Below are positions 1 through 60,967 of a stretch of 60,967 nt of DNA, one piece after another. Position numbers and translations under genes: made by a program. The notes under the pieces are model-generated. The model was not told the DNA's origin. It made no database searches and was given only the letters and a program-made list of their open reading frames with translations. Each line of letters begins with the position of its first letter. Position 1 is the stretch's first letter. The stretch comes from Bdellovibrionales bacterium (lineage in GTDB: Bacteria > Bdellovibrionota > Bdellovibrionia > Bdellovibrionales > UBA1609), in the NCBI GenBank assembly GCA_020628165.1, contig JAHDFM010000009.1, positions 35,623 through 96,589 of the forward strand. Reading direction: 5' to 3'.

Positions 1-180
1 AGAACTTTACTTGCTAAACACAACGCTTACGGTGAGGATTTGTACAGATGGATTCAAGTGACACCACATAAAGTCACTGTGCTTGATTTTAGCAACGCCA
101 GTCCCATAGATAAGTTGCCTGTTAAAAATGGTCTCTTTGCTCCTGAAGTAAAACCGAGCCGAATGTACGGAGTGTTGTGA
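1..180 (+). CDS. 3-prime end of a cut-off gene (possibly heparinase II/III-like)
   Basis: The window opens inside a plus-strand reading frame that stays open for 59 codons and ends in TGA at 178-180. The visible tail has no motif I can assign with certainty. Its ending (FAPEV..SRMYGVL) loosely resembles the end of heparinase II/III-like proteins. Such proteins often sit next to a fused dehydrogenase/Gfo-Idh-MocA oxidoreductase like the one at 6877-8976, so that identity is a context-based guess. The stop codon overlaps the ATG of the next gene by one base, which indicates translational coupling in one operon. Confidence 0.45.
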   Translation, partial: RTLLAKHNAYGEDLYRWIQVTPHKVTVLDFSNASPIDKLPVKNGLFAPEVKPSRMYGVL

Positions 181-1430
181 TGGGTTTGAAGAAAGTGTTG
201 ATCTGCACCTTTAATTACAAACCACTAGTTAACCCGCGTTCTTTAAGGTGGACAGCTATTGCAGAAAAAATGGTAAGTCTTGGGGTTGAAGTGCATGTTG
301 TTTGTAATAAGGTTGCCGGAGAAAAAGAGTTTGAAGTTTTAAATGGAGTTCATGTTCACCGGGTGGGAGTGCGAGCTCAGAGCACTGTTAAAGCTAAAAT
401 CACAAAATCTAATAACAAAATGTCTTTGTTGAAAATGCTTTATCATAAGTTGCTAAAGCATTTTATTTGGCCAGATAGTAATTTTTTATGGATTCACAGC
501 GCCGTTAAAAAATCGTCACGGATTATCACTCAGCACAATATTTCGTCAGTTCTCAGTGTGTCTCATCCATTTTCAGGGCATGTTGTTGGTTATTGGGTTT
601 ATAAGAAACATAAGAACATTCACTGGGCTTTGGATATTGGTGATCCTTTTGCTTTTTTAGAGTTTGTGAGCATTAATAATTCTTTTCTTTTCAAAAGTTT
701 TAACTTCTGGTTTGAGCGAAAAATTATAAAGCAATCAGCTAAACAAGCTGTGACTACCGGCTTAACAAAGAAGGAATACTTAACTCATAAGTTTCAATGT
801 GAAGACTCTATGACTGTGATAGGCCCCTTGTTGAGGGAGTCGAGTGAGGATGATAGACCTGCTTTAAGCCAATGTGAGATTCATTGGATGTTCATTGGAA
901 CTCTTTATAAAGAAATCAGAAGCCCAAAATACTTATTAGAGCTTTTTGTGACAGCTTTAAACGAGGATGACCGGTTACGGCTTCATTTTTACGGGGAATA
1001 CAAACTTTGTCTCAGCGATTTTGATGCGTATCAACACTTGCTAGATAAAAAAATATTTTTGCATGGAGTGGTCACTCCAGATGAGGTGAGACAAGCCACT
1101 CAGAAAGCCAATGTGCTTGTCAATATTGGCAATAAGACATCCTATCAATTGCCAAGCAAGCTGGTCGAATACATGGCTCAAGAAAAATTCATTTTAAATA
1201 TAAAAAGCATTGTTAATGACAGCTCGGAAGACTTCTTAAAGGCCTACCCATTGACTTTGACCTTGGCGCAGAATGAGCCACCACAAGCGGCTGTGCAAAC
1301 ATTGAATGATAAACTAAAAAAGTGTGAGGGTTTACAAATAGAAGACTTGCAGAAGTTGACAAGTCCTTACAAAATAGATGCCATCACTCAAGATTACATG
1401 CAGTTAATGTCTAAAAACAGTGTGTCCTAG
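180..1430 (+). CDS. Glycosyltransferase, GT-B fold (GT4-like)
   Basis: About 416 residues. The N-terminus (KKVLICTFNYKPLVNPRSLR) has the layout of GT4-type enzymes: a first beta strand, then a loop, then W-x-x-x-A at the first helix. The C-terminal half has the donor-site pattern of GT-B enzymes: FIGTLY, then LHGVVTPDEV, then ANVLVNIGNKTSYQLPSKLVEY, where the S-K-L-V-E-Y segment normally binds the nucleotide sugar. It probably transfers a sugar to a lipid-linked glycan at the cytoplasmic face of the membrane. ATG 180 overlaps the preceding TGA by one base and has GGAG at 169-172, seven bases upstream; this is preferred over the GTG at 177. Donor and acceptor cannot be told from sequence. Confidence 0.85.
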   Translation: MGLKKVLICTFNYKPLVNPRSLRWTAIAEKMVSLGVEVHVVCNKVAGEKEFEVLNGVHVHRVGVRAQSTVKAKITKSNNKMSLLKMLYHKLLKHFIWPDSNFLWIHSAVKKSSRIITQHNISSVLSVSHPFSGHVVGYWVYKKHKNIHWALDIGDPFAFLEFVSINNSFLFKSFNFWFERKIIKQSAKQAVTTGLTKKEYLTHKFQCEDSMTVIGPLLRESSEDDRPALSQCEIHWMFIGTLYKEIRSPKYLLELFVTALNEDDRLRLHFYGEYKLCLSDFDAYQHLLDKKIFLHGVVTPDEVRQATQKANVLVNIGNKTSYQLPSKLVEYMAQEKFILNIKSIVNDSSEDFLKAYPLTLTLAQNEPPQAAVQTLNDKLKKCEGLQIEDLQKLTSPYKIDAITQDYMQLMSKNSVS

Positions 1431-1504
1431 TCATTTCAATGACTTTGTGATTTAGACTCTATATCTCACTGCGATGTGAATTAAAGATAGAACCTTGAAT
1501 TGAT

Positions 1505-2863
1505 TTAAGAATTACTAGAGCTATCTAGACTGTATTGAACGTCGAGCTCCTGCACTAGGTACCTTAACTTTCCCCGATGGGTTCTTTCGATGTCATTGAC
1601 CTGTTCGAAGTGAACGTCTAAGTCTGTGCCAAATTTTTTGCTGAGAGACCCTTTGATGTTTTCAAGTTCAGGGTCTGAAAAAGACGAAGTTGGGATATAC
1701 TTCAAAGTGATCTCACCTTGTTTTTTTTGATGAATTTGAAATTGCTTAATATTGTTAAAAAGCCCTTCATGAATACTAAAACTAGTCATCGACAAGTAAT
1801 TGCCACTTTTAGTGATCACCACTTCTTGCAAGCGACCGTCAATCTTTTCAAAAATGGTAGAGTTTTGATAGAGGCAGTTTTTGTGGCGCGTTTGAGTGAA
1901 CTTGGCGTAGTCGTTGGTTTCATAGCGAATGAATGGAGTGGAGGTGTTAATGAATCCCGTTGCAATGATTTCTGACATGCCATTTTCATTGGTTTGTCCT
2001 TGTTCAACCAGTCCGTAAAGGGGTTGCACTTCATATTGAAAATTAGAGTTGGGAATGAGTGTGGCGTAAGCGCATTTCTCTGCCTGACCATACCAGGCAT
2101 GGATGCTGGTGTCTGGAAATGTGGCTTTGAATTTTTCAATCTGCCATGGGTAAATGTTTTCAGACCCTAAGAGAATGGCGTCAAAGTTAAACTCATTCTT
2201 GCCAGTTTCTTTAATTAAATCACATAAAATACTTAAAGCAGAGGGGTAAGATTGCAAGTATTTGATTTTATGTTTTTTGGTTTGTGCAAGAAGTGTGTCA
2301 AAGTTTTTTTCATTCAAATGGTAGGTTGAGAAGTAAAGCTCTTTGGTATAGTTGGAGTATTTGTAAAAACTCTCGTCGGTTCCGACGTAAGAGCCACGCA
2401 TGACAAGCGACTTATCACCCAGACTCCAGCCGTAGGCCTCCCAGTAGGCTTGAATGAAGGCAGCTTCAGCTGCGAACACACCACGTGACAGAAAAAAACC
2501 AAAAGGCTCGCCGGTGGTGCCACCAGTGGTGTTGTAGCGATGTTGTGGCCCCAAAACACTGAACTCTTTAATGTTGTCTCGAAGCAAAGCTTTGTTCACT
2601 GTTGGGAGATGTTTAACATCATCGAGAGCTTGAATGTCAGAAGGCTGTATACCGTGTTCTTTGTACAGTTGACGATAGCCTTTGGTGTTGTTGTAAGCAA
2701 GATAGACCATTCTGCGCAGTTCAATAAGTCTGAGTTTCTCGAGTTCTTCATGTGATATTGTTAAAGATTTTTTAATGCGGCGATAGTGTTTGCCCGTGAG
2801 AGGGTGCCTGCGAAACTGAGGAGGAACAATTGAGATGATGGATTTAAGAGCGTCTTTGATCAT
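1505..2863 (-). CDS. CapK/PaaK-like AMP-forming ligase
   Basis: 452 residues in the adenylate-forming (ANL) superfamily, closest in style to phenylacetate-CoA ligase and the capsule protein CapK. The phosphate-binding loop is TTGGTTGEP at residues 112-120. The later HAWYGQAEKCA segment matches the adenine-binding Y-G-x-x-E motif, and T-P-F-I-R-Y-E-T-x-D matches the hinge-region aspartate motif. Members in polysaccharide loci are thought to activate an acyl or amino-acid group that decorates the glycan; that role is inferred from context. It overlaps the end of the upstream flippase gene by 20 bases, so the two are co-transcribed. It is convergent with the glycosyltransferase at 180-1430, and I see no clear terminator in the 74-base gap. 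Confidence 0.8.
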   Translation of the reverse strand: MIKDALKSIISIVPPQFRRHPLTGKHYRRIKKSLTISHEELEKLRLIELRRMVYLAYNNTKGYRQLYKEHGIQPSDIQALDDVKHLPTVNKALLRDNIKEFSVLGPQHRYNTTGGTTGEPFGFFLSRGVFAAEAAFIQAYWEAYGWSLGDKSLVMRGSYVGTDESFYKYSNYTKELYFSTYHLNEKNFDTLLAQTKKHKIKYLQSYPSALSILCDLIKETGKNEFNFDAILLGSENIYPWQIEKFKATFPDTSIHAWYGQAEKCAYATLIPNSNFQYEVQPLYGLVEQGQTNENGMSEIIATGFINTSTPFIRYETNDYAKFTQTRHKNCLYQNSTIFEKIDGRLQEVVITKSGNYLSMTSFSIHEGLFNNIKQFQIHQKKQGEITLKYIPTSSFSDPELENIKGSLSKKFGTDLDVHFEQVNDIERTHRGKLRYLVQELDVQYSLDSSSNS

Positions 2864-4295
2864 TTGGCCTTTTCAGTGTGCTTGCAATGAGGTTTTTTAA
2901 ATCTTTATCTAATCCAATGTAAACTATAGTAACAAAGATAGCTGTTATTGATAAGTTATAAATCACAACTTGGACAAGACTAAAGTTGGTGGAATTTAAA
3001 TAACTTTGTACTGTGAGACTTGGAATAAATATGAAGAGTGGCCAAAGCAGTTTGTGCAATTGAAGTCTGAGAGGGTGATGTTTTTTTGAGCAGAGGTGTG
3101 AAACAGGCAGGGTCACCAGGTAAGACATAGCTGTGCTCAAGCAAGCTCCTACAAGGCCGAACTTAGGTATTAGTAATAAATTGAGACACACATTGGTGAT
3201 GGCACCGATCATTAACACCAGGCTTGTGATTTTAGTTTTGTTTTTTAACAGGTAGCCCGTGTTGAGAAAGTCATTGAGACCCCAAGTTAAATGGGCCACT
3301 AGAATAAACGGAATCAAGATGTAGGCACTCAAGTAGTCAGAGTTAGAAAGAATGAGAATGAGTGGCTTTGAAAGAGCATTGATACCTAGACAGGCAATGA
3401 AGCCCACAAGAAGATACACCTGCATGGTTAGGTTCATCTGATTTTGATAAGTGTTTGCTGGTGTTTGAGTATTGAACTTGATCGGTGACAATACGGCTGA
3501 AAAGGAAGTGATAAAAAATTGTCTGATGAGGTCAGCAATTTTGTAACCCATAGAGTAAAGTCCAACAGCAGAGCTACTGATGAAGATTTTTATGAATATA
3601 CGATCAATGGAGGTGATGATCGAGCCAAAGTACGATCCAGGAATTAGCCAAAAAGAGTATGAGAGTAATTTTTTAAGAGTATTAGTTTGCCACTTAAATC
3701 CATTCCACTTAATAATAGCGAATGCTGAAATAAAAAAACCAGCTGCGTGAAACACATTGAAAATAATAAAAATATCTACAAGGTCCATCTGATCTCTGAA
3801 AACAAATAAGCACACAGCTTTTGGCAGGTGAGTAATGAGGCAGTGAAGTAAGTACCAGTTCGTACTGTAGTTCAATTTAAAATAAGTCAGGTTTAAAGAG
3901 CCTAAATAAATGAACAAGTGATTGCTCAGCGCAAGCAGCAGTAAAGAAATGCCGGCTTTGATGTCTAAATGATCTAAAAGTGACTCCAGAGGAGTTTGCA
4001 GTGCAAAAACTAGCAATGATAAAATTAAAAAGGCAGCAATGAGATAGATCACGCAGTGGAGATAAAGGTTACTTTTGCTGTCTTCAAAAAAATAGCGGCT
4101 GAAAGCTGTTATGACTTCGCAAAAAACGATAGGGAGTATGAGAGTTGGGATGACTAAGATCAAACTAAAAAGTCCAAACTCTTCGAGAGATAATCGGTTG
4201 GTTAAAATTTTAATGATCACCAACTGACAAATCAAAGTTATGATCTGCCCCGAAGACGAAGCAATGAAGTTGTTAAAGTTTTTCCCAGCAGCCAT
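2844..4295 (-). CDS. Wzx-type polysaccharide flippase
   Basis: 483 residues, almost entirely hydrophobic, with about 12-14 membrane segments and the paired-helix layout of MATE/MOP flippases of the Wzx family. A central S-I-D-R-I-F-I-K motif is typical of Wzx proteins. It would move undecaprenyl-pyrophosphate-linked repeat units across the inner membrane. The start ATG at 4295 has no visible Shine-Dalgarno sequence. Immediately upstream lies a 22-bp tandem repeat. It is the first gene of a two-gene minus-strand unit with the CapK-like ligase. Confidence 0.85.
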   Translation of the reverse strand: MAAGKNFNNFIASSSGQIITLICQLVIIKILTNRLSLEEFGLFSLILVIPTLILPIVFCEVITAFSRYFFEDSKSNLYLHCVIYLIAAFLILSLLVFALQTPLESLLDHLDIKAGISLLLLALSNHLFIYLGSLNLTYFKLNYSTNWYLLHCLITHLPKAVCLFVFRDQMDLVDIFIIFNVFHAAGFFISAFAIIKWNGFKWQTNTLKKLLSYSFWLIPGSYFGSIITSIDRIFIKIFISSSAVGLYSMGYKIADLIRQFFITSFSAVLSPIKFNTQTPANTYQNQMNLTMQVYLLVGFIACLGINALSKPLILILSNSDYLSAYILIPFILVAHLTWGLNDFLNTGYLLKNKTKITSLVLMIGAITNVCLNLLLIPKFGLVGACLSTAMSYLVTLPVSHLCSKKHHPLRLQLHKLLWPLFIFIPSLTVQSYLNSTNFSLVQVVIYNLSITAIFVTIVYIGLDKDLKNLIASTLKRPNDQRRS

Positions 4296-4296
4296 T

Positions 4297-4340
4297 TAAA
4301 ATATGGTAGCACATCAAGTAAAATATGGTAGTGCATCAAG
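4297..4340. repeat. 22-bp direct tandem repeat, two copies
   Basis: Units 4297-4318 and 4319-4340 abut and differ only at two adjacent bases (CA versus TG). The repeat ends one base before the flippase start codon, so it occupies the place where a ribosome-binding site would be expected. Confidence 0.85.
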
Positions 4341-4420
4341 GTGAACAACAACAGCTCGACCAAGGTAGGGCAGTTGTAGTGATTAGATCTAAACCTCCGA
4401 AGATTTGTTAACAAAGCAGT

Positions 4421-4520
4421 GTCATTTCGACTAGAGAATCGCCATCCTCGGCGAAGTTAAGGATCTAAACACGCTAGCACTTAATTTGCCATAGGTCCTT
4501 CGCTCTGCTCAGGATGACAT
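4421..4520. repeat. Dispersed palindromic intergenic element
   Basis: The right arm (4493-4520) read on the minus strand is ATGTCATCCTGAGCAGAGCG followed by AAGGACCT. The left part (about 4421-4466) holds a degenerate copy on the plus strand (GTCAT, then ATCCTCGGCGAAG, then AAGGATCT). Together they form a large imperfect inverted repeat. A related half-copy lies at 29838-29863. Elements built on GTCATCCTGAGC and GCGAAGGAT/ACCT are common intergenic repeats in many bacteria. Confidence 0.65.
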
Positions 4521-4599
4521 AGCTACTTTCAAGGAGAAGTGGCTACATTCACTATAGCAGTACTTAACTCAAATTGAAGAGCTAAGCTCTGCAGCCCGC

Positions 4600-4638
4600 C
4601 CAAACATGTTTGGACATATCACTTTTCTTCTGTAAACT
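4600..4638 (+). promoter_or_regulatory. Promoter with overlapping 14-bp palindrome
   Basis: TTGGAC at 4610-4615 and TAAACT at 4633-4638 are separated by 17 bases, a reasonable sigma-70 promoter. The perfect palindrome CCAAACATGTTTGG (4600-4613) overlaps the -35 box and could be an operator. The predicted start of transcription falls on or next to the ATG at 4645, so the mRNA may be leaderless. Confidence 0.5.
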
Positions 4639-4644
4639 ATAGAT

Positions 4645-5733
4645 ATGTCATACTTCGAAGATTTGAAAAAACGCCTGGGAATTGCAAGAAATATTTTTAT
4701 CGATAAAAGCACATCTATTTTAGAAGCACTCAAAAGAATGGATGAAGAAGATGTCAAGCTCCTAATCGTGTTTGATCAACAACAATTTTTATCCGTAGTC
4801 AGTATTGGAGACATACAACGTTCGATCATTAAAAATGTCGCCATCACTGAAAATATCAGTCAGATCTTGCGAAAAAAAATAACAGTGTGTTACACCAGTG
4901 AAAGTTTTGAGCAAGTGAAAGAAAAAATGTTAAAACTAAGAACCGAGTGCATGCCCGTTCTCAATGATCAGAGCAATGAGCTGGTCAGTGTTTATTTTTG
5001 GCAAGATTTATTCAAAACAGAGCGCAGTGAAGGCGAACCGTTGAACATTCCATTGGTTATTATGGCTGGAGGAATGGGGACGCGCTTGAAGCCTATCACT
5101 TACATCATTCCAAAGCCCCTGGTGCCACTCAGTGAAAAACCAATGGTGGAAATGATCATCAACAGTTTTGAGCAGTATGGCTGTGAAAACGTTTTTATGA
5201 CTGTAAATTACAAAAAAGAGATGATCAAGTTTTACTTTGATCAACTTGAAAACAAGGCTTACCAGTTAGATTATATCGTCGAGGACGAGCCGCTAGGCAC
5301 TGCCGGAAGTTTGAGTTTGTTAAAAGGGCAGATCAATTCGCCCTTTTTTGTATCCAACTGTGATATCTTAATCAGGCAAGACTACCGAGAAGTTTATAAA
5401 TACCACAATGAAAATAAAAACGATCTCACTATTTTGTCGGCCATGTCTCACTACCAAATTCCATACGGAACGCTTGAGTCAGGCAAGGATGGACAACTAG
5501 TAAAAATTGAAGAGAAGCCTGAGAAAACTTTTATGATCAATACAGGTGTTTATCTACTTGAACCGACAACGTTAAAACATGTTCCTGAAAAGTTATTTTT
5601 TCACATGACTGATCTCATTGCTAAGATCAAAGAGTCTGGAGGCAGGGTTGGAGTCTTTCCGGTGAGTTCAGGAGCTTGGGTGGATATTGGCCAGTGGAAG
5701 GATTATCAAAAACACATCAAAGTGAGTCTATAA
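4645..5733 (+). CDS. CBS-domain sugar-1-phosphate nucleotidyltransferase
   Basis: 362 residues. Residues about 1-125 form a CBS-domain pair. From about 136 the protein is a nucleotidyltransferase with the signature MAGGMGTRL (140-148), then K-P-L-V-P-L-x-x-K-P-M and a D-E-P-L-G-T-A-G-S segment. The final W-V-D-I-G-x-W-x-D-Y is also typical. This architecture matches PtmE-type guanylyltransferases of the legionaminic-acid pathway and related CBS-nucleotidyltransferases. It would make an NDP-sugar for the neighbouring glycosyltransferases. The CBS pair may sense a nucleotide. No Shine-Dalgarno precedes the ATG, and the promoter boxes suggest a leaderless message. Substrate is not determinable here. 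Confidence 0.85.
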   Translation: MSYFEDLKKRLGIARNIFIDKSTSILEALKRMDEEDVKLLIVFDQQQFLSVVSIGDIQRSIIKNVAITENISQILRKKITVCYTSESFEQVKEKMLKLRTECMPVLNDQSNELVSVYFWQDLFKTERSEGEPLNIPLVIMAGGMGTRLKPITYIIPKPLVPLSEKPMVEMIINSFEQYGCENVFMTVNYKKEMIKFYFDQLENKAYQLDYIVEDEPLGTAGSLSLLKGQINSPFFVSNCDILIRQDYREVYKYHNENKNDLTILSAMSHYQIPYGTLESGKDGQLVKIEEKPEKTFMINTGVYLLEPTTLKHVPEKLFFHMTDLIAKIKESGGRVGVFPVSSGAWVDIGQWKDYQKHIKVSL

Positions 5734-5737
5734 GTTA

Positions 5738-6835
5738 ATGAAACTGATAATGTTTGGTCCGCCGGCAGGGCATAATGTGGATCCCTTTGTCAGCTTGTTA
5801 CGAAAAATAAATCAATGGCCTTCTACCTACATTTGCCGTGGAGAGCCTAGTTGGACTGATCACAAAAATCTATCCATTCTATCTTATGAAAAAAGATTCA
5901 GTGCAAAAATCAAACAGCTGTTAAAAAATGAAGAGGCTTTTATTTGGGTGCACGGAGGTTACGATCTTCGTCAACTCATTGCGATTTTAAAACATAAGCA
6001 CCCTAAGAGCATTGTTAGTTTAAATATTTGGGGAGAGCAAGTTCCAAGATTACTACAGAAAAAGAATGCAAAAAGTTTTGTCTATCACCATGTTTTTAAA
6101 AAGATCGATCAAATTCATTGCAATTGGTATGGCACTTATTCGTTGTTGGGCAAGTATCAAGACAAAGCCATTGTGAGACCTTGGGGGCTTGTGCATGATT
6201 TCTTTGAAAATGAAGAGAAACCAGTATCTGGCTTCACCGAAAAGTTCATTGCTCAAATGCCAAAAGAGAAGTTCATTTTCTTTTACCCTAAATCCATATT
6301 ACCTGTGAGTGGTCAGGTTGAGCTCATACATGCTGTTCATGCTTTAAAACAAAAAGGCATTAAAAATTTTAAAGTGTATTTGTGGGTAGGAAATTACAAT
6401 GACGAAGCTATGATGGCTGAGTGTGATAAGTTCATTGAAAAATTTCAACTGCAAGAGTTCATAGATATTGTAAGACACCCATTCTTGCCATTTGCAGACA
6501 TTCAAAAAATATGGCAAGCCGTCAACTGCGGTTTGCAATTGGCAAAGTCTGATCAACTTTCATCCACTTTTCTAGAGCCACAAATTATGGAAAAGCCCTT
6601 CCTTGCCACAAAAATAAAACCTTACCTAGAGTACGAGAACAAATACAAAATAGATTTAAACCTCATTGAGCTACAAGTAGATGAAATAGCAAAAGCCATG
6701 CAAGCCTTAATTGAAAAGCCAACAATACAAAATGAAGACTTAAAAAAAAGAGCTCAAATCGTAAAAGATAACTTTCATTTTCAATTAAATATTTTAAGCT
6801 TTCTCAAAGAAATGGGCTTTGTTTCCAACCCTTAA
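5738..6835 (+). CDS. Probable GT-B glycosyltransferase
   Basis: 365 residues, four bases after the nucleotidyltransferase stop. The N-terminus (MKLIMFGPPAGHNVDPFVS) looks like the acceptor-side Rossmann domain of GT-B enzymes. The second half reads like a donor domain: FFYPKS, a KVYLWVG strand, DIVRHPFLPFADIQKIWQ and then LEPQIMEKPFLAT, where an acidic residue followed by M-E-K-P-F resembles the nucleotide-sugar loop. Overall identity to a named family is weak, so the call is from fold pattern and location among glycan genes. It is convergent with the oxidoreductase at 6877-8976. Confidence 0.65.
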   Translation: MKLIMFGPPAGHNVDPFVSLLRKINQWPSTYICRGEPSWTDHKNLSILSYEKRFSAKIKQLLKNEEAFIWVHGGYDLRQLIAILKHKHPKSIVSLNIWGEQVPRLLQKKNAKSFVYHHVFKKIDQIHCNWYGTYSLLGKYQDKAIVRPWGLVHDFFENEEKPVSGFTEKFIAQMPKEKFIFFYPKSILPVSGQVELIHAVHALKQKGIKNFKVYLWVGNYNDEAMMAECDKFIEKFQLQEFIDIVRHPFLPFADIQKIWQAVNCGLQLAKSDQLSSTFLEPQIMEKPFLATKIKPYLEYENKYKIDLNLIELQVDEIAKAMQALIEKPTIQNEDLKKRAQIVKDNFHFQLNILSFLKEMGFVSNP

Positions 6836-6876
6836 AAATATCTTATATCTTATAAAGGTTGTTTGTCAGGGAGTTT

Positions 6877-8976
6877 TTAAAGCTCTTTTCTTGCTTTTAG
6901 GGTGAACTCAGCAACTTCAAAAATCTCTTCTATAGGAATAAGGGGGGCGTCCCCTTGCTCAATTCTAGTTAAAAACTGTTGAAACATATTGAGCTGACCC
7001 TTGTCTTGTTTTTTAAGCTTAATCACTTGCTCGTTTTTTTCGGAGTATATGTTTAAGCTTTTAAAATCATTGATCCTATAGATGCTGCCTGCATGAGAGA
7101 CTTGAATATGCTCTTTGGCAAAGCGCTTACAACCATTGGCGTAGTAATTGATCACAGCTAGGCTTCCGTTTTTAAATTGCAGGTTGATACTTATGTTTTC
7201 ATCGATTACATTTGTGTTGGTCATGGCATGAGCTTGCACATTGGTGATGGAAGAGTTTGCAAGAAAGCGTGCAAGGTCGATGAAGTGACAGGCTTCGCCG
7301 ATCAGTCGGCCGCCGCCAACTTTTCCGTCTTGAGTCCAATGGTCAGTAGGAATAAATCCTGCATTGATGTTAGCTTGAATAAAACGGGGCTGATCACTGC
7401 CTGATAACTCGGCTTGAATTTTTTCAACAAGAGGTGAGAAACGTCGATTGTAGCCGACTAAAAAATGTTTATTTGGTTTGTAATTTTGTTTGATTTTTTT
7501 GAGCCCAATCTCGTCAATACAAATCGGTTTTTCTACAAAAACATGTTTGTCTTTTTCAAAAGCCTGGCAGATAAGGTCACTGTGAGTATTGTGCCTCGTT
7601 GCAATCACCACTGTATTTATATCGTTGCGTTCAAAAATAGAGGCTAAATCAGTGGTTGATTCTGCAATGTTTAATTTTTTTCCCAAAAGAGTTGAACTCA
7701 ATCCGTTTTGTGAAACTAGGCTGGTGATTTGAGCGTCACATTTATTCAGAGTAGGGATGATCATATTTTGACTGTAATTGCCCACTCCGAGCACGGCAAT
7801 GTTTGCTTTGTCGGCATCAATTTTTTTAGAGGGTGTAGTTAGTTGAACAGTTTTTTCTAACAGTTTTTTATTTTCAGGGTACTGAATCAAAACAGTGAGG
7901 GGAGGATTTTCTGAACTAATTTGATCATAGGCGTCTTTGATGTTTTCGACATTGAATTTGTTGTTCACAAATGGTGAGCAATCAATTTTTTTATTCTTTA
8001 ACAATTTAAGGCAAGTTTCAAAGTTTCTTTGTTCGGTCCATCTGACAAATGCAATGGGGTAGTCATTACCAAGCTGTTCGTAGCTGTGATCATAGCGACC
8101 GGGTCCATATGAGCAAGACACTTGAAAGGTCAATTCTTTTTCGTAAAATAGATTTCTATTGATATTCAGGCCAATCACACCGGTAAGTACAATGCGCCCT
8201 CTCTTACGACACATTTGGGCCGACTGTTCAATAGGAGCATTGCTATCTGTAGCTGCAGTGATAAGCACAGCGTCCACTCCTAAATCATTAGTGAGTTGTT
8301 GTGCTTTCAGAAGAGGGTCATCTTTACTAAGCACAACACCTGTGGCTCCAAAAGACTTTGCCAAATCCACTCGCTCTTGAAGAGGATCTATGGCGATGAC
8401 ATTACATCCATTAGCAATGAGTATCTGCACAGACAGCAAACCAATGATTCCTAGTCCCATGACGGCCACAGTTTCACCAATAGTTGGGTTGATCAAACGA
8501 ATGCCTTGTAGGCCGATACTTGCAAGCACTGTAAAGGAGGCGTCTTCGTTACTTACTGAGTCTGGAATTTTAGCGCATAAATTTTTAGGAACATTGACAA
8601 CTTCGGCATGAGGGCCGTTACTGAGCACACGGTCACCCACTTTAAAATTTTTAATATCGGGACCAACACCAATGACCACACCAACATTAGAGTAACCCAT
8701 GGTGATTGGAAAATCGAATTGCTTCTTAATAGCATTGAGCGTGACATCAAGTCCTTCTTGCGAATAAAGGTCCCAGGCCTTTTTCAATTTGCTAGGTTGA
8801 TTCATAATTTTTTTTACGACACTTGTTTTGCTGTCGTTAACAGCTGTTTTTTCTGTGCCAGTTGAAATAAGGCTTAACTTAGTTTTAATGAGTACGTGCC
8901 CTTTTTTGATTTGTGGGCAAGGTGTGTCGATGATTTCAGTGCTACCAGTTCCCAGGTTCTGCAATACTTGTTTCAA
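6877..8976 (-). CDS. Fused zinc-ADH-like / Gfo-Idh-MocA oxidoreductase
   Basis: About 699 residues in two domains. Residues about 1-360 are a medium-chain dehydrogenase with the NAD(P) motif GLGIIG. Residues about 380-690 are a Gfo/Idh/MocA oxidoreductase with NIAVLGVGNY at its start and the catalytic-region motif VEKPI. Such two-domain proteins typically lie in exopolysaccharide loci beside heparinase II/III-like proteins; their reaction is not established. The start is placed at TTG 8976, because GAGGAG at 8984-8989 sits seven bases upstream and the resulting N-terminus (MKQVLQNLGTG) fits the family. The ATG at 8991 lies over that ribosome-binding site. Confidence 0.85.
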   Translation of the reverse strand: MKQVLQNLGTGSTEIIDTPCPQIKKGHVLIKTKLSLISTGTEKTAVNDSKTSVVKKIMNQPSKLKKAWDLYSQEGLDVTLNAIKKQFDFPITMGYSNVGVVIGVGPDIKNFKVGDRVLSNGPHAEVVNVPKNLCAKIPDSVSNEDASFTVLASIGLQGIRLINPTIGETVAVMGLGIIGLLSVQILIANGCNVIAIDPLQERVDLAKSFGATGVVLSKDDPLLKAQQLTNDLGVDAVLITAATDSNAPIEQSAQMCRKRGRIVLTGVIGLNINRNLFYEKELTFQVSCSYGPGRYDHSYEQLGNDYPIAFVRWTEQRNFETCLKLLKNKKIDCSPFVNNKFNVENIKDAYDQISSENPPLTVLIQYPENKKLLEKTVQLTTPSKKIDADKANIAVLGVGNYSQNMIIPTLNKCDAQITSLVSQNGLSSTLLGKKLNIAESTTDLASIFERNDINTVVIATRHNTHSDLICQAFEKDKHVFVEKPICIDEIGLKKIKQNYKPNKHFLVGYNRRFSPLVEKIQAELSGSDQPRFIQANINAGFIPTDHWTQDGKVGGGRLIGEACHFIDLARFLANSSITNVQAHAMTNTNVIDENISINLQFKNGSLAVINYYANGCKRFAKEHIQVSHAGSIYRINDFKSLNIYSEKNEQVIKLKKQDKGQLNMFQQFLTRIEQGDAPLIPIEEIFEVAEFTLKARKEL

Positions 8977-9292
8977 GTGTGAACTCCTCATATCTCTCAG
9001 TTCGTAAATGTCTAAGATCTTATCGTCTTTTTAGAATTAAGACTTGATTCACTCATCGTGTTTTATTTAATTTTTTTATAGAGTTTTGGCTTCATTCTTT
9101 TGTCTAGTTCAATTTGGGTCTAGGTCCTTTGGTAATATAAGAAACTGCTTGTTATGGGCCATTGTATGAAAAGACTTGAGATCAATGTCGAGTTTTCAGA
9201 ATTTAACATGATAAGTGGTTAAGTTTATTCAAAAACTCATAAAGTCTACATGGGAATTGTACGATAGATAAAAGAACGGATAAGGATCTATT
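8977..9292. other. Divergent intergenic region
   Basis: About 316 bases between two divergently read genes, so promoters for both must lie here. It is AT-rich with T-tracts. A TAATAT hexamer near 9133-9138 could be a -10 box for a plus transcript, but I see no convincing -35, operator or RNA structure. Confidence 0.4.
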
Positions 9293-10729
9293 TTGTTGTA
9301 CGCGTTGTATTTTTTAAGCTCTCTCGCTCTCGGTTTTCTTTTGTTTCCTCAAGTCATAAAGTTTGCAAAAAAATTAAAGCTGATGTCTCCGACTGATTAT
9401 CGCAGAAAAAGTGAAACACCTCTCCTTGGGGGAGCGGTTGTTTATTTTATCATGGTGGCCGTCTCAACAATCATGTCTTGGGACGAAGTTCGCAATATTT
9501 TATTATGCTCGTTTCCTTTGGTTGGAATTTCGTTGATTGATGACGTTGTAGAGGTGAGTTCCAAGTTACGTGCTTTTTTTCAAGTGGCTTGCGTGTCTAC
9601 GTGGCTGTACTTAACTCCGCATGCAGAGCTCATTATTTCACATTACCCGATGTTACCAAGTTTTGTCATTTACCCACTGATTGTTTTTTGGGTGGTGGGT
9701 GTGATCAATGCCATCAATATGATTGATGGTATGGATTTAGAGGCCGGTGTTTTTTCAGCACTTGTTTGCTTGTCTTTAGCCATCATGTTTCGTGGACACG
9801 TAGAGAGTTACTTTTTATTCACTTTGCTAGGGGCACTGTGTGCTTTCATGTGGTTTAACAAGCCTCCCGCTAAAATTTATTTAGGTGATTGTGGTAGCGT
9901 TTTTCTTGGGTTCACTCTTGCTTTACTGAGTTTAAAATTGCCTTTGGTGAAGGGCGCTAGTTTTACTTATTTGTTTGTACCACTTCTGTTGTTTGCCTTT
10001 CCTGAAATTGATGCCATGCTGGCTATTTTTAGGCGACTTAAAAACTCTGGGTCTATTCTTTCACCTGATAAAGATCACTTGCATCATCGTCTGCAAAAAG
10101 TGGGTTTCAGTGTGAGAGGGGCTGTTGGAGTGGTTGCTGCCGTGATTTTTTACAGCTGTGTGACAGCACTTGCTAACTTTTACTTCAAAGGTGTTGTACA
10201 AATTTTAACGGTGAATTTTTTAGCGATCACCGGCTTAGTGATGGTTTTATTATCACTATATTTTGTAGAAAATAAAATGGTATCACAAGTGTCTAACATG
10301 AGTCAGAGTTTGATTCACAAGTTTTTAAAAAACGACAAGGCATTGCACGTAAACAAAGACAACTATTATGCTGTCATTTATGACTTGCTCCCATACTATA
10401 AAGAAATTCAGTTGCGCGGAATCAGTGAAGTGAATGACTTTGTTAAGAGTTTTTCAGAGTTTGTACGTAGCCATCATCAAGAGAGTTACTACCATACTTA
10501 TGGTTCTTATACGGTGATCGTTCTTTCAAATAAAAATTATGCACATGAGCTTAACAAACTAGACCTCATCAAGGAATACTATAAATTCTTAAGAGTGCAC
10601 AATGTTATGAAGAGTGAAAGTCCTATACCTTGGGGCATGACTTTCAGTTCTTACAAGTCAAAGGACGAGTGTGTGATCAAAAAATTTGGTATTTCTACAG
10701 AAAATCAAGATATAATCAAAGCTGCCTAA
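9293..10729 (+). CDS. WecA/TagO-type polyprenyl-phosphate sugar-1-P transferase
   Basis: 478 residues. The first about 320 are a multi-pass membrane enzyme of the MraY/WecA family. Visible motifs are SLIDDVVEVSSKLR (acidic DD loop), NAINMIDGMDLEAG, YLGDCGS and DKDHLHHRL (HxHH-type). It loads a HexNAc-1-phosphate onto undecaprenyl phosphate and so primes glycan synthesis. The last about 150 residues are a soluble extension not found in plain WecA; its pattern hints at a degenerate GGDEF fold. The start is TTG 9293, with AAGGA at 9282-9286 six bases upstream. Its stop overlaps the next ATG (TAATG). Confidence 0.85.
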   Translation: MLYALYFLSSLALGFLLFPQVIKFAKKLKLMSPTDYRRKSETPLLGGAVVYFIMVAVSTIMSWDEVRNILLCSFPLVGISLIDDVVEVSSKLRAFFQVACVSTWLYLTPHAELIISHYPMLPSFVIYPLIVFWVVGVINAINMIDGMDLEAGVFSALVCLSLAIMFRGHVESYFLFTLLGALCAFMWFNKPPAKIYLGDCGSVFLGFTLALLSLKLPLVKGASFTYLFVPLLLFAFPEIDAMLAIFRRLKNSGSILSPDKDHLHHRLQKVGFSVRGAVGVVAAVIFYSCVTALANFYFKGVVQILTVNFLAITGLVMVLLSLYFVENKMVSQVSNMSQSLIHKFLKNDKALHVNKDNYYAVIYDLLPYYKEIQLRGISEVNDFVKSFSEFVRSHHQESYYHTYGSYTVIVLSNKNYAHELNKLDLIKEYYKFLRVHNVMKSESPIPWGMTFSSYKSKDECVIKKFGISTENQDIIKAA

Positions 10730-11232
10730 TGCTTATTTTAAAAAAAATTTTACTCTTGTTCGCTAGTGTTTCTTTGATTCAAATTCCAATTGTAAATGCA
10801 GAAATTCCAGCAGTGGATGGTCCTAACACTCAAATACTTTCCGGTAGTGAATACTATGTTGGTAGTAAACTAGGTAAAACATTAATATCTGTAAAGCTTC
10901 TCAACGGTGTGACTCGTCCTGGTGTTTATCATGTGCCTGAAGGCACAAACCTTTCAGATCTCATCGCATATGCAGGTGGTGCAAATGACAACGCTAATTT
11001 AGATGAGATTATAGTTAAGCGCATTTTTGAAAAAGAAATCAAAAACTACGAAGTGGACTTAGAAAAGATCTTTGCGTCCACATCAAGTGTTCCAGAGCTT
11101 GCTAACAACGACTCAATATACATTGATACAGATATAAAACTCGATCAAACACTTAGGTGGGTCTCGATCATTTCTGGAGTGTTGACCATTGCTCTTACAG
11201 CTTTTCTTATTTCAGATAGAAATGATGACTAA
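10729..11232 (+). CDS. SLBB-domain secreted protein
   Basis: 167 residues from the ATG that overlaps the preceding stop. A signal peptide covers residues 1-about 24 (ends VNAE). Residues about 45-130 form an SLBB domain: VKLLNGVTRPGVYHVPEGTN, then LIAYAGGANDNANLDEIIV. One membrane helix near 143-160 is followed by a short basic-acidic tail. SLBB domains are the soluble ring modules of Wza-type polysaccharide exporters. Here the domain stands alone and lacks the N-terminal polysaccharide-export domain. It is probably an accessory of the glycan export pathway started by the WecA-like gene. The frame is also open upstream of this start, but that part overlaps the previous gene and lacks a signal peptide. 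Confidence 0.75.
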   Translation: MLILKKILLLFASVSLIQIPIVNAEIPAVDGPNTQILSGSEYYVGSKLGKTLISVKLLNGVTRPGVYHVPEGTNLSDLIAYAGGANDNANLDEIIVKRIFEKEIKNYEVDLEKIFASTSSVPELANNDSIYIDTDIKLDQTLRWVSIISGVLTIALTAFLISDRNDD

Positions 11233-11397
11233 GGAACTGTTTCATTTTTAGAATTCTCTATGTGATGCGCATAACTAATAGTTATAAGTGTCTAATGACT
11301 TGACGTAGCTAAAACCTCTTCCAATACAGTGACTTTAGAACTGGCCCTAAAATTGCTCATATCAATGAGTATATTAAAAATGTGTGGGGAGAATAAG

Positions 11398-12048
11398 ATG
11401 AAAAAAGTTTTAGTAGTTATGATTTGTGTATTAGGTTTGATGACCACTGCATGTGATGAAAATGAGTTTAATACAGGGGACTTAAATTCAACCATTGAGA
11501 GTTTAAATGCATCACTCGATGAAGCCGCAAACAATGAGGAAGCAGAAGAAGCTCTCGCAGAAGATGCCGAAGAAGTTGCTAGCGAAGAGATGACCATGGA
11601 AGAACTTATTGAAATAGCTGAAGAAGTTATTGTCGAAGAAAATGACATTGAAGAGGTCGTTAACGAAATGGACAAAGAAGATATTGTTGAAGCTGTTGAG
11701 ACCATTAAAGATACGATGGAACAAGACGAGATGGTAAAGACCTATAGCTGTTCATGTAAAAAGAAAAGACAAAAGATGGCGAAAAGTAAAATGAAAGAAC
11801 GCTCAATTGCATCTGAAAAGAACAAAGAGAAAATGGATAAGAAATACGTTGGAAAGAAAAAACGAAGACTTTATGCGAAAAATAAAAGACAAAAAGTCAA
11901 AAAGGTGATGATCTGTCATGTACCAAAAGGTAATCCAGCAGCTGCCAAAACTCTTTGTCTCCCTCAGGCTGCTTTAAAAGCACATATTGCTGGCATGAAA
12001 GAAAACTCAGCTATGGGCTATATGGGACCTTGTAAAGAGGATATGTAG
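11398..12048 (+). CDS. Charge-segregated lipoprotein with CHxPxGNP motif
   Basis: 216 residues. A lipoprotein signal peptide ends at LMTTAC. The next about 95 residues are strongly acidic (rich in Glu and Asp, with Ala) and probably helical. Then comes CSCKKKR and about 65 strongly basic residues. The last about 45 residues carry ICHVPKGNPAAAKTLC followed by A-L-K-A-H-I-A-G and G-P-C. That motif strongly recalls the short C-H-I-P-P-G-N-P…A-H-T-I…A-x-x-A-H-L…G-D…G-x-C module at the ends of many secreted bacterial proteins. The Shine-Dalgarno GGGGAG (11386-11391) fixes ATG 11398. Function is unknown. Confidence 0.8.
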   Translation: MKKVLVVMICVLGLMTTACDENEFNTGDLNSTIESLNASLDEAANNEEAEEALAEDAEEVASEEMTMEELIEIAEEVIVEENDIEEVVNEMDKEDIVEAVETIKDTMEQDEMVKTYSCSCKKKRQKMAKSKMKERSIASEKNKEKMDKKYVGKKKRRLYAKNKRQKVKKVMICHVPKGNPAAAKTLCLPQAALKAHIAGMKENSAMGYMGPCKEDM

Positions 12049-12107
12049 TTGTCTTTTATAAGACTTAAAAAAATATGAAATTAAATTTTAGTTGAATCAA
12101 TTAAAGT

Positions 12108-12156
12108 AACTCAAAGACTCCTGTTTTAAAAAATCTAGGAGCTTTGAGTTTAGCTT
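12108..12156. terminator. Bidirectional hairpin terminator
   Basis: AACTCAAAG.CTCCT (12109-12122) pairs with AGGAG.CTTTGAGTT (12137-12150). It lies between two convergent genes, with T-rich sequence after it on the plus strand and short T-tracts on the minus strand. Confidence 0.6.
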
Positions 12157-12163
12157 CTTTTGT

Positions 12164-13810
12164 TTACATAGTTTTATAATCAGGGCCTGAACCACCTTCA
12201 CGTGGTTGCCAGCGCGGACCTAAAACGTCTGTGGCTTTGCAGTCAACACAGTTGGGTGCATTGACTATGAGCTTGCCTTCGTCACTCACTTCATAAACGC
12301 CCGCAGGGCAAAGAGCCGCATAGTGTTCCGCCATTTCTTTTGATATGTCTTCGCCAACGGTTAAGTGTTGAGGGATGTCATCTCTTGTCTTGTTTCCAGA
12401 GAGGTAAACAGCGTCCACTTTGCTTAAGCCTAAATTCTTTTCAAGAGCCTTTCCGGTGGTTTTTTCTTCCATGGCGTCTTCCTCGTGATCGTTGCCGACA
12501 CCAGGAAAAGATCCACCTGTGAGAGTCATAAGACCAGCTTTAAGGCCACCCAAGTAAAATCCAGATTTAAAAGCGTGTCTCATGTTTTTTACTTTTTTGA
12601 GATCAGAAAATATATAGCTGCTTTTGATGTCGCTGTCGTAGCTACTTAAAGTAGAAGCTGAGGTGTCTTTGGCTTTAAGTGCTTTAAAGGCTGTGCGGGC
12701 AGCTAAAATACCTGAGTGCATGGCGTAGTGAATGCCCTTCAGTGCAGGCACGTTGACAAAGCCAACACAGTCACCAGCAAAAAGAACTCCATCGCCGTGA
12801 AGTCGCTCAGGCAAAGCCTCTAAGCCTCCTTCAGGAATGGTTTTAGCGCCCCATTCAACAAGCTCACCACCGTCGAGGTACTCTTTGAAAAGTGGATGCG
12901 TTTTTAATTTTTGCAAGAGAACGTGAACGTCTAAATTGTGATCTTTGTAATCGAGCCCAGCAACCAAGCCCAGTGAAACCAAGTTGTCGCCCATAGGGTA
13001 CATCCAGCTGCCGCCAAAACAGTCTTTAGGCAAAGGGTGACCGAGAGTGTGAATCACAGAGTCGGGTTGTTTTTTAGTTTTCCAAAGCTCTTTTACTCCG
13101 AGGGCAAAGATTTGTGGGCGGTTAGAAGAAACTTTCTGCCAGTCAAAATAAGCTTGGCTCAGAGGCCCGCGAGTGCCCTCAGTCATCACAGTTATATCGG
13201 CCGTGATGTCAGTTCCAGGCATGAACTGACCGCCTTCAGAACCGTCTCTGTTGAGTCCCATAGGGGTGGTCTTAACACCCTTGACGGCGTTACCTTCTTT
13301 TAAAATTTTATCAGCAGGGAAGTTGTTAAAAATATTCACACCAAGCCCTTCGGCTTTTTCACCCAGCCAGCGAACGACTTCACAGATAGATGCTACGTAA
13401 TTACCATTGTTATGCATAGTAGGCGGTGTTGGAAGTTTTACTTTGCCAGACTCAGTTAAATAGTAAACAGAGTCTTTTTTGACTGGAGTCCTTAGTGGGA
13501 AATCACTCATTGAGAGTTCGGGGAAAAGTTCTTTAAGAGCGCGCGGGTTGAGAACAGCGCCTGATAAACTGTGTCCGCCTAGGTTCTCAGCTTTTTCTAG
13601 AACAGCAATTTCAATGTCACCGAGATCGCCACCAGCTTCATTGTCTTTTTTCACAAGGCGTGCGAGTTCAATGGCGCCACTTAAACCCGCCGGGCCACCA
13701 CCAACAAAAACAACATTCATGGGAACACATTCATCATGCTCTTTAAAATCAACAATCAGGTCATCAACATTCAACTTAGCCTGCGCCTTACCAGGTACAA
13801 TAACTCCCAT
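12164..13810 (-). CDS. Electron transfer flavoprotein-ubiquinone oxidoreductase
   Basis: 548 residues. It has an FAD-binding motif GGGPAG near the N-terminus, an ETF-QO central region (GHPLPKDCFGGSWMYPM, then GCVGFVNVPALKGIHYAM-like text) and a C-terminal ferredoxin-like part. It passes electrons from electron-transfer flavoprotein to the quinone pool at the inner membrane, linking beta-oxidation to respiration. The cluster region reads CPAGVYE, then NCVDCKATD. The usual motif is N-C-x-H-C-K-T-C-D, so the fourth cysteine is absent. The start is ATG 13810, with GGGAGG at 13815-13820; the open frame continues to a TTG at 13822, but that lies upstream of the ribosome-binding site. A REP copy begins at 13821, just behind it. 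Confidence 0.9.
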   Translation of the reverse strand: MGVIVPGKAQAKLNVDDLIVDFKEHDECVPMNVVFVGGGPAGLSGAIELARLVKKDNEAGGDLGDIEIAVLEKAENLGGHSLSGAVLNPRALKELFPELSMSDFPLRTPVKKDSVYYLTESGKVKLPTPPTMHNNGNYVASICEVVRWLGEKAEGLGVNIFNNFPADKILKEGNAVKGVKTTPMGLNRDGSEGGQFMPGTDITADITVMTEGTRGPLSQAYFDWQKVSSNRPQIFALGVKELWKTKKQPDSVIHTLGHPLPKDCFGGSWMYPMGDNLVSLGLVAGLDYKDHNLDVHVLLQKLKTHPLFKEYLDGGELVEWGAKTIPEGGLEALPERLHGDGVLFAGDCVGFVNVPALKGIHYAMHSGILAARTAFKALKAKDTSASTLSSYDSDIKSSYIFSDLKKVKNMRHAFKSGFYLGGLKAGLMTLTGGSFPGVGNDHEEDAMEEKTTGKALEKNLGLSKVDAVYLSGNKTRDDIPQHLTVGEDISKEMAEHYAALCPAGVYEVSDEGKLIVNAPNCVDCKATDVLGPRWQPREGGSGPDYKTM

Positions 13811-13820
13811 ATCTCCTCCC

Positions 13821-13858
13821 AAAGGTGGTCCGCACTTTTTTGCGAAACGTAGCGTTAT
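13821..13858 (+). repeat. REP element, left copy of the RAYT unit
   Basis: Reads AAAGGTGGTCCGCAC, then TTTTTTGCGAAACG and TAGCGTTATT, with an internal CGCA/TGCG hairpin. An inverted copy at 14529-14564 and two direct copies at 26367-26457 share the same core. It touches the ribosome-binding site of the ETF-QO gene. Confidence 0.85.
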
Positions 13859-13891
13859 TCTGTGGCATAAAAATTGTATCTACAAACAACT

Positions 13892-14521
13892 ATGCCAAGA
13901 AAAAAAATGATTTATACTCACGAATATCCTTATCATATTACTGCGCGAACTAACAATAAAGAACGGTATCCGTTGCCGCTAGACGATATGTGGACAATTT
14001 ATTGCTCATATTTGAATAAGCTTATTTGTAAATATAAGTTTCGAGTTTATTGTTTTGTCATGATGAAAAACCATTATCATATGTTGGCGTCTTTTGATCC
14101 AAGGTTTCCAATTTATAGGATTATGGCAGAGTTTCAAACGTCCGTATCTCGAACAGTGAACTCAGTTTCAGGCAAAATAAATCACTTATATGGCGGTCCT
14201 TATTTTGGCTCCTTGATCACCACTCCAGAATACTTTTACATCGCCTATAAATATATTTTGCAAAACCCAGTAAGGTCGGGGGCTGTCAAAAATGTTGAGC
14301 AATACAGCTGGAGCACTTTGAAAAATAAAACAATATACTTATCACAAGAGTGCACAGTGTTGTCACATCTAGTACCTAGGGAGCAGGGTGAGCTATTAAT
14401 GTACTTAAATGAAACTTACAGCAATGATGAGGTCACAGAGCTTAGGCGCGCAACTCTAAAACCAAAATTCAACTTTGATTTCAGAATCAAAAAAGAAGTG
14501 CGAAAAAAGCTTTTGTTATAG
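13892..14521 (+). CDS. REP-associated tyrosine transposase (RAYT, IS200-like Y1)
   Basis: 209 residues starting MPRKK, the usual start for this family; a TTG 18 bases upstream is possible but less likely. The HUH metal site is N-H-Y-H (His61 and His63). The likely nucleophile is Tyr121 in YILQNPVR. It also has the Y-P-Y-H-I-T-A-R-T-N-N opening typical of RAYTs. These enzymes cut single-stranded REP DNA. The gene lies between two inverted REP copies and is divergent from the ETF-QO gene. No strong Shine-Dalgarno is visible, which would keep expression low. It appears intact. Confidence 0.9.
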   Translation: MPRKKMIYTHEYPYHITARTNNKERYPLPLDDMWTIYCSYLNKLICKYKFRVYCFVMMKNHYHMLASFDPRFPIYRIMAEFQTSVSRTVNSVSGKINHLYGGPYFGSLITTPEYFYIAYKYILQNPVRSGAVKNVEQYSWSTLKNKTIYLSQECTVLSHLVPREQGELLMYLNETYSNDEVTELRRATLKPKFNFDFRIKKEVRKKLLL

Positions 14522-14528
14522 GTTTAGC

Positions 14529-14564
14529 AACGCGATGTTTCGCAGAAAAGTACGGACCACCTTT
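14529..14564 (-). repeat. REP element, inverted right copy
   Basis: Read on the minus strand it is AAAGGTGGTCCGTAC, then TTTTCTGCGAAACAT and CGCGTT, matching the left copy at 13821 in opposite orientation. It starts eight bases after the RAYT stop. Confidence 0.85.
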
Positions 14565-14576
14565 ATGTAAGGGGTA

Positions 14577-14615
14577 TAAAAAAACCAGAAGGTTTTTGGC
14601 CTTCTGGTTTTTGTT
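14577..14615. terminator. Bidirectional intrinsic terminator
   Basis: AAAACCAGAAGG (14581-14592) and CCTTCTGGTTTT (14600-14611) form a perfect stem with a 7-base loop. T-runs follow on both strands. It serves the RAYT gene and the convergent barrel gene. Confidence 0.85.
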
Positions 14616-14637
14616 GATTCTTATTTTTTTATTTAAA

Positions 14638-15588
14638 TTAGAATTCTTTTCTGACTGCGAATTCCATTGCGTATGAGCCTGAAGTGCCTTCAATGTCGAT
14701 AGCTTCATTGCCTGGGATGAAAACTGTTGGGTAATCACCTAACACATTGTAAGAGAACTTAGGCAAGAACTTAAGGTTCATCTTGCTGCAACCACATCCG
14801 ACGGCACCATAGAGACTTAAAGTGATTCTCTCTATTTCTGATCCAGCGTCATTGCCGTTAGCATCTTCGTCGAAAGCTTTTTGTAAGTATCTTGCTGAAA
14901 AACCTAAGATAGACTTGTCAGAAAGTGCATTTTCAAAGAAAGCAGTTGCCATAATTGTGTCACCAATTTCAGTTTCAAGATCAGGTGCGCCACTGTCAAA
15001 CTCAGTCGTTTTCTCAGTTGAGAACATGTACTCAAGCTTTAAACCGTAGTTCATTCCGTCTCTCTTGCCGAAGCTCATTCCTAAGTATGGAGTGAAGTTG
15101 TGGTGACCTAGAGCTCTGTTTGATTTACCTAATTCATCTCTTTCTTCAGCAGCAAAAGAAAGGTCAGCGTCTAAACCATAGTACAAAGTACCAAAGCTAA
15201 GGCCGTAGTTGCCCTTGAAAAAGACATCAATGTTTCTCAAACCAGAACCAGCTTGAATGCTTTGTCCAGGTCCACCAGATCCAGCGCTACCAGCGTTGTC
15301 CCAAGAAACTGAAGAAAAGTTAAAGCCAAGTCCAGCACTGAACATATCAGTGAAGCCACGCTCGTAGTTTAATGAAAAAGTATGACCTTTTGTGTACGGG
15401 TACTTTGCAGGTTGACCTAATGGAGCCGCTTCATCTGGATTGCTAAACTTAAATCCACCAACTTCGTACTTCCAACCAGCGTTAACGATGTTGCCGCCGC
15501 CATGGGCTTGGTAAAATGTTTCACTGTGGTGTCCAGCGTAACTATAGCTAGCTCCAAAAGCCAGTAATATAATTGATAAAAGTTTCAT
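14638..15588 (-). CDS. Outer-membrane beta-barrel protein
   Basis: 316 residues with a cleavable signal peptide (about 1-18, ending YSYAG). The rest alternates polar and hydrophobic residues in barrel-strand style and is rich in Gly and aromatic residues. It ends in a C-terminal Phe (AVRKEF), the classical recognition signal for barrel insertion. A pair of cysteines (V-G-C-G-C-S-K) lies near residue 258. I do not recognise a specific family. AGGAG seven bases before ATG 15588 supports the start. It is transcribed alone between a terminator and its own upstream region. Confidence 0.7.
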   Translation of the reverse strand: MKLLSIILLAFGASYSYAGHHSETFYQAHGGGNIVNAGWKYEVGGFKFSNPDEAAPLGQPAKYPYTKGHTFSLNYERGFTDMFSAGLGFNFSSVSWDNAGSAGSGGPGQSIQAGSGLRNIDVFFKGNYGLSFGTLYYGLDADLSFAAEERDELGKSNRALGHHNFTPYLGMSFGKRDGMNYGLKLEYMFSTEKTTEFDSGAPDLETEIGDTIMATAFFENALSDKSILGFSARYLQKAFDEDANGNDAGSEIERITLSLYGAVGCGCSKMNLKFLPKFSYNVLGDYPTVFIPGNEAIDIEGTSGSYAMEFAVRKEF

Positions 15589-15956
15589 ATGTTTTCTCCT
15601 CGTTTGTTACATATTTTTTATCTTAATTTTTGTTTACTCTTCGATCGTAAAGGGCTTTTTTGAGGAAGTCGACTAAAGTTTTATATCTAAAATTAAGAGT
15701 GTTGCTTTTTGTATGCTAAAACTGAATGAAAAATAGGCAGAATTTATGGGGAGTTTTATCTTCTAGGCACTTACTGTAAAAAATAGCTGAAACTACTGAA
15801 AATAGAGGGCTTTATTAAACAAAATTAATATACAAAGATGTAACATAACTTTTTATGGCTACAGTTATTTACCATTAAAGGCCCTGTAAAGCACTGCAGC
15901 AAATCACAACTAAATGAAAATAGCCACAGCATAGAACTTATTATTCAACTTAGAAT
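15589..15956. other. Intergenic region without a gene
   Basis: 368 AT-rich bases between two minus-strand genes. They must hold the promoter of the barrel gene and the end of the ten-gene operon. I see no clear hairpin with a T-run, no ORF with a ribosome-binding site and no repeat. Confidence 0.4.
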
Positions 15957-17423
15957 TTAAAAACGGTTGCTATCAGTTAAGCCATCAAACTCAACGCGAA
16001 ACTTTTTACCTTGCTCGTAAACATAAGCATCTTTTGGAATGATGATCTGAGTGTAACTTTCAGGAGAAAAATTAAAGTTCACTTCGACCTCATCATTGGG
16101 TGAGCCATAGTAAACTTTTAGAGTGTCAGAGTCGTAAGCTGTGTTGATACGAATGCTCACTTGTTTTTGCTCAAGAGTTCTTTCGCGAATGCTTAAACCA
16201 ACAGAGGCTAAATCAGAACCAAAGTCATCACTGCAAATACTATTAATTTGTCCACCAGATAGATTGATGAGCTCTTCAATTTTTGTGGGTTTATTTTTTC
16301 TTTCACCATTCACTTTGATTCCTGGGTCCCGATTTTTTCTGACCATTTTGTAGGTGTCTTCGCCATCAACGTATTTTGGATTTTTATCTCCATCAATGCC
16401 TTTGTGGCCATTTATATATTCAGGCTCCAAAATGAAGTGTCCATTTTGATCGAGAGCACGCACAAAGCACTCATCGCGATCACTCTCGTAGAGAGCGCCA
16501 TGAACCACCACTTTTTCTGGATCGTTGTTCATAAATTTAACAAGCTTTGTGTGCATTTGCTCTGCACTGATGTTGTGGACATTGTGGAGATCGTCCTCAG
16601 AGTCAGTGATGACAAATACAGCCAGTTGATTGGCTTTGTTACTTGGAAAACCATTATTTTTTGCAATGGTTTCTTCTTTTAACATATGCTCTATGACGGT
16701 AAAAAATTCTTCATTGTTAGGGCTTGGGCCGTACAAGATTCTTTCTTTCTCTGGTGTGTTGTTTGTTGAGTAAGGAGTGTATTTTACAAACTCACGTCCT
16801 TGTTTTTTTAAACTTTCATCGGACGTGAATTGGTGCAATTGATAAACGTTTCTTAATTGACCATCGCTATTTGGTAAATATTCGTACTGATGAATCTCTG
16901 CTTGGACTTTTAGAGTGTTTTTTAATGTGTCGTAAAGTTCATTCATATCGTTGGTCATGTTCCAGCTAACATAGGATGGAAGATCCGTACGAACTCTTCC
17001 GTTAACGATCACGGGCTTAAGCTCGCCTTTGATCAACTGAAAGTCTAAATTGGGCCAATTGGCTTTTCGGTGAAAACGTTTATTGCTGTCTTGTTGTTTT
17101 AGGTAAGCAAAGTGCTTGGAGTCCCATGCTGTGACCACGCCAATTCTAAAATGCACATCGACATTATTTTCGTCGATGAATTCGGCTGCAAATAAGTCAA
17201 TATTGGCGTGAACTTCTTTAATGATAGATGCCATACTAGAAGAAGGGTCTATGATAAATATGATGTCAACATTGTGATTGGGCTCATGCACGACCACTTG
17301 GCCTTCACCTTGTGCCGTTAATTTAGATGCTTCTTCGGGAGTGGTGTACTTGTCTCTGTTTTCAGGCTTACAGGCCGTGAATAAAACACTTATGAGCAGT
17401 AAGGAAAGTATAGATTTTATCAT
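15957..17423 (-). CDS. VWA-domain lipoprotein, last gene of the motor operon
   Basis: 488 residues. A lipoprotein signal peptide ends at SVLFTAC (Cys18). A von Willebrand A domain starts near 52 (NVDIIFIIDPSSSM) with a complete MIDAS D-x-S-x-S at Asp59, Ser61 and Ser63, so divalent-metal binding is likely. The VWA fold continues through GVVTAWDSKHFAY and VFVITDSEDD. A C-terminal beta-rich domain of about 120 residues follows. Its ATG overlaps the previous stop (ATGA), with GAGGG eight bases upstream. A VWA protein ending a TolQR/TPR/AgmX operon suggests an envelope-anchored adhesion or regulatory part; this is inferred. Confidence 0.8.
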   Translation of the reverse strand: MIKSILSLLLISVLFTACKPENRDKYTTPEEASKLTAQGEGQVVVHEPNHNVDIIFIIDPSSSMASIIKEVHANIDLFAAEFIDENNVDVHFRIGVVTAWDSKHFAYLKQQDSNKRFHRKANWPNLDFQLIKGELKPVIVNGRVRTDLPSYVSWNMTNDMNELYDTLKNTLKVQAEIHQYEYLPNSDGQLRNVYQLHQFTSDESLKKQGREFVKYTPYSTNNTPEKERILYGPSPNNEEFFTVIEHMLKEETIAKNNGFPSNKANQLAVFVITDSEDDLHNVHNISAEQMHTKLVKFMNNDPEKVVVHGALYESDRDECFVRALDQNGHFILEPEYINGHKGIDGDKNPKYVDGEDTYKMVRKNRDPGIKVNGERKNKPTKIEELINLSGGQINSICSDDFGSDLASVGLSIRERTLEQKQVSIRINTAYDSDTLKVYYGSPNDEVEVNFNFSPESYTQIIIPKDAYVYEQGKKFRVEFDGLTDSNRF

Positions 17424-18871
17424 AATGTTTTCCCTCGTTTTTTGTTACAAAAACCAATAGAGGCATTGTATTTGTCAATTTCATCTAACCAGACTTCGCC
17501 GTCATCAGGAAATACGAGAACCTCTCTTGAGTTCGGGCGGCTAAAGCCACTGGCTTTTTTAATGTCTTTTTTAATGTGCAACTGCTGAATGATTTCCGCT
17601 TCGATGAGATGCATTTTTTTGGTGATGTTTGAAATGGTTTTTAAATCTTTACTAGCTAAATAAGCAATGCGCTCAGTGATCTGACGATCGTAGTAAGGGA
17701 TTTTTTTATCGGCTGTATTTCGGCTGCGCTCAATGATCTCGCCGTTCACACCGAACTGTCTCATTTTAACGAGGTCATTGACAAGAGCGTTTTTTGTGTT
17801 GAAGTATTTGATTAAGAATTTATCGGTGTAAATGTTTGTTGGTAAAAGCTCAATGTTGGACCCAAGGTTCTCCCATGAGAAAGACTGTTTATTACTAAGA
17901 AGAGTACGAAGTTGTTGAGTCATTTGATGTCCAGCAAGTTTTTTAAGGGATCTTGCGCGGGGAATGAATGTTTTTTTGTAATTGGTGACAGTTTTAAAAG
18001 ACGAGATGTAATCACAATTCTGCTCTTGGTTAAAAGCAGTGAGCATGTAAGGTTCAGCACCTGCAAACGGAGCTAAAACTGGTGTGAATAAACTCTTTAA
18101 TTTGGCAAGTCCAAGCCCAGGCTTTCCCATAACCGTGTAAGTGTAGGCTTGTTCTTCTAACGAAATGGCCCAGTAGTCTGATTTTTTAGAAACCCTTTGA
18201 TAGCTGCGGATCGCTTGTTGATGACGCTTCAATTGAAATTGCAAACGCCCACGAGCTAAGTGAACTTGATTTTTATTCACAGTTTTTGAATTGCTGGGGA
18301 TTTTATTTAAATAAGCAAGACCTTTATTAGCTTTGCCAAAAATTCCGTTCCATAAGCCTAATTGAAAATGATGCCAGTCGGTCATGATTAAAGAGTTGTA
18401 ATTTGTGCGCTCAAGCTTCTTTAACTGGCCTATGTTTTTAGGTTTATAGTGTGGGAATAAAAAACCATTGTAATTGCCAATGAAGGGAAACACTGATGAC
18501 CATTTGCTAGTGACTTTGGTGTTTAAAAGCTTCCAAATAGGGTGTTGAATAGGGGCACTATCTGACCACATTTTTTTTAGGGTGACATTGATTTTTTTGG
18601 GGTGTTTTAAAGCAAACAACTGTTGCATGCCAGTAAGCTCAATGCCAGAGTTGAACATAAGTAATGATCTTAATGCATAGCCATCGATAGATTTTTTGTA
18701 ACTGTCAGAAAAAGCATCTTCAAATTGCTTGAGAGCTTGAGGGTAAAGTTTGCTGTTGAGAGCTTGGGCAAATCGTTTTTGAGCCCCATTGTTGTTGGGG
18801 TAAAAACCATGAGCCATATCCATGGTGGAGATAAATATTAAAGATGATAAGACAAGCTTCATTACTAACAT
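17420..18871 (-). CDS. Secreted helical-repeat (TPR-like) protein
   Basis: 483 residues with a signal peptide (about 1-22, MDMAHG). It has repeated helical pairs with TPR-like spacing, such as NSKLYPQALKQFEDAF, KANKGLAYLNKIP and HQQAIRSYQRV. No catalytic motif is visible. It overlaps the VWA gene by four bases and follows the barrel gene after nine bases, so it is a middle member of the operon. In related gliding clusters, periplasmic TPR proteins bridge inner and outer membrane parts; that role here is inferred. Confidence 0.65.
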   Translation of the reverse strand: MLVMKLVLSSLIFISTMDMAHGFYPNNNGAQKRFAQALNSKLYPQALKQFEDAFSDSYKKSIDGYALRSLLMFNSGIELTGMQQLFALKHPKKINVTLKKMWSDSAPIQHPIWKLLNTKVTSKWSSVFPFIGNYNGFLFPHYKPKNIGQLKKLERTNYNSLIMTDWHHFQLGLWNGIFGKANKGLAYLNKIPSNSKTVNKNQVHLARGRLQFQLKRHQQAIRSYQRVSKKSDYWAISLEEQAYTYTVMGKPGLGLAKLKSLFTPVLAPFAGAEPYMLTAFNQEQNCDYISSFKTVTNYKKTFIPRARSLKKLAGHQMTQQLRTLLSNKQSFSWENLGSNIELLPTNIYTDKFLIKYFNTKNALVNDLVKMRQFGVNGEIIERSRNTADKKIPYYDRQITERIAYLASKDLKTISNITKKMHLIEAEIIQQLHIKKDIKKASGFSRPNSREVLVFPDDGEVWLDEIDKYNASIGFCNKKRGKTL

Positions 18872-18880
18872 GAGTTGATC

Positions 18881-19591
18881 CTAAAGTAAAAATCCCAAAG
18901 TGATTCCAGCGTTGACCGTGTTCATTTGACGAGATCCCTCTGGATGATTCAAAGAGTCTTCATATCCTAAGTAGTTCACTTCAATGCGAGCGGTAACGGT
19001 GTTGTTAAACCAAAAACCAGTTCCAAGGCCTGCACTGTATGCAAGTGTATTGCCGCTTTCGAGTAAACTGATCGTGCCTGCACCCACCATGGTGTAAACA
19101 TCAAATTGAACGGTTTTAACGTTAAAGAAATTTAATTTACCGTAAACAGGGTAATAAGCAATGGTTCCTAAAATAGTTTGGTCGGGAGCATCTAAGTAGG
19201 GAACTAAACCTTCGTTGCCGTTTTGTTGATCAAGTTCGGCACGCTCGTGAACACGCAAGCCCTCTTTAGTGAACGAGTTGCTTGATTTGTAGTATCTAGC
19301 ACCTAATGACCAGTTCGGGTTGATGTGAAAATCAATCTGTCCACCGGCATTGATGGTGTCGTAATAAGCGTCACCGCCTGCAACCATGTTTCCGCCAAGA
19401 CTAATTTCAAAACGAGTGTTGCGGTCAACAAGTCTTTTTTGCACAATTCGGTATCTACTTTTAGGGTCTAGCTTTTGAGCGCGTTTGATAAGGGCACGGT
19501 TTGAACCTAGGCTTTCTAAGTCAGAGACTTCGTCAGCAAAAGATAAGTGACTGAGCACCATGCACGAAATGATTAATATTATGATTTTCAT
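18881..19591 (-). CDS. Outer-membrane barrel of the myxobacterial/bdellovibrio type
   Basis: 236 residues with a signal peptide ending SFADE. A short helical lead (ESLGSNRALIKRAQKLD) is followed by an eight-strand-like barrel (RFEISLGGNMVAGG, WSLGARYYKSS, GFWFNNTVTARIEVNYLGY). This layout matches the small outer-membrane barrel family that accompanies gliding or adventurous-motility clusters in myxobacteria and bdellovibrios. Its ATG overlaps the preceding stop, with AGAGG just upstream. It probably anchors the complex in the outer membrane. Confidence 0.7.
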   Translation of the reverse strand: MKIIILIISCMVLSHLSFADEVSDLESLGSNRALIKRAQKLDPKSRYRIVQKRLVDRNTRFEISLGGNMVAGGDAYYDTINAGGQIDFHINPNWSLGARYYKSSNSFTKEGLRVHERAELDQQNGNEGLVPYLDAPDQTILGTIAYYPVYGKLNFFNVKTVQFDVYTMVGAGTISLLESGNTLAYSAGLGTGFWFNNTVTARIEVNYLGYEDSLNHPEGSRQMNTVNAGITLGFLL

Positions 19592-20127
19592 TGATCCTCT
19601 CCCTCATTTGTTTTTTTGATTAAATGCACGACAATGTCTTTTTCGAAGATGCCACAGTTGTCACCAATGCTATTGTTTTCATCTTGCGTGATTCGAAAAG
19701 AAACTGTGATTGTGAATTTAGAATGGTGTGAGCCGTCTTCAAAAACTCCGTCTTGTGGAGTGTAAAGTAACGAATGTGAACCAGATGATTTATTGATTGA
19801 AATGTCGTTCACATCAAAAGGAGTGTTTTCGTTTTCTACAATAGATAAACTGTAGTCAGCACCTGGAACATTTAGTAGGCGAGCCGTGATTGGTGTATTA
19901 GAAGTTGTTTGTTTGCTTTCATCTTTAATTTCTATGACATGAGTTGGTGGTATTTCAAGATCAATCAGTTTAAAACACTGACTGGCATCGCCTTGAGTAA
20001 CGACTTTTTCAGATCTGTCAAACTGAGTATTCTTATGGTTCACTGTCGTATTTCTAGTTGGGTCGCTATCAAATTCGCAAGCGGTTAAGCCGATCCCAAC
20101 TAAAATAGCAATAAAGATTTTTAACAT
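19588..20127 (-). CDS. Periplasmic lipoprotein of the motor operon
   Basis: 179 residues with a lipobox GLTAC at residues 13-17. The remainder is beta-rich and reads like one immunoglobulin-like domain (IEIKDESKQ, PGADYSLSIVEN, KFTITVSFRITQDENN). Two cysteines after the lipobox may form a disulphide. I recognise no named family. GGAG seven bases before the ATG marks a separate ribosome-binding site. A stable hairpin separates it from the AgmX/PglI-like gene, so expression may be adjusted there. Confidence 0.6.
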   Translation of the reverse strand: MLKIFIAILVGIGLTACEFDSDPTRNTTVNHKNTQFDRSEKVVTQGDASQCFKLIDLEIPPTHVIEIKDESKQTTSNTPITARLLNVPGADYSLSIVENENTPFDVNDISINKSSGSHSLLYTPQDGVFEDGSHHSKFTITVSFRITQDENNSIGDNCGIFEKDIVVHLIKKTNEGEDQ

Positions 20128-20142
20128 ACGTTATCTCCAGTA

Positions 20143-20178
20143 AGACTCGGAACTCTAAGGAGCGAGTCTCTTTTTTTT
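20143..20178 (+). terminator. Hairpin inside the operon, terminator on the opposite strand
   Basis: AGACTCG (20143-20149) pairs with CGAGTCT (20163-20169), followed on the plus strand by eight T. Read in the plus direction it is a good intrinsic terminator, though no plus gene precedes it. In the operon mRNA it is an intercistronic stem-loop. Confidence 0.6.
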
Positions 20179-20183
20179 AATTC

Positions 20184-21389
20184 TTACCCGCGATTGATTC
20201 TTTTAAGAACAAAAGGGTAAGAGACCTTTACATTGACATTGCCCACAGGCTTAGGAAACTTCCATGAGCGCAAACGCTTAGCAATGCAAGACTCAACCGT
20301 TCGGTCCTTAAGACTCGAACTAGCAATATTAGCTGCACTTACTATGCCACGACCATTGATGGTGAATTTCATCTTTAATCGCCCACTTAGGCCGGGTTTT
20401 GACTGCAAACCCTTTTCGTAACAGTGCCTTATTTGTCCCTCGTGACGATTTATGACAGCAGCCACTTGAGCGCGGTCAAGGCCCCCTCTCACAAGGGCTT
20501 GTGAGGTGAGGGGTTTGAAGTAGCCACTGCTAGCTCCATTGATCGCCATTTTTCCGTATCCACCACGGCCACCACCTTTGCCTTTTGTGCCGTACCCACC
20601 AGCACCCTGAACTCGCCCACCACGTCCTGTGGGGGCCGCAGTCAATCCTTTTGCATAAATCGAAGTTTGAACCCCGCCAGAGCCACCTTTACCGCCAAGA
20701 CCGGCACCAAAGCTGGTTGAAACCTTATTTAAATTCACGCCGCCCTTTTGTTTTGATTTAGAAAGGGAACCTAACACAGCCAAAGCCCCTTTCGACTTCA
20801 TCGAAACAGCCTGGTTACCGTTTTTGCGTTTGGTTCTTGTCGGGCGTTTTACCAGGTTTCTTCTGCGTGTTTTTTTAGAATTTACTTTTTTTGCAATTCG
20901 TTTTTGCGATTTTGAAGATTTTGTTTTTAAACGTGTGCTCACAGTTTTGATTTTTTGAGCCGTTCTTTTTTGTGGTTTAATAATGACCACTTCTGTCGGT
21001 TTGGTTTTGTTCTCAGGGTTAAATAAAAATCCTAAAGAAAGAATGAACGCTATAACAACTGCATGAGTAAGAGCAGATTTTTTTAACAGATCACTATAAA
21101 GTTTATTATCTTCGCTCTTTAAAGGAACGCTTTTAGATGTGCGCACAACATTTGATGTTAACTTTATGGTTCCAAAATCTTCAATTTTTTTGCCTCTTTC
21201 TGTCAATAGCGTTGTATTGATAGAGGTGATTTTGCGAAATGGGATGCCTTGATCTTTGAGGTCTTGAACAGAAGCTGTGGCGCATATGCGATGCGTGTCC
21301 AGTCTGAGAACAATGTCAAAGTTTTGGGGCATATCGCCAAACACTCTCACTGTTTGACCACTTATATTTTGTAGTACTATTTTTTTCAT
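20184..21389 (-). CDS. AgmX/PglI C-terminal domain protein (TonB-like)
   Basis: 401 residues. An N-terminal domain of about 95 residues precedes one membrane helix (ALTHAVVIAFILSLGFLF). A long Lys/Arg-rich linker and a glycine-rich stretch (about 220-285) follow. The end is an AgmX/PglI-type domain: DRAQVAAVINRHEGQIRHCY, then L-S-G-R-L-K-M-K-F-T-I-N-G-R-G, and W-K-F-P-K-P with VKVSYPF. Like TonB, it probably spans the periplasm and transmits energy from the TolQR motor to outer parts. AAGAGGT (21398-21404), eight bases upstream, selects ATG 21389. Confidence 0.8.
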   Translation of the reverse strand: MKKIVLQNISGQTVRVFGDMPQNFDIVLRLDTHRICATASVQDLKDQGIPFRKITSINTTLLTERGKKIEDFGTIKLTSNVVRTSKSVPLKSEDNKLYSDLLKKSALTHAVVIAFILSLGFLFNPENKTKPTEVVIIKPQKRTAQKIKTVSTRLKTKSSKSQKRIAKKVNSKKTRRRNLVKRPTRTKRKNGNQAVSMKSKGALAVLGSLSKSKQKGGVNLNKVSTSFGAGLGGKGGSGGVQTSIYAKGLTAAPTGRGGRVQGAGGYGTKGKGGGRGGYGKMAINGASSGYFKPLTSQALVRGGLDRAQVAAVINRHEGQIRHCYEKGLQSKPGLSGRLKMKFTINGRGIVSAANIASSSLKDRTVESCIAKRLRSWKFPKPVGNVNVKVSYPFVLKRINRG

Positions 21390-21391
21390 GA

Positions 21392-21640
21392 TCAATACCT
21401 CTTAGATAGATCTTCTAATCTATCTTTGAAATGCTTTCTTAAACCTAGAAGTTCACTTAAACTTTTTTCGTTCTCAACGGTGGCAATGGCCTCTTGTGAG
21501 AACATAAACTTTCCGTTCACGCGGTGATCGCCGAACTTCATGTTTTTTTGCAAATTGGCCGTGTCCATTTTTTTAGGGACATAAGACTTTGCGTAGCAAG
21601 GGACTGAAAATAAAAAGAGTGCTATCATTAGAGTTTTCAT
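21392..21640 (-). CDS. Small secreted helical protein of the motor operon
   Basis: 82 residues. The signal peptide is about 1-17 (VPCYAK). The mature part of about 65 residues is charged and ends in a likely helix (LSELLGLRKHFKDRLEDL). Its first base overlaps the stop of the TPR gene and its stop lies two bases before the AgmX-like start, so it is tightly coupled. No known family is recognised; a small periplasmic subunit or chaperone is possible. Confidence 0.65.
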   Translation of the reverse strand: MKTLMIALFLFSVPCYAKSYVPKKMDTANLQKNMKFGDHRVNGKFMFSQEAIATVENEKSLSELLGLRKHFKDRLEDLSKRY

Positions 21641-24546
21641 CAGTTCACCTTCCTTTTGTTGGAGAGTCGCAACCTTTCAGCAAAGTAAGTGGCGCGAGTT
21701 TCACGCTCCATTTTCTTTTCTAGGCTTACACCTGCGCTCAATACCGCTGGGTTAAAGGGTTGTTTGCGAATTTGGTTATAAACTTGAACGATCTGTTGTT
21801 TGTTCGGCTTAGAAGTAGATCTCGCCTGAGATAAAACACCGCGGTAGTTGTTGCTGGTGTAGCGACTCAGCTCAGTGATTTCTTTGGCGATTAATTTTTG
21901 CACGCTGATTTTAGCTGAGTTATGATCTGTAACGAGGTTCTTGAATAGCTTTTCGTTTCTCCAAAAAACGTTAGCTTTGTTTCTGGCCACTGTGGCTTTT
22001 TTTAAATAAGGATTAGCTTGTTGTTGCAATAAACGCTTGAATTCAGCAATTTGATTGGCTTTTAAGCCACGTGGAGCTTTGAGTTTTAAAATGGTGTTGT
22101 ATAGACGTGTGTACTGGTTGCTGATGAGCTCAAGAGCTATGGTTTGCCCAACCCAGTCTTTGTCGCTGGCTGCATTTTTATAGCTTTTTTCTAGATCATT
22201 GATAAGAGCCAGTCGACGCTTTAATGTCTTCGCTAAAAGGCGATCATTGCGATTGTTGATTTTATGGTTATTGATTTTCGCTTTAATGGCATTGATGTTT
22301 TTGATATTTTCTGTTCTGTGCAGACGTTGGCCAGCAGCCTTCCATTTTAGGAAACTGTTTTTTAATACGCGACTGCGATTTTTAGATGAGGGGCTCAAAG
22401 AGTAAAGCTCTAAAGTTAAATTGCTGTAGAGTTTTTTAGATTTTTTGAGTTTTTTCTCAAACTTTTTGAAAGTGCTCCAAGGGTATTTAGAATTCAACAC
22501 GATTTTAGCTCTAACTTTATTAGAGGCATAAGTTCCCTTTGTTTTCTTAAGAATTTTTTCGTCATATTTTTTAGTACTTAGACCTGCAAGTTCAGCAAGC
22601 ACTGACATACGTATGAGTTGGCTTTTTGAAGCTTTTTTCATTGGGTGTAATTTTTTAAACTTGTTGAGAGCCGTTTTGAAGTTTAACAAAGTCTCATGAT
22701 AGTAGACTTGTTTTTTAAGGCAGTACTCATTATCAGCTTTTGATAAGCCTTTTTCTTTATAAAGCACGTTTGTGGCTTGAAGAGCTTTAGCAATGTCATC
22801 TAATTGGTCTGCAACAACGATGATATTTTTGTAAACCTTTACACGTTCAATTTGGCTGGCGCCAACTAAATTGATGTTTTCAAGCTTTCTAAGGCTACGT
22901 CTTAACTCAGAACGCGAGCTGTTTTTGTTAACTGTGCCTGCAACTATATTGAGACCAGCGTTGCGAGCGATCTTCATAAACTCGGTGCGGTTTTTTCTGT
23001 AAAGGCTAGAATATTTGAGGGAATGCTTTTCAACAGCTGACGGCATTTTAAGAATAGCAAAAGTATCTACACACAAATGAGCCGACTTTAAACCGACATT
23101 TTTGTGACGAGTTTCAGCAAGACGACAGAAGATAGCATTTGCTTCTGAGTATTTTTTCATTTCATATAGGGTTTGAGCCTTTTGGTAGCGAATGTTACTA
23201 GCGTTTTTACCACCAGGTCTTTTGCTTAAGTAGTAGTCGTAAGACTCAAGCTTTAAATTGTTTTGGTTGGTTTTCTCAGCCGATTCAATCTCAGCTAAAA
23301 GAGACCCTTCTTCTAATTTATTTTCACTGATGCGTCTGTAAAAATTGCGAGCCGTTTTGTGATCTTTGCGGTAAGTGGCCGCTTGAGCTGCCCATTGAAG
23401 CATTTCTTTATCCCTAGAAAACAAACTCAAATAAGACGTGTACGCTGAAAGCAATTGCTTACTAGGTTTTGATTTCTCTGTGTTGTTCCAGTTGATGATA
23501 AAATTTCTGAAGTGAATTTTAAGTTCTTTGCAGTCAAAATCATCAGAAGTGACACAACTGTTATTTTTCCAAAGCTGAATGGCTTGTGAGAATTGATTTT
23601 GTGCCGTTGTTAAGTGGCCAATGTTGTAACTTGATTTGGCATAACGGAACAAGGCTTCGATTTTAGCTGTAGGATCTTTGGTCACTTTAGTGATGAGGCC
23701 CCAGATGCGAGCAGTGGACTTGTGTTTGCCAAGTCTTTCAACCTCCTCAGCCAAGGCCTTGAAGTTAGAGATCTGCATGCTCTGTGGAGTTAGATCCAAT
23801 AAGTTATTGATTCTCTGCGGGGTTAAATTGGTGCGGGCATAAAAAATAGTTAAGTCTCTTGAGGCTTGGTTGGCAAAATCAACCATATCGGGATTTGTTT
23901 TTGCTTCTACGATGGCAGATCTTAATGAGGCCTCCATAAGAGCTCGTGCTGTTTTTTCTTGGCCTAAATTGAATTTACACCATGAGATGTAATAGTTAGT
24001 GACACTCACTGGTTGTTTAGTTTGATTCTTTTTAGCGAGTTCAAAGTTTTTGAGTGCTTTTTTATAATTGTCTTTTTTATAGTCCATATAGGCAATGGCA
24101 AGATGTGACTCACCAACAAGTAAACGACTGTAGGTGGGTGTTCCTTTGCGAATAATGCGTTTGTAAAGGTCTGTGGATTTGTGCTCTTGTCCTGTGAGGG
24201 TGTAAAGGTGAGCCAACTGTGTGATGATAGTGCCGTTTTCAAGGCCCAATGATATCACTTTGTTGTAAAGTTTGATGGCTTGCAAGCGGTCTTGTTTTGA
24301 GTTCATGCAGCTTTTGCAGTTTTTTTCAATCTCGTCGAATTCAGCGATGCGAGCTCTTTCAGAGTAAAGATCGGCAAGTCTTTTTGTTGTTGGTAATAAA
24401 GAGGAGTCTTTCTTTCCCATCAAGGAAAGGGCGGTCTCAAGTTTTTTGATCACGAGTGAGTGATTTTCATAACTCATTTTTTCAGCTACGCATGTGACCG
24501 AAAAAAGAACTGCTGAAATGAGTAGAATTACCAAACGTAAGATCAT
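21640..24546 (-). CDS. 968-residue periplasmic TPR scaffold
   Basis: A signal peptide (about 1-21, ending SVTCVAE) precedes an all-helical protein. TPR-like units are clear in the first half, e.g. AIKLYNKVISLGLENGT, HKSTDLYKRIIRKG, DYKKDNYKKALKNFELAKK and TARNFYRRISENKLEEG. The C-terminal about 300 residues are Lys/Asn-rich and helical. Large TPR proteins next to TolQR homologues and AgmX/PglI proteins are typical of Agl/Glt-type gliding complexes, where they act as periplasmic scaffolds. ATG 24546 overlaps the TolR stop (ATGA), with GGAGG nine bases upstream. Confidence 0.75.
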   Translation of the reverse strand: MILRLVILLISAVLFSVTCVAEKMSYENHSLVIKKLETALSLMGKKDSSLLPTTKRLADLYSERARIAEFDEIEKNCKSCMNSKQDRLQAIKLYNKVISLGLENGTIITQLAHLYTLTGQEHKSTDLYKRIIRKGTPTYSRLLVGESHLAIAYMDYKKDNYKKALKNFELAKKNQTKQPVSVTNYYISWCKFNLGQEKTARALMEASLRSAIVEAKTNPDMVDFANQASRDLTIFYARTNLTPQRINNLLDLTPQSMQISNFKALAEEVERLGKHKSTARIWGLITKVTKDPTAKIEALFRYAKSSYNIGHLTTAQNQFSQAIQLWKNNSCVTSDDFDCKELKIHFRNFIINWNNTEKSKPSKQLLSAYTSYLSLFSRDKEMLQWAAQAATYRKDHKTARNFYRRISENKLEEGSLLAEIESAEKTNQNNLKLESYDYYLSKRPGGKNASNIRYQKAQTLYEMKKYSEANAIFCRLAETRHKNVGLKSAHLCVDTFAILKMPSAVEKHSLKYSSLYRKNRTEFMKIARNAGLNIVAGTVNKNSSRSELRRSLRKLENINLVGASQIERVKVYKNIIVVADQLDDIAKALQATNVLYKEKGLSKADNEYCLKKQVYYHETLLNFKTALNKFKKLHPMKKASKSQLIRMSVLAELAGLSTKKYDEKILKKTKGTYASNKVRAKIVLNSKYPWSTFKKFEKKLKKSKKLYSNLTLELYSLSPSSKNRSRVLKNSFLKWKAAGQRLHRTENIKNINAIKAKINNHKINNRNDRLLAKTLKRRLALINDLEKSYKNAASDKDWVGQTIALELISNQYTRLYNTILKLKAPRGLKANQIAEFKRLLQQQANPYLKKATVARNKANVFWRNEKLFKNLVTDHNSAKISVQKLIAKEITELSRYTSNNYRGVLSQARSTSKPNKQQIVQVYNQIRKQPFNPAVLSAGVSLEKKMERETRATYFAERLRLSNKRKVN

Positions 24547-25040
24547 AGCTTCGATCCTCCCTGAGGAGTGACTGCAAATTTGATCTTTTCAAAACCAGAA
24601 GCAGCACTAGAAACTAATATTGGGTTGATCAATGAGAAGGCATCTTTTTTATCGGCTTGAATGATCAGGCTGACTTTTTTGTTTTCACTTTCAAATTGAT
24701 TTTTGAGTTCATGCAGTTTTGCGATCAGTTGATTTTTACTGACCGACTCATCATTGATAAAGTAGCGTTTGTTAGCGATTTTAACCACCACACCTTGTTC
24801 AAGTGTTTGGGTTGATTTGGCTTGTGGTAAGACAATGTCTTTGCTGTTTTTTAAAATTTCTGAAGAAGTACTAGTATTAATGATCAAATAAATCACTAAT
24901 ATAGAAAAGGCGTCTACGAGAGATGTAAGTATCACCGACGCCATGATCGTTTTTTTGGCGCGCGCTCCTTTCGGTCGGACTCTATTGAGGCCAACGAGGG
25001 GTGAGGTCATTTGTGTAGATTTTAAAACACTTTTTTTCAT
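24543..25040 (-). CDS. TolR/ExbD-type motor protein with conserved Asp
   Basis: 165 residues. A basic N-terminus (RPKGARAKKTIMAS) is followed by one membrane helix containing LTSLVDAFSILVIYLI, where Asp43 is the proton-carrying residue of the TolR/ExbD/MotB class. The periplasmic part (about 60-165) has the ExbD layout with VVVKIANKRYFINDESV and VSLIIQADKKDAF. It would form the ion channel with the TolQ-like gene three genes up. AGGA seven bases upstream selects ATG 25040 over an upstream GTG. It is the second TolR-like gene, as in AglRS pairs. Confidence 0.85.
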   Translation of the reverse strand: MKKSVLKSTQMTSPLVGLNRVRPKGARAKKTIMASVILTSLVDAFSILVIYLIINTSTSSEILKNSKDIVLPQAKSTQTLEQGVVVKIANKRYFINDESVSKNQLIAKLHELKNQFESENKKVSLIIQADKKDAFSLINPILVSSAASGFEKIKFAVTPQGGSKL

Positions 25041-25049
25041 GCACACGTC

Positions 25050-25478
25050 CTAAAGGGGGTTAACGCCAACTTCATTGATTTGTTCTTGTTTCAATTCATC
25101 AATCATAGCGATGACTTTGGCATAGTCCGTGTCAGGGCTAGGGCTGATGAGAGCCATGTTTAAATTGTCAATCTTGCCTTTAAGGGCATTAAAATGTTTG
25201 CCGGCATATTTTAACTTAAGAGGTTTTCTTCTGTTGAAGTTGCCTTGCTCACCCTCTAAGTTTTTAACTTGGTAGGTGAGACTGTTGTTGTTTAATTGAA
25301 TCCAAAGTTCTGGCTGCTTTTTAGTTTCAGCCTGGCTTTGACCGCCAACGGCTTGAGATACGTCAACGCTGGCCATGTGGATCCATGCTGTTGTTAAAAG
25401 TAAAAAACAAATCAAAACAGCGAGCAAAGAGATCACAGGCAATAAGTTGAGTTCAAAATTTAAATCTTTATTTGACAT
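25050..25478 (-). CDS. TolR/ExbD-like protein lacking the channel Asp
   Basis: 142 residues. The N-terminus FELNLLPVISLLAVLICF has the family pattern (N-x-x-P-x-x-D-V-x-x-V-L-L-x-F), but the proton-carrying Asp is replaced by Ser17. A single membrane helix and a periplasmic domain follow, with LWIQLNNNSLTYQVKN and the C-terminal LISPSPDTDYAKVIAMIDEL typical of ExbD/TolR. With the Asp-bearing paralogue directly downstream, the two may form a mixed dimer in which only one subunit carries protons. AGGA seven bases upstream supports ATG 25478. Confidence 0.8.
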   Translation of the reverse strand: MSNKDLNFELNLLPVISLLAVLICFLLLTTAWIHMASVDVSQAVGGQSQAETKKQPELWIQLNNNSLTYQVKNLEGEQGNFNRRKPLKLKYAGKHFNALKGKIDNLNMALISPSPDTDYAKVIAMIDELKQEQINEVGVNPL

Positions 25479-25511
25479 CACTTTGTCCTTTTATTGCGAA
25501 GGGTCTCTTAA

Positions 25512-26192
25512 TTAATACTTAGATTTTCTAGGTGTTCTTTTCGGAGTTGATTCATAAGAAAAGCTCAACCAGTTAAATACTTTCAAAGCAGCTTGGTTCA
25601 TGTCTTCTGTGAGTTGATTGGTTTTGTTAGTAAGAACTGCGTACATAACTAGAGCAGGGATTGCCATAATTAAACCGTAAGCCGTCGTGTTCATCGCCAT
25701 TGAAATCCCTTGCGTAAGCATTTCAGACTTTGTAGCAGGGTCGACGTTGGCAACAGATGCAAATGATTTGATAAGACCAACGATGGTTCCAAGAAGTCCT
25801 AAAAGAGTTCCCACGTTACCGAGCATGGCTAAAAAAGGAGTTCTTGTTTCAAGTTTAGAAGTTTCGTTGAGGATGACTTCGTCCATACGGGCTTGAATTT
25901 CTTCTTTACCGCCCATATCGAGAGCTGCTTGAGCTCCGGCTTGGGTGATTGCACCGATAGGGTTCATGAAGCCTGCGCGTTTAGCTTTGTCAACCGTTCT
26001 TTCTAGGTCGCCAGATTTGATTGATTTTTCAAAAGCGTGAGCCATTTGTTTTTGGCTTTGTTTTCTTAGGAAATAGAGCTTAAAAACTCGTTCAGCGATG
26101 ATGGCAAAAGAGATGATTTGCACGATTAAAATAGCCCACATCCATATTCCGCCAGTAGCAAAGGCGTTAGATATACTTGTAATAGTTTCCAC
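25512..26192 (-). CDS. MotA/TolQ/ExbB-type proton channel, first gene of the motor operon
   Basis: 226 residues. A first membrane helix (GGIWMWAILIVQIISFAIIA) is followed by a cytoplasmic loop and the conserved pair of helices, ETRTPFLAMLGNVGTLLGLL with GTIVGLIKSF and then GISMAMNTTAYGLIMAIPAL. These are signatures of the TolQ/ExbB family (AglQ in gliding). It conducts protons with TolR-type partners to drive the downstream envelope complex. The start is GTG 26192, set by AAGGAG at 26200-26205 seven bases upstream; the frame is open further upstream but without a ribosome-binding site. Confidence 0.9.
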   Translation of the reverse strand: METITSISNAFATGGIWMWAILIVQIISFAIIAERVFKLYFLRKQSQKQMAHAFEKSIKSGDLERTVDKAKRAGFMNPIGAITQAGAQAALDMGGKEEIQARMDEVILNETSKLETRTPFLAMLGNVGTLLGLLGTIVGLIKSFASVANVDPATKSEMLTQGISMAMNTTAYGLIMAIPALVMYAVLTNKTNQLTEDMNQAALKVFNWLSFSYESTPKRTPRKSKY

Positions 26193-26366
26193 GAACAGAC
26201 TCCTTGATTCGACCAAAGCCTCTCAATGAAGAGAAGCTTCGATTTTGTTTCAAACTTTCAATGGAGCAAGAGCTGTTCCCGCTAAATCACGCTTAAATTA
26301 GATTTCAGCGGCGAAAACCCTCAAAGTGACAAAAATTGTTTCACACTGTTACAAAACCAGACAAAA

Positions 26367-26407
26367 AAAGTGGTCCGCACCTTCCCAGCGAAACAAAGCA
26401 TTATTTT
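26367..26407 (+). repeat. REP element, divergent copy
   Basis: AAAGTGGTCCGCACC, then AGCGAAACAAAGCATTATTTT. It is the same core as the RAYT-flanking REPs, but with a changed loop. It lies 50 bases upstream of the next copy in the same orientation. Confidence 0.75.
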
Positions 26408-26416
26408 CACGCCTGA

Positions 26417-26457
26417 AAAGGTGGTCCGCACTTTTTTGCGAAACGATGTGTTATTTT
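26417..26457 (+). repeat. REP element, close copy of the RAYT left end
   Basis: AAAGGTGGTCCGCAC plus TTTTTTGCGAAACG is identical to 13821-13849 over the first 29 bases. It is about 12 kb from the RAYT gene, consistent with dispersal of the element. Confidence 0.85.
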
Positions 26458-26521
26458 GTGTGTCTTGATGTGAGACTTCCTAAAGTATTTTAATGGAATC
26501 TACGATATGATTTTTAACACT

Positions 26522-26674
26522 ATGTTAAAGGTTTTAGGTAAAATTTATTTGCGCTTGCTTTGTCTTTTGTTTGTGCTCATGCTTTATAATAATTGCAGTA
26601 TATTTAGCACAGACATAGAAGACGCCCGCAATGATTTCATCCATTCCACAAATATTTCAACAAGCCATTCCTAA
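26522..26674 (+). CDS. Possible 50-residue lipoprotein overlapping the next gene
   Basis: ATG 26522 opens a 50-codon frame encoding a hydrophobic signal segment (RLLCLLFVLMLYNNC) with the same x-N-C lipobox seen in the lipoproteins at 34446-41331, then a short polar tail. It ends at 26674, 44 bases inside the following gene in another frame. No strong Shine-Dalgarno is seen. It may be a genuine small lipoprotein, a remnant of one, or chance. Confidence 0.35.
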   Translation: MLKVLGKIYLRLLCLLFVLMLYNNCSIFSTDIEDARNDFIHSTNISTSHS

Positions 26675-27371
26675 AGAGCTTTTAAATCAGTGCACCAATG
26701 AGTTTGATAAATGCAGCCAGTGTCTGATGGTGAGTAACGGTTTTGATACCAAATCTAAATGTTGCACCTACTTTCCCTTTCTACCAAATTTTAGCATGGG
26801 GCACTTAATTAAATCGGGCAACACAGACTACATATCAAAAGCATTAGCTGCTGGAGGCTTGTTGTTGCCAATAGGCATTTGCCCTCCTCTTGGCTACAAA
26901 GAAAAATACCAAGAGACTCGTTTTGGTGGTGACGCTAGCCTCAGTTGCCCTTATTTGAGTGATGGCAAATGCTCCATTTGGTCGGCGCGCAGTGGAGTTT
27001 GCACAGGTTTTCAGTGTTACAGCAGTTATGGTGACTTTGGGCGCATGTTTTGGGGAAGACTTGGGCAAGTTTTATTTGAGATGGAAACTGAGCTGTCTCT
27101 TAAGCTCACCGATGAGTTAGGGCTGCCGCTCAAAGCCCATAGGGATTACTATTTAGAAATGCTCAGCACAGATCCCGTTAATCAAAGGCAATACCACCTT
27201 GAAATTGACCCAAGAGACTTGTGGGGGCCATATTATAGCAGAGAACATCAATTTTATGAAAAGTCTTACGACTTAGCTCAGGATATGATAACAGTGGACC
27301 TCTTTAAAGAACAAGAAAGTTACAAATGGTTTGAGGTCAATGTCAGCAATTCAAGAGTCTATAACTACTAA
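26631..27371 (+). CDS. Cys-cluster protein (YkgJ-like zinc/iron-chelating)
   Basis: 246 residues with many cysteines: FDKCSQCLMVSN, then SKCCTYFPFLPNF, GICPP, SCPYLSDGKCSIWSARSGVC and TGFQCY. The C-x-x-C and C-C-x(4)-F pattern followed by C-x-Y-L-x-x-G-x-C-x-I-W is the layout of the YkgJ/CxxCxxCC metal-cluster proteins, whose biochemical role is unknown. It overlaps sufE by 32 bases, which suggests a link to iron-sulfur metabolism. The start is the first Met; the ribosome-binding site is weak. Confidence 0.65.
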   Translation: MISSIPQIFQQAIPKELLNQCTNEFDKCSQCLMVSNGFDTKSKCCTYFPFLPNFSMGHLIKSGNTDYISKALAAGGLLLPIGICPPLGYKEKYQETRFGGDASLSCPYLSDGKCSIWSARSGVCTGFQCYSSYGDFGRMFWGRLGQVLFEMETELSLKLTDELGLPLKAHRDYYLEMLSTDPVNQRQYHLEIDPRDLWGPYYSREHQFYEKSYDLAQDMITVDLFKEQESYKWFEVNVSNSRVYNY

Positions 27372-27780
27372 AATTCAAAGCACAATCGATAAGTTTAATT
27401 CCCTGGATCAATGGGAAGATAAGTATAAAAAAATCATTGCTATTGGTAAAGGGCTTGAAGCCATGCCGGAAGAGCTCGTCGTTGATGACAACAAAGTGAA
27501 GGGGTGTCAGTCACAAGTGTGGTTGTTTCCAAAAAGTGAATCAAGCTCTGAAAAAATCACTTTTTATGCCGATAGTGATGCCTTGATTGCCAAGGGATTG
27601 GTGGCGCTCGTGCTAGAGGTTTATAATAACTCTTCCTGCGATGAGGTGCTCGCAACAGAGCCTGAGTTTTTTAATGACATTGGTTTGAAAGAGCACCTGT
27701 CACCAAATAGATCTAACGGTTTGTTTGCTATGGTAAAGCAAATCAAAATGTACGCTTTTGCCATTAAAATGAAAGGCTAA
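27340..27780 (+). CDS. sufE: SufE-family sulfur acceptor protein
   Basis: 146 residues, the usual SufE length. The sulfur-accepting Cys56 lies in the family motif DDNKVKGCQSQVWL. The later K-G-L-V-A-L-V-L-E-V-Y and L-S-P-N-R-S-N-G segments are also SufE signatures. It takes persulfide sulfur from a SufS-type cysteine desulfurase and stimulates iron-sulfur cluster assembly; no SufS/SufBCD genes are in this window. ATG 27340 has GAGG four bases upstream, inside the preceding gene, indicating translational coupling. A TTG nine bases upstream is a less likely start. Confidence 0.9.
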   Translation: MSAIQESITTKIQSTIDKFNSLDQWEDKYKKIIAIGKGLEAMPEELVVDDNKVKGCQSQVWLFPKSESSSEKITFYADSDALIAKGLVALVLEVYNNSSCDEVLATEPEFFNDIGLKEHLSPNRSNGLFAMVKQIKMYAFAIKMKG

Positions 27781-27914
27781 ATTTTTAAAGCACAAATTTT
27801 ATTCATTAAATCTCTAAATCATGAAACATAATATTTTGTAACTTGCTTCACATGCAATTTGACAATAAAAAACAAAATATGATGTCATAGTCTTAAAAAT
27901 TAAGGAGAGTTTCT

Positions 27915-28622
27915 TTGGGTAAACAATGGAAAACTGCCGGTAAGGTGGCAAATGCAGATAAAAAAGGGCGTATATTCACAAAGCTTGCAAAAGAAATTGC
28001 AGTGGCAGCAAAGATGGGAGGTCCTGACCCTGATTCCAATGCTCGCTTGAGCTTAGCCATTGCTGCAGCTAGATCTCAGAGCTGCCCGAAAGACACCATT
28101 GAGCGCGCCATCAAAAGAGGCGCAGGGCTTACTGGTGAAGACATTAACTACGAAGAAACCATGTATGAAGGTTTTGGCCCACACCAAGTTGCCGTCATTG
28201 TTGAGTGCCAAACAGACAACAAGAATAGAACCTTTTCAGATATACGCACCATCTTTGGTAAAAAAGGTGGCAACTTAGGGGCTTCAGGAAGTGTCGCTTG
28301 GATGTTTGAACGAGTGAGTTACATAGAAGCTGAAAAATCAGAAGTTGAAGATCCAGAAGAAGACGCCATTGAGGTGGGCGCCAACGAAGTTGAACATGCT
28401 GATGGCAATATTTACGATTTTTACGGAGAGCCTACCGACTTAGGGCAGCTGCGTGAAGCTCTCATTGGTAGAGGTTGGGACGTTAAAACAGCCGAGCTTA
28501 GCTACAAACCTAAAAACTACACGGAAAACTTAAGTGACGAGCAATTGCAAGAGGTGCATGAGTTTTTGCAAGCTCTAGATGATAATGACGACACCTCACG
28601 TGTGTCTGCGAGCATTCGTTGA
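27915..28622 (+). CDS. YebC/PmpR-family regulator
   Basis: 235 residues, full length for the family. It opens GKQWKTAGKVANADKKGRIF, continues FTKLAKEIAVAAKMGGPDPD with N-A-R-L and D-T-I-E-R-A-I-K-R-G, and has the acidic V-E-C-Q-T-D-N-K-N-R-T segment. YebC-type proteins were described as DNA-binding regulators, and some members help ribosomes through proline stretches. The start is TTG 27915, with AAGGAG at 27902-27907 seven bases upstream. The stop TGA shares bases with the TTG of the next gene. Confidence 0.9.
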   Translation: MGKQWKTAGKVANADKKGRIFTKLAKEIAVAAKMGGPDPDSNARLSLAIAAARSQSCPKDTIERAIKRGAGLTGEDINYEETMYEGFGPHQVAVIVECQTDNKNRTFSDIRTIFGKKGGNLGASGSVAWMFERVSYIEAEKSEVEDPEEDAIEVGANEVEHADGNIYDFYGEPTDLGQLREALIGRGWDVKTAELSYKPKNYTENLSDEQLQEVHEFLQALDDNDDTSRVSASIR

Positions 28623-29776
28623 GTTATTCTTTTTGGCAAACTAAACGAGGGAGCCAAAAAAAATATGACGTCTGTATTGTTGGTGGCGGCATCTCAGGGT
28701 GTTCCACAGCTTACTGGTTGAAGAAAGAAGATCCGAGTTTAAAAATTGCAGTCATTGAAAAGGGAGATTTGGCATCGGGTGCCACTGGCAGAAATGCAGG
28801 TTTTGTGACCAGTGGTTCTGTTGAGCACTTCAATCGCTTAGTGCATTTGCATGGGGCGCAAAAAGCTTATGAGATCTGGAATTATTCAGAAGAAAATTTA
28901 AAGTTAATTAAGAGTGAATTCTCACAAGACCTCAACACCATTGGCTTTCGACAAAATGGAACTTTCTCGCTAGCTTCTGACCAACAAGAGATGGAAGAGC
29001 TGGAAGAGACAGCCAGTCTAATGAGATCTTTTAATATTCCCGTAGAAGAGCTCTATAGTGAACAAATCAAAGCAAGACTTCAGGCCATCAATTTTGTTGG
29101 TGGTATAAAGTATTTAACAGATGCAGAAGTTAATCCTGTTCAGTTAACAGAATTGATACTTACAAAAGCAAATATAGATTTTTATCCATTCTCTGAAGTG
29201 GACTCTTTTGAAGAGTCCTCCAGCGGAGTTCAGATAAAAACGCAAAAGAATATGTTTGAAAGTGAACTGTTGGTTTTAGCTACCAACGCCTACCTTCCAC
29301 TTTTATCAAATTACTTCGACGACAAAGTGTTTGCGACCAAAGGCCAAATACTAGTGACGGAGCCCACAGAGATGTGCATGGAGGCTCCTTGCTATGCTCA
29401 CTTTGTGCTCGATTACTTTAGACAATTGCCAACTGGACATCTTTTAATTGGTGGTTTTAGGCAGTTAGAAAAAGAAACTCAAGTGGGGTATTCAGATCAC
29501 ACTTCTGAAAAAATTCAATTGGCTCTTGCTGACTTCATTCAGAATCACTTACCAAAGTTCAGTCATCTAAGCATCATCAATCGCTGGGCGGGGATTATGG
29601 GGTTTTCAAAAGACGGGCAAATTTTTGTGGGTTCATTGCCAGGGAATTCACGCGTGTTCTTTTTAGGCGGCTTCACGGCGCATGGAATAGGGCTTGCCTT
29701 TCACGCCGGTAAGAGTCTTGTCGACGTAATATATGGTCGTCCAGTCCCTGATTTTATTTCTGCTAAAAGATTTTAA
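28619..29776 (+). CDS. FAD-dependent amine/amino-acid oxidase (DAO family)
   Basis: 385 residues. The FAD-binding motif is VCIVGGGISGCSTAYWL near residue 19, followed by VIEKGDLASGATGRNAGFVT, the hallmark of the DAO/PuuB-type family. Near the C-terminus is NRWAGIMGFSKDGQIFVG and FLGGFTAHGIGLAFHAG, which contacts the flavin. It probably oxidises an amine such as a glutamylated polyamine or an amino acid; substrate is unknown. The start is TTG 28619, overlapping the YebC stop (TTGA). A run of 17 T follows the gene. Confidence 0.85.
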   Translation: MSYSFWQTKRGSQKKYDVCIVGGGISGCSTAYWLKKEDPSLKIAVIEKGDLASGATGRNAGFVTSGSVEHFNRLVHLHGAQKAYEIWNYSEENLKLIKSEFSQDLNTIGFRQNGTFSLASDQQEMEELEETASLMRSFNIPVEELYSEQIKARLQAINFVGGIKYLTDAEVNPVQLTELILTKANIDFYPFSEVDSFEESSSGVQIKTQKNMFESELLVLATNAYLPLLSNYFDDKVFATKGQILVTEPTEMCMEAPCYAHFVLDYFRQLPTGHLLIGGFRQLEKETQVGYSDHTSEKIQLALADFIQNHLPKFSHLSIINRWAGIMGFSKDGQIFVGSLPGNSRVFFLGGFTAHGIGLAFHAGKSLVDVIYGRPVPDFISAKRF

Positions 29777-29780
29777 GTTC

Positions 29781-29797
29781 TTTTTTTTTTTTTTTTT
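29781..29797. repeat. Run of 17 T
   Basis: A homopolymer of 17 T starts four bases after the FAD oxidase stop codon. No hairpin precedes it, so it is not a standard intrinsic terminator. It is a candidate slippage site. Confidence 0.8.
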
Positions 29798-29837
29798 GTC
29801 ACGCCAAGCAAATCTCTGTCAGCCTCAATGCAACGCT

Positions 29838-29863
29838 TTCACTCTGAGCACAGCGAAGGACCT
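29838..29863. repeat. Half-copy of the dispersed palindromic element
   Basis: TTCACTCTGAGCACAGCGAA followed by GGACCT matches the minus-strand reading of the right arm at 4493-4520. CTGAGCxxAGCGAAGGACCT is shared with one difference in 20. Confidence 0.6.
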
Positions 29864-29942
29864 ATTGGAAAGTAATGCCAGCTTGCTTAAACTCTTCAAT
29901 GTGTTCAAGTTAGCAATGATGGTCTTAAAGTGGCAGATTTGT

Positions 29943-30341
29943 TTATAGCTCTTCTAAGTTTGGTTTGCTGGTAGGGTTTCTTTTGCTGTCTTGTTGCGGG
30001 ACCTTAGTCTCCTTGATGTATTCAGCAAGAACGTCTTTTGTTTTTTTCTCGTCAACGTTTGCTTGTGGAGCGATTTTTTTCTTTCTGAGTTCTTCGTACT
30101 TATTGCCCGTAGGGCTAGGTAGTTGAACGTTTTTCTTTTCAAATTTATCAAAATGACCGAAAGTGCTTCGCTCTAAATTGAACTTATCTTGCAGCTGCAC
30201 CTCGCGTTCATGCAGTTGGCTTTCTAGTTCATGAAGTTCGTACATATCGATGAGTACGGTGTCTTTTTTTAATGTCAATGTGTCAGCGCCGGCAGTGCTT
30301 ATAAAACAAATAACTCCCAATACAGTTATAAATTTAAACAT
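29943..30341 (-). CDS. Small secreted coiled-coil protein
   Basis: 132 residues. The signal peptide is about 1-19 (ISTAGAD). Then a helical heptad-like stretch (MYELHELESQLHEREVQLQ) and a Lys/Glu/Pro-rich tail follow. No family is recognised. GGAG six bases upstream selects ATG 30341. It stands alone, convergent with the FAD oxidase. Confidence 0.6.
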   Translation of the reverse strand: MFKFITVLGVICFISTAGADTLTLKKDTVLIDMYELHELESQLHEREVQLQDKFNLERSTFGHFDKFEKKNVQLPSPTGNKYEELRKKKIAPQANVDEKKTKDVLAEYIKETKVPQQDSKRNPTSKPNLEEL

Positions 30342-30518
30342 ATAAAGCTCCAAAGTTGATAAAAGTGTTTAACTATTAATATTGTAATTTAACTCAACAA
30401 AATAATGTTATTTTTTTGAAAAGTTGAATTAATATGAGACATAAATTTTAAATTGATTCAATAGAACTTGAAAAATAGTGTACACGGCCTAAGGTCCCAG
30501 GCCGAAATTAGAGTCTGT

Positions 30519-30556
30519 CAAAAAAAGATCTTTCTATTTATTAAAGAGGTCTTTTT
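30519..30556 (-). terminator. Probable terminator of the pterin/pseudouridine operon
   Basis: An imperfect stem (AAAAGACCTCTTT with AGAAAGATCTTTT, read on the minus strand) includes the pseudouridine synthase stop codon and is followed by seven T. Confidence 0.5.
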
Positions 30557-31304
30557 TAAAAGAGTACTTGATGAGTTTTTGTGTTTCAGAGCGAGTCAAT
30601 ACTCGCCATTGTTCTGGTTTGAGTTCACCAAGCTCAATAGGTCCTATGCGTAGACGTTTTAGCTCTGTAGTTTCAAGGTCTATGAGTTTGAGCATTCTTC
30701 GAATCTGACGTTTCTTGCCTTCTTGTAGAATTAGTTTAATGGTGTTTTTGTCAATAACTTCAACGCAAGCTCTTTTCAAAGGCTTGTCATCAAGCTTCAG
30801 GCCATGACTCAAAAGACTAAGCTTTTCTTGAGTCATCTGACCTTTAAATTTAACTAGATACTCTTTGTCGACCTTTGAGCTTTCACCAATTATTTGTTTA
30901 GCGACCACTCCGTCTTGAGTGTAAATAATGAGGCCTTTTGAATTGATGTCTAAGCGACCAGCAGGTGCTAAGTTCTTTAAGTTGAGTTTTAGGTTCTTAT
31001 CAGAAGCTCCTGCAATGCGGTTATTTTTTGTGATCAGTTTCAAAGCCGTTTCATAACCATCTTCTGGTTGTGAACTGACATAGCCTAAAGGCTTGTTAAG
31101 GATCAAAGTGATTTTTTGTTGCAAAATGTTTTCAGCAGTTTTAGTGAGCACAATCTTATCTGATTCAGAGACCTTAAAGCCAAGTTGAGAGACCGCCTCT
31201 CCGTTGACTAGAACAAGACCTTGCTCGATCAGTTTGTCGGCCTCTCTGCGAGAGCATAGACCAAGCTCTGACATTCTCTTTGACAGGCGAATAAGAGTGC
31301 TCAT
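30534..31304 (-). CDS. 23S rRNA pseudouridine synthase (RluB/RluF/RsuA family)
   Basis: 256 residues. An S4 RNA-binding domain (IRLSKRMSELGLCSRREADK, residues about 5-60) is followed by the catalytic domain with the motif AGRLDINSKGL, where Asp119 is the catalytic aspartate. K-Y-L-V and the final GKKRQIRRMLKLIDLET complete the family signature. Opening and length resemble RluF or RluB, but which uridine is modified cannot be told. It is the last gene of a four-gene operon; its ATG overlaps the stop of the PTPS-like gene (ATGA), an unexpected partner. Confidence 0.85.
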   Translation of the reverse strand: MSTLIRLSKRMSELGLCSRREADKLIEQGLVLVNGEAVSQLGFKVSESDKIVLTKTAENILQQKITLILNKPLGYVSSQPEDGYETALKLITKNNRIAGASDKNLKLNLKNLAPAGRLDINSKGLIIYTQDGVVAKQIIGESSKVDKEYLVKFKGQMTQEKLSLLSHGLKLDDKPLKRACVEVIDKNTIKLILQEGKKRQIRRMLKLIDLETTELKRLRIGPIELGELKPEQWRVLTRSETQKLIKYSFKKDLFNK

Positions 31305-31687
31305 GGCGTTTTGTTGACCTCACTTGAAAATGTATTTTTATTTGTTTCTTTTAATTGGCACTGAAAATAAATTGAATTTAAATCAGTACTTTGCAAGTCA
31401 TTATGAATGCTTTGGATTAAATTTTCACCAGTAGGGATTTCAAGGATATTGTTCAGGTTTCTACGGTCATATTTGCGGATGATTTTATCTTGAATGACTT
31501 TGTCAGCAAAATCTCGATCTAAACTGAGACCACTCTCTACATGAATAGAGTTTTTAAAAGTGACCAGTAGGTCCATGCTGTGGCCATGAAAGCTAGTTTC
31601 TTTTGTTTTCTCGTTCGGATTGTCACAGGCCATGATCAAGTGTGAACAGTAGAGTGAGTATCTTTTGGTAATATAAACATTAGCCAT
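31301..31687 (-). CDS. Divergent PTPS/QueD-fold protein (paralogue B)
   Basis: 128 residues from ATG 31687, which overlaps the previous gene by 8 bases. The T-fold zinc-site residues appear at His16 and H-G-H (34-36). It keeps a C-D-N-P-N sequence (Cys21) like the C-N-N-P-N of animal 6-pyruvoyl-tetrahydropterin synthase, but 12 residues separate the Cys from H-G-H instead of three to five. The catalytic D-H pair reads D-R here (YDRRNLN, Asp74-Arg75). Glu88-Asn89 and Glu114 match the pterin-binding positions. It is therefore a degenerate paralogue of the upstream gene. It could be an inactive subunit, an enzyme with another reaction, or half of a heteromer. Confidence 0.75.
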   Translation of the reverse strand: MANVYITKRYSLYCSHLIMACDNPNEKTKETSFHGHSMDLLVTFKNSIHVESGLSLDRDFADKVIQDKIIRKYDRRNLNNILEIPTGENLIQSIHNDLQSTDLNSIYFQCQLKETNKNTFSSEVNKTP

Positions 31688-32090
31688 AGTAATCGGCCCA
31701 AAGGTCTGTGCTCTCATAAAGGCGAACTTTGTGAAGCTTTAGTTCAGGAGAGTTTTTTAAGTGATTGATAATATGATCATAACAAAACTTAACAATGTTT
31801 TCAGTGGTGGGCATGTTACTTTTGAAGTGCTCGACATCTGTGTTCAAAAACTTGTGGTCAAGTAAATCGGTGACCTCTGTCAGGATGGCGTCAAGATCTG
31901 CAAGGTTCATCACCATGCCGGTTTCAGCATCAATAGGTCCAGTGACTTCGGCCTCTAGAGTGTAGTTGTGGCCATGGCCATGTTCGCTGTAACTGGAGCC
32001 AAAAGTGTCTTTATTTTTTTGATCTGACCAATTAGGGTTGTGATACTTATGGCCAGAGCTAAAATGTATTTTGCGAGATAAAGTGATCAT
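31680..32090 (-). CDS. 6-pyruvoyl-tetrahydropterin synthase-like protein (paralogue A)
   Basis: 136 residues. It closely follows animal PTPS: TGMVMNLADLDAIL, then LLDHKFLN, M-P-T-T-E-N and VRLYES. The zinc ligands would be His14, His39 and His41 (HGHNY). The catalytic Cys of PTPS/QueD is replaced: FGSSYSEHGHGHNY has Ser where F-G-K-C occurs, and it has an E-x-x-H-G-H arrangement (Glu36). That arrangement recalls PTPS-III proteins, where Glu replaces Cys and 6-hydroxymethyl-dihydropterin is made, bypassing FolB. Asp78-His79 are intact. It overlaps both neighbours, forming an operon with the SDR. Confidence 0.85.
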   Translation of the reverse strand: MITLSRKIHFSSGHKYHNPNWSDQKNKDTFGSSYSEHGHGHNYTLEAEVTGPIDAETGMVMNLADLDAILTEVTDLLDHKFLNTDVEHFKSNMPTTENIVKFCYDHIINHLKNSPELKLHKVRLYESTDLWADYYG

Positions 32091-32821
32091 TTCAGTGTAA
32101 TGCCTCCATCGATGACAAAGTCAGAGCCTGTGATCCAGTTATTTGATTCTTCACTTAAAAACTTCACTATAGATGCAATGTCCGTAGGTTTTCCAATCTG
32201 ACCAAGAGGTTGAAGGTTGTTGATGAAGTCCATATTTTCTTTGTCATTTTTGTCAAAAGAGTGAAGTGGAGTGTCTATGATTCCAGGGCTCACAATGTTA
32301 ACCTTAATAGACTCACTGGCTAGTTCTAAGGCCTGTACTTTTGTCATGTAAGTGAATGCCGCTTTTAATGCGCCATAAGCGCCTGAACCTTCGACGGGTC
32401 TGTGGGCCGCAGTTGAAGAAATATTGATGATGAACTTGTGAGGCTGTTGTGATTTTTTTAACAGCGGCAGGCAAGCTTGTGTAAGTTGCGCAGGCCCTAA
32501 AAGATTGAGTTGATACATCATGTTCCACTCATCATCAGTGGTCTCGCTGAGGTTGTTTGCAAGGTATATGCCTGCATTATTCACTAATCCACAAAGAGGT
32601 GTGTCCAAGTCAGAAAGGCGCGAGGCTAGGTCTCTGATGCTAGAAGCGGAGTTTAAGTCACATGGCTCGCATAGGGGGGAGTTATTAAGCGTTTCTGCTG
32701 TCGAATTGAGTTTTTCTAAATTTCTTGCAACCAGCACCACGCGGAATCCTGATTGGTCAAGAGTTTGAGCGATGCTTTTTCCAATGCCACTACTGGCTCC
32801 GGTGACGAGAACAGTTTTCAT
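32087..32821 (-). CDS. Short-chain dehydrogenase/reductase (possible pterin reductase)
   Basis: 244 residues. Classical SDR motifs are TGASSGIG (7-14), NNAG (81-84), Ser135/136 in NISS, and Y-x-x-x-K at Tyr149/Lys153. VSPGIIDTPLHS follows. It reduces a carbonyl with NAD(P)H. Because its stop overlaps the ATG of a PTPS-like gene, a sepiapterin-reductase-like or dihydromonapterin-reductase-like role is plausible. The sequence alone does not prove it, since SDRs are very diverse. It is the first gene of the operon, with GAGG seven bases before the ATG. Confidence 0.85.
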   Translation of the reverse strand: MKTVLVTGASSGIGKSIAQTLDQSGFRVVLVARNLEKLNSTAETLNNSPLCEPCDLNSASSIRDLASRLSDLDTPLCGLVNNAGIYLANNLSETTDDEWNMMYQLNLLGPAQLTQACLPLLKKSQQPHKFIINISSTAAHRPVEGSGAYGALKAAFTYMTKVQALELASESIKVNIVSPGIIDTPLHSFDKNDKENMDFINNLQPLGQIGKPTDIASIVKFLSEESNNWITGSDFVIDGGITLK

Positions 32822-32863
32822 GGTTTTACCTCATTTTATTAAAACTGCCATGCTTTTATCATG

Positions 32864-34381
32864 TTACTTTTTCGGACGCAAATCACTCAAGTTTAATTGA
32901 TTAAGACTATTGACGGACCAGCCTGTGTAATTATTATCACCTAACATCGCAAAGTGAATTTCGCCGAGAGGAATCCATTTGTAACTTTTCATAAGTTGTT
33001 CAAGGCCTCTTTGACAAACGGTGGGTTTGTTTTTTGTATGTGGTGAAGAGAGCTCTTCAATGATCGAATCAAAGTTGATGTTATTAAAGCGAATGTAGTT
33101 CTCAAAAGAGTCTTTACCGAAGGTTCTCAAGGCTGAGAGGCAAGATGGTTGGTTAACGCCAACACCTTTTCTGAAAAGTGAATGTTTACCATTTCGTAAC
33201 TCCTCAAGGTAAAGTCCTTGTTCAACTTCTTGTAAACGAACTTTCAGGCCGAGATGTTTTTTCCATTGGTTGTGAGCCCACTCCATTCCTTTGCGAATGT
33301 CTTTTCCGCCAAGTTTGCTGAAATGCAGCGTCCAAGATTTTTGTTGAACATTTTCTGGCAAAGTTTCAAAAATTCGCCGGGCCTCCTTGGGGTTGAACTC
33401 AAAGCAGGTTTTTTGAGTGTAATAAGAGGTTGGCAGTCCTGGGCAACCAGGTTGACCTTTAGACTGGTAAATATGCTGCAACTCTTTGTAGTTTAAAGAG
33501 AGCGCTAACGCCTTTCTGAGTTGTGGATGTTTATTTAACTCACCTGTCAGGCCAATATAATCAAATCTTAGGATGGGCACAAAATGAAAATTTTTGTTTT
33601 TTTTGTGTGATTCAAAATAGTGTGTTGGGAGCCGTCTTAAGAAGTTTAACTTTTTATTTTCATAAAGATTTACAGCGGTTTCGTCGTTTTCTAAAAAGTA
33701 AACTTTAACTGGCGGGCGAAGAGAGTGTTTGTCATCGTAATGCGGGTTTGGTTTTAAGGTTAGGAATTTGCCTTTTTGCCACTGATCAATCATATAGGGG
33801 CCGTTGCTGATGATAGAGTGTGGGGAGTTTTGGCTGTTTGTAAAAGTTGATTCGTTTATAAGCGGGGCGTAGGCGGGGTTTGCTAGGGTATGTTTGAAGT
33901 CAGTATCTGGCTTTATGAGTTGAAAAGAAATAGTGTTATGGTCGGGAGCTTGAATGCCGGTGGATTTGAATTTAACTTTGTTTTGTAAGTAGTCTGTAAC
34001 ACCGGCAATATTAATGAGTTCTGCCTTTAAAACAGCCTTGCTGTCTAGCAGGCGCTTGAAAGAATTGAGGTAGTGCTGGCTGGTGATGGTCATGCCATTG
34101 CTGAATTTTTTTTGTTTGAGTTTACAGATTAAAAGCGTTTTGTTTTGCCAAAGACAAGTTGTTACATTTTCATTCATAAGTGTTTTATCAAAGAAAACAA
34201 GACCTCTAAATACGTTATTAAGAACATAGTTACCACTTGCGCCTGAAATCTTTTGCGGGTCGAGGCTATGGGGTTCTTTGAGGAGGTTAAATGTAAAATA
34301 ACCCAGCTCTTTGTCTTGTTGTGTGCACTGAGTGTTTAAGAATGAGACGATCAGAATTGAAAGAAAACAAAGCTTGGTCAT
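32864..34381 (-). CDS. Oligopeptide-type ABC substrate-binding lipoprotein
   Basis: About 505 residues. A signal peptide with a lipobox-like FLNTQC precedes the SBP family 5 fold: FNLLKEPHSLDPQKISGASG, L-N-N-V-F-R-G-L, F-S-N-G-M-T-I-T-S-Q-H-Y, N-G-P-Y-M-I-D-Q-W and L-R-K-A-L-A-L-S-L-N. It would bind peptides or similar ligands outside the inner membrane for an ABC importer. No permease or ATPase genes are adjacent, so it is an orphan binding protein. The start at ATG 34381 is chosen because it gives a proper signal peptide; upstream starts add residues before it and no Shine-Dalgarno decides. Confidence 0.8.
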   Translation of the reverse strand: MTKLCFLSILIVSFLNTQCTQQDKELGYFTFNLLKEPHSLDPQKISGASGNYVLNNVFRGLVFFDKTLMNENVTTCLWQNKTLLICKLKQKKFSNGMTITSQHYLNSFKRLLDSKAVLKAELINIAGVTDYLQNKVKFKSTGIQAPDHNTISFQLIKPDTDFKHTLANPAYAPLINESTFTNSQNSPHSIISNGPYMIDQWQKGKFLTLKPNPHYDDKHSLRPPVKVYFLENDETAVNLYENKKLNFLRRLPTHYFESHKKNKNFHFVPILRFDYIGLTGELNKHPQLRKALALSLNYKELQHIYQSKGQPGCPGLPTSYYTQKTCFEFNPKEARRIFETLPENVQQKSWTLHFSKLGGKDIRKGMEWAHNQWKKHLGLKVRLQEVEQGLYLEELRNGKHSLFRKGVGVNQPSCLSALRTFGKDSFENYIRFNNINFDSIIEELSSPHTKNKPTVCQRGLEQLMKSYKWIPLGEIHFAMLGDNNYTGWSVNSLNQLNLSDLRPKK

Positions 34382-34445
34382 GCTAAGAAACTTATTGTAA
34401 TATAAAGAAGTAATCAAGCCTTGTGGGGTAACTAGGGGAAATGTC

Positions 34446-34934
34446 TTGCAGAATAAACTAAAGGTTATTTTGTTTTCAATGATGGGAATTGTGCTCTTGG
34501 TTCAGTTTACTAACTGTGCCAACTACAACACGGACTCAGCGGTATCAAGTTCATCCTGCCAAGATGGTCTTTGTTTAGGGCCACAGTCTGATGTCCTTTC
34601 GATATCTATCAATGAAAATAACACCATCTCTGATCTGCACTCATCTAAAAATTATGTCATGGTGTCGGGTGCCTGTGCTACGGCCAATTTCCCAAGACAC
34701 AAAATAGTTGTTTCTTACTCTCGAGACGGCACGGGATTTGTTCAAAAAAACACTTACAACAGCGTCTGTTTGGACGGAAAATACTACATTAGTTTATTTG
34801 TTGGTAACTCTGATTTACAGCCAGGGAGTGTTGTTCATGTCAGTGCTCAAATATACGGAGTCAATGCCAGTGGTGTTGAGGTCGCTAGTCAAAATAGAGA
34901 ATCTTCGATCAGTTTGATTTATCCAAATCTTTAA
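34446..34934 (+). CDS. Secreted lipoprotein with F-x-N-C lipobox
   Basis: 162 residues. A hydrophobic signal segment ends VLLVQFTNC (Cys at 24), so position -1 is Asn rather than Gly, Ala or Ser. The mature part is a single beta-rich domain of about 110 residues (DVLSISINENNTISDL, NYVMVSGACATANF, KIVVSYSRDGTGF), probably immunoglobulin-like, with a Cys pair. No family is recognised. The start is TTG 34446, with AGGGGA at 34434-34439 six bases upstream; the ATG at 34441 leads into a stop after six codons in another frame. Confidence 0.65.
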   Translation: MQNKLKVILFSMMGIVLLVQFTNCANYNTDSAVSSSSCQDGLCLGPQSDVLSISINENNTISDLHSSKNYVMVSGACATANFPRHKIVVSYSRDGTGFVQKNTYNSVCLDGKYYISLFVGNSDLQPGSVVHVSAQIYGVNASGVEVASQNRESSISLIYPNL

Positions 34935-35139
34935 AATAGATAAACTTGATTGCACTTTTAAAAAAAGCTTTGTGGCAATGATGCTTATTTTAGTTAGAAC
35001 CAACTCTTATAGTGTCTCAATCCCTTTGTTATGTTTTTGTGAATATTTTGGTGATTTTACTTTTTCTGTAGCATTTCGTTTTTTTAGATTATAATATTAA
35101 AACAAGCTCAATCCAGAGCTAAAAAGGAGGTGATGCATA

Positions 35140-35184
35140 ATGGATTATTGTTATAAACCCTGTGCGGAGGTGATCCTCCAATAA
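35140..35184 (+). CDS. 14-residue peptide ORF with ideal ribosome-binding site
   Basis: ATG 35140 follows AAAAAGGAGG (35121-35130) at nine bases, the best ribosome-binding site in this region. It encodes MDYCYKPCAEVILQ with a C-x-x-x-C pair. The ORF runs through the GGAGG/CCTCC hairpin, and its stop lies in the next hairpin, so ribosomes reading it would disrupt both. No homologue is recognised. Confidence 0.45.
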   Translation: MDYCYKPCAEVILQ

Positions 35185-35220
35185 TTCTTTAAAAAAAGAA
35201 TTATGGTACTTTGTAACTGT

Positions 35221-35253
35221 AAAAGGGCTAAGAAAGATCTTAGCCCTTTTTTT
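35221..35253 (+). terminator. Strong intrinsic terminator of the mini-transcript
   Basis: AAAAGGGCTAAGA pairs perfectly with TCTTAGCCCTTTT around an AAGA loop and is followed by further T. It separates the mini-gene from the GH16-like gene. Confidence 0.9.
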
Positions 35254-35443
35254 GTGCATTACGCCCTGAGTCATAATCGAGCTATCTCTTGCTATAACAA
35301 GTTTAAATCTCTTACCATATATTATGTGGGGGGGCGATGTTTCAACGGATGGAATGTTGAAGCATGGATGCTTCGCATCGTCCTTTTTTTCAAGCACAAT
35401 ATCTAGATTTTAAGATCCATTTTTAAAACTCCACAAAACTAAC

Positions 35444-35449
35444 TATAAT
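35444..35449 (+). promoter_or_regulatory. TATAAT box placing the transcript start at the ATG
   Basis: TATAAT ends six bases before ATG 35456, with no Shine-Dalgarno between. If used, the message is leaderless. The -35 region is weak. Confidence 0.45.
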
Positions 35450-35455
35450 TAAATA

Positions 35456-36568
35456 ATGATTGCAAAACTCTGGCCAGTCGTGGCCATTAGCTCAGTTTGT
35501 GTTCTTTCTTTGCTCTTTCAAAACTGTGGGCCAGGGGATGGCTTTGGGGCCAAACAGCAGTATTTTTTTAACACAGAGACAGGCACATTTACTTCACAAA
35601 TAGAAGACTCATCAACATTAACGAGACAGAGACAACTCAGGTCATTGCCCAATAACAAAGATTGGCAACTTTTGTGGGAAGAACAATTTGATGGCCCTGC
35701 AGGGGCAACAGTGAGGCCTCCATGGCATTACAAGCATAAGGTTGGGGCAGCAAACTCTCATCGTGATGGCATCCTCACAAAGCAAGACGCTTATTTAACT
35801 GGAGATTCTAAACTAAAAATGCAAGTGGTGAACAGAAATGGCAAAGCCAACTCAAGCTATTTGCGAACTTTTCCTTTTGGGCGTGATCACTACAATGTGC
35901 GTGACGGCTTGCCAGATCAATTGCTCCTAGGGCAAGACGACGGGGAGCTTTACATAGAAGTGTCTGTCAGGTTAGATAAAGCTTACCAAACAGAGGATGC
36001 TTGGTGGGCTTTTTGGCTGTTTGCACCCACTAGCTGGGATGCAAACAGCAATCAACTTTACCCAGACTACAAACGCTTTAACAATCCACGTTTAGACCCC
36101 TACGATGGCAATGCACAAACTGGTATGGAAGTCGATGTGTTTGAGTATGTTCCTTACTTAGGGAAAGGTTCTTACGAATCTAGAAATGGCTTTAATGCCG
36201 CCGCCTATACCAGTGTTAATCCTAAAATTGCAAAACACATTATCAACGAAAATAAAGGTTTTATTGCAGATATCAATAAACACTTGGGAGTGGCGAATTC
36301 TCCGAATCAAATGAACTTAACGGATGGCAATTATCACAAATTAGGCCTTTACTGGAGTCCAACAAAGTATGAGTTTTATATCAATGGAGTTAAATTTTGG
36401 CAGATTTCAGATCCAAAGTTTATTACCAAATCAACATCTTTAGCTTTGATTTTGTCTTGGGAAGTTGAAAATGGACTTTGGGGGGATCAAGTGGAAAAAA
36501 CTTTTGTTAATAGCGGCGGCCTTCCATATGTTTTGGTCGATTATGTTAGAGTCTATAGCGCATTTTAA
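35456..36568 (+). CDS. GH16-like secreted lipoprotein (beta-glucanase fold)
   Basis: 370 residues. The lipobox is SLLFQNCG (F-x-N-C type). Residues about 70-370 form a concanavalin-A-like beta-sandwich. MEVDVFEY holds the GH16 catalytic E-x-D-x-x-E (Glu225, Asp227, Glu230). WWAFWLFAP and GLYWSPTKYEFYINGVKFW are typical GH16 substrate-cleft and strand motifs. It probably cleaves a beta-glucan or galactan outside the cell. No Shine-Dalgarno precedes the ATG, and a TATAAT box ends six bases before it. It stands just before the astacin pair in the same direction. Confidence 0.8.
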   Translation: MIAKLWPVVAISSVCVLSLLFQNCGPGDGFGAKQQYFFNTETGTFTSQIEDSSTLTRQRQLRSLPNNKDWQLLWEEQFDGPAGATVRPPWHYKHKVGAANSHRDGILTKQDAYLTGDSKLKMQVVNRNGKANSSYLRTFPFGRDHYNVRDGLPDQLLLGQDDGELYIEVSVRLDKAYQTEDAWWAFWLFAPTSWDANSNQLYPDYKRFNNPRLDPYDGNAQTGMEVDVFEYVPYLGKGSYESRNGFNAAAYTSVNPKIAKHIINENKGFIADINKHLGVANSPNQMNLTDGNYHKLGLYWSPTKYEFYINGVKFWQISDPKFITKSTSLALILSWEVENGLWGDQVEKTFVNSGGLPYVLVDYVRVYSAF

Positions 36569-36682
36569 GCCTCAGTTGTGGAAAGAAATGTCTCACAATA
36601 ATACATAAATAATGCCTTAACATCAGGTGATTTAAAGCCTTAGCTTTTTTAACTTTTATGAGACAAAAGTCTATTAAATAGC

Positions 36683-36709
36683 TCAACTTTTGGTGTGCAT
36701 TTCCGATAC
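36683..36709 (+). promoter_or_regulatory. Sigma-28-like promoter of the astacin gene
   Basis: TCAACTTT (36683-36690), 11 bases, TCCGATAC (36702-36709). This compares with the FliA consensus TAAAGTTT-N11-GCCGATAA (6/8 and 6/8). The transcript would begin at or next to ATG 36717. Confidence 0.55.
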
Positions 36710-36716
36710 ATATATC

Positions 36717-38714
36717 ATGTATGGGTATGTGAAAAAACCAATAGTTTTTTTGGTTGGTTTCGTTTTTGTTCTATTGTTTGTTTACAACAATTGTTCTGAA
36801 TTTGAGTCCACTTATCATTTCAACTCTGGTCGTTTTGAGCAGAGCTCAGGTAGCAATGGCCAAAGCTTAAAATTGGTTTATATCGACGGCCTTGGCTCTA
36901 TAAAGCAAGATAGGGTTTCTTATAATCTTGAGGACGACGACATAGTCATTGATGGTGACATTATCCTTTCAACTAAAGATGAGCTTATAAAAAATAATAA
37001 TACCGTCAAAGTGAATATGCCCTACACAAAGCAGTTTCGTTATGACGTCAATCCTGAGAAAAAACTCAGCAAGTCAGTAATCAAAATGTTTGGTGTGGCC
37101 AAAGGCGATGTGAAGTTTTGGCCAGAGGGTGTTGTGCCTTACGAAATTTATAAAGAAGCTGACTTCAAACCTGAGGTGCTCGATGCCTTTAGAAATACTG
37201 TGGCTGAGTTCAATCAGCAACTGCAAGCAAACAATATCAAAGTGCGTTTTGTTCCAAGAGAAAATAACCAGTCGCCCTATTATAAAATCACTTATAAAGA
37301 GAGCCAGAGAAATTACTGCGCATCTGAAATTGGCGTTCGAGGGCGTACGAAGCCAACGCGTATGGTGCTTGGGCCTGATTGCACAGACACAAGCATATTA
37401 AAGCATGAAATGATGCATGGGCTTGGCTTTTGGCATGAACAAAACCGGTCCGATCGCGATGACTACATTGATGTTATCAATGAAAATATTGCCCCAAAAT
37501 TTAAAAAGTATGCACACAATTTTTTGCGCTTTGCCAATACATTGAATTATCAAAAATATGATTACAACAGCTTGATGCATTACCCATCCAGTGCCATGGC
37601 AAAGGACTCAGACTCTCCTGTGATTGTCAAAAAAAACAGAACTGGGTTCAACCGTTTGATCTTTAGAGCTGTTGATCTGTCGGATTCAGATATTGAGACT
37701 CTTAAAGAGGTTTACGGTAAAATATCAGAGAGCGAAGAGCAGCAAAACTTAGTGGAGGTGGCCAATAAAGACCATATCCCAGGAACCTACATTCATAAAC
37801 CATACCTAAAGTATCTCGATGATTTGTACTATGCCACTTCGACCCACTTTTGTCTTATGGATGAATCGTTGATCTCAAGTTTAGAGCCTAAGCTGAAAGC
37901 CTCAGCACTCTATGAAGACATAGGCGACAATGTTGATAGTCTGAATAGCTTTATAGAGAATAAGCGCAGTGTCGGTGATTTTGATTGTCCACCCAATGTA
38001 TTTGACGTCGATAAGTACATAAATGATGAATTAGATGTGCCCCCTGGATTTAATATTGGAGAACAGTACGTCAAAAAAGGTTCGACCTCTGGTGATGTGA
38101 TCACACTTTCGCAGCAGGGACTTTGTTTAGTAAGCAAAGACAAACAAAGAGATGTTCAGGAGCGAGAAGACTACTGGCTGCAAAAGCTGATCGAGGCCTA
38201 TAAGGGGCAAATTAAAAACTGCGACGATGTCAACCAGGTGGTGGGCTCAGCCCTTCCCGAGCAGGTTAAGCTCCACGCTCATTATGTGCAGTTGGGGTTT
38301 TCAAGTCAGGTGCTCATGTTTAATGGTTCGAGAGTGTGTGAAGTTCCGAATGGGCGTTTTGCATCTGTGTTAGAGCGCCAGAGCGATTGGATTCAAAAGC
38401 TCATTAATTTTCAAGGTGGGGAGAATTTTATTTTTCACTGCAAAGAAAGTGATCTAGATGTGTCGGTTAACAATGCCAACGGATTTGATTGCGTTTCAAA
38501 CTCGAATTCTTCCATTGAGATTGCATGGGCTAGCAATGATGACCCTGCCATTGTTTTTAATCTTTATAAAAACAACTCGTTAGTGAAAGAAAAAACTAGA
38601 GACATCAGCCATTGGTTTGAGGGACTAGAGCCAGGTGCTCATGCCTTCAGGCTGGAACTAGTTAAGAACGATGAAGTGGTTAAAAAACACTTCAGGAACT
38701 GTAAGACAAGGTAA
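36717..38714 (+). CDS. Astacin-family (M12A) secreted metalloprotease
   Basis: 665 residues. The N-terminal hydrophobic segment ends LLFVYNNCS, an x-N-C lipobox. After a pro-region-like part with V-I-D-G-D-I comes an astacin domain with HEMMHGLGFWHEQNRSDRDD: zinc ligands His230, His234 and His240, catalytic Glu231. The Met-turn is SLMHYP (Met287, with Tyr289). The C-terminal half is cysteine-containing, with two similar units (PHFCLM-like and GLCLV/RVCEV segments) and a final fibronectin-like domain. It would act outside the cell or on the surface. The start at ATG 36717 gives a leaderless message; a GTG at 36729 is possible. Confidence 0.85.
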   Translation: MYGYVKKPIVFLVGFVFVLLFVYNNCSEFESTYHFNSGRFEQSSGSNGQSLKLVYIDGLGSIKQDRVSYNLEDDDIVIDGDIILSTKDELIKNNNTVKVNMPYTKQFRYDVNPEKKLSKSVIKMFGVAKGDVKFWPEGVVPYEIYKEADFKPEVLDAFRNTVAEFNQQLQANNIKVRFVPRENNQSPYYKITYKESQRNYCASEIGVRGRTKPTRMVLGPDCTDTSILKHEMMHGLGFWHEQNRSDRDDYIDVINENIAPKFKKYAHNFLRFANTLNYQKYDYNSLMHYPSSAMAKDSDSPVIVKKNRTGFNRLIFRAVDLSDSDIETLKEVYGKISESEEQQNLVEVANKDHIPGTYIHKPYLKYLDDLYYATSTHFCLMDESLISSLEPKLKASALYEDIGDNVDSLNSFIENKRSVGDFDCPPNVFDVDKYINDELDVPPGFNIGEQYVKKGSTSGDVITLSQQGLCLVSKDKQRDVQEREDYWLQKLIEAYKGQIKNCDDVNQVVGSALPEQVKLHAHYVQLGFSSQVLMFNGSRVCEVPNGRFASVLERQSDWIQKLINFQGGENFIFHCKESDLDVSVNNANGFDCVSNSNSSIEIAWASNDDPAIVFNLYKNNSLVKEKTRDISHWFEGLEPGAHAFRLELVKNDEVVKKHFRNCKTR

Positions 38715-38730
38715 AGTGAGACTTTTTTAT

Positions 38731-41331
38731 ATGACTCATCAGTTTTATTACATCGTTGCCTCATTAGTACTGATAGCTCTGTCATTCACCAATTGTGGTG
38801 ATGGCTTCTATGCCGACAATGATTTATTGAGTGGGCAAGAGTTTAGAAGTGAAAGCCAGGCTCAAAAATCGGCCATCACTGTTATGGGGTTTGATCAAGA
38901 AGGACGCCCTATTGAACAAGAATTGCACTATCAAAAAGTGGGTAATTATCTTGTGATTGACGGTGATATTTATGTTGAGACCGGTGCAGATTTTAATTCA
39001 GACAGCGATATAGTTTACAACATTGCCTTGCCGAAAGAGATTCGACAGAAGATTAGCAATGAGGGGTTAATACCTGAAAACGTTAAAGACGTATTAAATA
39101 AATACGACAAAGAAATACCTATGGTATTAAAAACCTTAAATGCAGACCATTTTTCAAGCGAAGAGACACTGGCTTTCCATAATTTTATCAATCAAGAGCT
39201 TTTACAAATAAATACGAAATTGACTGAGATTGAAGCTGGGGTGCAGTTAAAACTTTACGATCAAAACCCTTTAAATCAACATTTTATCGAGATCATTCAG
39301 CGCCGAGAGAACACCTTTCCTGAGCTTGTAAAAAAAGTGTTTTCTCAAATAAACAATAAAGACACACTTATGTTTGCTGACAGTCTAGATGATACTGAGA
39401 AAAAAGCACTGCTCCGTCAAATGATCATGCAGTCGTTGGGCTTTAATTACAAACATCTTAACAAAAACAGAGATCAGTACTTGTTAGTCAAGCCTGAAAA
39501 CAGCGTTGATCCTCTCGTCGTCAAAAATAGGTATGAATATGTATTTGATGTTGCTGAGGATGATTTGCAGTCAGTTTTGCAAATGCCAAGTTTCACTTGG
39601 TCGCAATCAGGCAACGAATCTGCCGACAGGTCACAAGCTGTGTTTTTAGCTAAAGAAGGTTTGTCTTTGATTCCGTTAAATTCAGAGTTTTCTGAAGGGG
39701 ATTATAGGTTATTGCATGCGTACTTCAAAGGTGGAGGTGGCAGCAGTGTGATCGAGCCAGAAAATCCGTCAAATATGAATCCGGTTGAACCTGTTGTTAT
39801 TAAGTATGCTAAAAAATATTCAGATTCTGCAGGTGAAATCCGCTGGGAACCGCCAGTGAATATGGATTATAAAAAGATTCTTTTAAAGTGGGGAGAAAAA
39901 GGAAAACTTCTCGACAACACAGTTGAGTTTTTAAACAAAGAAAAAAGTTTCTACACAGATAAGTTTACTTACAATAAAGAAGTTCAAGTTCGCATTTATG
40001 TTGTTGATTTGGAAGACAAAATTTCAAATCCTGCCGTTGTTAACATGCCAGCACGTCATGGCGATGCGCAAGTGACCCAAGCTGAAAATTTTAAACCAGA
40101 TGACGACGATCCAACTCGTCGGGAGTTTAAATTTAATTTTCAACTGAAAGGCAATACTATGGAGCTCAGCTGGGGGACATTCCCGGGGGCTAGGCATTAT
40201 GCTCTTTACGATAAGAATGATAACTTTATCAAAAGCTACAATCACATTTTTGAGCATACAATATTTAATCTATTACCAGGTGACTATCAGTTCACTCTTG
40301 TAGTTGAAGATGAAAATTATCGTGAGCTCAGTCGCTTGACGTCGAGTGTAGTGTCTGTTGAAAACGTAGATCAGTCAGAAAATATTGGACTCGTCTCACC
40401 AAAAATGCGAATACACTCTGACTTAAAAGACCGTGTTTTTATTGTTTATAATCAAGTTCCAGCGGCAGAAAAATACGTTTATTTCTATAAGCCGGTAAAT
40501 GCGAGCACTTTCCAATATGGTGGCGAGCTTAGAAAGGTGGACTACAATGGTTATTTATTGTTTCATAAACACAAGAACGTAGCCATGGATGTTTATATAT
40601 TGTCACAAAACGGGCAAGGGAAACGCTCTGAACCAAAAGATGTAATAAAGATTGGAATCTATGATCAAGGCCCTGAGTATGTTGCGGGTGGTTGTAATGT
40701 TGGTATGGTTAAATTAAGCAACCGTTGTGTTCCTCAGTTGAAAGGTGTTTATGCTAAAAGACTTGGCTGTGAAAAAATAAGTAATATTCGCAGTCAAATT
40801 GAGGTTCTTTACTATGCAACCTCAAAATACATGAATAAATTTATATACACCTTTCACAATGATAGCTGTGATTATAATGGGCTATTTTCTATAGACACAC
40901 TTGGGTTTAAGGTCGAGCAAGAAGGGCCTTATGAAGACATTGCTCACAAAGTGACTTTGACTCCAAATATGTTTTTAAGGCGATTGACTTCAAACAGCAA
41001 TAGCCATTGTGGTTTGAAGTTCTGGAAAGCAGGAGACAATAGAGACGTTAAGGACACCTATTGTGGCAGTCGATACAAGGAAGAGAAACAGCTTCATTTA
41101 GCTGAGTCGGGTTTATTTTACACGTCTAAAGAAAGAGCTCCCAGTGATACGAATCATAATATTTTTCCTACGAGTTTAGATAAGAGTGATAAGGGAGCTT
41201 ATTCACAAATCAGACAATGTCCTGTGCGTTTTGGTAAAGGTTTACTCATGACCAATGGGCAGTGCGCTGCATACCACTGCAATATAGGCTATAAAATTCT
41301 TGGTCGCCGATGTGTTAAGAAAGAGCCCTAA
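38731..41331 (+). CDS. Inactive astacin paralogue with FN3-like domains
   Basis: 866 residues, 16 bases after the astacin gene. The lipobox is ALSFTNCG. The N-terminal 250 residues parallel the astacin protein (V-I-D-G-D-I in both). The zinc-site region reads RQMIMQSLGFNYKHLNKNRD; the ligands become Gln230, Gln234 and Tyr240 at exactly the same residue numbers, and Glu231 becomes Met. L-G-F and R-D-x-Y are retained. The Met-turn is not found. It is therefore a pseudoprotease. About three fibronectin-type-III-like domains follow (about 370-640), then a cysteine-rich C-terminus. It may bind the substrate or inhibit or present the active neighbour. Confidence 0.75.
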   Translation: MTHQFYYIVASLVLIALSFTNCGDGFYADNDLLSGQEFRSESQAQKSAITVMGFDQEGRPIEQELHYQKVGNYLVIDGDIYVETGADFNSDSDIVYNIALPKEIRQKISNEGLIPENVKDVLNKYDKEIPMVLKTLNADHFSSEETLAFHNFINQELLQINTKLTEIEAGVQLKLYDQNPLNQHFIEIIQRRENTFPELVKKVFSQINNKDTLMFADSLDDTEKKALLRQMIMQSLGFNYKHLNKNRDQYLLVKPENSVDPLVVKNRYEYVFDVAEDDLQSVLQMPSFTWSQSGNESADRSQAVFLAKEGLSLIPLNSEFSEGDYRLLHAYFKGGGGSSVIEPENPSNMNPVEPVVIKYAKKYSDSAGEIRWEPPVNMDYKKILLKWGEKGKLLDNTVEFLNKEKSFYTDKFTYNKEVQVRIYVVDLEDKISNPAVVNMPARHGDAQVTQAENFKPDDDDPTRREFKFNFQLKGNTMELSWGTFPGARHYALYDKNDNFIKSYNHIFEHTIFNLLPGDYQFTLVVEDENYRELSRLTSSVVSVENVDQSENIGLVSPKMRIHSDLKDRVFIVYNQVPAAEKYVYFYKPVNASTFQYGGELRKVDYNGYLLFHKHKNVAMDVYILSQNGQGKRSEPKDVIKIGIYDQGPEYVAGGCNVGMVKLSNRCVPQLKGVYAKRLGCEKISNIRSQIEVLYYATSKYMNKFIYTFHNDSCDYNGLFSIDTLGFKVEQEGPYEDIAHKVTLTPNMFLRRLTSNSNSHCGLKFWKAGDNRDVKDTYCGSRYKEEKQLHLAESGLFYTSKERAPSDTNHNIFPTSLDKSDKGAYSQIRQCPVRFGKGLLMTNGQCAAYHCNIGYKILGRRCVKKEP

Positions 41332-41412
41332 GATTTTTTAATTTTTTTTATGAATTATACAAGTGTCATTGACTTTATAGATTCGAATCATTGAAGATCC
41401 TTGTAACTCATA

Positions 41413-41453
41413 TAAAAAAACCCACTTGTAATGACTTTACAAATGGGCTTTTG
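41413..41453. terminator. Bidirectional hairpin terminator
   Basis: AAACCCACTTGTAA and TTACAAATGGGCTTT form a stem with one mismatch around a short loop. An A-run before it and T-rich sequence after it serve both convergent genes. Confidence 0.7.
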
Positions 41454-41473
41454 ATTGTTCAATTTTAATAAGG

Positions 41474-42703
41474 TTAGTAGTGCATCATAAGGTTTAAACT
41501 GATCAGTTCAGATTCTTTATCTCCGGTGCTGGCAGCTAAGTTATTGCCTGATTCAGTTTTTTCATAGTAGCCACCGACACGTAGTTTATTGCCTTTAAGG
41601 TAATAGTTCACACCGAGTGCATACGAAGTTTGATCGAAGTCACTGTTGTCTGTGAAGCGATCCCAGTTCTCATATCTTACGAAAGGTGAAATGTAATGAA
41701 AGTTAGTGAGCACATATTCACCTTGCACCACAAAACCTTCACTTTTGCCTGTTCTCAAGACAGGGGCTGTATGATCTTCAACCATACCTTCAAAAATGAA
41801 ATATTCACTCATGAGTGAAATTGGGCCTATATGGAAGGATAGATCAAAGTTATAAAGTTTTCTATCGACTTCTTGAGGTGTAGGGGCAGCGTTGTCAAAG
41901 TTGATGTTGTGTAAAAAGAAAGCTCCGGCACCAACAGTGAAGTGTTGTCCGTGACCGAATTGAGTTTCTTTTAATTTCTTTTCTTCCCAACCTGGAATAG
42001 GAGACACTCGCACGCGCACACCGTGAGCTAAGTTTTGACTATTGATATCTACAGCGCCGTTGCCAAGAGCATCATCAAATGACCCATCGACGACCCCATC
42101 ACCCACAACTACTTGTGCCTTCACTTTGTTAGACCAATTTCCGAGAAGTTGAATGTTGTTTCCGCGGCGACCTTTAGAGATGTAGTCCGCAGCAAAGTCA
42201 GAAATGCTTGAACGGTTTGGAATTAAAAGTCTTGAAGAGCTCACAGTTTGTGATCTTGAAATGTCGTACTTAGCGCGGAACAACTTTAATTTTAAGTTGT
42301 CACTTCCAAGAAAGTTTTTTACCTGAAAGTAAGCATCACCAAGAGCAAAACCATTGCCGCCGCCATTACCTTGATCCACTTTGTCGGCTCTGATATCCAT
42401 ATAGGCCGATAAGTTCTTTTTAAATTTAGCTTCTACTTGTAGACGCGCACGACGGATGTAAAAATCTTGTTGATTTAATGAATCATTTCCTGCGTTGTCT
42501 TTGGATTGTTTGTTTTCCATGAGTGCTTGAAGGCGCGTACCCACTCTTAATTTTAAGTCTGTGTTTTGCTCCATGATTGGGACTTCTACACCCCATTTAA
42601 ATTTTGACTCTCCATATCCGTAATCAAATTCTGGAGCATCATCGGATGCAAAACTGGTCGTTGCGACCGCAAGTGTTGCTATTAGTATTAATTTTTTCAG
42701 CAC
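41474..42703 (-). CDS. Phosphate-selective porin (OprO/OprP-like)
   Basis: 409 residues. The signal peptide is about 1-20 (VATTSFAS). The body alternates as barrel strands: LKLRVGTRLQALMEN, DFYIRRARLQVEAKFKKN, FVVQGEYVLTNFHYISPFVR, and a C-terminal LISLNLMMHY ending in an aromatic residue. FYIRRARLxxxxxF is characteristic of the porin O/P family. Its divergent neighbour is pstS, so phosphate uptake through the outer membrane is the likely role. The start is GTG 42703, with AAAGGAG at 42711-42717 seven bases upstream; the frame is open further up but without a ribosome-binding site. Confidence 0.85.
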   Translation of the reverse strand: MLKKLILIATLAVATTSFASDDAPEFDYGYGESKFKWGVEVPIMEQNTDLKLRVGTRLQALMENKQSKDNAGNDSLNQQDFYIRRARLQVEAKFKKNLSAYMDIRADKVDQGNGGGNGFALGDAYFQVKNFLGSDNLKLKLFRAKYDISRSQTVSSSRLLIPNRSSISDFAADYISKGRRGNNIQLLGNWSNKVKAQVVVGDGVVDGSFDDALGNGAVDINSQNLAHGVRVRVSPIPGWEEKKLKETQFGHGQHFTVGAGAFFLHNINFDNAAPTPQEVDRKLYNFDLSFHIGPISLMSEYFIFEGMVEDHTAPVLRTGKSEGFVVQGEYVLTNFHYISPFVRYENWDRFTDNSDFDQTSYALGVNYYLKGNKLRVGGYYEKTESGNNLAASTGDKESELISLNLMMHY

Positions 42704-42736
42704 GTCTCTTCTCCTTTGCTGTTGATTAAATAATAA

Positions 42737-42773
42737 AAATTTGAACCCCTTCAAATTTCATAGGGGTTTGAAA
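42737..42773 (-). promoter_or_regulatory. Porin leader with mutually exclusive hairpins
   Basis: Three overlapping inverted repeats lie 34-70 bases before the porin start: AAATTTGAA-4-TTCAAATTT (42737-42758), AACCCCT-11-AGGGGTT (42744-42768) and TTTCA-8-TGAAA (42756-42773). The first two cannot form together. A TATAAT on the minus strand at 42817-42822 would put them all in the mRNA leader. Confidence 0.5.
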
Positions 42774-43328
42774 TCAAATAGATATCTAACTTATTTCAAA
42801 TATTTTATGTGAAGTAATTATAGTTAAAAAAAATAGATGGCAAATTTTTAATAAAAAATATTTTGAAATCTTAAATGGTCTTAATACTTTAGTGGAATGC
42901 CAAAAAGATGAGCTATAAGCTCAGTTTCGTTTTAAAACTTTTCTAGATAATTGGAAGTAATGGTTCACTTTAAGTTATTTTGTGCTGATATTTTGATCAA
43001 AACTTAAGCTGTGGGAGCTATTTTTTATTATATTGATGTTACCAAAAGATAATTAAATTATCACCATATTCGAATTCATTAATCGTTATAATAAGCTTTT
43101 TTATGGTTTCAAAAATAATGAGATTATGTAGAAAATGCCACTGTATTTGTGAGAGCTATTGAGCAAAAAAAAGAGTTTCATGATTTTTGTGCATTTTGAT
43201 TATTTTGTTTGTTTGTATAATAAAATCGTATATTTAAGGCTTTAATTAAAAAATTGAATCTTCCTAACGAAAACCTCACAAAATTATCATAAACCTTTTT
43301 TTATACATGTTTACGGAGGATTATTTTT
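42774..43328. other. Divergent porin/pst intergenic region
   Basis: A very AT-rich stretch with no supported ORF. Near 43275-43290, CTCACAA-4-ATCATAA is a weak resemblance to the direct-repeat Pho box. TATACA at 43301-43306 could be the pstS -10. I would treat the Pho box as a suggestion only. Confidence 0.35.
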
Positions 43329-44267
43329 ATGAATAAGTTTTTAAAATTATTATTGATTGCTAGCTGCAGCGTGCTTTTCAGTTGCACTAAAAATGACAAA
43401 AGCAAAAAGCAATTTGTTAAAGTCGACGGTTCAAGCACTGTTTACCCAATCACTGAAGCCATTGCAGAAGAATACAGTAAAGTGGCTAAGGCCACGCGAG
43501 TCACAGTTGGCGTGTCTGGCACAGGTGGCGGTTTTAAAAAGTTTATCAATAATGAAATTGATATTAACGATGCTTCTCGTGAAATTAAAAAATCAGAAAT
43601 TGAAAAAGCGGCTAAAAATGGAGTGTCATACATTGAGCTTCCTGTTGCTTACGACGGTATTTCTTTAGTTGTTCACCCGGACAGTTTTTTAACTGAAATA
43701 TCAGTTCAGCAGTTAAAAAAATTATGGGAGTCCGATACAGTTAAAATGTGGAACGAATTAGATCCTAGCTGGCCTGCAGAAAAAATTAAACTTTACGGTC
43801 CAGGTCATGATTCTGGAACTTTTGATTACTTCAAAGAAGTGATCGTTGGCAAGAAAGGCTCATTTAGAAGTGAGTACACACAAAGTGAAGATGACAATAT
43901 GTTAGTTCGCGGTGTTGCCGGTGATAAAAACGCCATTGGATTTTTTGGTTACTCGTACTACGAAGCAAATAAAGACAAATTGCGTGCTTTAGCCGTATCT
44001 AACGGGCCAAACACTCCAGCTGTCGTTCCAGGGCCAACAACAATTCAAGATGGTTCTTATGCACCACTTTCACGCAAAATCTTTATCTATGTTAGTCAAA
44101 ATGCTGCAAAAAAAGAACAAGTGAATGACTTTGTTAATTTCTACTTCACAAAAGCTATGGACAAAACACAAAAGATTATTTCACAAGTGGGTTACATTCC
44201 TTTGAATGATTCCACGTATCAAGATGTACTTAAGAAGTACGATAATTTTGTGAAAAGCGCACAGTAA
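43329..44267 (+). CDS. pstS: Phosphate-binding lipoprotein PstS
   Basis: 312 residues. The lipobox is VLFSC at Cys19. The mature protein opens [20 protein letters not shown], followed by [11 protein letters not shown] and D-I-N-D-A-S-R, all phosphate-contacting motifs of Pst[14 protein letters not shown] completes the binding site. It captures inorganic phosphate in the periplasm for PstCAB. GGAGG nine bases before the ATG is strong. It is the first gene of pstSCAB; phoU and the PhoR/PhoB pair are not in this window. Confidence 0.93.
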
Positions 44268-44293
44268 GACTTAAATAGATAACTGGAGCAACG

Positions 44294-45181
44294 TTGAAAA
44301 AACTTAAGAATCTCTTTATTGGCAAATTCATACATGTCTTATTGTTAATGAGTGTGCTAGTGACTGTCACAACAACCTTTTTAGTGATTGTGCTACTAGG
44401 TAAAGAGAGTCTGGCGTTTTTCTCAGAAGTTCCCATTTTAAGCTTCTTATTTGGAACCAAATGGTCCCCCATCATTGATCACAGTTTTGGTGTGTTGCCG
44501 CTTGTGTGTGGAACGATGTGGATTGTATTTGGTTCCGTCATTTTTGCCGTACCTGTCGGCTTATTGATTGCGGTTTACTTATCTGAGTACGCTAGCGAAA
44601 AAACTAAAAAATATTTAAAGCCCATTTTAGAGCTCTTGGCTGGGGTGCCGACTGTTGTTTACGGTTACTTTGCTTTGACATTCATTACACCTATCATGAA
44701 GTGGGTGAATCCAGAGATAGAAGTGTTCAACGCTGCCTCTGGAGCCATTGTTGTTGGGATTATGATTTTACCTATGATTGCATCACTTTGTGATGATGCT
44801 TTCAGGTCCATACCAAAGGCTATCAAAGAAGGTGGTTATGCACTGGGTGCCAACACCTTTGAAGTGATCAAAGACATTTTAATACCTGCTTCAAAATCAA
44901 GGATCGGTGCAGCCACGGTGCTAGCAGTCTCTCGCGCCATTGGTGAAACCATGGCTGTGACGCTCGCAGCTGGTGCTACAGCAAGGCTTACTGGCGACCC
45001 ATTTGTTAGTATTCAAACTATGACGGCTTATATAGTCCAGGTGACTATGGGGGACGCTCCTGCTGGAGGGGTTGAGTACTTAAGTGCTTTTGCAGTGGGT
45101 ACTTTACTGTTTGTCATGACACTGACCATGAATATCATTGGAAACAAATGGGTGTTTAAATCAAGGATTAGGATTGCGTAA
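44294..45181 (+). CDS. pstC: Phosphate ABC permease PstC
   Basis: 295 residues with about six membrane helices. The permease signature for contact with the ATPase is A-L-G-A-N-T-F-E-V-I-K-D-I-L-I-P (about residue 190), and SRAIGETMAVTLAAG is the PstC-type segment. With PstA it forms the phosphate channel. The start is TTG 44294, with GGAG at 44285-44288. Its last base overlaps the first base of pstA. Confidence 0.92.
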   Translation: MKKLKNLFIGKFIHVLLLMSVLVTVTTTFLVIVLLGKESLAFFSEVPILSFLFGTKWSPIIDHSFGVLPLVCGTMWIVFGSVIFAVPVGLLIAVYLSEYASEKTKKYLKPILELLAGVPTVVYGYFALTFITPIMKWVNPEIEVFNAASGAIVVGIMILPMIASLCDDAFRSIPKAIKEGGYALGANTFEVIKDILIPASKSRIGAATVLAVSRAIGETMAVTLAAGATARLTGDPFVSIQTMTAYIVQVTMGDAPAGGVEYLSAFAVGTLLFVMTLTMNIIGNKWVFKSRIRIA

Positions 45182-46092
45182 TGGCTACTTATGATGATTC
45201 CCTCACTGCAGTTATAAAAAATGCTTCTGACACCCCAGGCGTTTCTAAAAATCGCCGTAAACTCTTTGACCGAATTTTTCATAGACTCTGTCAGTTCACC
45301 ATGTTTTTTGCTATTTTAGTTTTGTTATTACTTGTTTTTCACATTCTCAAGTCGGGAGTGAGTTGGATTGATGTTGAGTTTTTTACTAACTTCACATCAC
45401 GTTTTGTAGAACAGGCAGGGATTAAGGCTGCAATTTTTGGCTCCATTTGGATGCTTGTGTTAACAGCTACTTTTTCCATTCCGTTAGGAGTGAGTGTTGC
45501 CATTTACTTAGAGGAGTACGCTCCTAAAAATAAGTTGATTGAGTGGATTCAAATCAATATCGGTAATTTAGCTGGGATGCCTTCCATTGTTTACGGTTTA
45601 GTGGGGCTTACTGTTTTTGTTCGCTTTTTTAATTTTGAGCGAAGTTTGCTGGCAGGAAGTTTAACTCTTGCTTTATTGATTTTACCGATCATTATTATTT
45701 CAAGTCAGGAGTCATTAAAAGCGGTGCCACTCAGTTTACGTGAAGCTGCTTACGCTTTGGGTGCGAACAAGTGGCAAGTTACATATATGCAAGTGTTGCC
45801 TGCGGCACTTCCTGGTATTTTAACTGGTGTGATTCTGTCTATATCTAGAGCCATCGGTGAAACAGCACCTCTCATTGTTATCGGTGCGGTGAGTTTTATC
45901 GCTTACACACCTAGTACAGTTTGGGATGAGTTTACTGTGTTGCCCATTCAAATTTATAACTGGGCTTCACGCCCTCAAGAAGAGTTTCACGAGATCGCCG
46001 CAGCTGGCATCATCGTTTTGCTAGTGCTTTTATTCACGATGAATTTTATCGCCATTTACTTGAGACAGAAATATCAAAGGTATAAGTTATGA
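45181..46092 (+). CDS. pstA: Phosphate ABC permease PstA
   Basis: 303 residues. About 35 cytoplasmic residues come first, then six membrane helices. The coupling motif is [16 protein letters not shown], and [16 protein letters not shown] is typical of PstA. It pairs with PstC. ATG 45181 overlaps the pstC stop (TAATG), and its own stop overlaps pstB (ATGA), so the three are translated together. Confidence 0.92.
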
Positions 46093-46856
46093 CAGATACA
46101 ACCGACCAACCCGTTATCCTTGAAGCCAGAGACTTAAATGTTTTTTATGGCGAGAAACAAGCTATTCATTCAGTGAGTATGTCTGTCAAGAAAGGCACAG
46201 TAGCGGCTTTGATAGGACCATCAGGTTGCGGAAAGAGTACTTTTTTAAGATCTCTCAACCGTATGAATGACTTTGTCAGTACAGCACGTGTTGAAGGAAA
46301 TGTTTTTTACAATAACCAAAACCTGTACAGCAAAAAAATAGATCCCGTTGAAATCAGAGCGCAAATAGGTATGGTGTTTCAAAAGCCGAACCCGTTTCCA
46401 AAAACTATTTATAAAAATATTATTTGGGGACCAAAAATTAATGGCTTCACCGGTGATCTTGATATGTTAGTTGAAAAGTCATTAAAGCGTGCGGCTCTGT
46501 GGAACGAAGTCAAAGACCGCCTCAATGATTCTGCTTTTGATTTGTCCGGCGGTCAACAGCAGCGTTTATGTATTGCCAGAACCATCGCTATGAACCCGGA
46601 TGTGATTCTTATGGATGAGCCCTGTTCGGCCTTGGATCCCAAGTCCACTCAAGCCATTGAGGATTTGATCAGTGAACTTAAAAGGCGTTACACAATTATT
46701 ATTGTGACTCATAATATGCAACAAGCTGGGCGTATCTCTGATGAGACTTACTTTTTCCATGAAGGACGCCTGATCGAAAGTGGCGACACCAAACAAATCT
46801 TCACAAAACCAAAAGTTAGAATGACGGAAGATTACATCACTGGGCGATTTGGTTAA
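46089..46856 (+). CDS. pstB: Phosphate ABC transporter ATPase PstB
   Basis: 255 residues, usual PstB length. Walker A is GPSGCGKST (43-51), the Q-loop is [11 protein letters not shown], the signature is LSGGQQQR, and Walker B is [13 protein letters not shown], followed by a switch His in [17 protein letters not shown] is a PstB hallmark. It energises phosphate import. It is convergent with the LamG gene at 46928; the 71-base gap is AT-rich with a weak ACATAAA/TTTATGT palindrome. Confidence 0.95.
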
Positions 46857-46927
46857 TATATTTTATCGACATAATATTTTTAAAAATAAAATCAGATAAA
46901 ATGTAACATAAAAATTTATGTATTCAT

Positions 46928-49900
46928 TTACTCATAATTTACATCAATTTCATCAATTGAACATTGACTTGTTTGTGATAAGTCAGACCTCAGGTAACCA
47001 ATAACTTCAAGTTCACCAGAGCCGAATTGGGTTTCGAACTGTTTGATATTGTTAGTGACATCAGAAGCTATGTTTCTGTCGCTTTCTGATGAGGCAGGAA
47101 CCCATGAAGTGCCATCGTGGTAGAAATAATTGGGATTTCTGTAGAGTCTGAAGGTGGCGCAAGCGTCAGCATCAATGTTGGCATTGATAATGGTCGTGAA
47201 GTTAATAGCTGTTTTAGGTTTAACCTCAACATAGTCTCTTGTGTATTTGGTGGTGTTACTAGGGTTGAGATTAATGTTTGTGACATTTGGCAAGCAAGGA
47301 GTGCCACTGCAAGCGGTGTTGTTGTCTGCTTGCATGTAAACACGGTACTGGGCAAATTGGTTCGCTGCAGGTGTTACAAATTGTGAATAATTTGTATTTA
47401 AAAATTCTGGACGGCCGGGTAGTGTCATCCCAGATGTTTCGATCTCGTCAGACACACAAATTCCAGCGTCACTGTCTGATGTGTTCAGAGCGCAGTTAAA
47501 GGTAAGGTCTGAAGAGCTACGGTTAAAAAGCTCATTGTAATAAGTGGTGCCATCACCACCTGGCCCAATGAACTCAGCTTTATAAGAATCATCATCGTCA
47601 TCGTTATTTAAAGTTCCATCGCCGTCGCAATCGCTAGCACTACCTGCAGGGGCAACGTTATAGCTTTTGCAATTACAGTCAGAGTCGATACAGCTTTTGA
47701 CTTGTAGGTTCACACTATTTGCACCTCTTCGGTATAGTTGGATGATCTCATCATTTGTAAGCACTCTATCCCAAAGGGCAGCTTCATCAAGACGACCACT
47801 ATAAAAGTTCGAAGCGGTTAAGCCACCATCCCACTCTTGCCCAAAAGAAAAAAGGTTCGTTGCGGAGAGTGGGCTTGTCAGTGTGTGCGTTCCAGCAGAT
47901 ATGCCGTCTACAAAAAACTCAACATCATCAGCACTGTAAGTCAGTACTAAGTGATACCAGCCACCATTAAAGTCATTGAAAATTGGCGCGGTAATCGGTG
48001 CTCCCATAGATGTGTGCACGTGAAACCTTTTTGAGGTGCTGATGCCAATTAATAGTCGGTTGCCACCAGTGCTAGTATTGAAACTTGCAATGTATTGAGC
48101 AGGGTTAGTGAAATTTTCTGGCTGCACCCAAAGGCTAATGGTAAAAGCTTGTCCTGCAACCAATGGCGGTACACTATTGTCTTCGATGTACCCTGTTGAC
48201 CCATCAAACTTCACTGCTTTATTGAATCTACCTGATTGGTTAGGTGTCACACCACCAGATATATTTAAGTTCTGTCCTTGCCCAGAAAAGTCTTGAAAAT
48301 CAAAAGTCCCTGGATTGACTGAGTCAGTTGTTGTTTCATTGAAAGGCCAGTAGCGAATCAACCCTTCATTGAGTTGACTAGTTACGCCAGCATAACTTGC
48401 TGATGATTCTTCATCGGGAGAGCCGTCATTATTGACATCGCCAACAAGTTCTTTGCCAAATGGAAGTGAAGTCGCCCACGAAAGATCAGGCCACGGTGCG
48501 GTCGTACTGCCCAAATTGATTACTGATGAGTCAAAGTGACTGGCAAAATTTTGTTTTTGGCGATTGAAAATAGTAGCAATGTTAACGGGAGAAAGAGTTG
48601 TGTTCCAGACAACAAGATCATCGATACGTCCACCGAAAGTTCTGTTGTTGTCTGTTTGCCAGTTACCGATTCTAGCGTTTGTTGTGGTCGCACCAGGGAG
48701 GGTGTATGAGCCTGTTTGGCTGTTGACCAATTGTCCATTGTAGTAAAACTCTCGCAAGGTGGCTGACTGTACGTATGTAATGTATGACCAAGTGTTAAAA
48801 GGAATAAAGAAACCAGAGTTAAAAGTGGAGCCCATCATATAGGAAACCAATTCACCATTATCCCTTACTGCTAATGAGTATCCGTCGGCTGCAAAACTAC
48901 TTGAAGACTTGTCTAAGACACGATCAGCATTTCCTGCAGGATCACGGTAGACCCAAGCTGAAATAGTAAAGGAACTGCCGTTAAGAGAGAGTGGGTTACT
49001 ACTATCAATAGACCCTAGATCTAAATACTCATCAGTTCCATTGAGAAGTAAAGCATTAGAACCGATCTTAGCTTCAGCGGTGCTTGATGTGGCATTAGCC
49101 GGGGAGCCGTGGTTATTGTTGCCAGAAGAGTCTTGCCAGTTACCATCCATTTTCCAGTAGCCAACAATGTTGCTCCATTGAGGGGTCCAGTCTGGTGATA
49201 ACTCTGTTTGGTCTGCAAACGTATTTTTTTGTGCTGACCAAATTGCATTCACTTGCTGAGGAGTTGCGGCTTCAGCTAAAAAAGCAACTTCATCAAGTTC
49301 ACCCATAAAGGACTGGCTTCCTACAGCTTGGCCAGTTCCAAAAGATAAATCAGAGTTGAAGTTAGGAATGCTTGCACTGTCTTCGCTGGCTGTAACATCT
49401 AGTACACCATTGATGTAAACCTTAGCTCGTTCGCTCATAGATAAACTGCCGTCATAGACTAGGGCAAAGTGAGTCCAGACTCCAGCTTCAACAAGAGCAT
49501 TTGTTTCAAAGCGATTGCCAAAACCAACAATGTCTACTTTGAGTTTATTACTCTCATGCCAAATGGTGAAAGCTTGATTATCGTTAGATGTGATTCTTTT
49601 TGAAATAATAGCGTCGTAGTCCGTCATATTACGAAGAGGCTTCACCCAACCCATAATAGTTAACTGCGCACGTCCATCAAAAAGATCAGAGTCGGGAACT
49701 GTGAAGCGATCATTGTCGCCATCAAAATTAGCGGCTTGGTTAACTCTACCAGGTGCTAAATGGATTTGTCCTAAGGGTGTTCCTGTCAATGCTGATGTTG
49801 AGCTGTCGTTGTAGTTGCCATCAAATTTCCAATACCCTAAAAGACTAGATGCAAGTTCTGGACGAATGGTGGCGATGTCTTGAGCGGTACCTGCAAATTG

Positions 49901-50185
49901 TAAAGTGACATGATCGTTATTGGTAAAGACAGTGCCATTATGTTCGCCTAAGTTGAAATCAGTTCCTGATGTGGTGAAGTCTAAAGCCCTTAACTGCACC
50001 TGACCACCGCTGAATTCAATCAATTCATCATCAAAATCATAGTTGTTACCAGAATTAAACTGCCAAGTGCTATCAAAAGCTGAGCCTAAAGTAAGTTCTG
50101 TTTTGTCATAACTGCAGGAGGAAAGAGAGAGTCCCAAAGCTAAAACTAGTAAAATTTTATAAAAAATAAATCGATTAAAAAACAA
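46928..50185 (-). CDS. LamG/TSP3 surface lipoprotein, paralogue 1
   Basis: 1085 residues. The lipobox LSLSSC is followed by SYDKTELTLGSAFDSTW, a block repeated in the next two paralogues. Three LamG (concanavalin-like) domains follow, each opening with a GYWKFDGN or RYWPFNE strand. Between the second and third lies a constant block, F-G-K-E-L-V-G-D-V-N-N-D-G-S-P-D. The end is a constant region of about 260 residues with DCDGDGTLNNDDDDD, a thrombospondin-type-3 calcium motif, and eight or more cysteines. It is probably a surface adhesin or glycan-binding protein. The start is TTG 50185, with GAGG at 50194-50197. Confidence 0.8.
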   Translation of the reverse strand: MFFNRFIFYKILLVLALGLSLSSCSYDKTELTLGSAFDSTWQFNSGNNYDFDDELIEFSGGQVQLRALDFTTSGTDFNLGEHNGTVFTNNDHVTLQFAGTAQDIATIRPELASSLLGYWKFDGNYNDSSTSALTGTPLGQIHLAPGRVNQAANFDGDNDRFTVPDSDLFDGRAQLTIMGWVKPLRNMTDYDAIISKRITSNDNQAFTIWHESNKLKVDIVGFGNRFETNALVEAGVWTHFALVYDGSLSMSERAKVYINGVLDVTASEDSASIPNFNSDLSFGTGQAVGSQSFMGELDEVAFLAEAATPQQVNAIWSAQKNTFADQTELSPDWTPQWSNIVGYWKMDGNWQDSSGNNNHGSPANATSSTAEAKIGSNALLLNGTDEYLDLGSIDSSNPLSLNGSSFTISAWVYRDPAGNADRVLDKSSSSFAADGYSLAVRDNGELVSYMMGSTFNSGFFIPFNTWSYITYVQSATLREFYYNGQLVNSQTGSYTLPGATTTNARIGNWQTDNNRTFGGRIDDLVVWNTTLSPVNIATIFNRQKQNFASHFDSSVINLGSTTAPWPDLSWATSLPFGKELVGDVNNDGSPDEESSASYAGVTSQLNEGLIRYWPFNETTTDSVNPGTFDFQDFSGQGQNLNISGGVTPNQSGRFNKAVKFDGSTGYIEDNSVPPLVAGQAFTISLWVQPENFTNPAQYIASFNTSTGGNRLLIGISTSKRFHVHTSMGAPITAPIFNDFNGGWYHLVLTYSADDVEFFVDGISAGTHTLTSPLSATNLFSFGQEWDGGLTASNFYSGRLDEAALWDRVLTNDEIIQLYRRGANSVNLQVKSCIDSDCNCKSYNVAPAGSASDCDGDGTLNNDDDDDSYKAEFIGPGGDGTTYYNELFNRSSSDLTFNCALNTSDSDAGICVSDEIETSGMTLPGRPEFLNTNYSQFVTPAANQFAQYRVYMQADNNTACSGTPCLPNVTNINLNPSNTTKYTRDYVEVKPKTAINFTTIINANIDADACATFRLYRNPNYFYHDGTSWVPASSESDRNIASDVTNNIKQFETQFGSGELEVIGYLRSDLSQTSQCSIDEIDVNYE

Positions 50186-50203
50186 TCATATTACCTCATA
50201 AAT

Positions 50204-50230
50204 ATATCGGTCATATTTGTTAAACAATTA
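50204..50230 (-). promoter_or_regulatory. Sigma-28-like promoter of LamG paralogue 1
   Basis: On the minus strand: TAATTGTT, 11 bases beginning TAAC, ACCGATAT. The -10 ends only six bases before the GAGG of the ribosome-binding site. It matches the promoters at 55707 and 59217. Confidence 0.6.
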
Positions 50231-50577
50231 AAATTATTAGTAATTTATATTTATTAAAGGTGTATCGAAATGAGACATAAAATTTTTTTTAAAAATTTTC
50301 CCTTTTTTAAGGTAAGAACTTAATAAAGTACCTAGTTTTCTAGGTTTACAACTTCAGTATCAACTTTAATTAATGGTGTATTTATTAATCTGTTTTATTG
50401 GCATGAGTATTGAAATATAAAGAGTTTATTGGTTCGTTGTCTCAATTTGAGTAACAAAATTATAGTCTTTTTTGTATAAAATTTTGACACCTGAATGTCA
50501 GTAATTGCCCAAGTGCCTTTAAGTGAAAGGGATTGTAAATAATTATAATAATATTGAAAAAGGAGATAAGTGTTTTT
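50231..50577. other. AT-rich intergenic region upstream of the Cys/His protein gene
   Basis: About 350 bases, very AT-rich. TGACA-6-TGTCA (50485-50500) is an operator-like inverted repeat. AAAAAGGAG at 50557-50564 is the ribosome-binding site of the next gene. I see no other gene. Confidence 0.4.
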
Positions 50578-52428
50578 ATGTTTTTAAAATTGATTTTGTT
50601 CATAATTTTTGTATCTCCTTTAACTGCTTTTTCTAGCTTTTCTACCAATATGAAGCAGGAATCATTTCAGTATAATAGCAAGTTAAGATTTAAAAAACCA
50701 AATGTTGATAGAGAGCAACTTGAGAGAGAATTATTAACTTTAGATAGAATTGTATACCTTTTTGAAGAATTTTATGGCTATGGATTCTTTGAAGAGCAGA
50801 TTGCATCTGCCTATGATAGAATTGAATACTTATACTCAGATATTTCGCCTGGAAATCAATATGTATCGTCTCAATTATCTAACTACACTCAAGCTATGCT
50901 TGAGTTAGCTGATAACAATACTTTATCAGATGATTTGCTAAACAAAATAGCAAAAAAACAAATGCAATTTTTACTTTCTTCTAACCCCCAAGAAGGTAAG
51001 GATTTTTTTTCCGTTGCTTTGAAACCAAATTCTTGCACTTTGAAGAGCATTCAAGAAAACACAAGCAGTTACATTGAAATTGATTTTCAATGCACTGCAA
51101 ATGTTGTTTTAAACAAACATGAAGAAATTAAAACTAAATTTACATTAATCGTACCTGAAAATCCGGACACTTTCTATATAGATCAGTTGTACAAACGTTA
51201 CGAGTCCATCATAAAAAAATGGTTTGAACTTTATCCATATAACAATAGCCAAAAAGACAAACATATCGATTTTATGAAAAATATATTAGAAACTATAGAA
51301 AAAGGAAATTGGATGCGGTCACTGTCTCATAGCTTATCTGATCAGGTAATTTGCAGAAAAAATGATGATTTTGCGGTGCAAGTCATTCATATGGCAGATA
51401 TTTTTAGTTTAGATAAAAATTGTCCCAGAGAATATAAAAAAAAGCACCTTGTAAAAGCGACGTTCACGCATCAACAGAAAGAAGTTTCTCTTGCAAATAA
51501 GTTGTTTTATCCAGAGTATGACAAATTATTTATCGATGAAAAACCTGTCGAAATACTCTATCTTTCAACAGGTAATGAAGGTTATCAAGATGATGGAAAA
51601 ATTAGCATGACACAAAATACAAGTGTAAGATCTTTATTACAGCAACTCGTTAAAAGTGGGTATCAATTAGATCAAAACACTCAAGCTTTATTCTCGCATA
51701 ATATAGATTTGAAAAAGTTTTTTGGAGATGCAAACTTAGATTTAGATACTCTTATATACAGTCCATTCATTTTTCCAATAAAAGTTAGGCTTGTAAAAAG
51801 AATTGAAAATCAAGATTTTGTAATTACAGTTCTTAATAGAGGGTGTACAGACACAAATGGTTATAATATTGAATTAAGTTATCTTTACTTAGGTGAAAAA
51901 CAAGAAGAAAATAGTCAAATTGAATCAATGATTTGTAATGAAGATTATTTTTATGAGTACAGTAAAAAATATATTAAACAACATTCTGTAATAGCCTTTG
52001 AGGGGCACGCTGGTTATGGTGACAATATATATGGGGTTTTCGAGAATGAATCCGTTTACAAAGATGATGATTACAAAGTTCTACTGTTGGGTGGCTGTGA
52101 TACTTTTTATTATGGTTCATTTGATATACCAAAATATATAAGTCAAAATTATGATAATTCTAATGTTGATATGGTCACTACACTTGGCCCAATGTTATCC
52201 TCTTCTCAACCATTCTTGTATTTTGTTAATAACTTAGAGATTGCAAGTCAAATTTATGATAAAAAATTATCACAAGAGCAGGCATATAATTTAAGTTGGC
52301 AAAGTATGATCACAAACATGGACTTTGAATATAAGAATTCTTATGCAAATTTAATGAATAGTTATTTGTTGTATATGGTTACTAATGTCGAGGAGAATAA
52401 ATTTTTACCAAAAAAGAAAGATAATTAA
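50578..52428 (+). CDS. Secreted protein with a possible caspase-fold His/Cys dyad
   Basis: 616 residues. The signal peptide is about 1-20 (SPLTAFSS). Residues about 30-470 are not recognised. Near the C-terminus, VIAFEGHAGYGD (His477) and, 30 residues later, KVLLLGGCDTFYYG (Cys507) follow the pattern of clan-CD proteases and CHAT domains: a hydrophobic strand then G-H-x-G, and a hydrophobic strand then G-C-x-T. That identity is a hypothesis. The gene is visibly more AT-rich than its neighbours, uses many AAA/AAT/TTA codons, and interrupts the LamG array on the opposite strand, so transfer is likely. AAGGAG lies about 12 bases before ATG 50578. Confidence 0.6.
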   Translation: MFLKLILFIIFVSPLTAFSSFSTNMKQESFQYNSKLRFKKPNVDREQLERELLTLDRIVYLFEEFYGYGFFEEQIASAYDRIEYLYSDISPGNQYVSSQLSNYTQAMLELADNNTLSDDLLNKIAKKQMQFLLSSNPQEGKDFFSVALKPNSCTLKSIQENTSSYIEIDFQCTANVVLNKHEEIKTKFTLIVPENPDTFYIDQLYKRYESIIKKWFELYPYNNSQKDKHIDFMKNILETIEKGNWMRSLSHSLSDQVICRKNDDFAVQVIHMADIFSLDKNCPREYKKKHLVKATFTHQQKEVSLANKLFYPEYDKLFIDEKPVEILYLSTGNEGYQDDGKISMTQNTSVRSLLQQLVKSGYQLDQNTQALFSHNIDLKKFFGDANLDLDTLIYSPFIFPIKVRLVKRIENQDFVITVLNRGCTDTNGYNIELSYLYLGEKQEENSQIESMICNEDYFYEYSKKYIKQHSVIAFEGHAGYGDNIYGVFENESVYKDDDYKVLLLGGCDTFYYGSFDIPKYISQNYDNSNVDMVTTLGPMLSSSQPFLYFVNNLEIASQIYDKKLSQEQAYNLSWQSMITNMDFEYKNSYANLMNSYLLYMVTNVEENKFLPKKKDN

Positions 52429-52441
52429 GCCATAATCTGAT

Positions 52442-55400
52442 TTAATTAAAATTTATATCAATTTCGTCAATGGTACATTGGTCACTTTGTGTTGGATTAG
52501 ATTTTAAGTAGCTAATGACTTCTAACTCGCCTGCACCAAGTTGTGTTGCAAATTGCTTTATATTCTCTGTAACTTCAGAGGCTATGTTTCTGTGTGATTC
52601 ATCACTGACTAGGACCCATGAAGCTCCGTCGTGATAATAGCTGTTAGGGGCGCGAAACAGTCTGAAACTTGCACAAGCTTCGGCTTTGATGCTAGCACTT
52701 TCGATGCTAGTAAATATGATAGGTGACTTTGGTTTGATTTCTACATACTCACTAGCATATTTGATCATGTTGGTGGGGTTAAGATTTATTGACGAGACTT
52801 CTGGCAAGCAAGGCTTTCCGTTGCAAGAAGTATTGTTATCTGCTTCCATGTAAACTCGGTATTGGGCATATCTGTTTGAAATTGGTGATACAAACTGGGT
52901 GTAATCTATGTTTAAAAACTCAGGGCCGTTTGGTTTTGAATTTCCACCAAATGTGATTTCATCTGGGGCACAAACACTAGCGTTACTGTCAGTTGTATTA
53001 AGTGCACAATTAAAAGTGATATCAATAGGAGCGCGATTAAAGAGCTCACTGTAGAAAGTAGAACCATCCCCGCCAGGGCCGATGAATTCAGCACTGTGGC
53101 TATCATCGGTGTCTGAGTCATTGAGTGTACCATCGCCGTCACAATCAGTGGCATTTCCAGCTGGTGCCACGTTATAGCTTTTGCAGTTACATGCAGTATC
53201 GATACAGCTTTTCACTTGCAGTTTAACTCTGTTGGCACCTCTGCGGTAAAGTTGTTGGACTTCAAGTGATGTGATAGGCCTGTTCCATATGGCTGTTTCA
53301 TCTATCCTGCCAAAGAAAAAATCAGAAGGACTGCCTAGATCCCACTCTTGACCTAAGATCCAGTCTCGTCCCGGTGTGACTGTACCAATGACGGCATTGA
53401 GTGTTTGGCTCCAAAGCAATGAGCCATTTAGGTAAAAATGAACATTACTGCTAGAACCATCAATATCAGATATTGTCACAGCTATGTGCTGCCACTCAGA
53501 ATCGATACAAGTTCCATTTTCATAGGTCACTCCTCGGACTCTTACGTGATAGAGGTCTGAAAAACAGCCTATGACAACTAAGTTGTCACCGGATAGGTTG
53601 TGTTTAGAAAAAAGTGACTGTCCAAAATTCTTGGTAAATTCCACAGGTTTTACCCACATAGAAAGAGAAAAGTTATTCCCAACTTCAAAATCGCCCACTT
53701 CTACATATTGATTTGACCCTTCCGTAAGTTCGATAGAGCTATTTAACTGACCAGGACTATTTGTTGCAACGCCGTTTGTTTCTGTGCCATGTCGAGATGC
53801 CCCAGACTGATCGATAAAATCAGTGCTTCCTGGAGCTAGATTCAATGATGTGTCGTTGAAGGACCAATAGCCAATGAGACCATTATTTAATGTTTCAAGT
53901 AATGAAGTATAACTTGTCATATTGTCATAGTCAGTATTGCCATCATTATCAAAGTCGCCAACAAGCTCTTTGCCAAATGGCAGACTGGTCACCCAAGATA
54001 TATCTGGCCAAGCAGAAGTTTTGCTACCTAAATCGATAACTTCTGAGTCATAGTGGCTTGCGTATTTTTGTTTTTGTCTTTCAAATATGATTTTAACTTC
54101 TGAAGCCGTGAGTGCTGTTGTCCATATAGCAATGTCGTCTATGTTTCCTAAAAAATAATTCCCAGCTGTGGTAGAACTACCGATGAAGGCAGCAGAGGTA
54201 GGGCTTGACTGTAATGGTCCAGTAAGTGCTTTAGTGTCTCTTAATAATCCATCGACATACATACTTGCAGTTCCATTTTTGTAGATGATAGCAAAGTGAG
54301 TCCATTGGTTAACTGGCAATAGCTCTCCAGAGTTGATATAGCTATTGGTAGCACTTGAGTTGGTGATGCGAGCTTGCAGGCGACCTTGAATGCCACTGGT
54401 GTTGCCAGCACACCAGATAGCAATTCCTTGGGCGGTATCAATGATCCTTTCAAAACTGCAGGTCGTACTTGTTGATTTCACCCAACCTGTGATGGTGATT
54501 TCATTAAGTCCTTCAATGGCATCGATGTTTGGTAAATCTATAGAGTCACCAGATCCGTCAAAATCAGCTGACGCAGAACCAACTTTTTGGTCATTTTCAA
54601 AGAAGGTGTCACCAGAAAGCGCACCGTGATGACTGTTTCCCGAATAGTCTTGTGCGTTGCCATCTAATTTCCAGTAGCCAGCGATTTCGTTCCAGTGTGG
54701 GGTCCAAGAGCTGTCAAGATGAGTCATGTCTGCATAATTTAAATTTTGTTCAGTGTATAAGCTATAAATTTCAGATGGAATAAGCTCACTTCTCCATATT
54801 GTTAAATCGTCGATAAGAGCTGTAACTGAGCCAGTTCCAACTAAGTCAGTAGCGCCAATGATTAAAGGATTTGCTGTATTGCCCATGTCTCGATTTATAG
54901 TGATATTTTCAGTATCTTCGAGCGTTCCATTCACATAAAGTTTAAGCTCTGTTTCTGTCATGACAAATGCAATGTGATACCATTTATTATCGAACACATT
55001 TGTAATTGACCTTACGATAAATGGGTTGTTCTCTGTTCGTATCCTTAATCTAATTTTTGAAGTGCCATTTTCTCTTTGGACAATCCAACCATCAGAAATG
55101 CCATTGTGTTTTTCCAGGATTGTGTTCCATGGAGCTGTTTGTGCACTGGCATCAGACTTCATCCAGAAAGCGATAGACATGGTTCTTTCAATATTAGATG
55201 CAAAGGTGTTCGCATACGAAAGAAAGTTTGTATTGTTAAGGTTTAGAGAGTGCTCGCCAACCTTTCTTTCATTGCTATAAAAGGAACTTGAAGATTCAGT
55301 AAGATCTATGTCGTTTGCTGTGCTATCGAGAAGATTCTGCTCAAAATTCCAGTGAGCAATGATTTCAGATGAGTGATTGGTAAGTAAGTCGATAGAGTTG

Positions 55401-55690
55401 CTGTTTTGGTTGCTAAGTGGTTTTAGGTTGTTATCTAAAGTTGTACCAACATTATTTCCATTGTTAAAGTCATTTCCAATATGCTCTAAGTCTAGAGGTT
55501 TTAACGAAACTTTCCCATTGGAGAATTGTATTAAATTTTTATCAAAATCAAAACTGTTGCTTGAGCTGAAGTCCCAAGTCCTATCAAATGCAGAGCCTAA
55601 AGTGAGTTCAGTTTTGTCATAACTGCAGGCAGAAATAATTAATATATTAATTATTAGGAAATTAAAATAATTAAATCTTTTAGTAAACAA
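52442..55690 (-). CDS. LamG/TSP3 surface lipoprotein, paralogue 2
   Basis: 1082 residues. The lipobox IIISAC leads into SYDKTELTLGSAFDRTW. It has three LamG domains (EIIAHWNFEQNL, AGYWKLDGNAQDYSGNSHHG, IGYWSFNDTS) whose sequences differ strongly from those of paralogue 1. The constant blocks ASHYDSEVIDLGS, LPFGKELVGDFDNDG and the TSP3 motif DCDGDGTLNDSDTDD are kept. The start is TTG 55690: GAGG at 55697-55700 is six bases upstream and the geometry matches paralogues 1 and 3. A longer frame starts at 55702 but covers the ribosome-binding site. Confidence 0.8.
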   Translation of the reverse strand: MFTKRFNYFNFLIINILIISACSYDKTELTLGSAFDRTWDFSSSNSFDFDKNLIQFSNGKVSLKPLDLEHIGNDFNNGNNVGTTLDNNLKPLSNQNSNSIDLLTNHSSEIIAHWNFEQNLLDSTANDIDLTESSSSFYSNERKVGEHSLNLNNTNFLSYANTFASNIERTMSIAFWMKSDASAQTAPWNTILEKHNGISDGWIVQRENGTSKIRLRIRTENNPFIVRSITNVFDNKWYHIAFVMTETELKLYVNGTLEDTENITINRDMGNTANPLIIGATDLVGTGSVTALIDDLTIWRSELIPSEIYSLYTEQNLNYADMTHLDSSWTPHWNEIAGYWKLDGNAQDYSGNSHHGALSGDTFFENDQKVGSASADFDGSGDSIDLPNIDAIEGLNEITITGWVKSTSTTCSFERIIDTAQGIAIWCAGNTSGIQGRLQARITNSSATNSYINSGELLPVNQWTHFAIIYKNGTASMYVDGLLRDTKALTGPLQSSPTSAAFIGSSTTAGNYFLGNIDDIAIWTTALTASEVKIIFERQKQKYASHYDSEVIDLGSKTSAWPDISWVTSLPFGKELVGDFDNDGNTDYDNMTSYTSLLETLNNGLIGYWSFNDTSLNLAPGSTDFIDQSGASRHGTETNGVATNSPGQLNSSIELTEGSNQYVEVGDFEVGNNFSLSMWVKPVEFTKNFGQSLFSKHNLSGDNLVVIGCFSDLYHVRVRGVTYENGTCIDSEWQHIAVTISDIDGSSSNVHFYLNGSLLWSQTLNAVIGTVTPGRDWILGQEWDLGSPSDFFFGRIDETAIWNRPITSLEVQQLYRRGANRVKLQVKSCIDTACNCKSYNVAPAGNATDCDGDGTLNDSDTDDSHSAEFIGPGGDGSTFYSELFNRAPIDITFNCALNTTDSNASVCAPDEITFGGNSKPNGPEFLNIDYTQFVSPISNRYAQYRVYMEADNNTSCNGKPCLPEVSSINLNPTNMIKYASEYVEIKPKSPIIFTSIESASIKAEACASFRLFRAPNSYYHDGASWVLVSDESHRNIASEVTENIKQFATQLGAGELEVISYLKSNPTQSDQCTIDEIDINFN

Positions 55691-55706
55691 AATACACCTC
55701 AATTTA

Positions 55707-55734
55707 GTATCGGTTTTTTTGAGTTAAATGATCA
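55707..55734 (-). promoter_or_regulatory. Sigma-28-like promoter of LamG paralogue 2
   Basis: On the minus strand: TGATCATT, 12 bases beginning TAAC, ACCGATAC. It has the same position relative to the ribosome-binding site as in the other paralogues. Confidence 0.55.
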
Positions 55735-55883
55735 TAATTATTTTAAATTTATAATCTCAAATTTTATCTGATCTGTTGATGATTTGCCTATTCTTTTATG
55801 TTTCTCAAAACTGTTTTAAAGAGTACAAGACTTTGGTTTAAAATCTAAGGTGTCGGACCTTGTTAAGATTAGAAAAAGGGAAT

Positions 55884-58800
55884 TTATTTGTAATTTATAT
55901 CAATCTCATCAATAGAGCATTGATTCGATTGTGAGGGGTCAGACTTTAGATAGCCAATTACTTCTAATTCACCAGCGCCGAACTGTGTAGCAAACTGCTG
56001 AATATTGTCAGTCACTTCAGAGGCTATGTTTCTGTGTGATTCATCGCTGACGAGCACCCAAGTACTGCCGTCATGGTAGTAATTGTTTGGGGAACGGTGA
56101 AGTCTAAATGTAGCACAAGCATCTGCAGCGATCTTTGCATCTTGTATGCTTGTAAAGTAAATCGGGGATTTTGGTTTTATCTCAACATACTCACTGAAGT
56201 ATTTCACAGCGTTGCTTGGGTTAAAACTCACAGAGGAAAGTTCTGGCAAACAAGGCTTACCACTGCAAGCGTTATTGTCATCGGCTTCCATAAAAACTCG
56301 GTATTGAGCGTATCTGTTATTGGGGGGAGTTACAAATTGTGAGTAATCAATGTTTAAAAACTCAGGCCCTGTCGTTTTAGAACTACCAGTGAGAGTGATT
56401 TCATCGGGCACACAAACACCGGCATCAGAGTCAGTTGTATTAAGGGCGCAGTTAAATGTCACATCAGAAGATGCTTTATTGAAAAGCTCGCTGTAAAAAG
56501 TTGTTCCGTCGCCACCTGGTCCGATGAAATCAGATTTATGAGAGTCGTTAGTATCTGTTTCATTAGGAGTGCCATCACCATCGCAGTCAGTGGCACTACC
56601 TGCTGGGGCCACATTGTAGCTTTTGCAGTTGCAAGTAGCATCGATGCAACTTTTCACTTGCAGTTTAATTCGGTTAGCTCCCCGGCGATAAAGTTGAGAT
56701 ATCTCTGTTGCACTCAATGCTCTATTCCAAATAGCCACTTCATCTATAGTCCCAATCGCAGGCCAAGAAAAATTAACTGTACCGCTTAAGGCTGTGCCAA
56801 TTCTCCAAGGGGCCGTGCCGTACTCTCTGGATGCTATTGGTGCAAAAGTTAATTCACCTTCTAGCACTCCATTGACATAAATTCGGTTGATACCGTTACT
56901 CAAATCATATTGACAGCTGATGTGGTAAAATTTGCCAGGCACGAATGTACTTGTAGATAGAACTTGTTGATCAATATTGCCTACTCCCCAATGAAAACAA
57001 ACAAATTGACTTGTATAAGTGTAAGCGAGCCCTTCATGGGTTCCTGGTTTTATTAATATTCCGTGGTAGGCATCGTAATCACCACCAGCCCCACCTTGAG
57101 GAATGAAATCCGGTTTGTACCAGGCAGAGATGGAGTAATTGCTTTCCTGAACGTTTTCAAGGCTTGGACTGTTGGGAATTTCTAAATAATCAAGCCCAGT
57201 AGCAAGGTCTTTAAAAACTCCGCCTGAGTTTAGTTTTGCAGCGCCTGTATTTGCTGCACCAGACCGATCACCATGGTTGTTAAGGCCTGAGTTATCTATG
57301 ACTTCCCCAGGGGCGCCAGTCCAGCTACCTTCATTCAAGGCCCAGTGGGCCACAAGGCCGTTGCTAAGATCGCCATCTAAATTTATATAATTGGAAGCAG
57401 TCTCACTCTCAGGGGATCCATCATTATTGGAATCACCAACTAATTCTTTACCAAAAGGTAGATTTGTCGCCCAAGACAAATCTGACCAAGTAGCTGTAGC
57501 ATTTCCCAGGTCAAAAATTTCTGAGTCATAGTGACTGGCGTATTTTTGTTTTTGGCGATTGTAGATAAGTTTTATGTCTGATCTAGATAAGTCTGTGTTC
57601 CAGACAGCGAGTTCATCAATAGCGCCATCAAAATCTTGTTCAACTCCTGGGCTTGTGCCGATGTAAGTGAAGCCACCACCACCAATTTCTTGTGTGGCTG
57701 CAGCTGTGCTATCAAACTCACCATCTATGTAAAAGTGAATATTATTACTTCCGTCTCTGACCACAGCAACGTGGTGCCATACACCTATGGTGAGTCTGCC
57801 TGTACTGTAAACTGAAGTGAACGATCCATCATACCAATGGAACTGAAGTCGCCCAGTGTTCCCATTGATGTACATGGAATATTGTAAGTCAGTTGTATTT
57901 CCGTTGCGGATGATGGCACCACTTTCTGCAAAGGAGTCCGCTTTGACCCAAGCCATTTGTGTAACGACAGTTGTTGAGTTTAAACTACTGTCATTGCCAA
58001 CGCTCACGTGACCACCGTTTCCAGGGAAGACAACACTCGTCTGCATGTGGTGACTGCCAACTTTCCCGCCTTCAACAAAGCTTGGGTTGTTAATAGGGAC
58101 TCCGTGATTGTTGTTGCCTGAAGAATCTAGCCAGTTACCATCCATTTTCCAGTAGCCGACTAAGTTTTCTTTTTTTGGCGTCCAAGAGGGTGAAAGCTCG
58201 TTAAAATAGGCACTTTGTTTGTTGTATAAGTTTTTAACATCTTCGCTGCTTAATTCACTCTTCCATAGAGCTAATTCATCGACAAGACCGTTAAAGCTTG
58301 AACTAGTATTACTACTTGAACCCACTCTAAGTGGTGTTGGTAGGTCATTAGGAAGTTCAGTGATGGCCTGGCTGATTTCAAAGTTGCCATTGACGTAAAA
58401 GTCAATCTGACTAGACCCCCTGATAACACCAACGATATGGTACCAAATGTTGTTCACAATGAAGTTGCTACTAGTAACACCAGTATTTGAAGTCGTAGAG
58501 GGTCTTGAGATTTGTAATTTAATATTTGTTGGTGACCCATCGTCAATTCGCAGTTGAATGGTGTCAGAGTTCCAAATAGATCCCAAGCGAAACGGAATGC
58601 TATAACCCGTTGCCTGACCATTGTCGCCATTTTTTTTAAACCACATTGAAATAGTTTTTACTTCAGTTTGTTTAAAGTAGCCATCCGTGTTGTTGTAAAC
58701 GGCGGGGTCTAGAACGCCATTGTTTTCGATAACTCCAGTTCCTCTAAAAACATCTGAAGTGTTGTAGTTGAGCTCACCAATAGAATTTAAATGTACATTG

Positions 58801-59198
58801 TTTTGTGAGCTGTCATTAAGGTTTTGATCAAATTTCCAGTAGGCTAACAAATCAGAGTTGTGATCGGGTAGGATTTGATCGACGGAGGCTTGCTGATTGT
58901 TTCTGTCGCTGGGTTTGACTAAGCCAGAGCTTGTTAAGAAAGATCCAATATAGTTTCCATTATTAAAATCTAAACTAGAGTTTTGTAAATCAATAGCTTT
59001 TAATGAGACTTTACCATTTTGAAATTGTACTAAGTTATCATTGAAATCAAAGTTACTTCCAGAGTTAAATTGCCAAGTGCTATCAAAAGCAGAGCCTAGG
59101 GTGAGTTCAGTTTTGTCATAACTGCACGACGTGCAAACAAAAGAAATGGCTGCAGCTAAAATTAAATATTTATAAAAGTTTAATTCTTTGTACGACAA
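55884..59198 (-). CDS. LamG/TSP3 surface lipoprotein, paralogue 3
   Basis: 1104 residues. The lipobox VCTSC is followed by SYDKTELTLGSAFDSTW. Three LamG domains open at LLAYWKFDQNLNDSS, VGYWKMDGNWLDSSGNNNHG and VAHWALNEGSW. The second is close to that of paralogue 1, while the first and third differ. The constant block LPFGKELVGDSNNDGSPE and the TSP3 motif DCDGDGTPNETDTND with the Cys-containing end are retained. It is probably displayed on the cell surface as a calcium-stabilised adhesin. The start is TTG 59198, with GAGG at 59206-59209 seven bases upstream. Confidence 0.8.
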   Translation of the reverse strand: MSYKELNFYKYLILAAAISFVCTSCSYDKTELTLGSAFDSTWQFNSGSNFDFNDNLVQFQNGKVSLKAIDLQNSSLDFNNGNYIGSFLTSSGLVKPSDRNNQQASVDQILPDHNSDLLAYWKFDQNLNDSSQNNVHLNSIGELNYNTSDVFRGTGVIENNGVLDPAVYNNTDGYFKQTEVKTISMWFKKNGDNGQATGYSIPFRLGSIWNSDTIQLRIDDGSPTNIKLQISRPSTTSNTGVTSSNFIVNNIWYHIVGVIRGSSQIDFYVNGNFEISQAITELPNDLPTPLRVGSSSNTSSSFNGLVDELALWKSELSSEDVKNLYNKQSAYFNELSPSWTPKKENLVGYWKMDGNWLDSSGNNNHGVPINNPSFVEGGKVGSHHMQTSVVFPGNGGHVSVGNDSSLNSTTVVTQMAWVKADSFAESGAIIRNGNTTDLQYSMYINGNTGRLQFHWYDGSFTSVYSTGRLTIGVWHHVAVVRDGSNNIHFYIDGEFDSTAAATQEIGGGGFTYIGTSPGVEQDFDGAIDELAVWNTDLSRSDIKLIYNRQKQKYASHYDSEIFDLGNATATWSDLSWATNLPFGKELVGDSNNDGSPESETASNYINLDGDLSNGLVAHWALNEGSWTGAPGEVIDNSGLNNHGDRSGAANTGAAKLNSGGVFKDLATGLDYLEIPNSPSLENVQESNYSISAWYKPDFIPQGGAGGDYDAYHGILIKPGTHEGLAYTYTSQFVCFHWGVGNIDQQVLSTSTFVPGKFYHISCQYDLSNGINRIYVNGVLEGELTFAPIASREYGTAPWRIGTALSGTVNFSWPAIGTIDEVAIWNRALSATEISQLYRRGANRIKLQVKSCIDATCNCKSYNVAPAGSATDCDGDGTPNETDTNDSHKSDFIGPGGDGTTFYSELFNKASSDVTFNCALNTTDSDAGVCVPDEITLTGSSKTTGPEFLNIDYSQFVTPPNNRYAQYRVFMEADDNNACSGKPCLPELSSVSFNPSNAVKYFSEYVEIKPKSPIYFTSIQDAKIAADACATFRLHRSPNNYYHDGSTWVLVSDESHRNIASEVTDNIQQFATQFGAGELEVIGYLKSDPSQSNQCSIDEIDINYK

Positions 59199-59216
59199 TA
59201 AAATACCTCAAATAGT

Positions 59217-59243
59217 ATATCGGCATTATCAGTTAAATGATTA
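59217..59243 (-). promoter_or_regulatory. Sigma-28-like promoter of LamG paralogue 3
   Basis: On the minus strand: TAATCATT, 11 bases beginning TAAC, GCCGATAT. This is the best match of the set: 7/8 in the -10 and 5/8 in the -35 of the FliA consensus. Confidence 0.65.
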
Positions 59244-59350
59244 TAATTATTCTTGATTTGTTGTTAGAAAATAAGATCTTTGTGAGTGAAGGTCTAGTGT
59301 TTATAAAACAGCTGAGTTGTACTGATACAAGACTTAAGTGAAGTATTTAG

Positions 59351-60967
59351 TTACTTGTAATTGATATCGACCTCATCGATAGAGCACTGATCAGACTGTG
59401 AAGGGTCTGACCTTAAGTACCCAACCACTTCAAGCTCACCTTCCCCAAATTGAGTCGCAAATTGTTGGATATTCCCAGTGACTTCAGAAGCAATATTTCT
59501 GTGGGACTCGTCACTGACTATCAACCAAGACGCGCCGTCGTGATAATAACTGTTAGGGCTGCGGTGAAGCCTGAAAGTAGCACAAGCATCGGCTTTGATT
59601 TTTGCATCTTGAATACTGGTAAAAGTGATCGGGGACTTTGGTTTGATTTCCACATACTCACTGGAGTATTTAACTGCGTTGCCAGGGTTTAAGCTCACAG
59701 AGGTGAGCTCTGGTAAGCAAGGAGTGCCTCCGCAAGAGGTGTTTTCATCGGCTTCCATGTAAATTCGGTATTGGGCGTATCTGTTTGAAGGCGGGGCCAC
59801 AAACTGCGTGTAATCAATGTTTAAAAACTCAGGACTTGAAGTTTTTGAACTTCCGCTAAATGTAATTTCATCTGGTACGCAAACACCAGCATCAGAGTCA
59901 GAGGTATTTAGGGCACAGTTAAAGGTCACATCAGATGGTGATTTGTTGTAAAGCTCGCTATAGTAAGATGTTCCGTCACCACCAGGGCCGATGAATTCGG
60001 CTTTATGTATGTCATCAATGTCTGTTTCGTTAGGAGTGCCATCGCCATCACAGTCGGTAGCGCTGCCTAGAGGGGCCACGTTATAGCTTTTGCAGTTACA
60101 AGTCACATCAATGCAGCTCTTTACTTGCAGCTTTACTCGGTTAGCTCCTCTACGGTAAAGTTGATTGATTTCACTTGGATTTAAAGCACGTGACCAAATA
60201 GCAAGTTCGTCGACATACCCTAAAAGTTGAAACAAACTCAAAGATAAAGTTGCGCGGGGATTGATAGTGGGCAACGCTGTAGTTGAGCTATCCATCAAGA
60301 CTCCATCTCGATAAAAGCGCAATTGACCAGCATCAAATGTAACAGCGTAGTGCACCCAGCGATTAAATATAACATCAGGTTCGCAAACTCGGTTTGCATT
60401 ATCTGCATTCACACGAAAGCAAAAAGCATCATCACCAGCTAAATTAGATAAATCTCCAAAGTAAGTTCCTTGTGACATAGCGAAGTCTTCATTAACAAAT
60501 AATCCTGAGTACTCGTTGGGGTTGCCCTCTTCGCGCTTAAACCAAGCCGCGTACGTTAAGGCTGAGTCTGGCTTTAGAGCGTTGACATCATTGGCAGCAG
60601 AGCTTTGTGCGCCTCCTGATAAGTGCATTGCTTTGCCAAGGGGGCCTTGGTGATTAAAGCTAAAACTGGAGCGTCGATACACATGATTGCCTCCAACATG
60701 GTCGTGTATATCATAGCCCCCGGGAGCTGTGCCATCACTGACTTCGTTATATGTCCATAAAGCAAGAAGTCCTTGTGAAAGATTGCTTTGCAAACCGCTA
60801 TAAGCAGATGTGCTATCACCCTCTGCGATGTCATCATTGTTTGTGTCGCCAACGAGTTCTTTCCCAAAAGGTAGGTTTGTTGACCAGCTGAGATCAGGCC
60901 AAGTTGCAGTTGCACTTCCTAAATCAAATACATTGGAATCAAAGTGACTGGCGTATTTTTGTTTTTG
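59351..60967 (-). CDS. LamG/TSP3 surface lipoprotein, paralogue 4 (cut by window end)
   Basis: 539 residues are visible; the frame remains open to the window edge, so the start, the lipobox and the first LamG domains lie outside. It begins in the constant block (QKYASHFDSN, then LPFGKELVGDTNNDD), followed by one LamG domain (LLALWTYNEVS). The constant C-terminal region has YRRGANRVKLQVKSC, DCDGDGTPNETDIDD and a row of cysteines, very close to paralogue 3. Methionine or TTG codons inside this stretch are not real starts, because the conserved block continues upstream of them. Confidence 0.85.
   Translation of the reverse strand, partial: QKQKYASHFDSNVFDLGSATATWPDLSWSTNLPFGKELVGDTNNDDIAEGDSTSAYSGLQSNLSQGLLALWTYNEVSDGTAPGGYDIHDHVGGNHVYRRSSFSFNHQGPLGKAMHLSGGAQSSAANDVNALKPDSALTYAAWFKREEGNPNEYSGLFVNEDFAMSQGTYFGDLSNLAGDDAFCFRVNADNANRVCEPDVIFNRWVHYAVTFDAGQLRFYRDGVLMDSSTTALPTINPRATLSLSLFQLLGYVDELAIWSRALNPSEINQLYRRGANRVKLQVKSCIDVTCNCKSYNVAPLGSATDCDGDGTPNETDIDDIHKAEFIGPGGDGTSYYSELYNKSPSDVTFNCALNTSDSDAGVCVPDEITFSGSSKTSSPEFLNIDYTQFVAPPSNRYAQYRIYMEADENTSCGGTPCLPELTSVSLNPGNAVKYSSEYVEIKPKSPITFTSIQDAKIKADACATFRLHRSPNSYYHDGASWLIVSDESHRNIASEVTGNIQQFATQFGEGELEVVGYLRSDPSQSDQCSIDEVDINYK

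Follow-up and report, generated by a model that had tools for sequence, protein, structure and literature searches.

Two overlapping genes of a Bdellovibrionales bacterium each encode a protein with the fold of 6-pyruvoyl-tetrahydropterin synthase (PTPS), and each protein lacks part of the catalytic machinery. Do the two together make up one enzyme? The genes lie in a 60,967-nucleotide stretch of DNA, which was analysed as a whole and is referred to as the window. Nar is said to have described in 1994 that the PTPS active site joins zinc and Cys from one subunit to Asp-His from another. Known PTPS is built of six identical subunits (PMC10767420), and its triad is called intersubunit in the title of Buergisser 1995, a paper cited there. 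PTPS motifs are CxxxHGH in PTPS-I/QueD, CxxxxxHGH in PTPS-II and ExxHGH in PTPS-III (PMC5041015). A search of a limited literature collection gave no relevant paper on heteromeric or bimodular PTPS, which does not prove absence. The locus contains the following features.

32864..34417 (-): 517-aa ORF, extracellular solute-binding lipoprotein-like as judged by eye; recurrent upstream neighbour
32087..32821 (-): short-chain dehydrogenase/reductase (SDR), upstream of A with a 4-nt overlap; conserved neighbour
31680..32090 (-): PTPS subunit A, 136 aa, PTPS-II-like, with H14, S33 (Cys position), H39/H41, D78-H79 and E126
31992..31994 (-): Ser33 codon of A, replacing the catalytic Cys
31854..31859 (-): Asp78-His79 codons of A, proposed partner of the B zinc site
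31680..31687 (-): 8-nt overlap of A stop and B start
31301..31687 (-): PTPS subunit B, 128 aa, with H16, C21, E30 (Cys position), H34/H36, D74-R75, G87-E88 and E114
31625..31627 (-): Cys21 codon of B, a loop residue off the catalytic position by alignment
31598..31600 (-): Glu30 codon of B, at the QueD catalytic Cys position
31463..31468 (-): Asp74-Arg75 codons of B, replacing Asp-His
30534..31304 (-): RsuA/RluF-type pseudouridine synthase gene, downstream of B with a 4-nt overlap; conserved neighbour

The SDR, A, B and pseudouridine synthase genes are chained on the minus strand by overlaps of 4, 8 and 4 nt. Both A and B belong to the PTPS family, scoring 110.2 and 44.6 bits, respectively, in a profile scan against Pfam PF01242 (cut-off 22.4). 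The coordinates and the eight-base overlap of two PTPS-fold reading frames, as given by the initial annotation, are confirmed. Both proteins stay below the cut-off of 89.25 bits of the QueD model NCBIfam TIGR03367 (A, 62.5; B, 36.7).

Nearly the whole of subunit A can be aligned with rat and human PTPS, with E values of about 1e-23 to 1e-24. Motif reading finds all its zinc ligands (H14/H39/H41) together with D78-H79, the combination of three zinc His plus Asp-His that marks PTPS-II, and its zinc ligands, Asp-His and Glu are the same as in the rat and human enzymes (1b66, 3i2b). The difference lies at the catalytic Cys: Ser33 of A aligns with Cys42 of rat PTPS (1b66), and the PTPS-II motif CxxxxxHGH reads SxxxxxHGH. 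Asp-His and a Ser in place of Cys had both been noted before and are borne out by these alignments. A second difference is one of assembly, since the six subunits of PTPS-II are all alike (PMC10767420) whereas A is accompanied by a conserved putative second subunit without Asp-His.

The zinc ligands of subunit B are H16/H34/H36, and D74-R75 stands in for Asp-His, as the initial annotation had read it; Asp-His within one polypeptide, a mark of PTPS-I/QueD, is thus missing. Glu30 falls on the catalytic Cys of the QueD-type 2oba (KETSFHGH aligned with KCGRLHGH), turning the QueD motif CxxxHGH into ExxxHGH. A model of B predicted from 14 B sequences (pLDDT 89.0, pTM 0.82) matches solved chains with Z scores of 14.9 to 2oba and 14.8 to 3i2b and 4ntk, placing B in the PTPS fold. 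B therefore has its fold in common with PTPS-I/QueD (2oba, 4ntk) but differs in the missing Asp-His and, in the host genus, in having Glu30 for Cys. In the alignment of the 14 sequences, which are 21–56% identical to the window's B, residues H16, H34, G35, H36, G87, E88 and E114 are invariant. Such invariance of zinc His and Glu is not what a decaying pseudo-subunit would be expected to retain.

Cys21 of B had been put forward as the catalytic Cys that would work with Asp78-His79 of A, shifted along the loop from its usual position. The residue is retained in three congeners despite the loss of the normal Cys, and it occurs in no other B in the alignment. It aligns with no catalytic Cys, Glu30 occupies that position, and the block holding it (residues 21–30 of the B model) has a mean pLDDT of 57. 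A catalytic role for Cys21 is accordingly very improbable. With Glu30 rather than Cys21 at the catalytic position, neither subunit of the window has a recognisable catalytic Cys.

The same gene pair is present in related genomes. Motif states were read in 19 A–B pairs from 12 genera of the class (15 in the first 60 genomes and four in a wider draw), and this recurrence indicates that the arrangement is not due to chance; a scan of genome contigs returned distant MAGs only. The gene order SDR–A–B–pseudouridine synthase recurs in many genera. The end of A overlaps a possible B start in 13 of 14 pairs examined, by a plausible 1–14 nt in 12; the overlap is ambiguous in G034, and G029 has a 4-nt gap. 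All B domains fall into a single clade, and each of them adjoins or is fused to an A-type domain. Asp-His is absent and the three zinc His are retained in 18 of 18 complete B copies (B of G033, truncated at the end of its contig, was excluded). The catalytic position of B varies by genus: some have the Cys, others have a Glu at −3, and the three pair-bearing genomes of the host genus all have a Glu at −4. In G010, a 99-aa ORF without HGH (L050:3414-3713) is flanked by an intact A on one side and the pseudouridine synthase gene on the other and is possibly a decayed B.

The A subunits of these pairs fall into three groups. In seven of the 19, including the host genus with its Cys-to-Ser change, Asp-His is retained and a zinc ligand or Cys is lost. 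Six are intact and could act alone, which counts against a composite site. In the remaining six (G014, G022, G027, G035, G063 and G064) Asp-His is missing, together with Cys in G022; as their B partners also lack it, complementarity is not a universal rule. A was also found without an adjacent B, and here it is intact in 38 of 41 cases, compared with 6 of 19 for A with B. Fisher's exact test gives p = 2e-6 for this contrast with kinship ignored; on the tree the difference is not significant, there being at most four independent contrasts among related rows, and it is best taken as a pattern and not as a proven correlation. Synonymous sites between congeners are saturated or nearly so, and dN/dS was therefore left unused. 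Relatives with A alone had been named in advance as evidence against a heteromer. They do exist, but Cys and Asp-His are both present in the A proteins concerned, as would be expected if A is self-sufficient in those genomes, and a heteromer in this one is left unrefuted.

Natural fusions of the two domains also occur. Ten two-domain proteins from six genera, one of them from the host genome, were aligned. In all ten, the N-domain keeps D81-H82 and is missing one or more of its zinc ligands, and the C-domain keeps three zinc His, Cys177 and Glu263 and lacks Asp-His. The C-domains all carry CxxxHGH, as does part of the B clade. In a domain tree built on few columns and with many unresolved forks, the N-domains branch with A, and the C-domains group with B (98% SH-aLRT). 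Asp-His has been lost from the fusion N-domain in two genomes, G010 and G028, in which separate A-type proteins have it. The host-genome fusion (244 aa, contig C56, L055:3548-4282) reads YDHSFVN without HGH in its N-domain and KCSGLHGH without Asp-His in its C-domain.

The fusion of G034 was modelled by AlphaFold2 (pLDDT 88.6, pTM 0.86). Its strand 131–140 is followed two residues on by strand 143–158, and its N-domain matches human PTPS with a Z score of 18.1. Over its whole length the model matches chains that contain two T-fold domains, namely uricases (Z about 12–13) and GTP cyclohydrolase IB (Z about 11), and the prediction is therefore that the two fusion domains lie next to each other in a single barrel. 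Bimodular QueF also consists of two T-fold domains in one chain. Uricase and GTP cyclohydrolase IB carry out other chemistry, whereas the fusions consist of two PTPS domains, one of which has zinc/Cys and the other Asp-His.

The conserved overlapping pair, the Asp-His-less B with its zinc ligands and Glu, the complementary fusions and the intact lone A all support a heteromer. As judged from sequence comparison, the products of the overlapping genes are probably the halves of a single pterin-making enzyme, and each can supply catalytic parts that are missing from the other. We consider it somewhat better than an even bet that A and B assemble into a single heteromeric PTPS-fold enzyme whose active site is composed of parts of both. 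B would contribute the zinc site (H16, H34, H36), Glu30 and the C-terminal Glu114, A would contribute the Asp78-His79 that B lacks, and the site would form at A–B contacts; the reciprocal site, with the zinc of A and the Asp-Arg of B, would be dead or bind ligand only. In its general form, the model has B or C-domains bring the zinc/Cys part and A or N-domains bring Asp-His. The idea of a heteromer that rebuilds the active site, as first proposed, is thus backed by the comparison, and the Cys21 chemistry attached to it is not. The window pair's composite site would be free of Cys, made of zinc, Glu30 and Glu114 from B and Asp78-His79 from A, and so depart from the PTPS-I, -II and -III motifs (PMC5041015); the want of a recognisable catalytic Cys also counts against the model. 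A more specific version, to which we give somewhat less than an even chance, is an obligate two-gene PTPS in which B is a zinc/acid half-site, A supplies Asp-His, a Glu (ExxxHGH) has taken the place of the usual Cys and a bimodular version exists in the same genome. The motif states, the conservation of the pair, the complementarity within the fusions and the predicted folds of B and of a natural fusion are results of the analysis; a physical A–B complex, which subunits face each other, their stoichiometry, the geometry of the active site, the reaction and the product are inferred.

The host genome (3.19 Mb, 99% complete) contains five PF01242 matches: A, B, both halves of the 244-aa fusion and a 122-aa protein (contig C13, L056:2936-3304), an A-type paralogue with Asp-Gln and no HGH zinc motif. 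None of these five domains holds a canonical complete PTPS site. QueC, QueF and FolE2 are present, and so a composite or variant PTPS would be needed if queuosine is made de novo. GTP cyclohydrolase IA gave no match over its cut-off in this genome, and neither FolB nor HPPK was matched. These two are absent from the host (G000) and from G002 and present in the congeners G001 and G003, an apparent within-genus loss of de novo folate synthesis. Zinc-less proteins like the 122-aa paralogue recur in six or more further genomes, where they are neighbours of genes from the same families.

The missing folate genes bear on the suggestion that A might act alone as a PTPS-III-like enzyme through ExxHGH. 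In PTPS-III (Plasmodium, FolB bypass) Glu replaces Cys, as it does in B, and the PDB titles of 3m0n and 3lze call E37 catalytic; this Glu sits at −3 (ExxHGH), in contrast to −4 in B (ExxxHGH), which has no ExxHGH. With FolB and HPPK missing from the host, a PTPS-III role is unlikely, and a FolB bypass was rejected as the function of the pair. A does contain the ExxHGH string, via E36, but both congeners have Ser there, and the suggestion is weakened accordingly. We regard it as unlikely that A by itself is the enzyme, with Ser33 or Glu36 serving for Cys, and B a non-catalytic regulatory or structural subunit. A retains its zinc ligands, Asp-His and Glu126 and has the ExxHGH string, and the six other paired A proteins that are intact fit such a role; the seven A proteins that have lost a zinc ligand or Cys and kept Asp-His do not, nor do the invariant zinc ligands and Glu of B, and a folate bypass would be useless to this host.

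Alternatively, the pair may no longer make tetrahydropterins, its subunits being pterin or metal binders in another role whose catalytic parts are decaying. Cys is gone from both subunits in the host genus, six pairs lack Asp-His entirely and the zinc-less A-type paralogue exists alongside, all of which would agree with decay. Within the genus, however, B retains zinc ligands and Glu and A retains zinc ligands and Asp-His, and the fusions retain the complete complementary set. Decay is in our view improbable, slightly more so than catalysis by A alone.

For the composite A–B enzyme, the likely substrate would be 7,8-dihydroneopterin triphosphate, to be converted to a tetrahydropterin. The SDR gene next door suggests a biopterin-like cofactor as the product, and the host genome encodes a biopterin-hydroxylase-like protein of ~582 aa. 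Identity of the SDR (32087-32821) with sepiapterin reductase was considered but found no support, its matches being to generic SDRs only. If the composite model is true, the intersubunit site of PTPS has been divided between two dedicated subunits, which are also found fused in one chain, and an active site would clearly have undergone subfunctionalisation. Annotating COG0720 genes one by one from their motifs can then fail, the catalytic unit being a pair, and where bacteria possess QueC and QueF without a canonical QueD, such pairs would be candidates for the missing enzyme.

A second type of adjacent PTPS pair was seen in other genomes (L073, L074, L075, L076, L077, L078 and L079). One protein is mostly of the ExxHGH type, with Asp-Glu in place of Asp-His, and the other carries CxxPHGH and Asp-His, so that the two look complementary. 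Elsewhere in the window, similar lipoprotein-like proteins of ~1085 aa (46928-50185 and 52442-55702) lie on either side of a 624-aa ORF (50554-52428), and positions 50001-52000 have a GC content of 28%, compared with ~39% in the surroundings, possibly marking acquired DNA.
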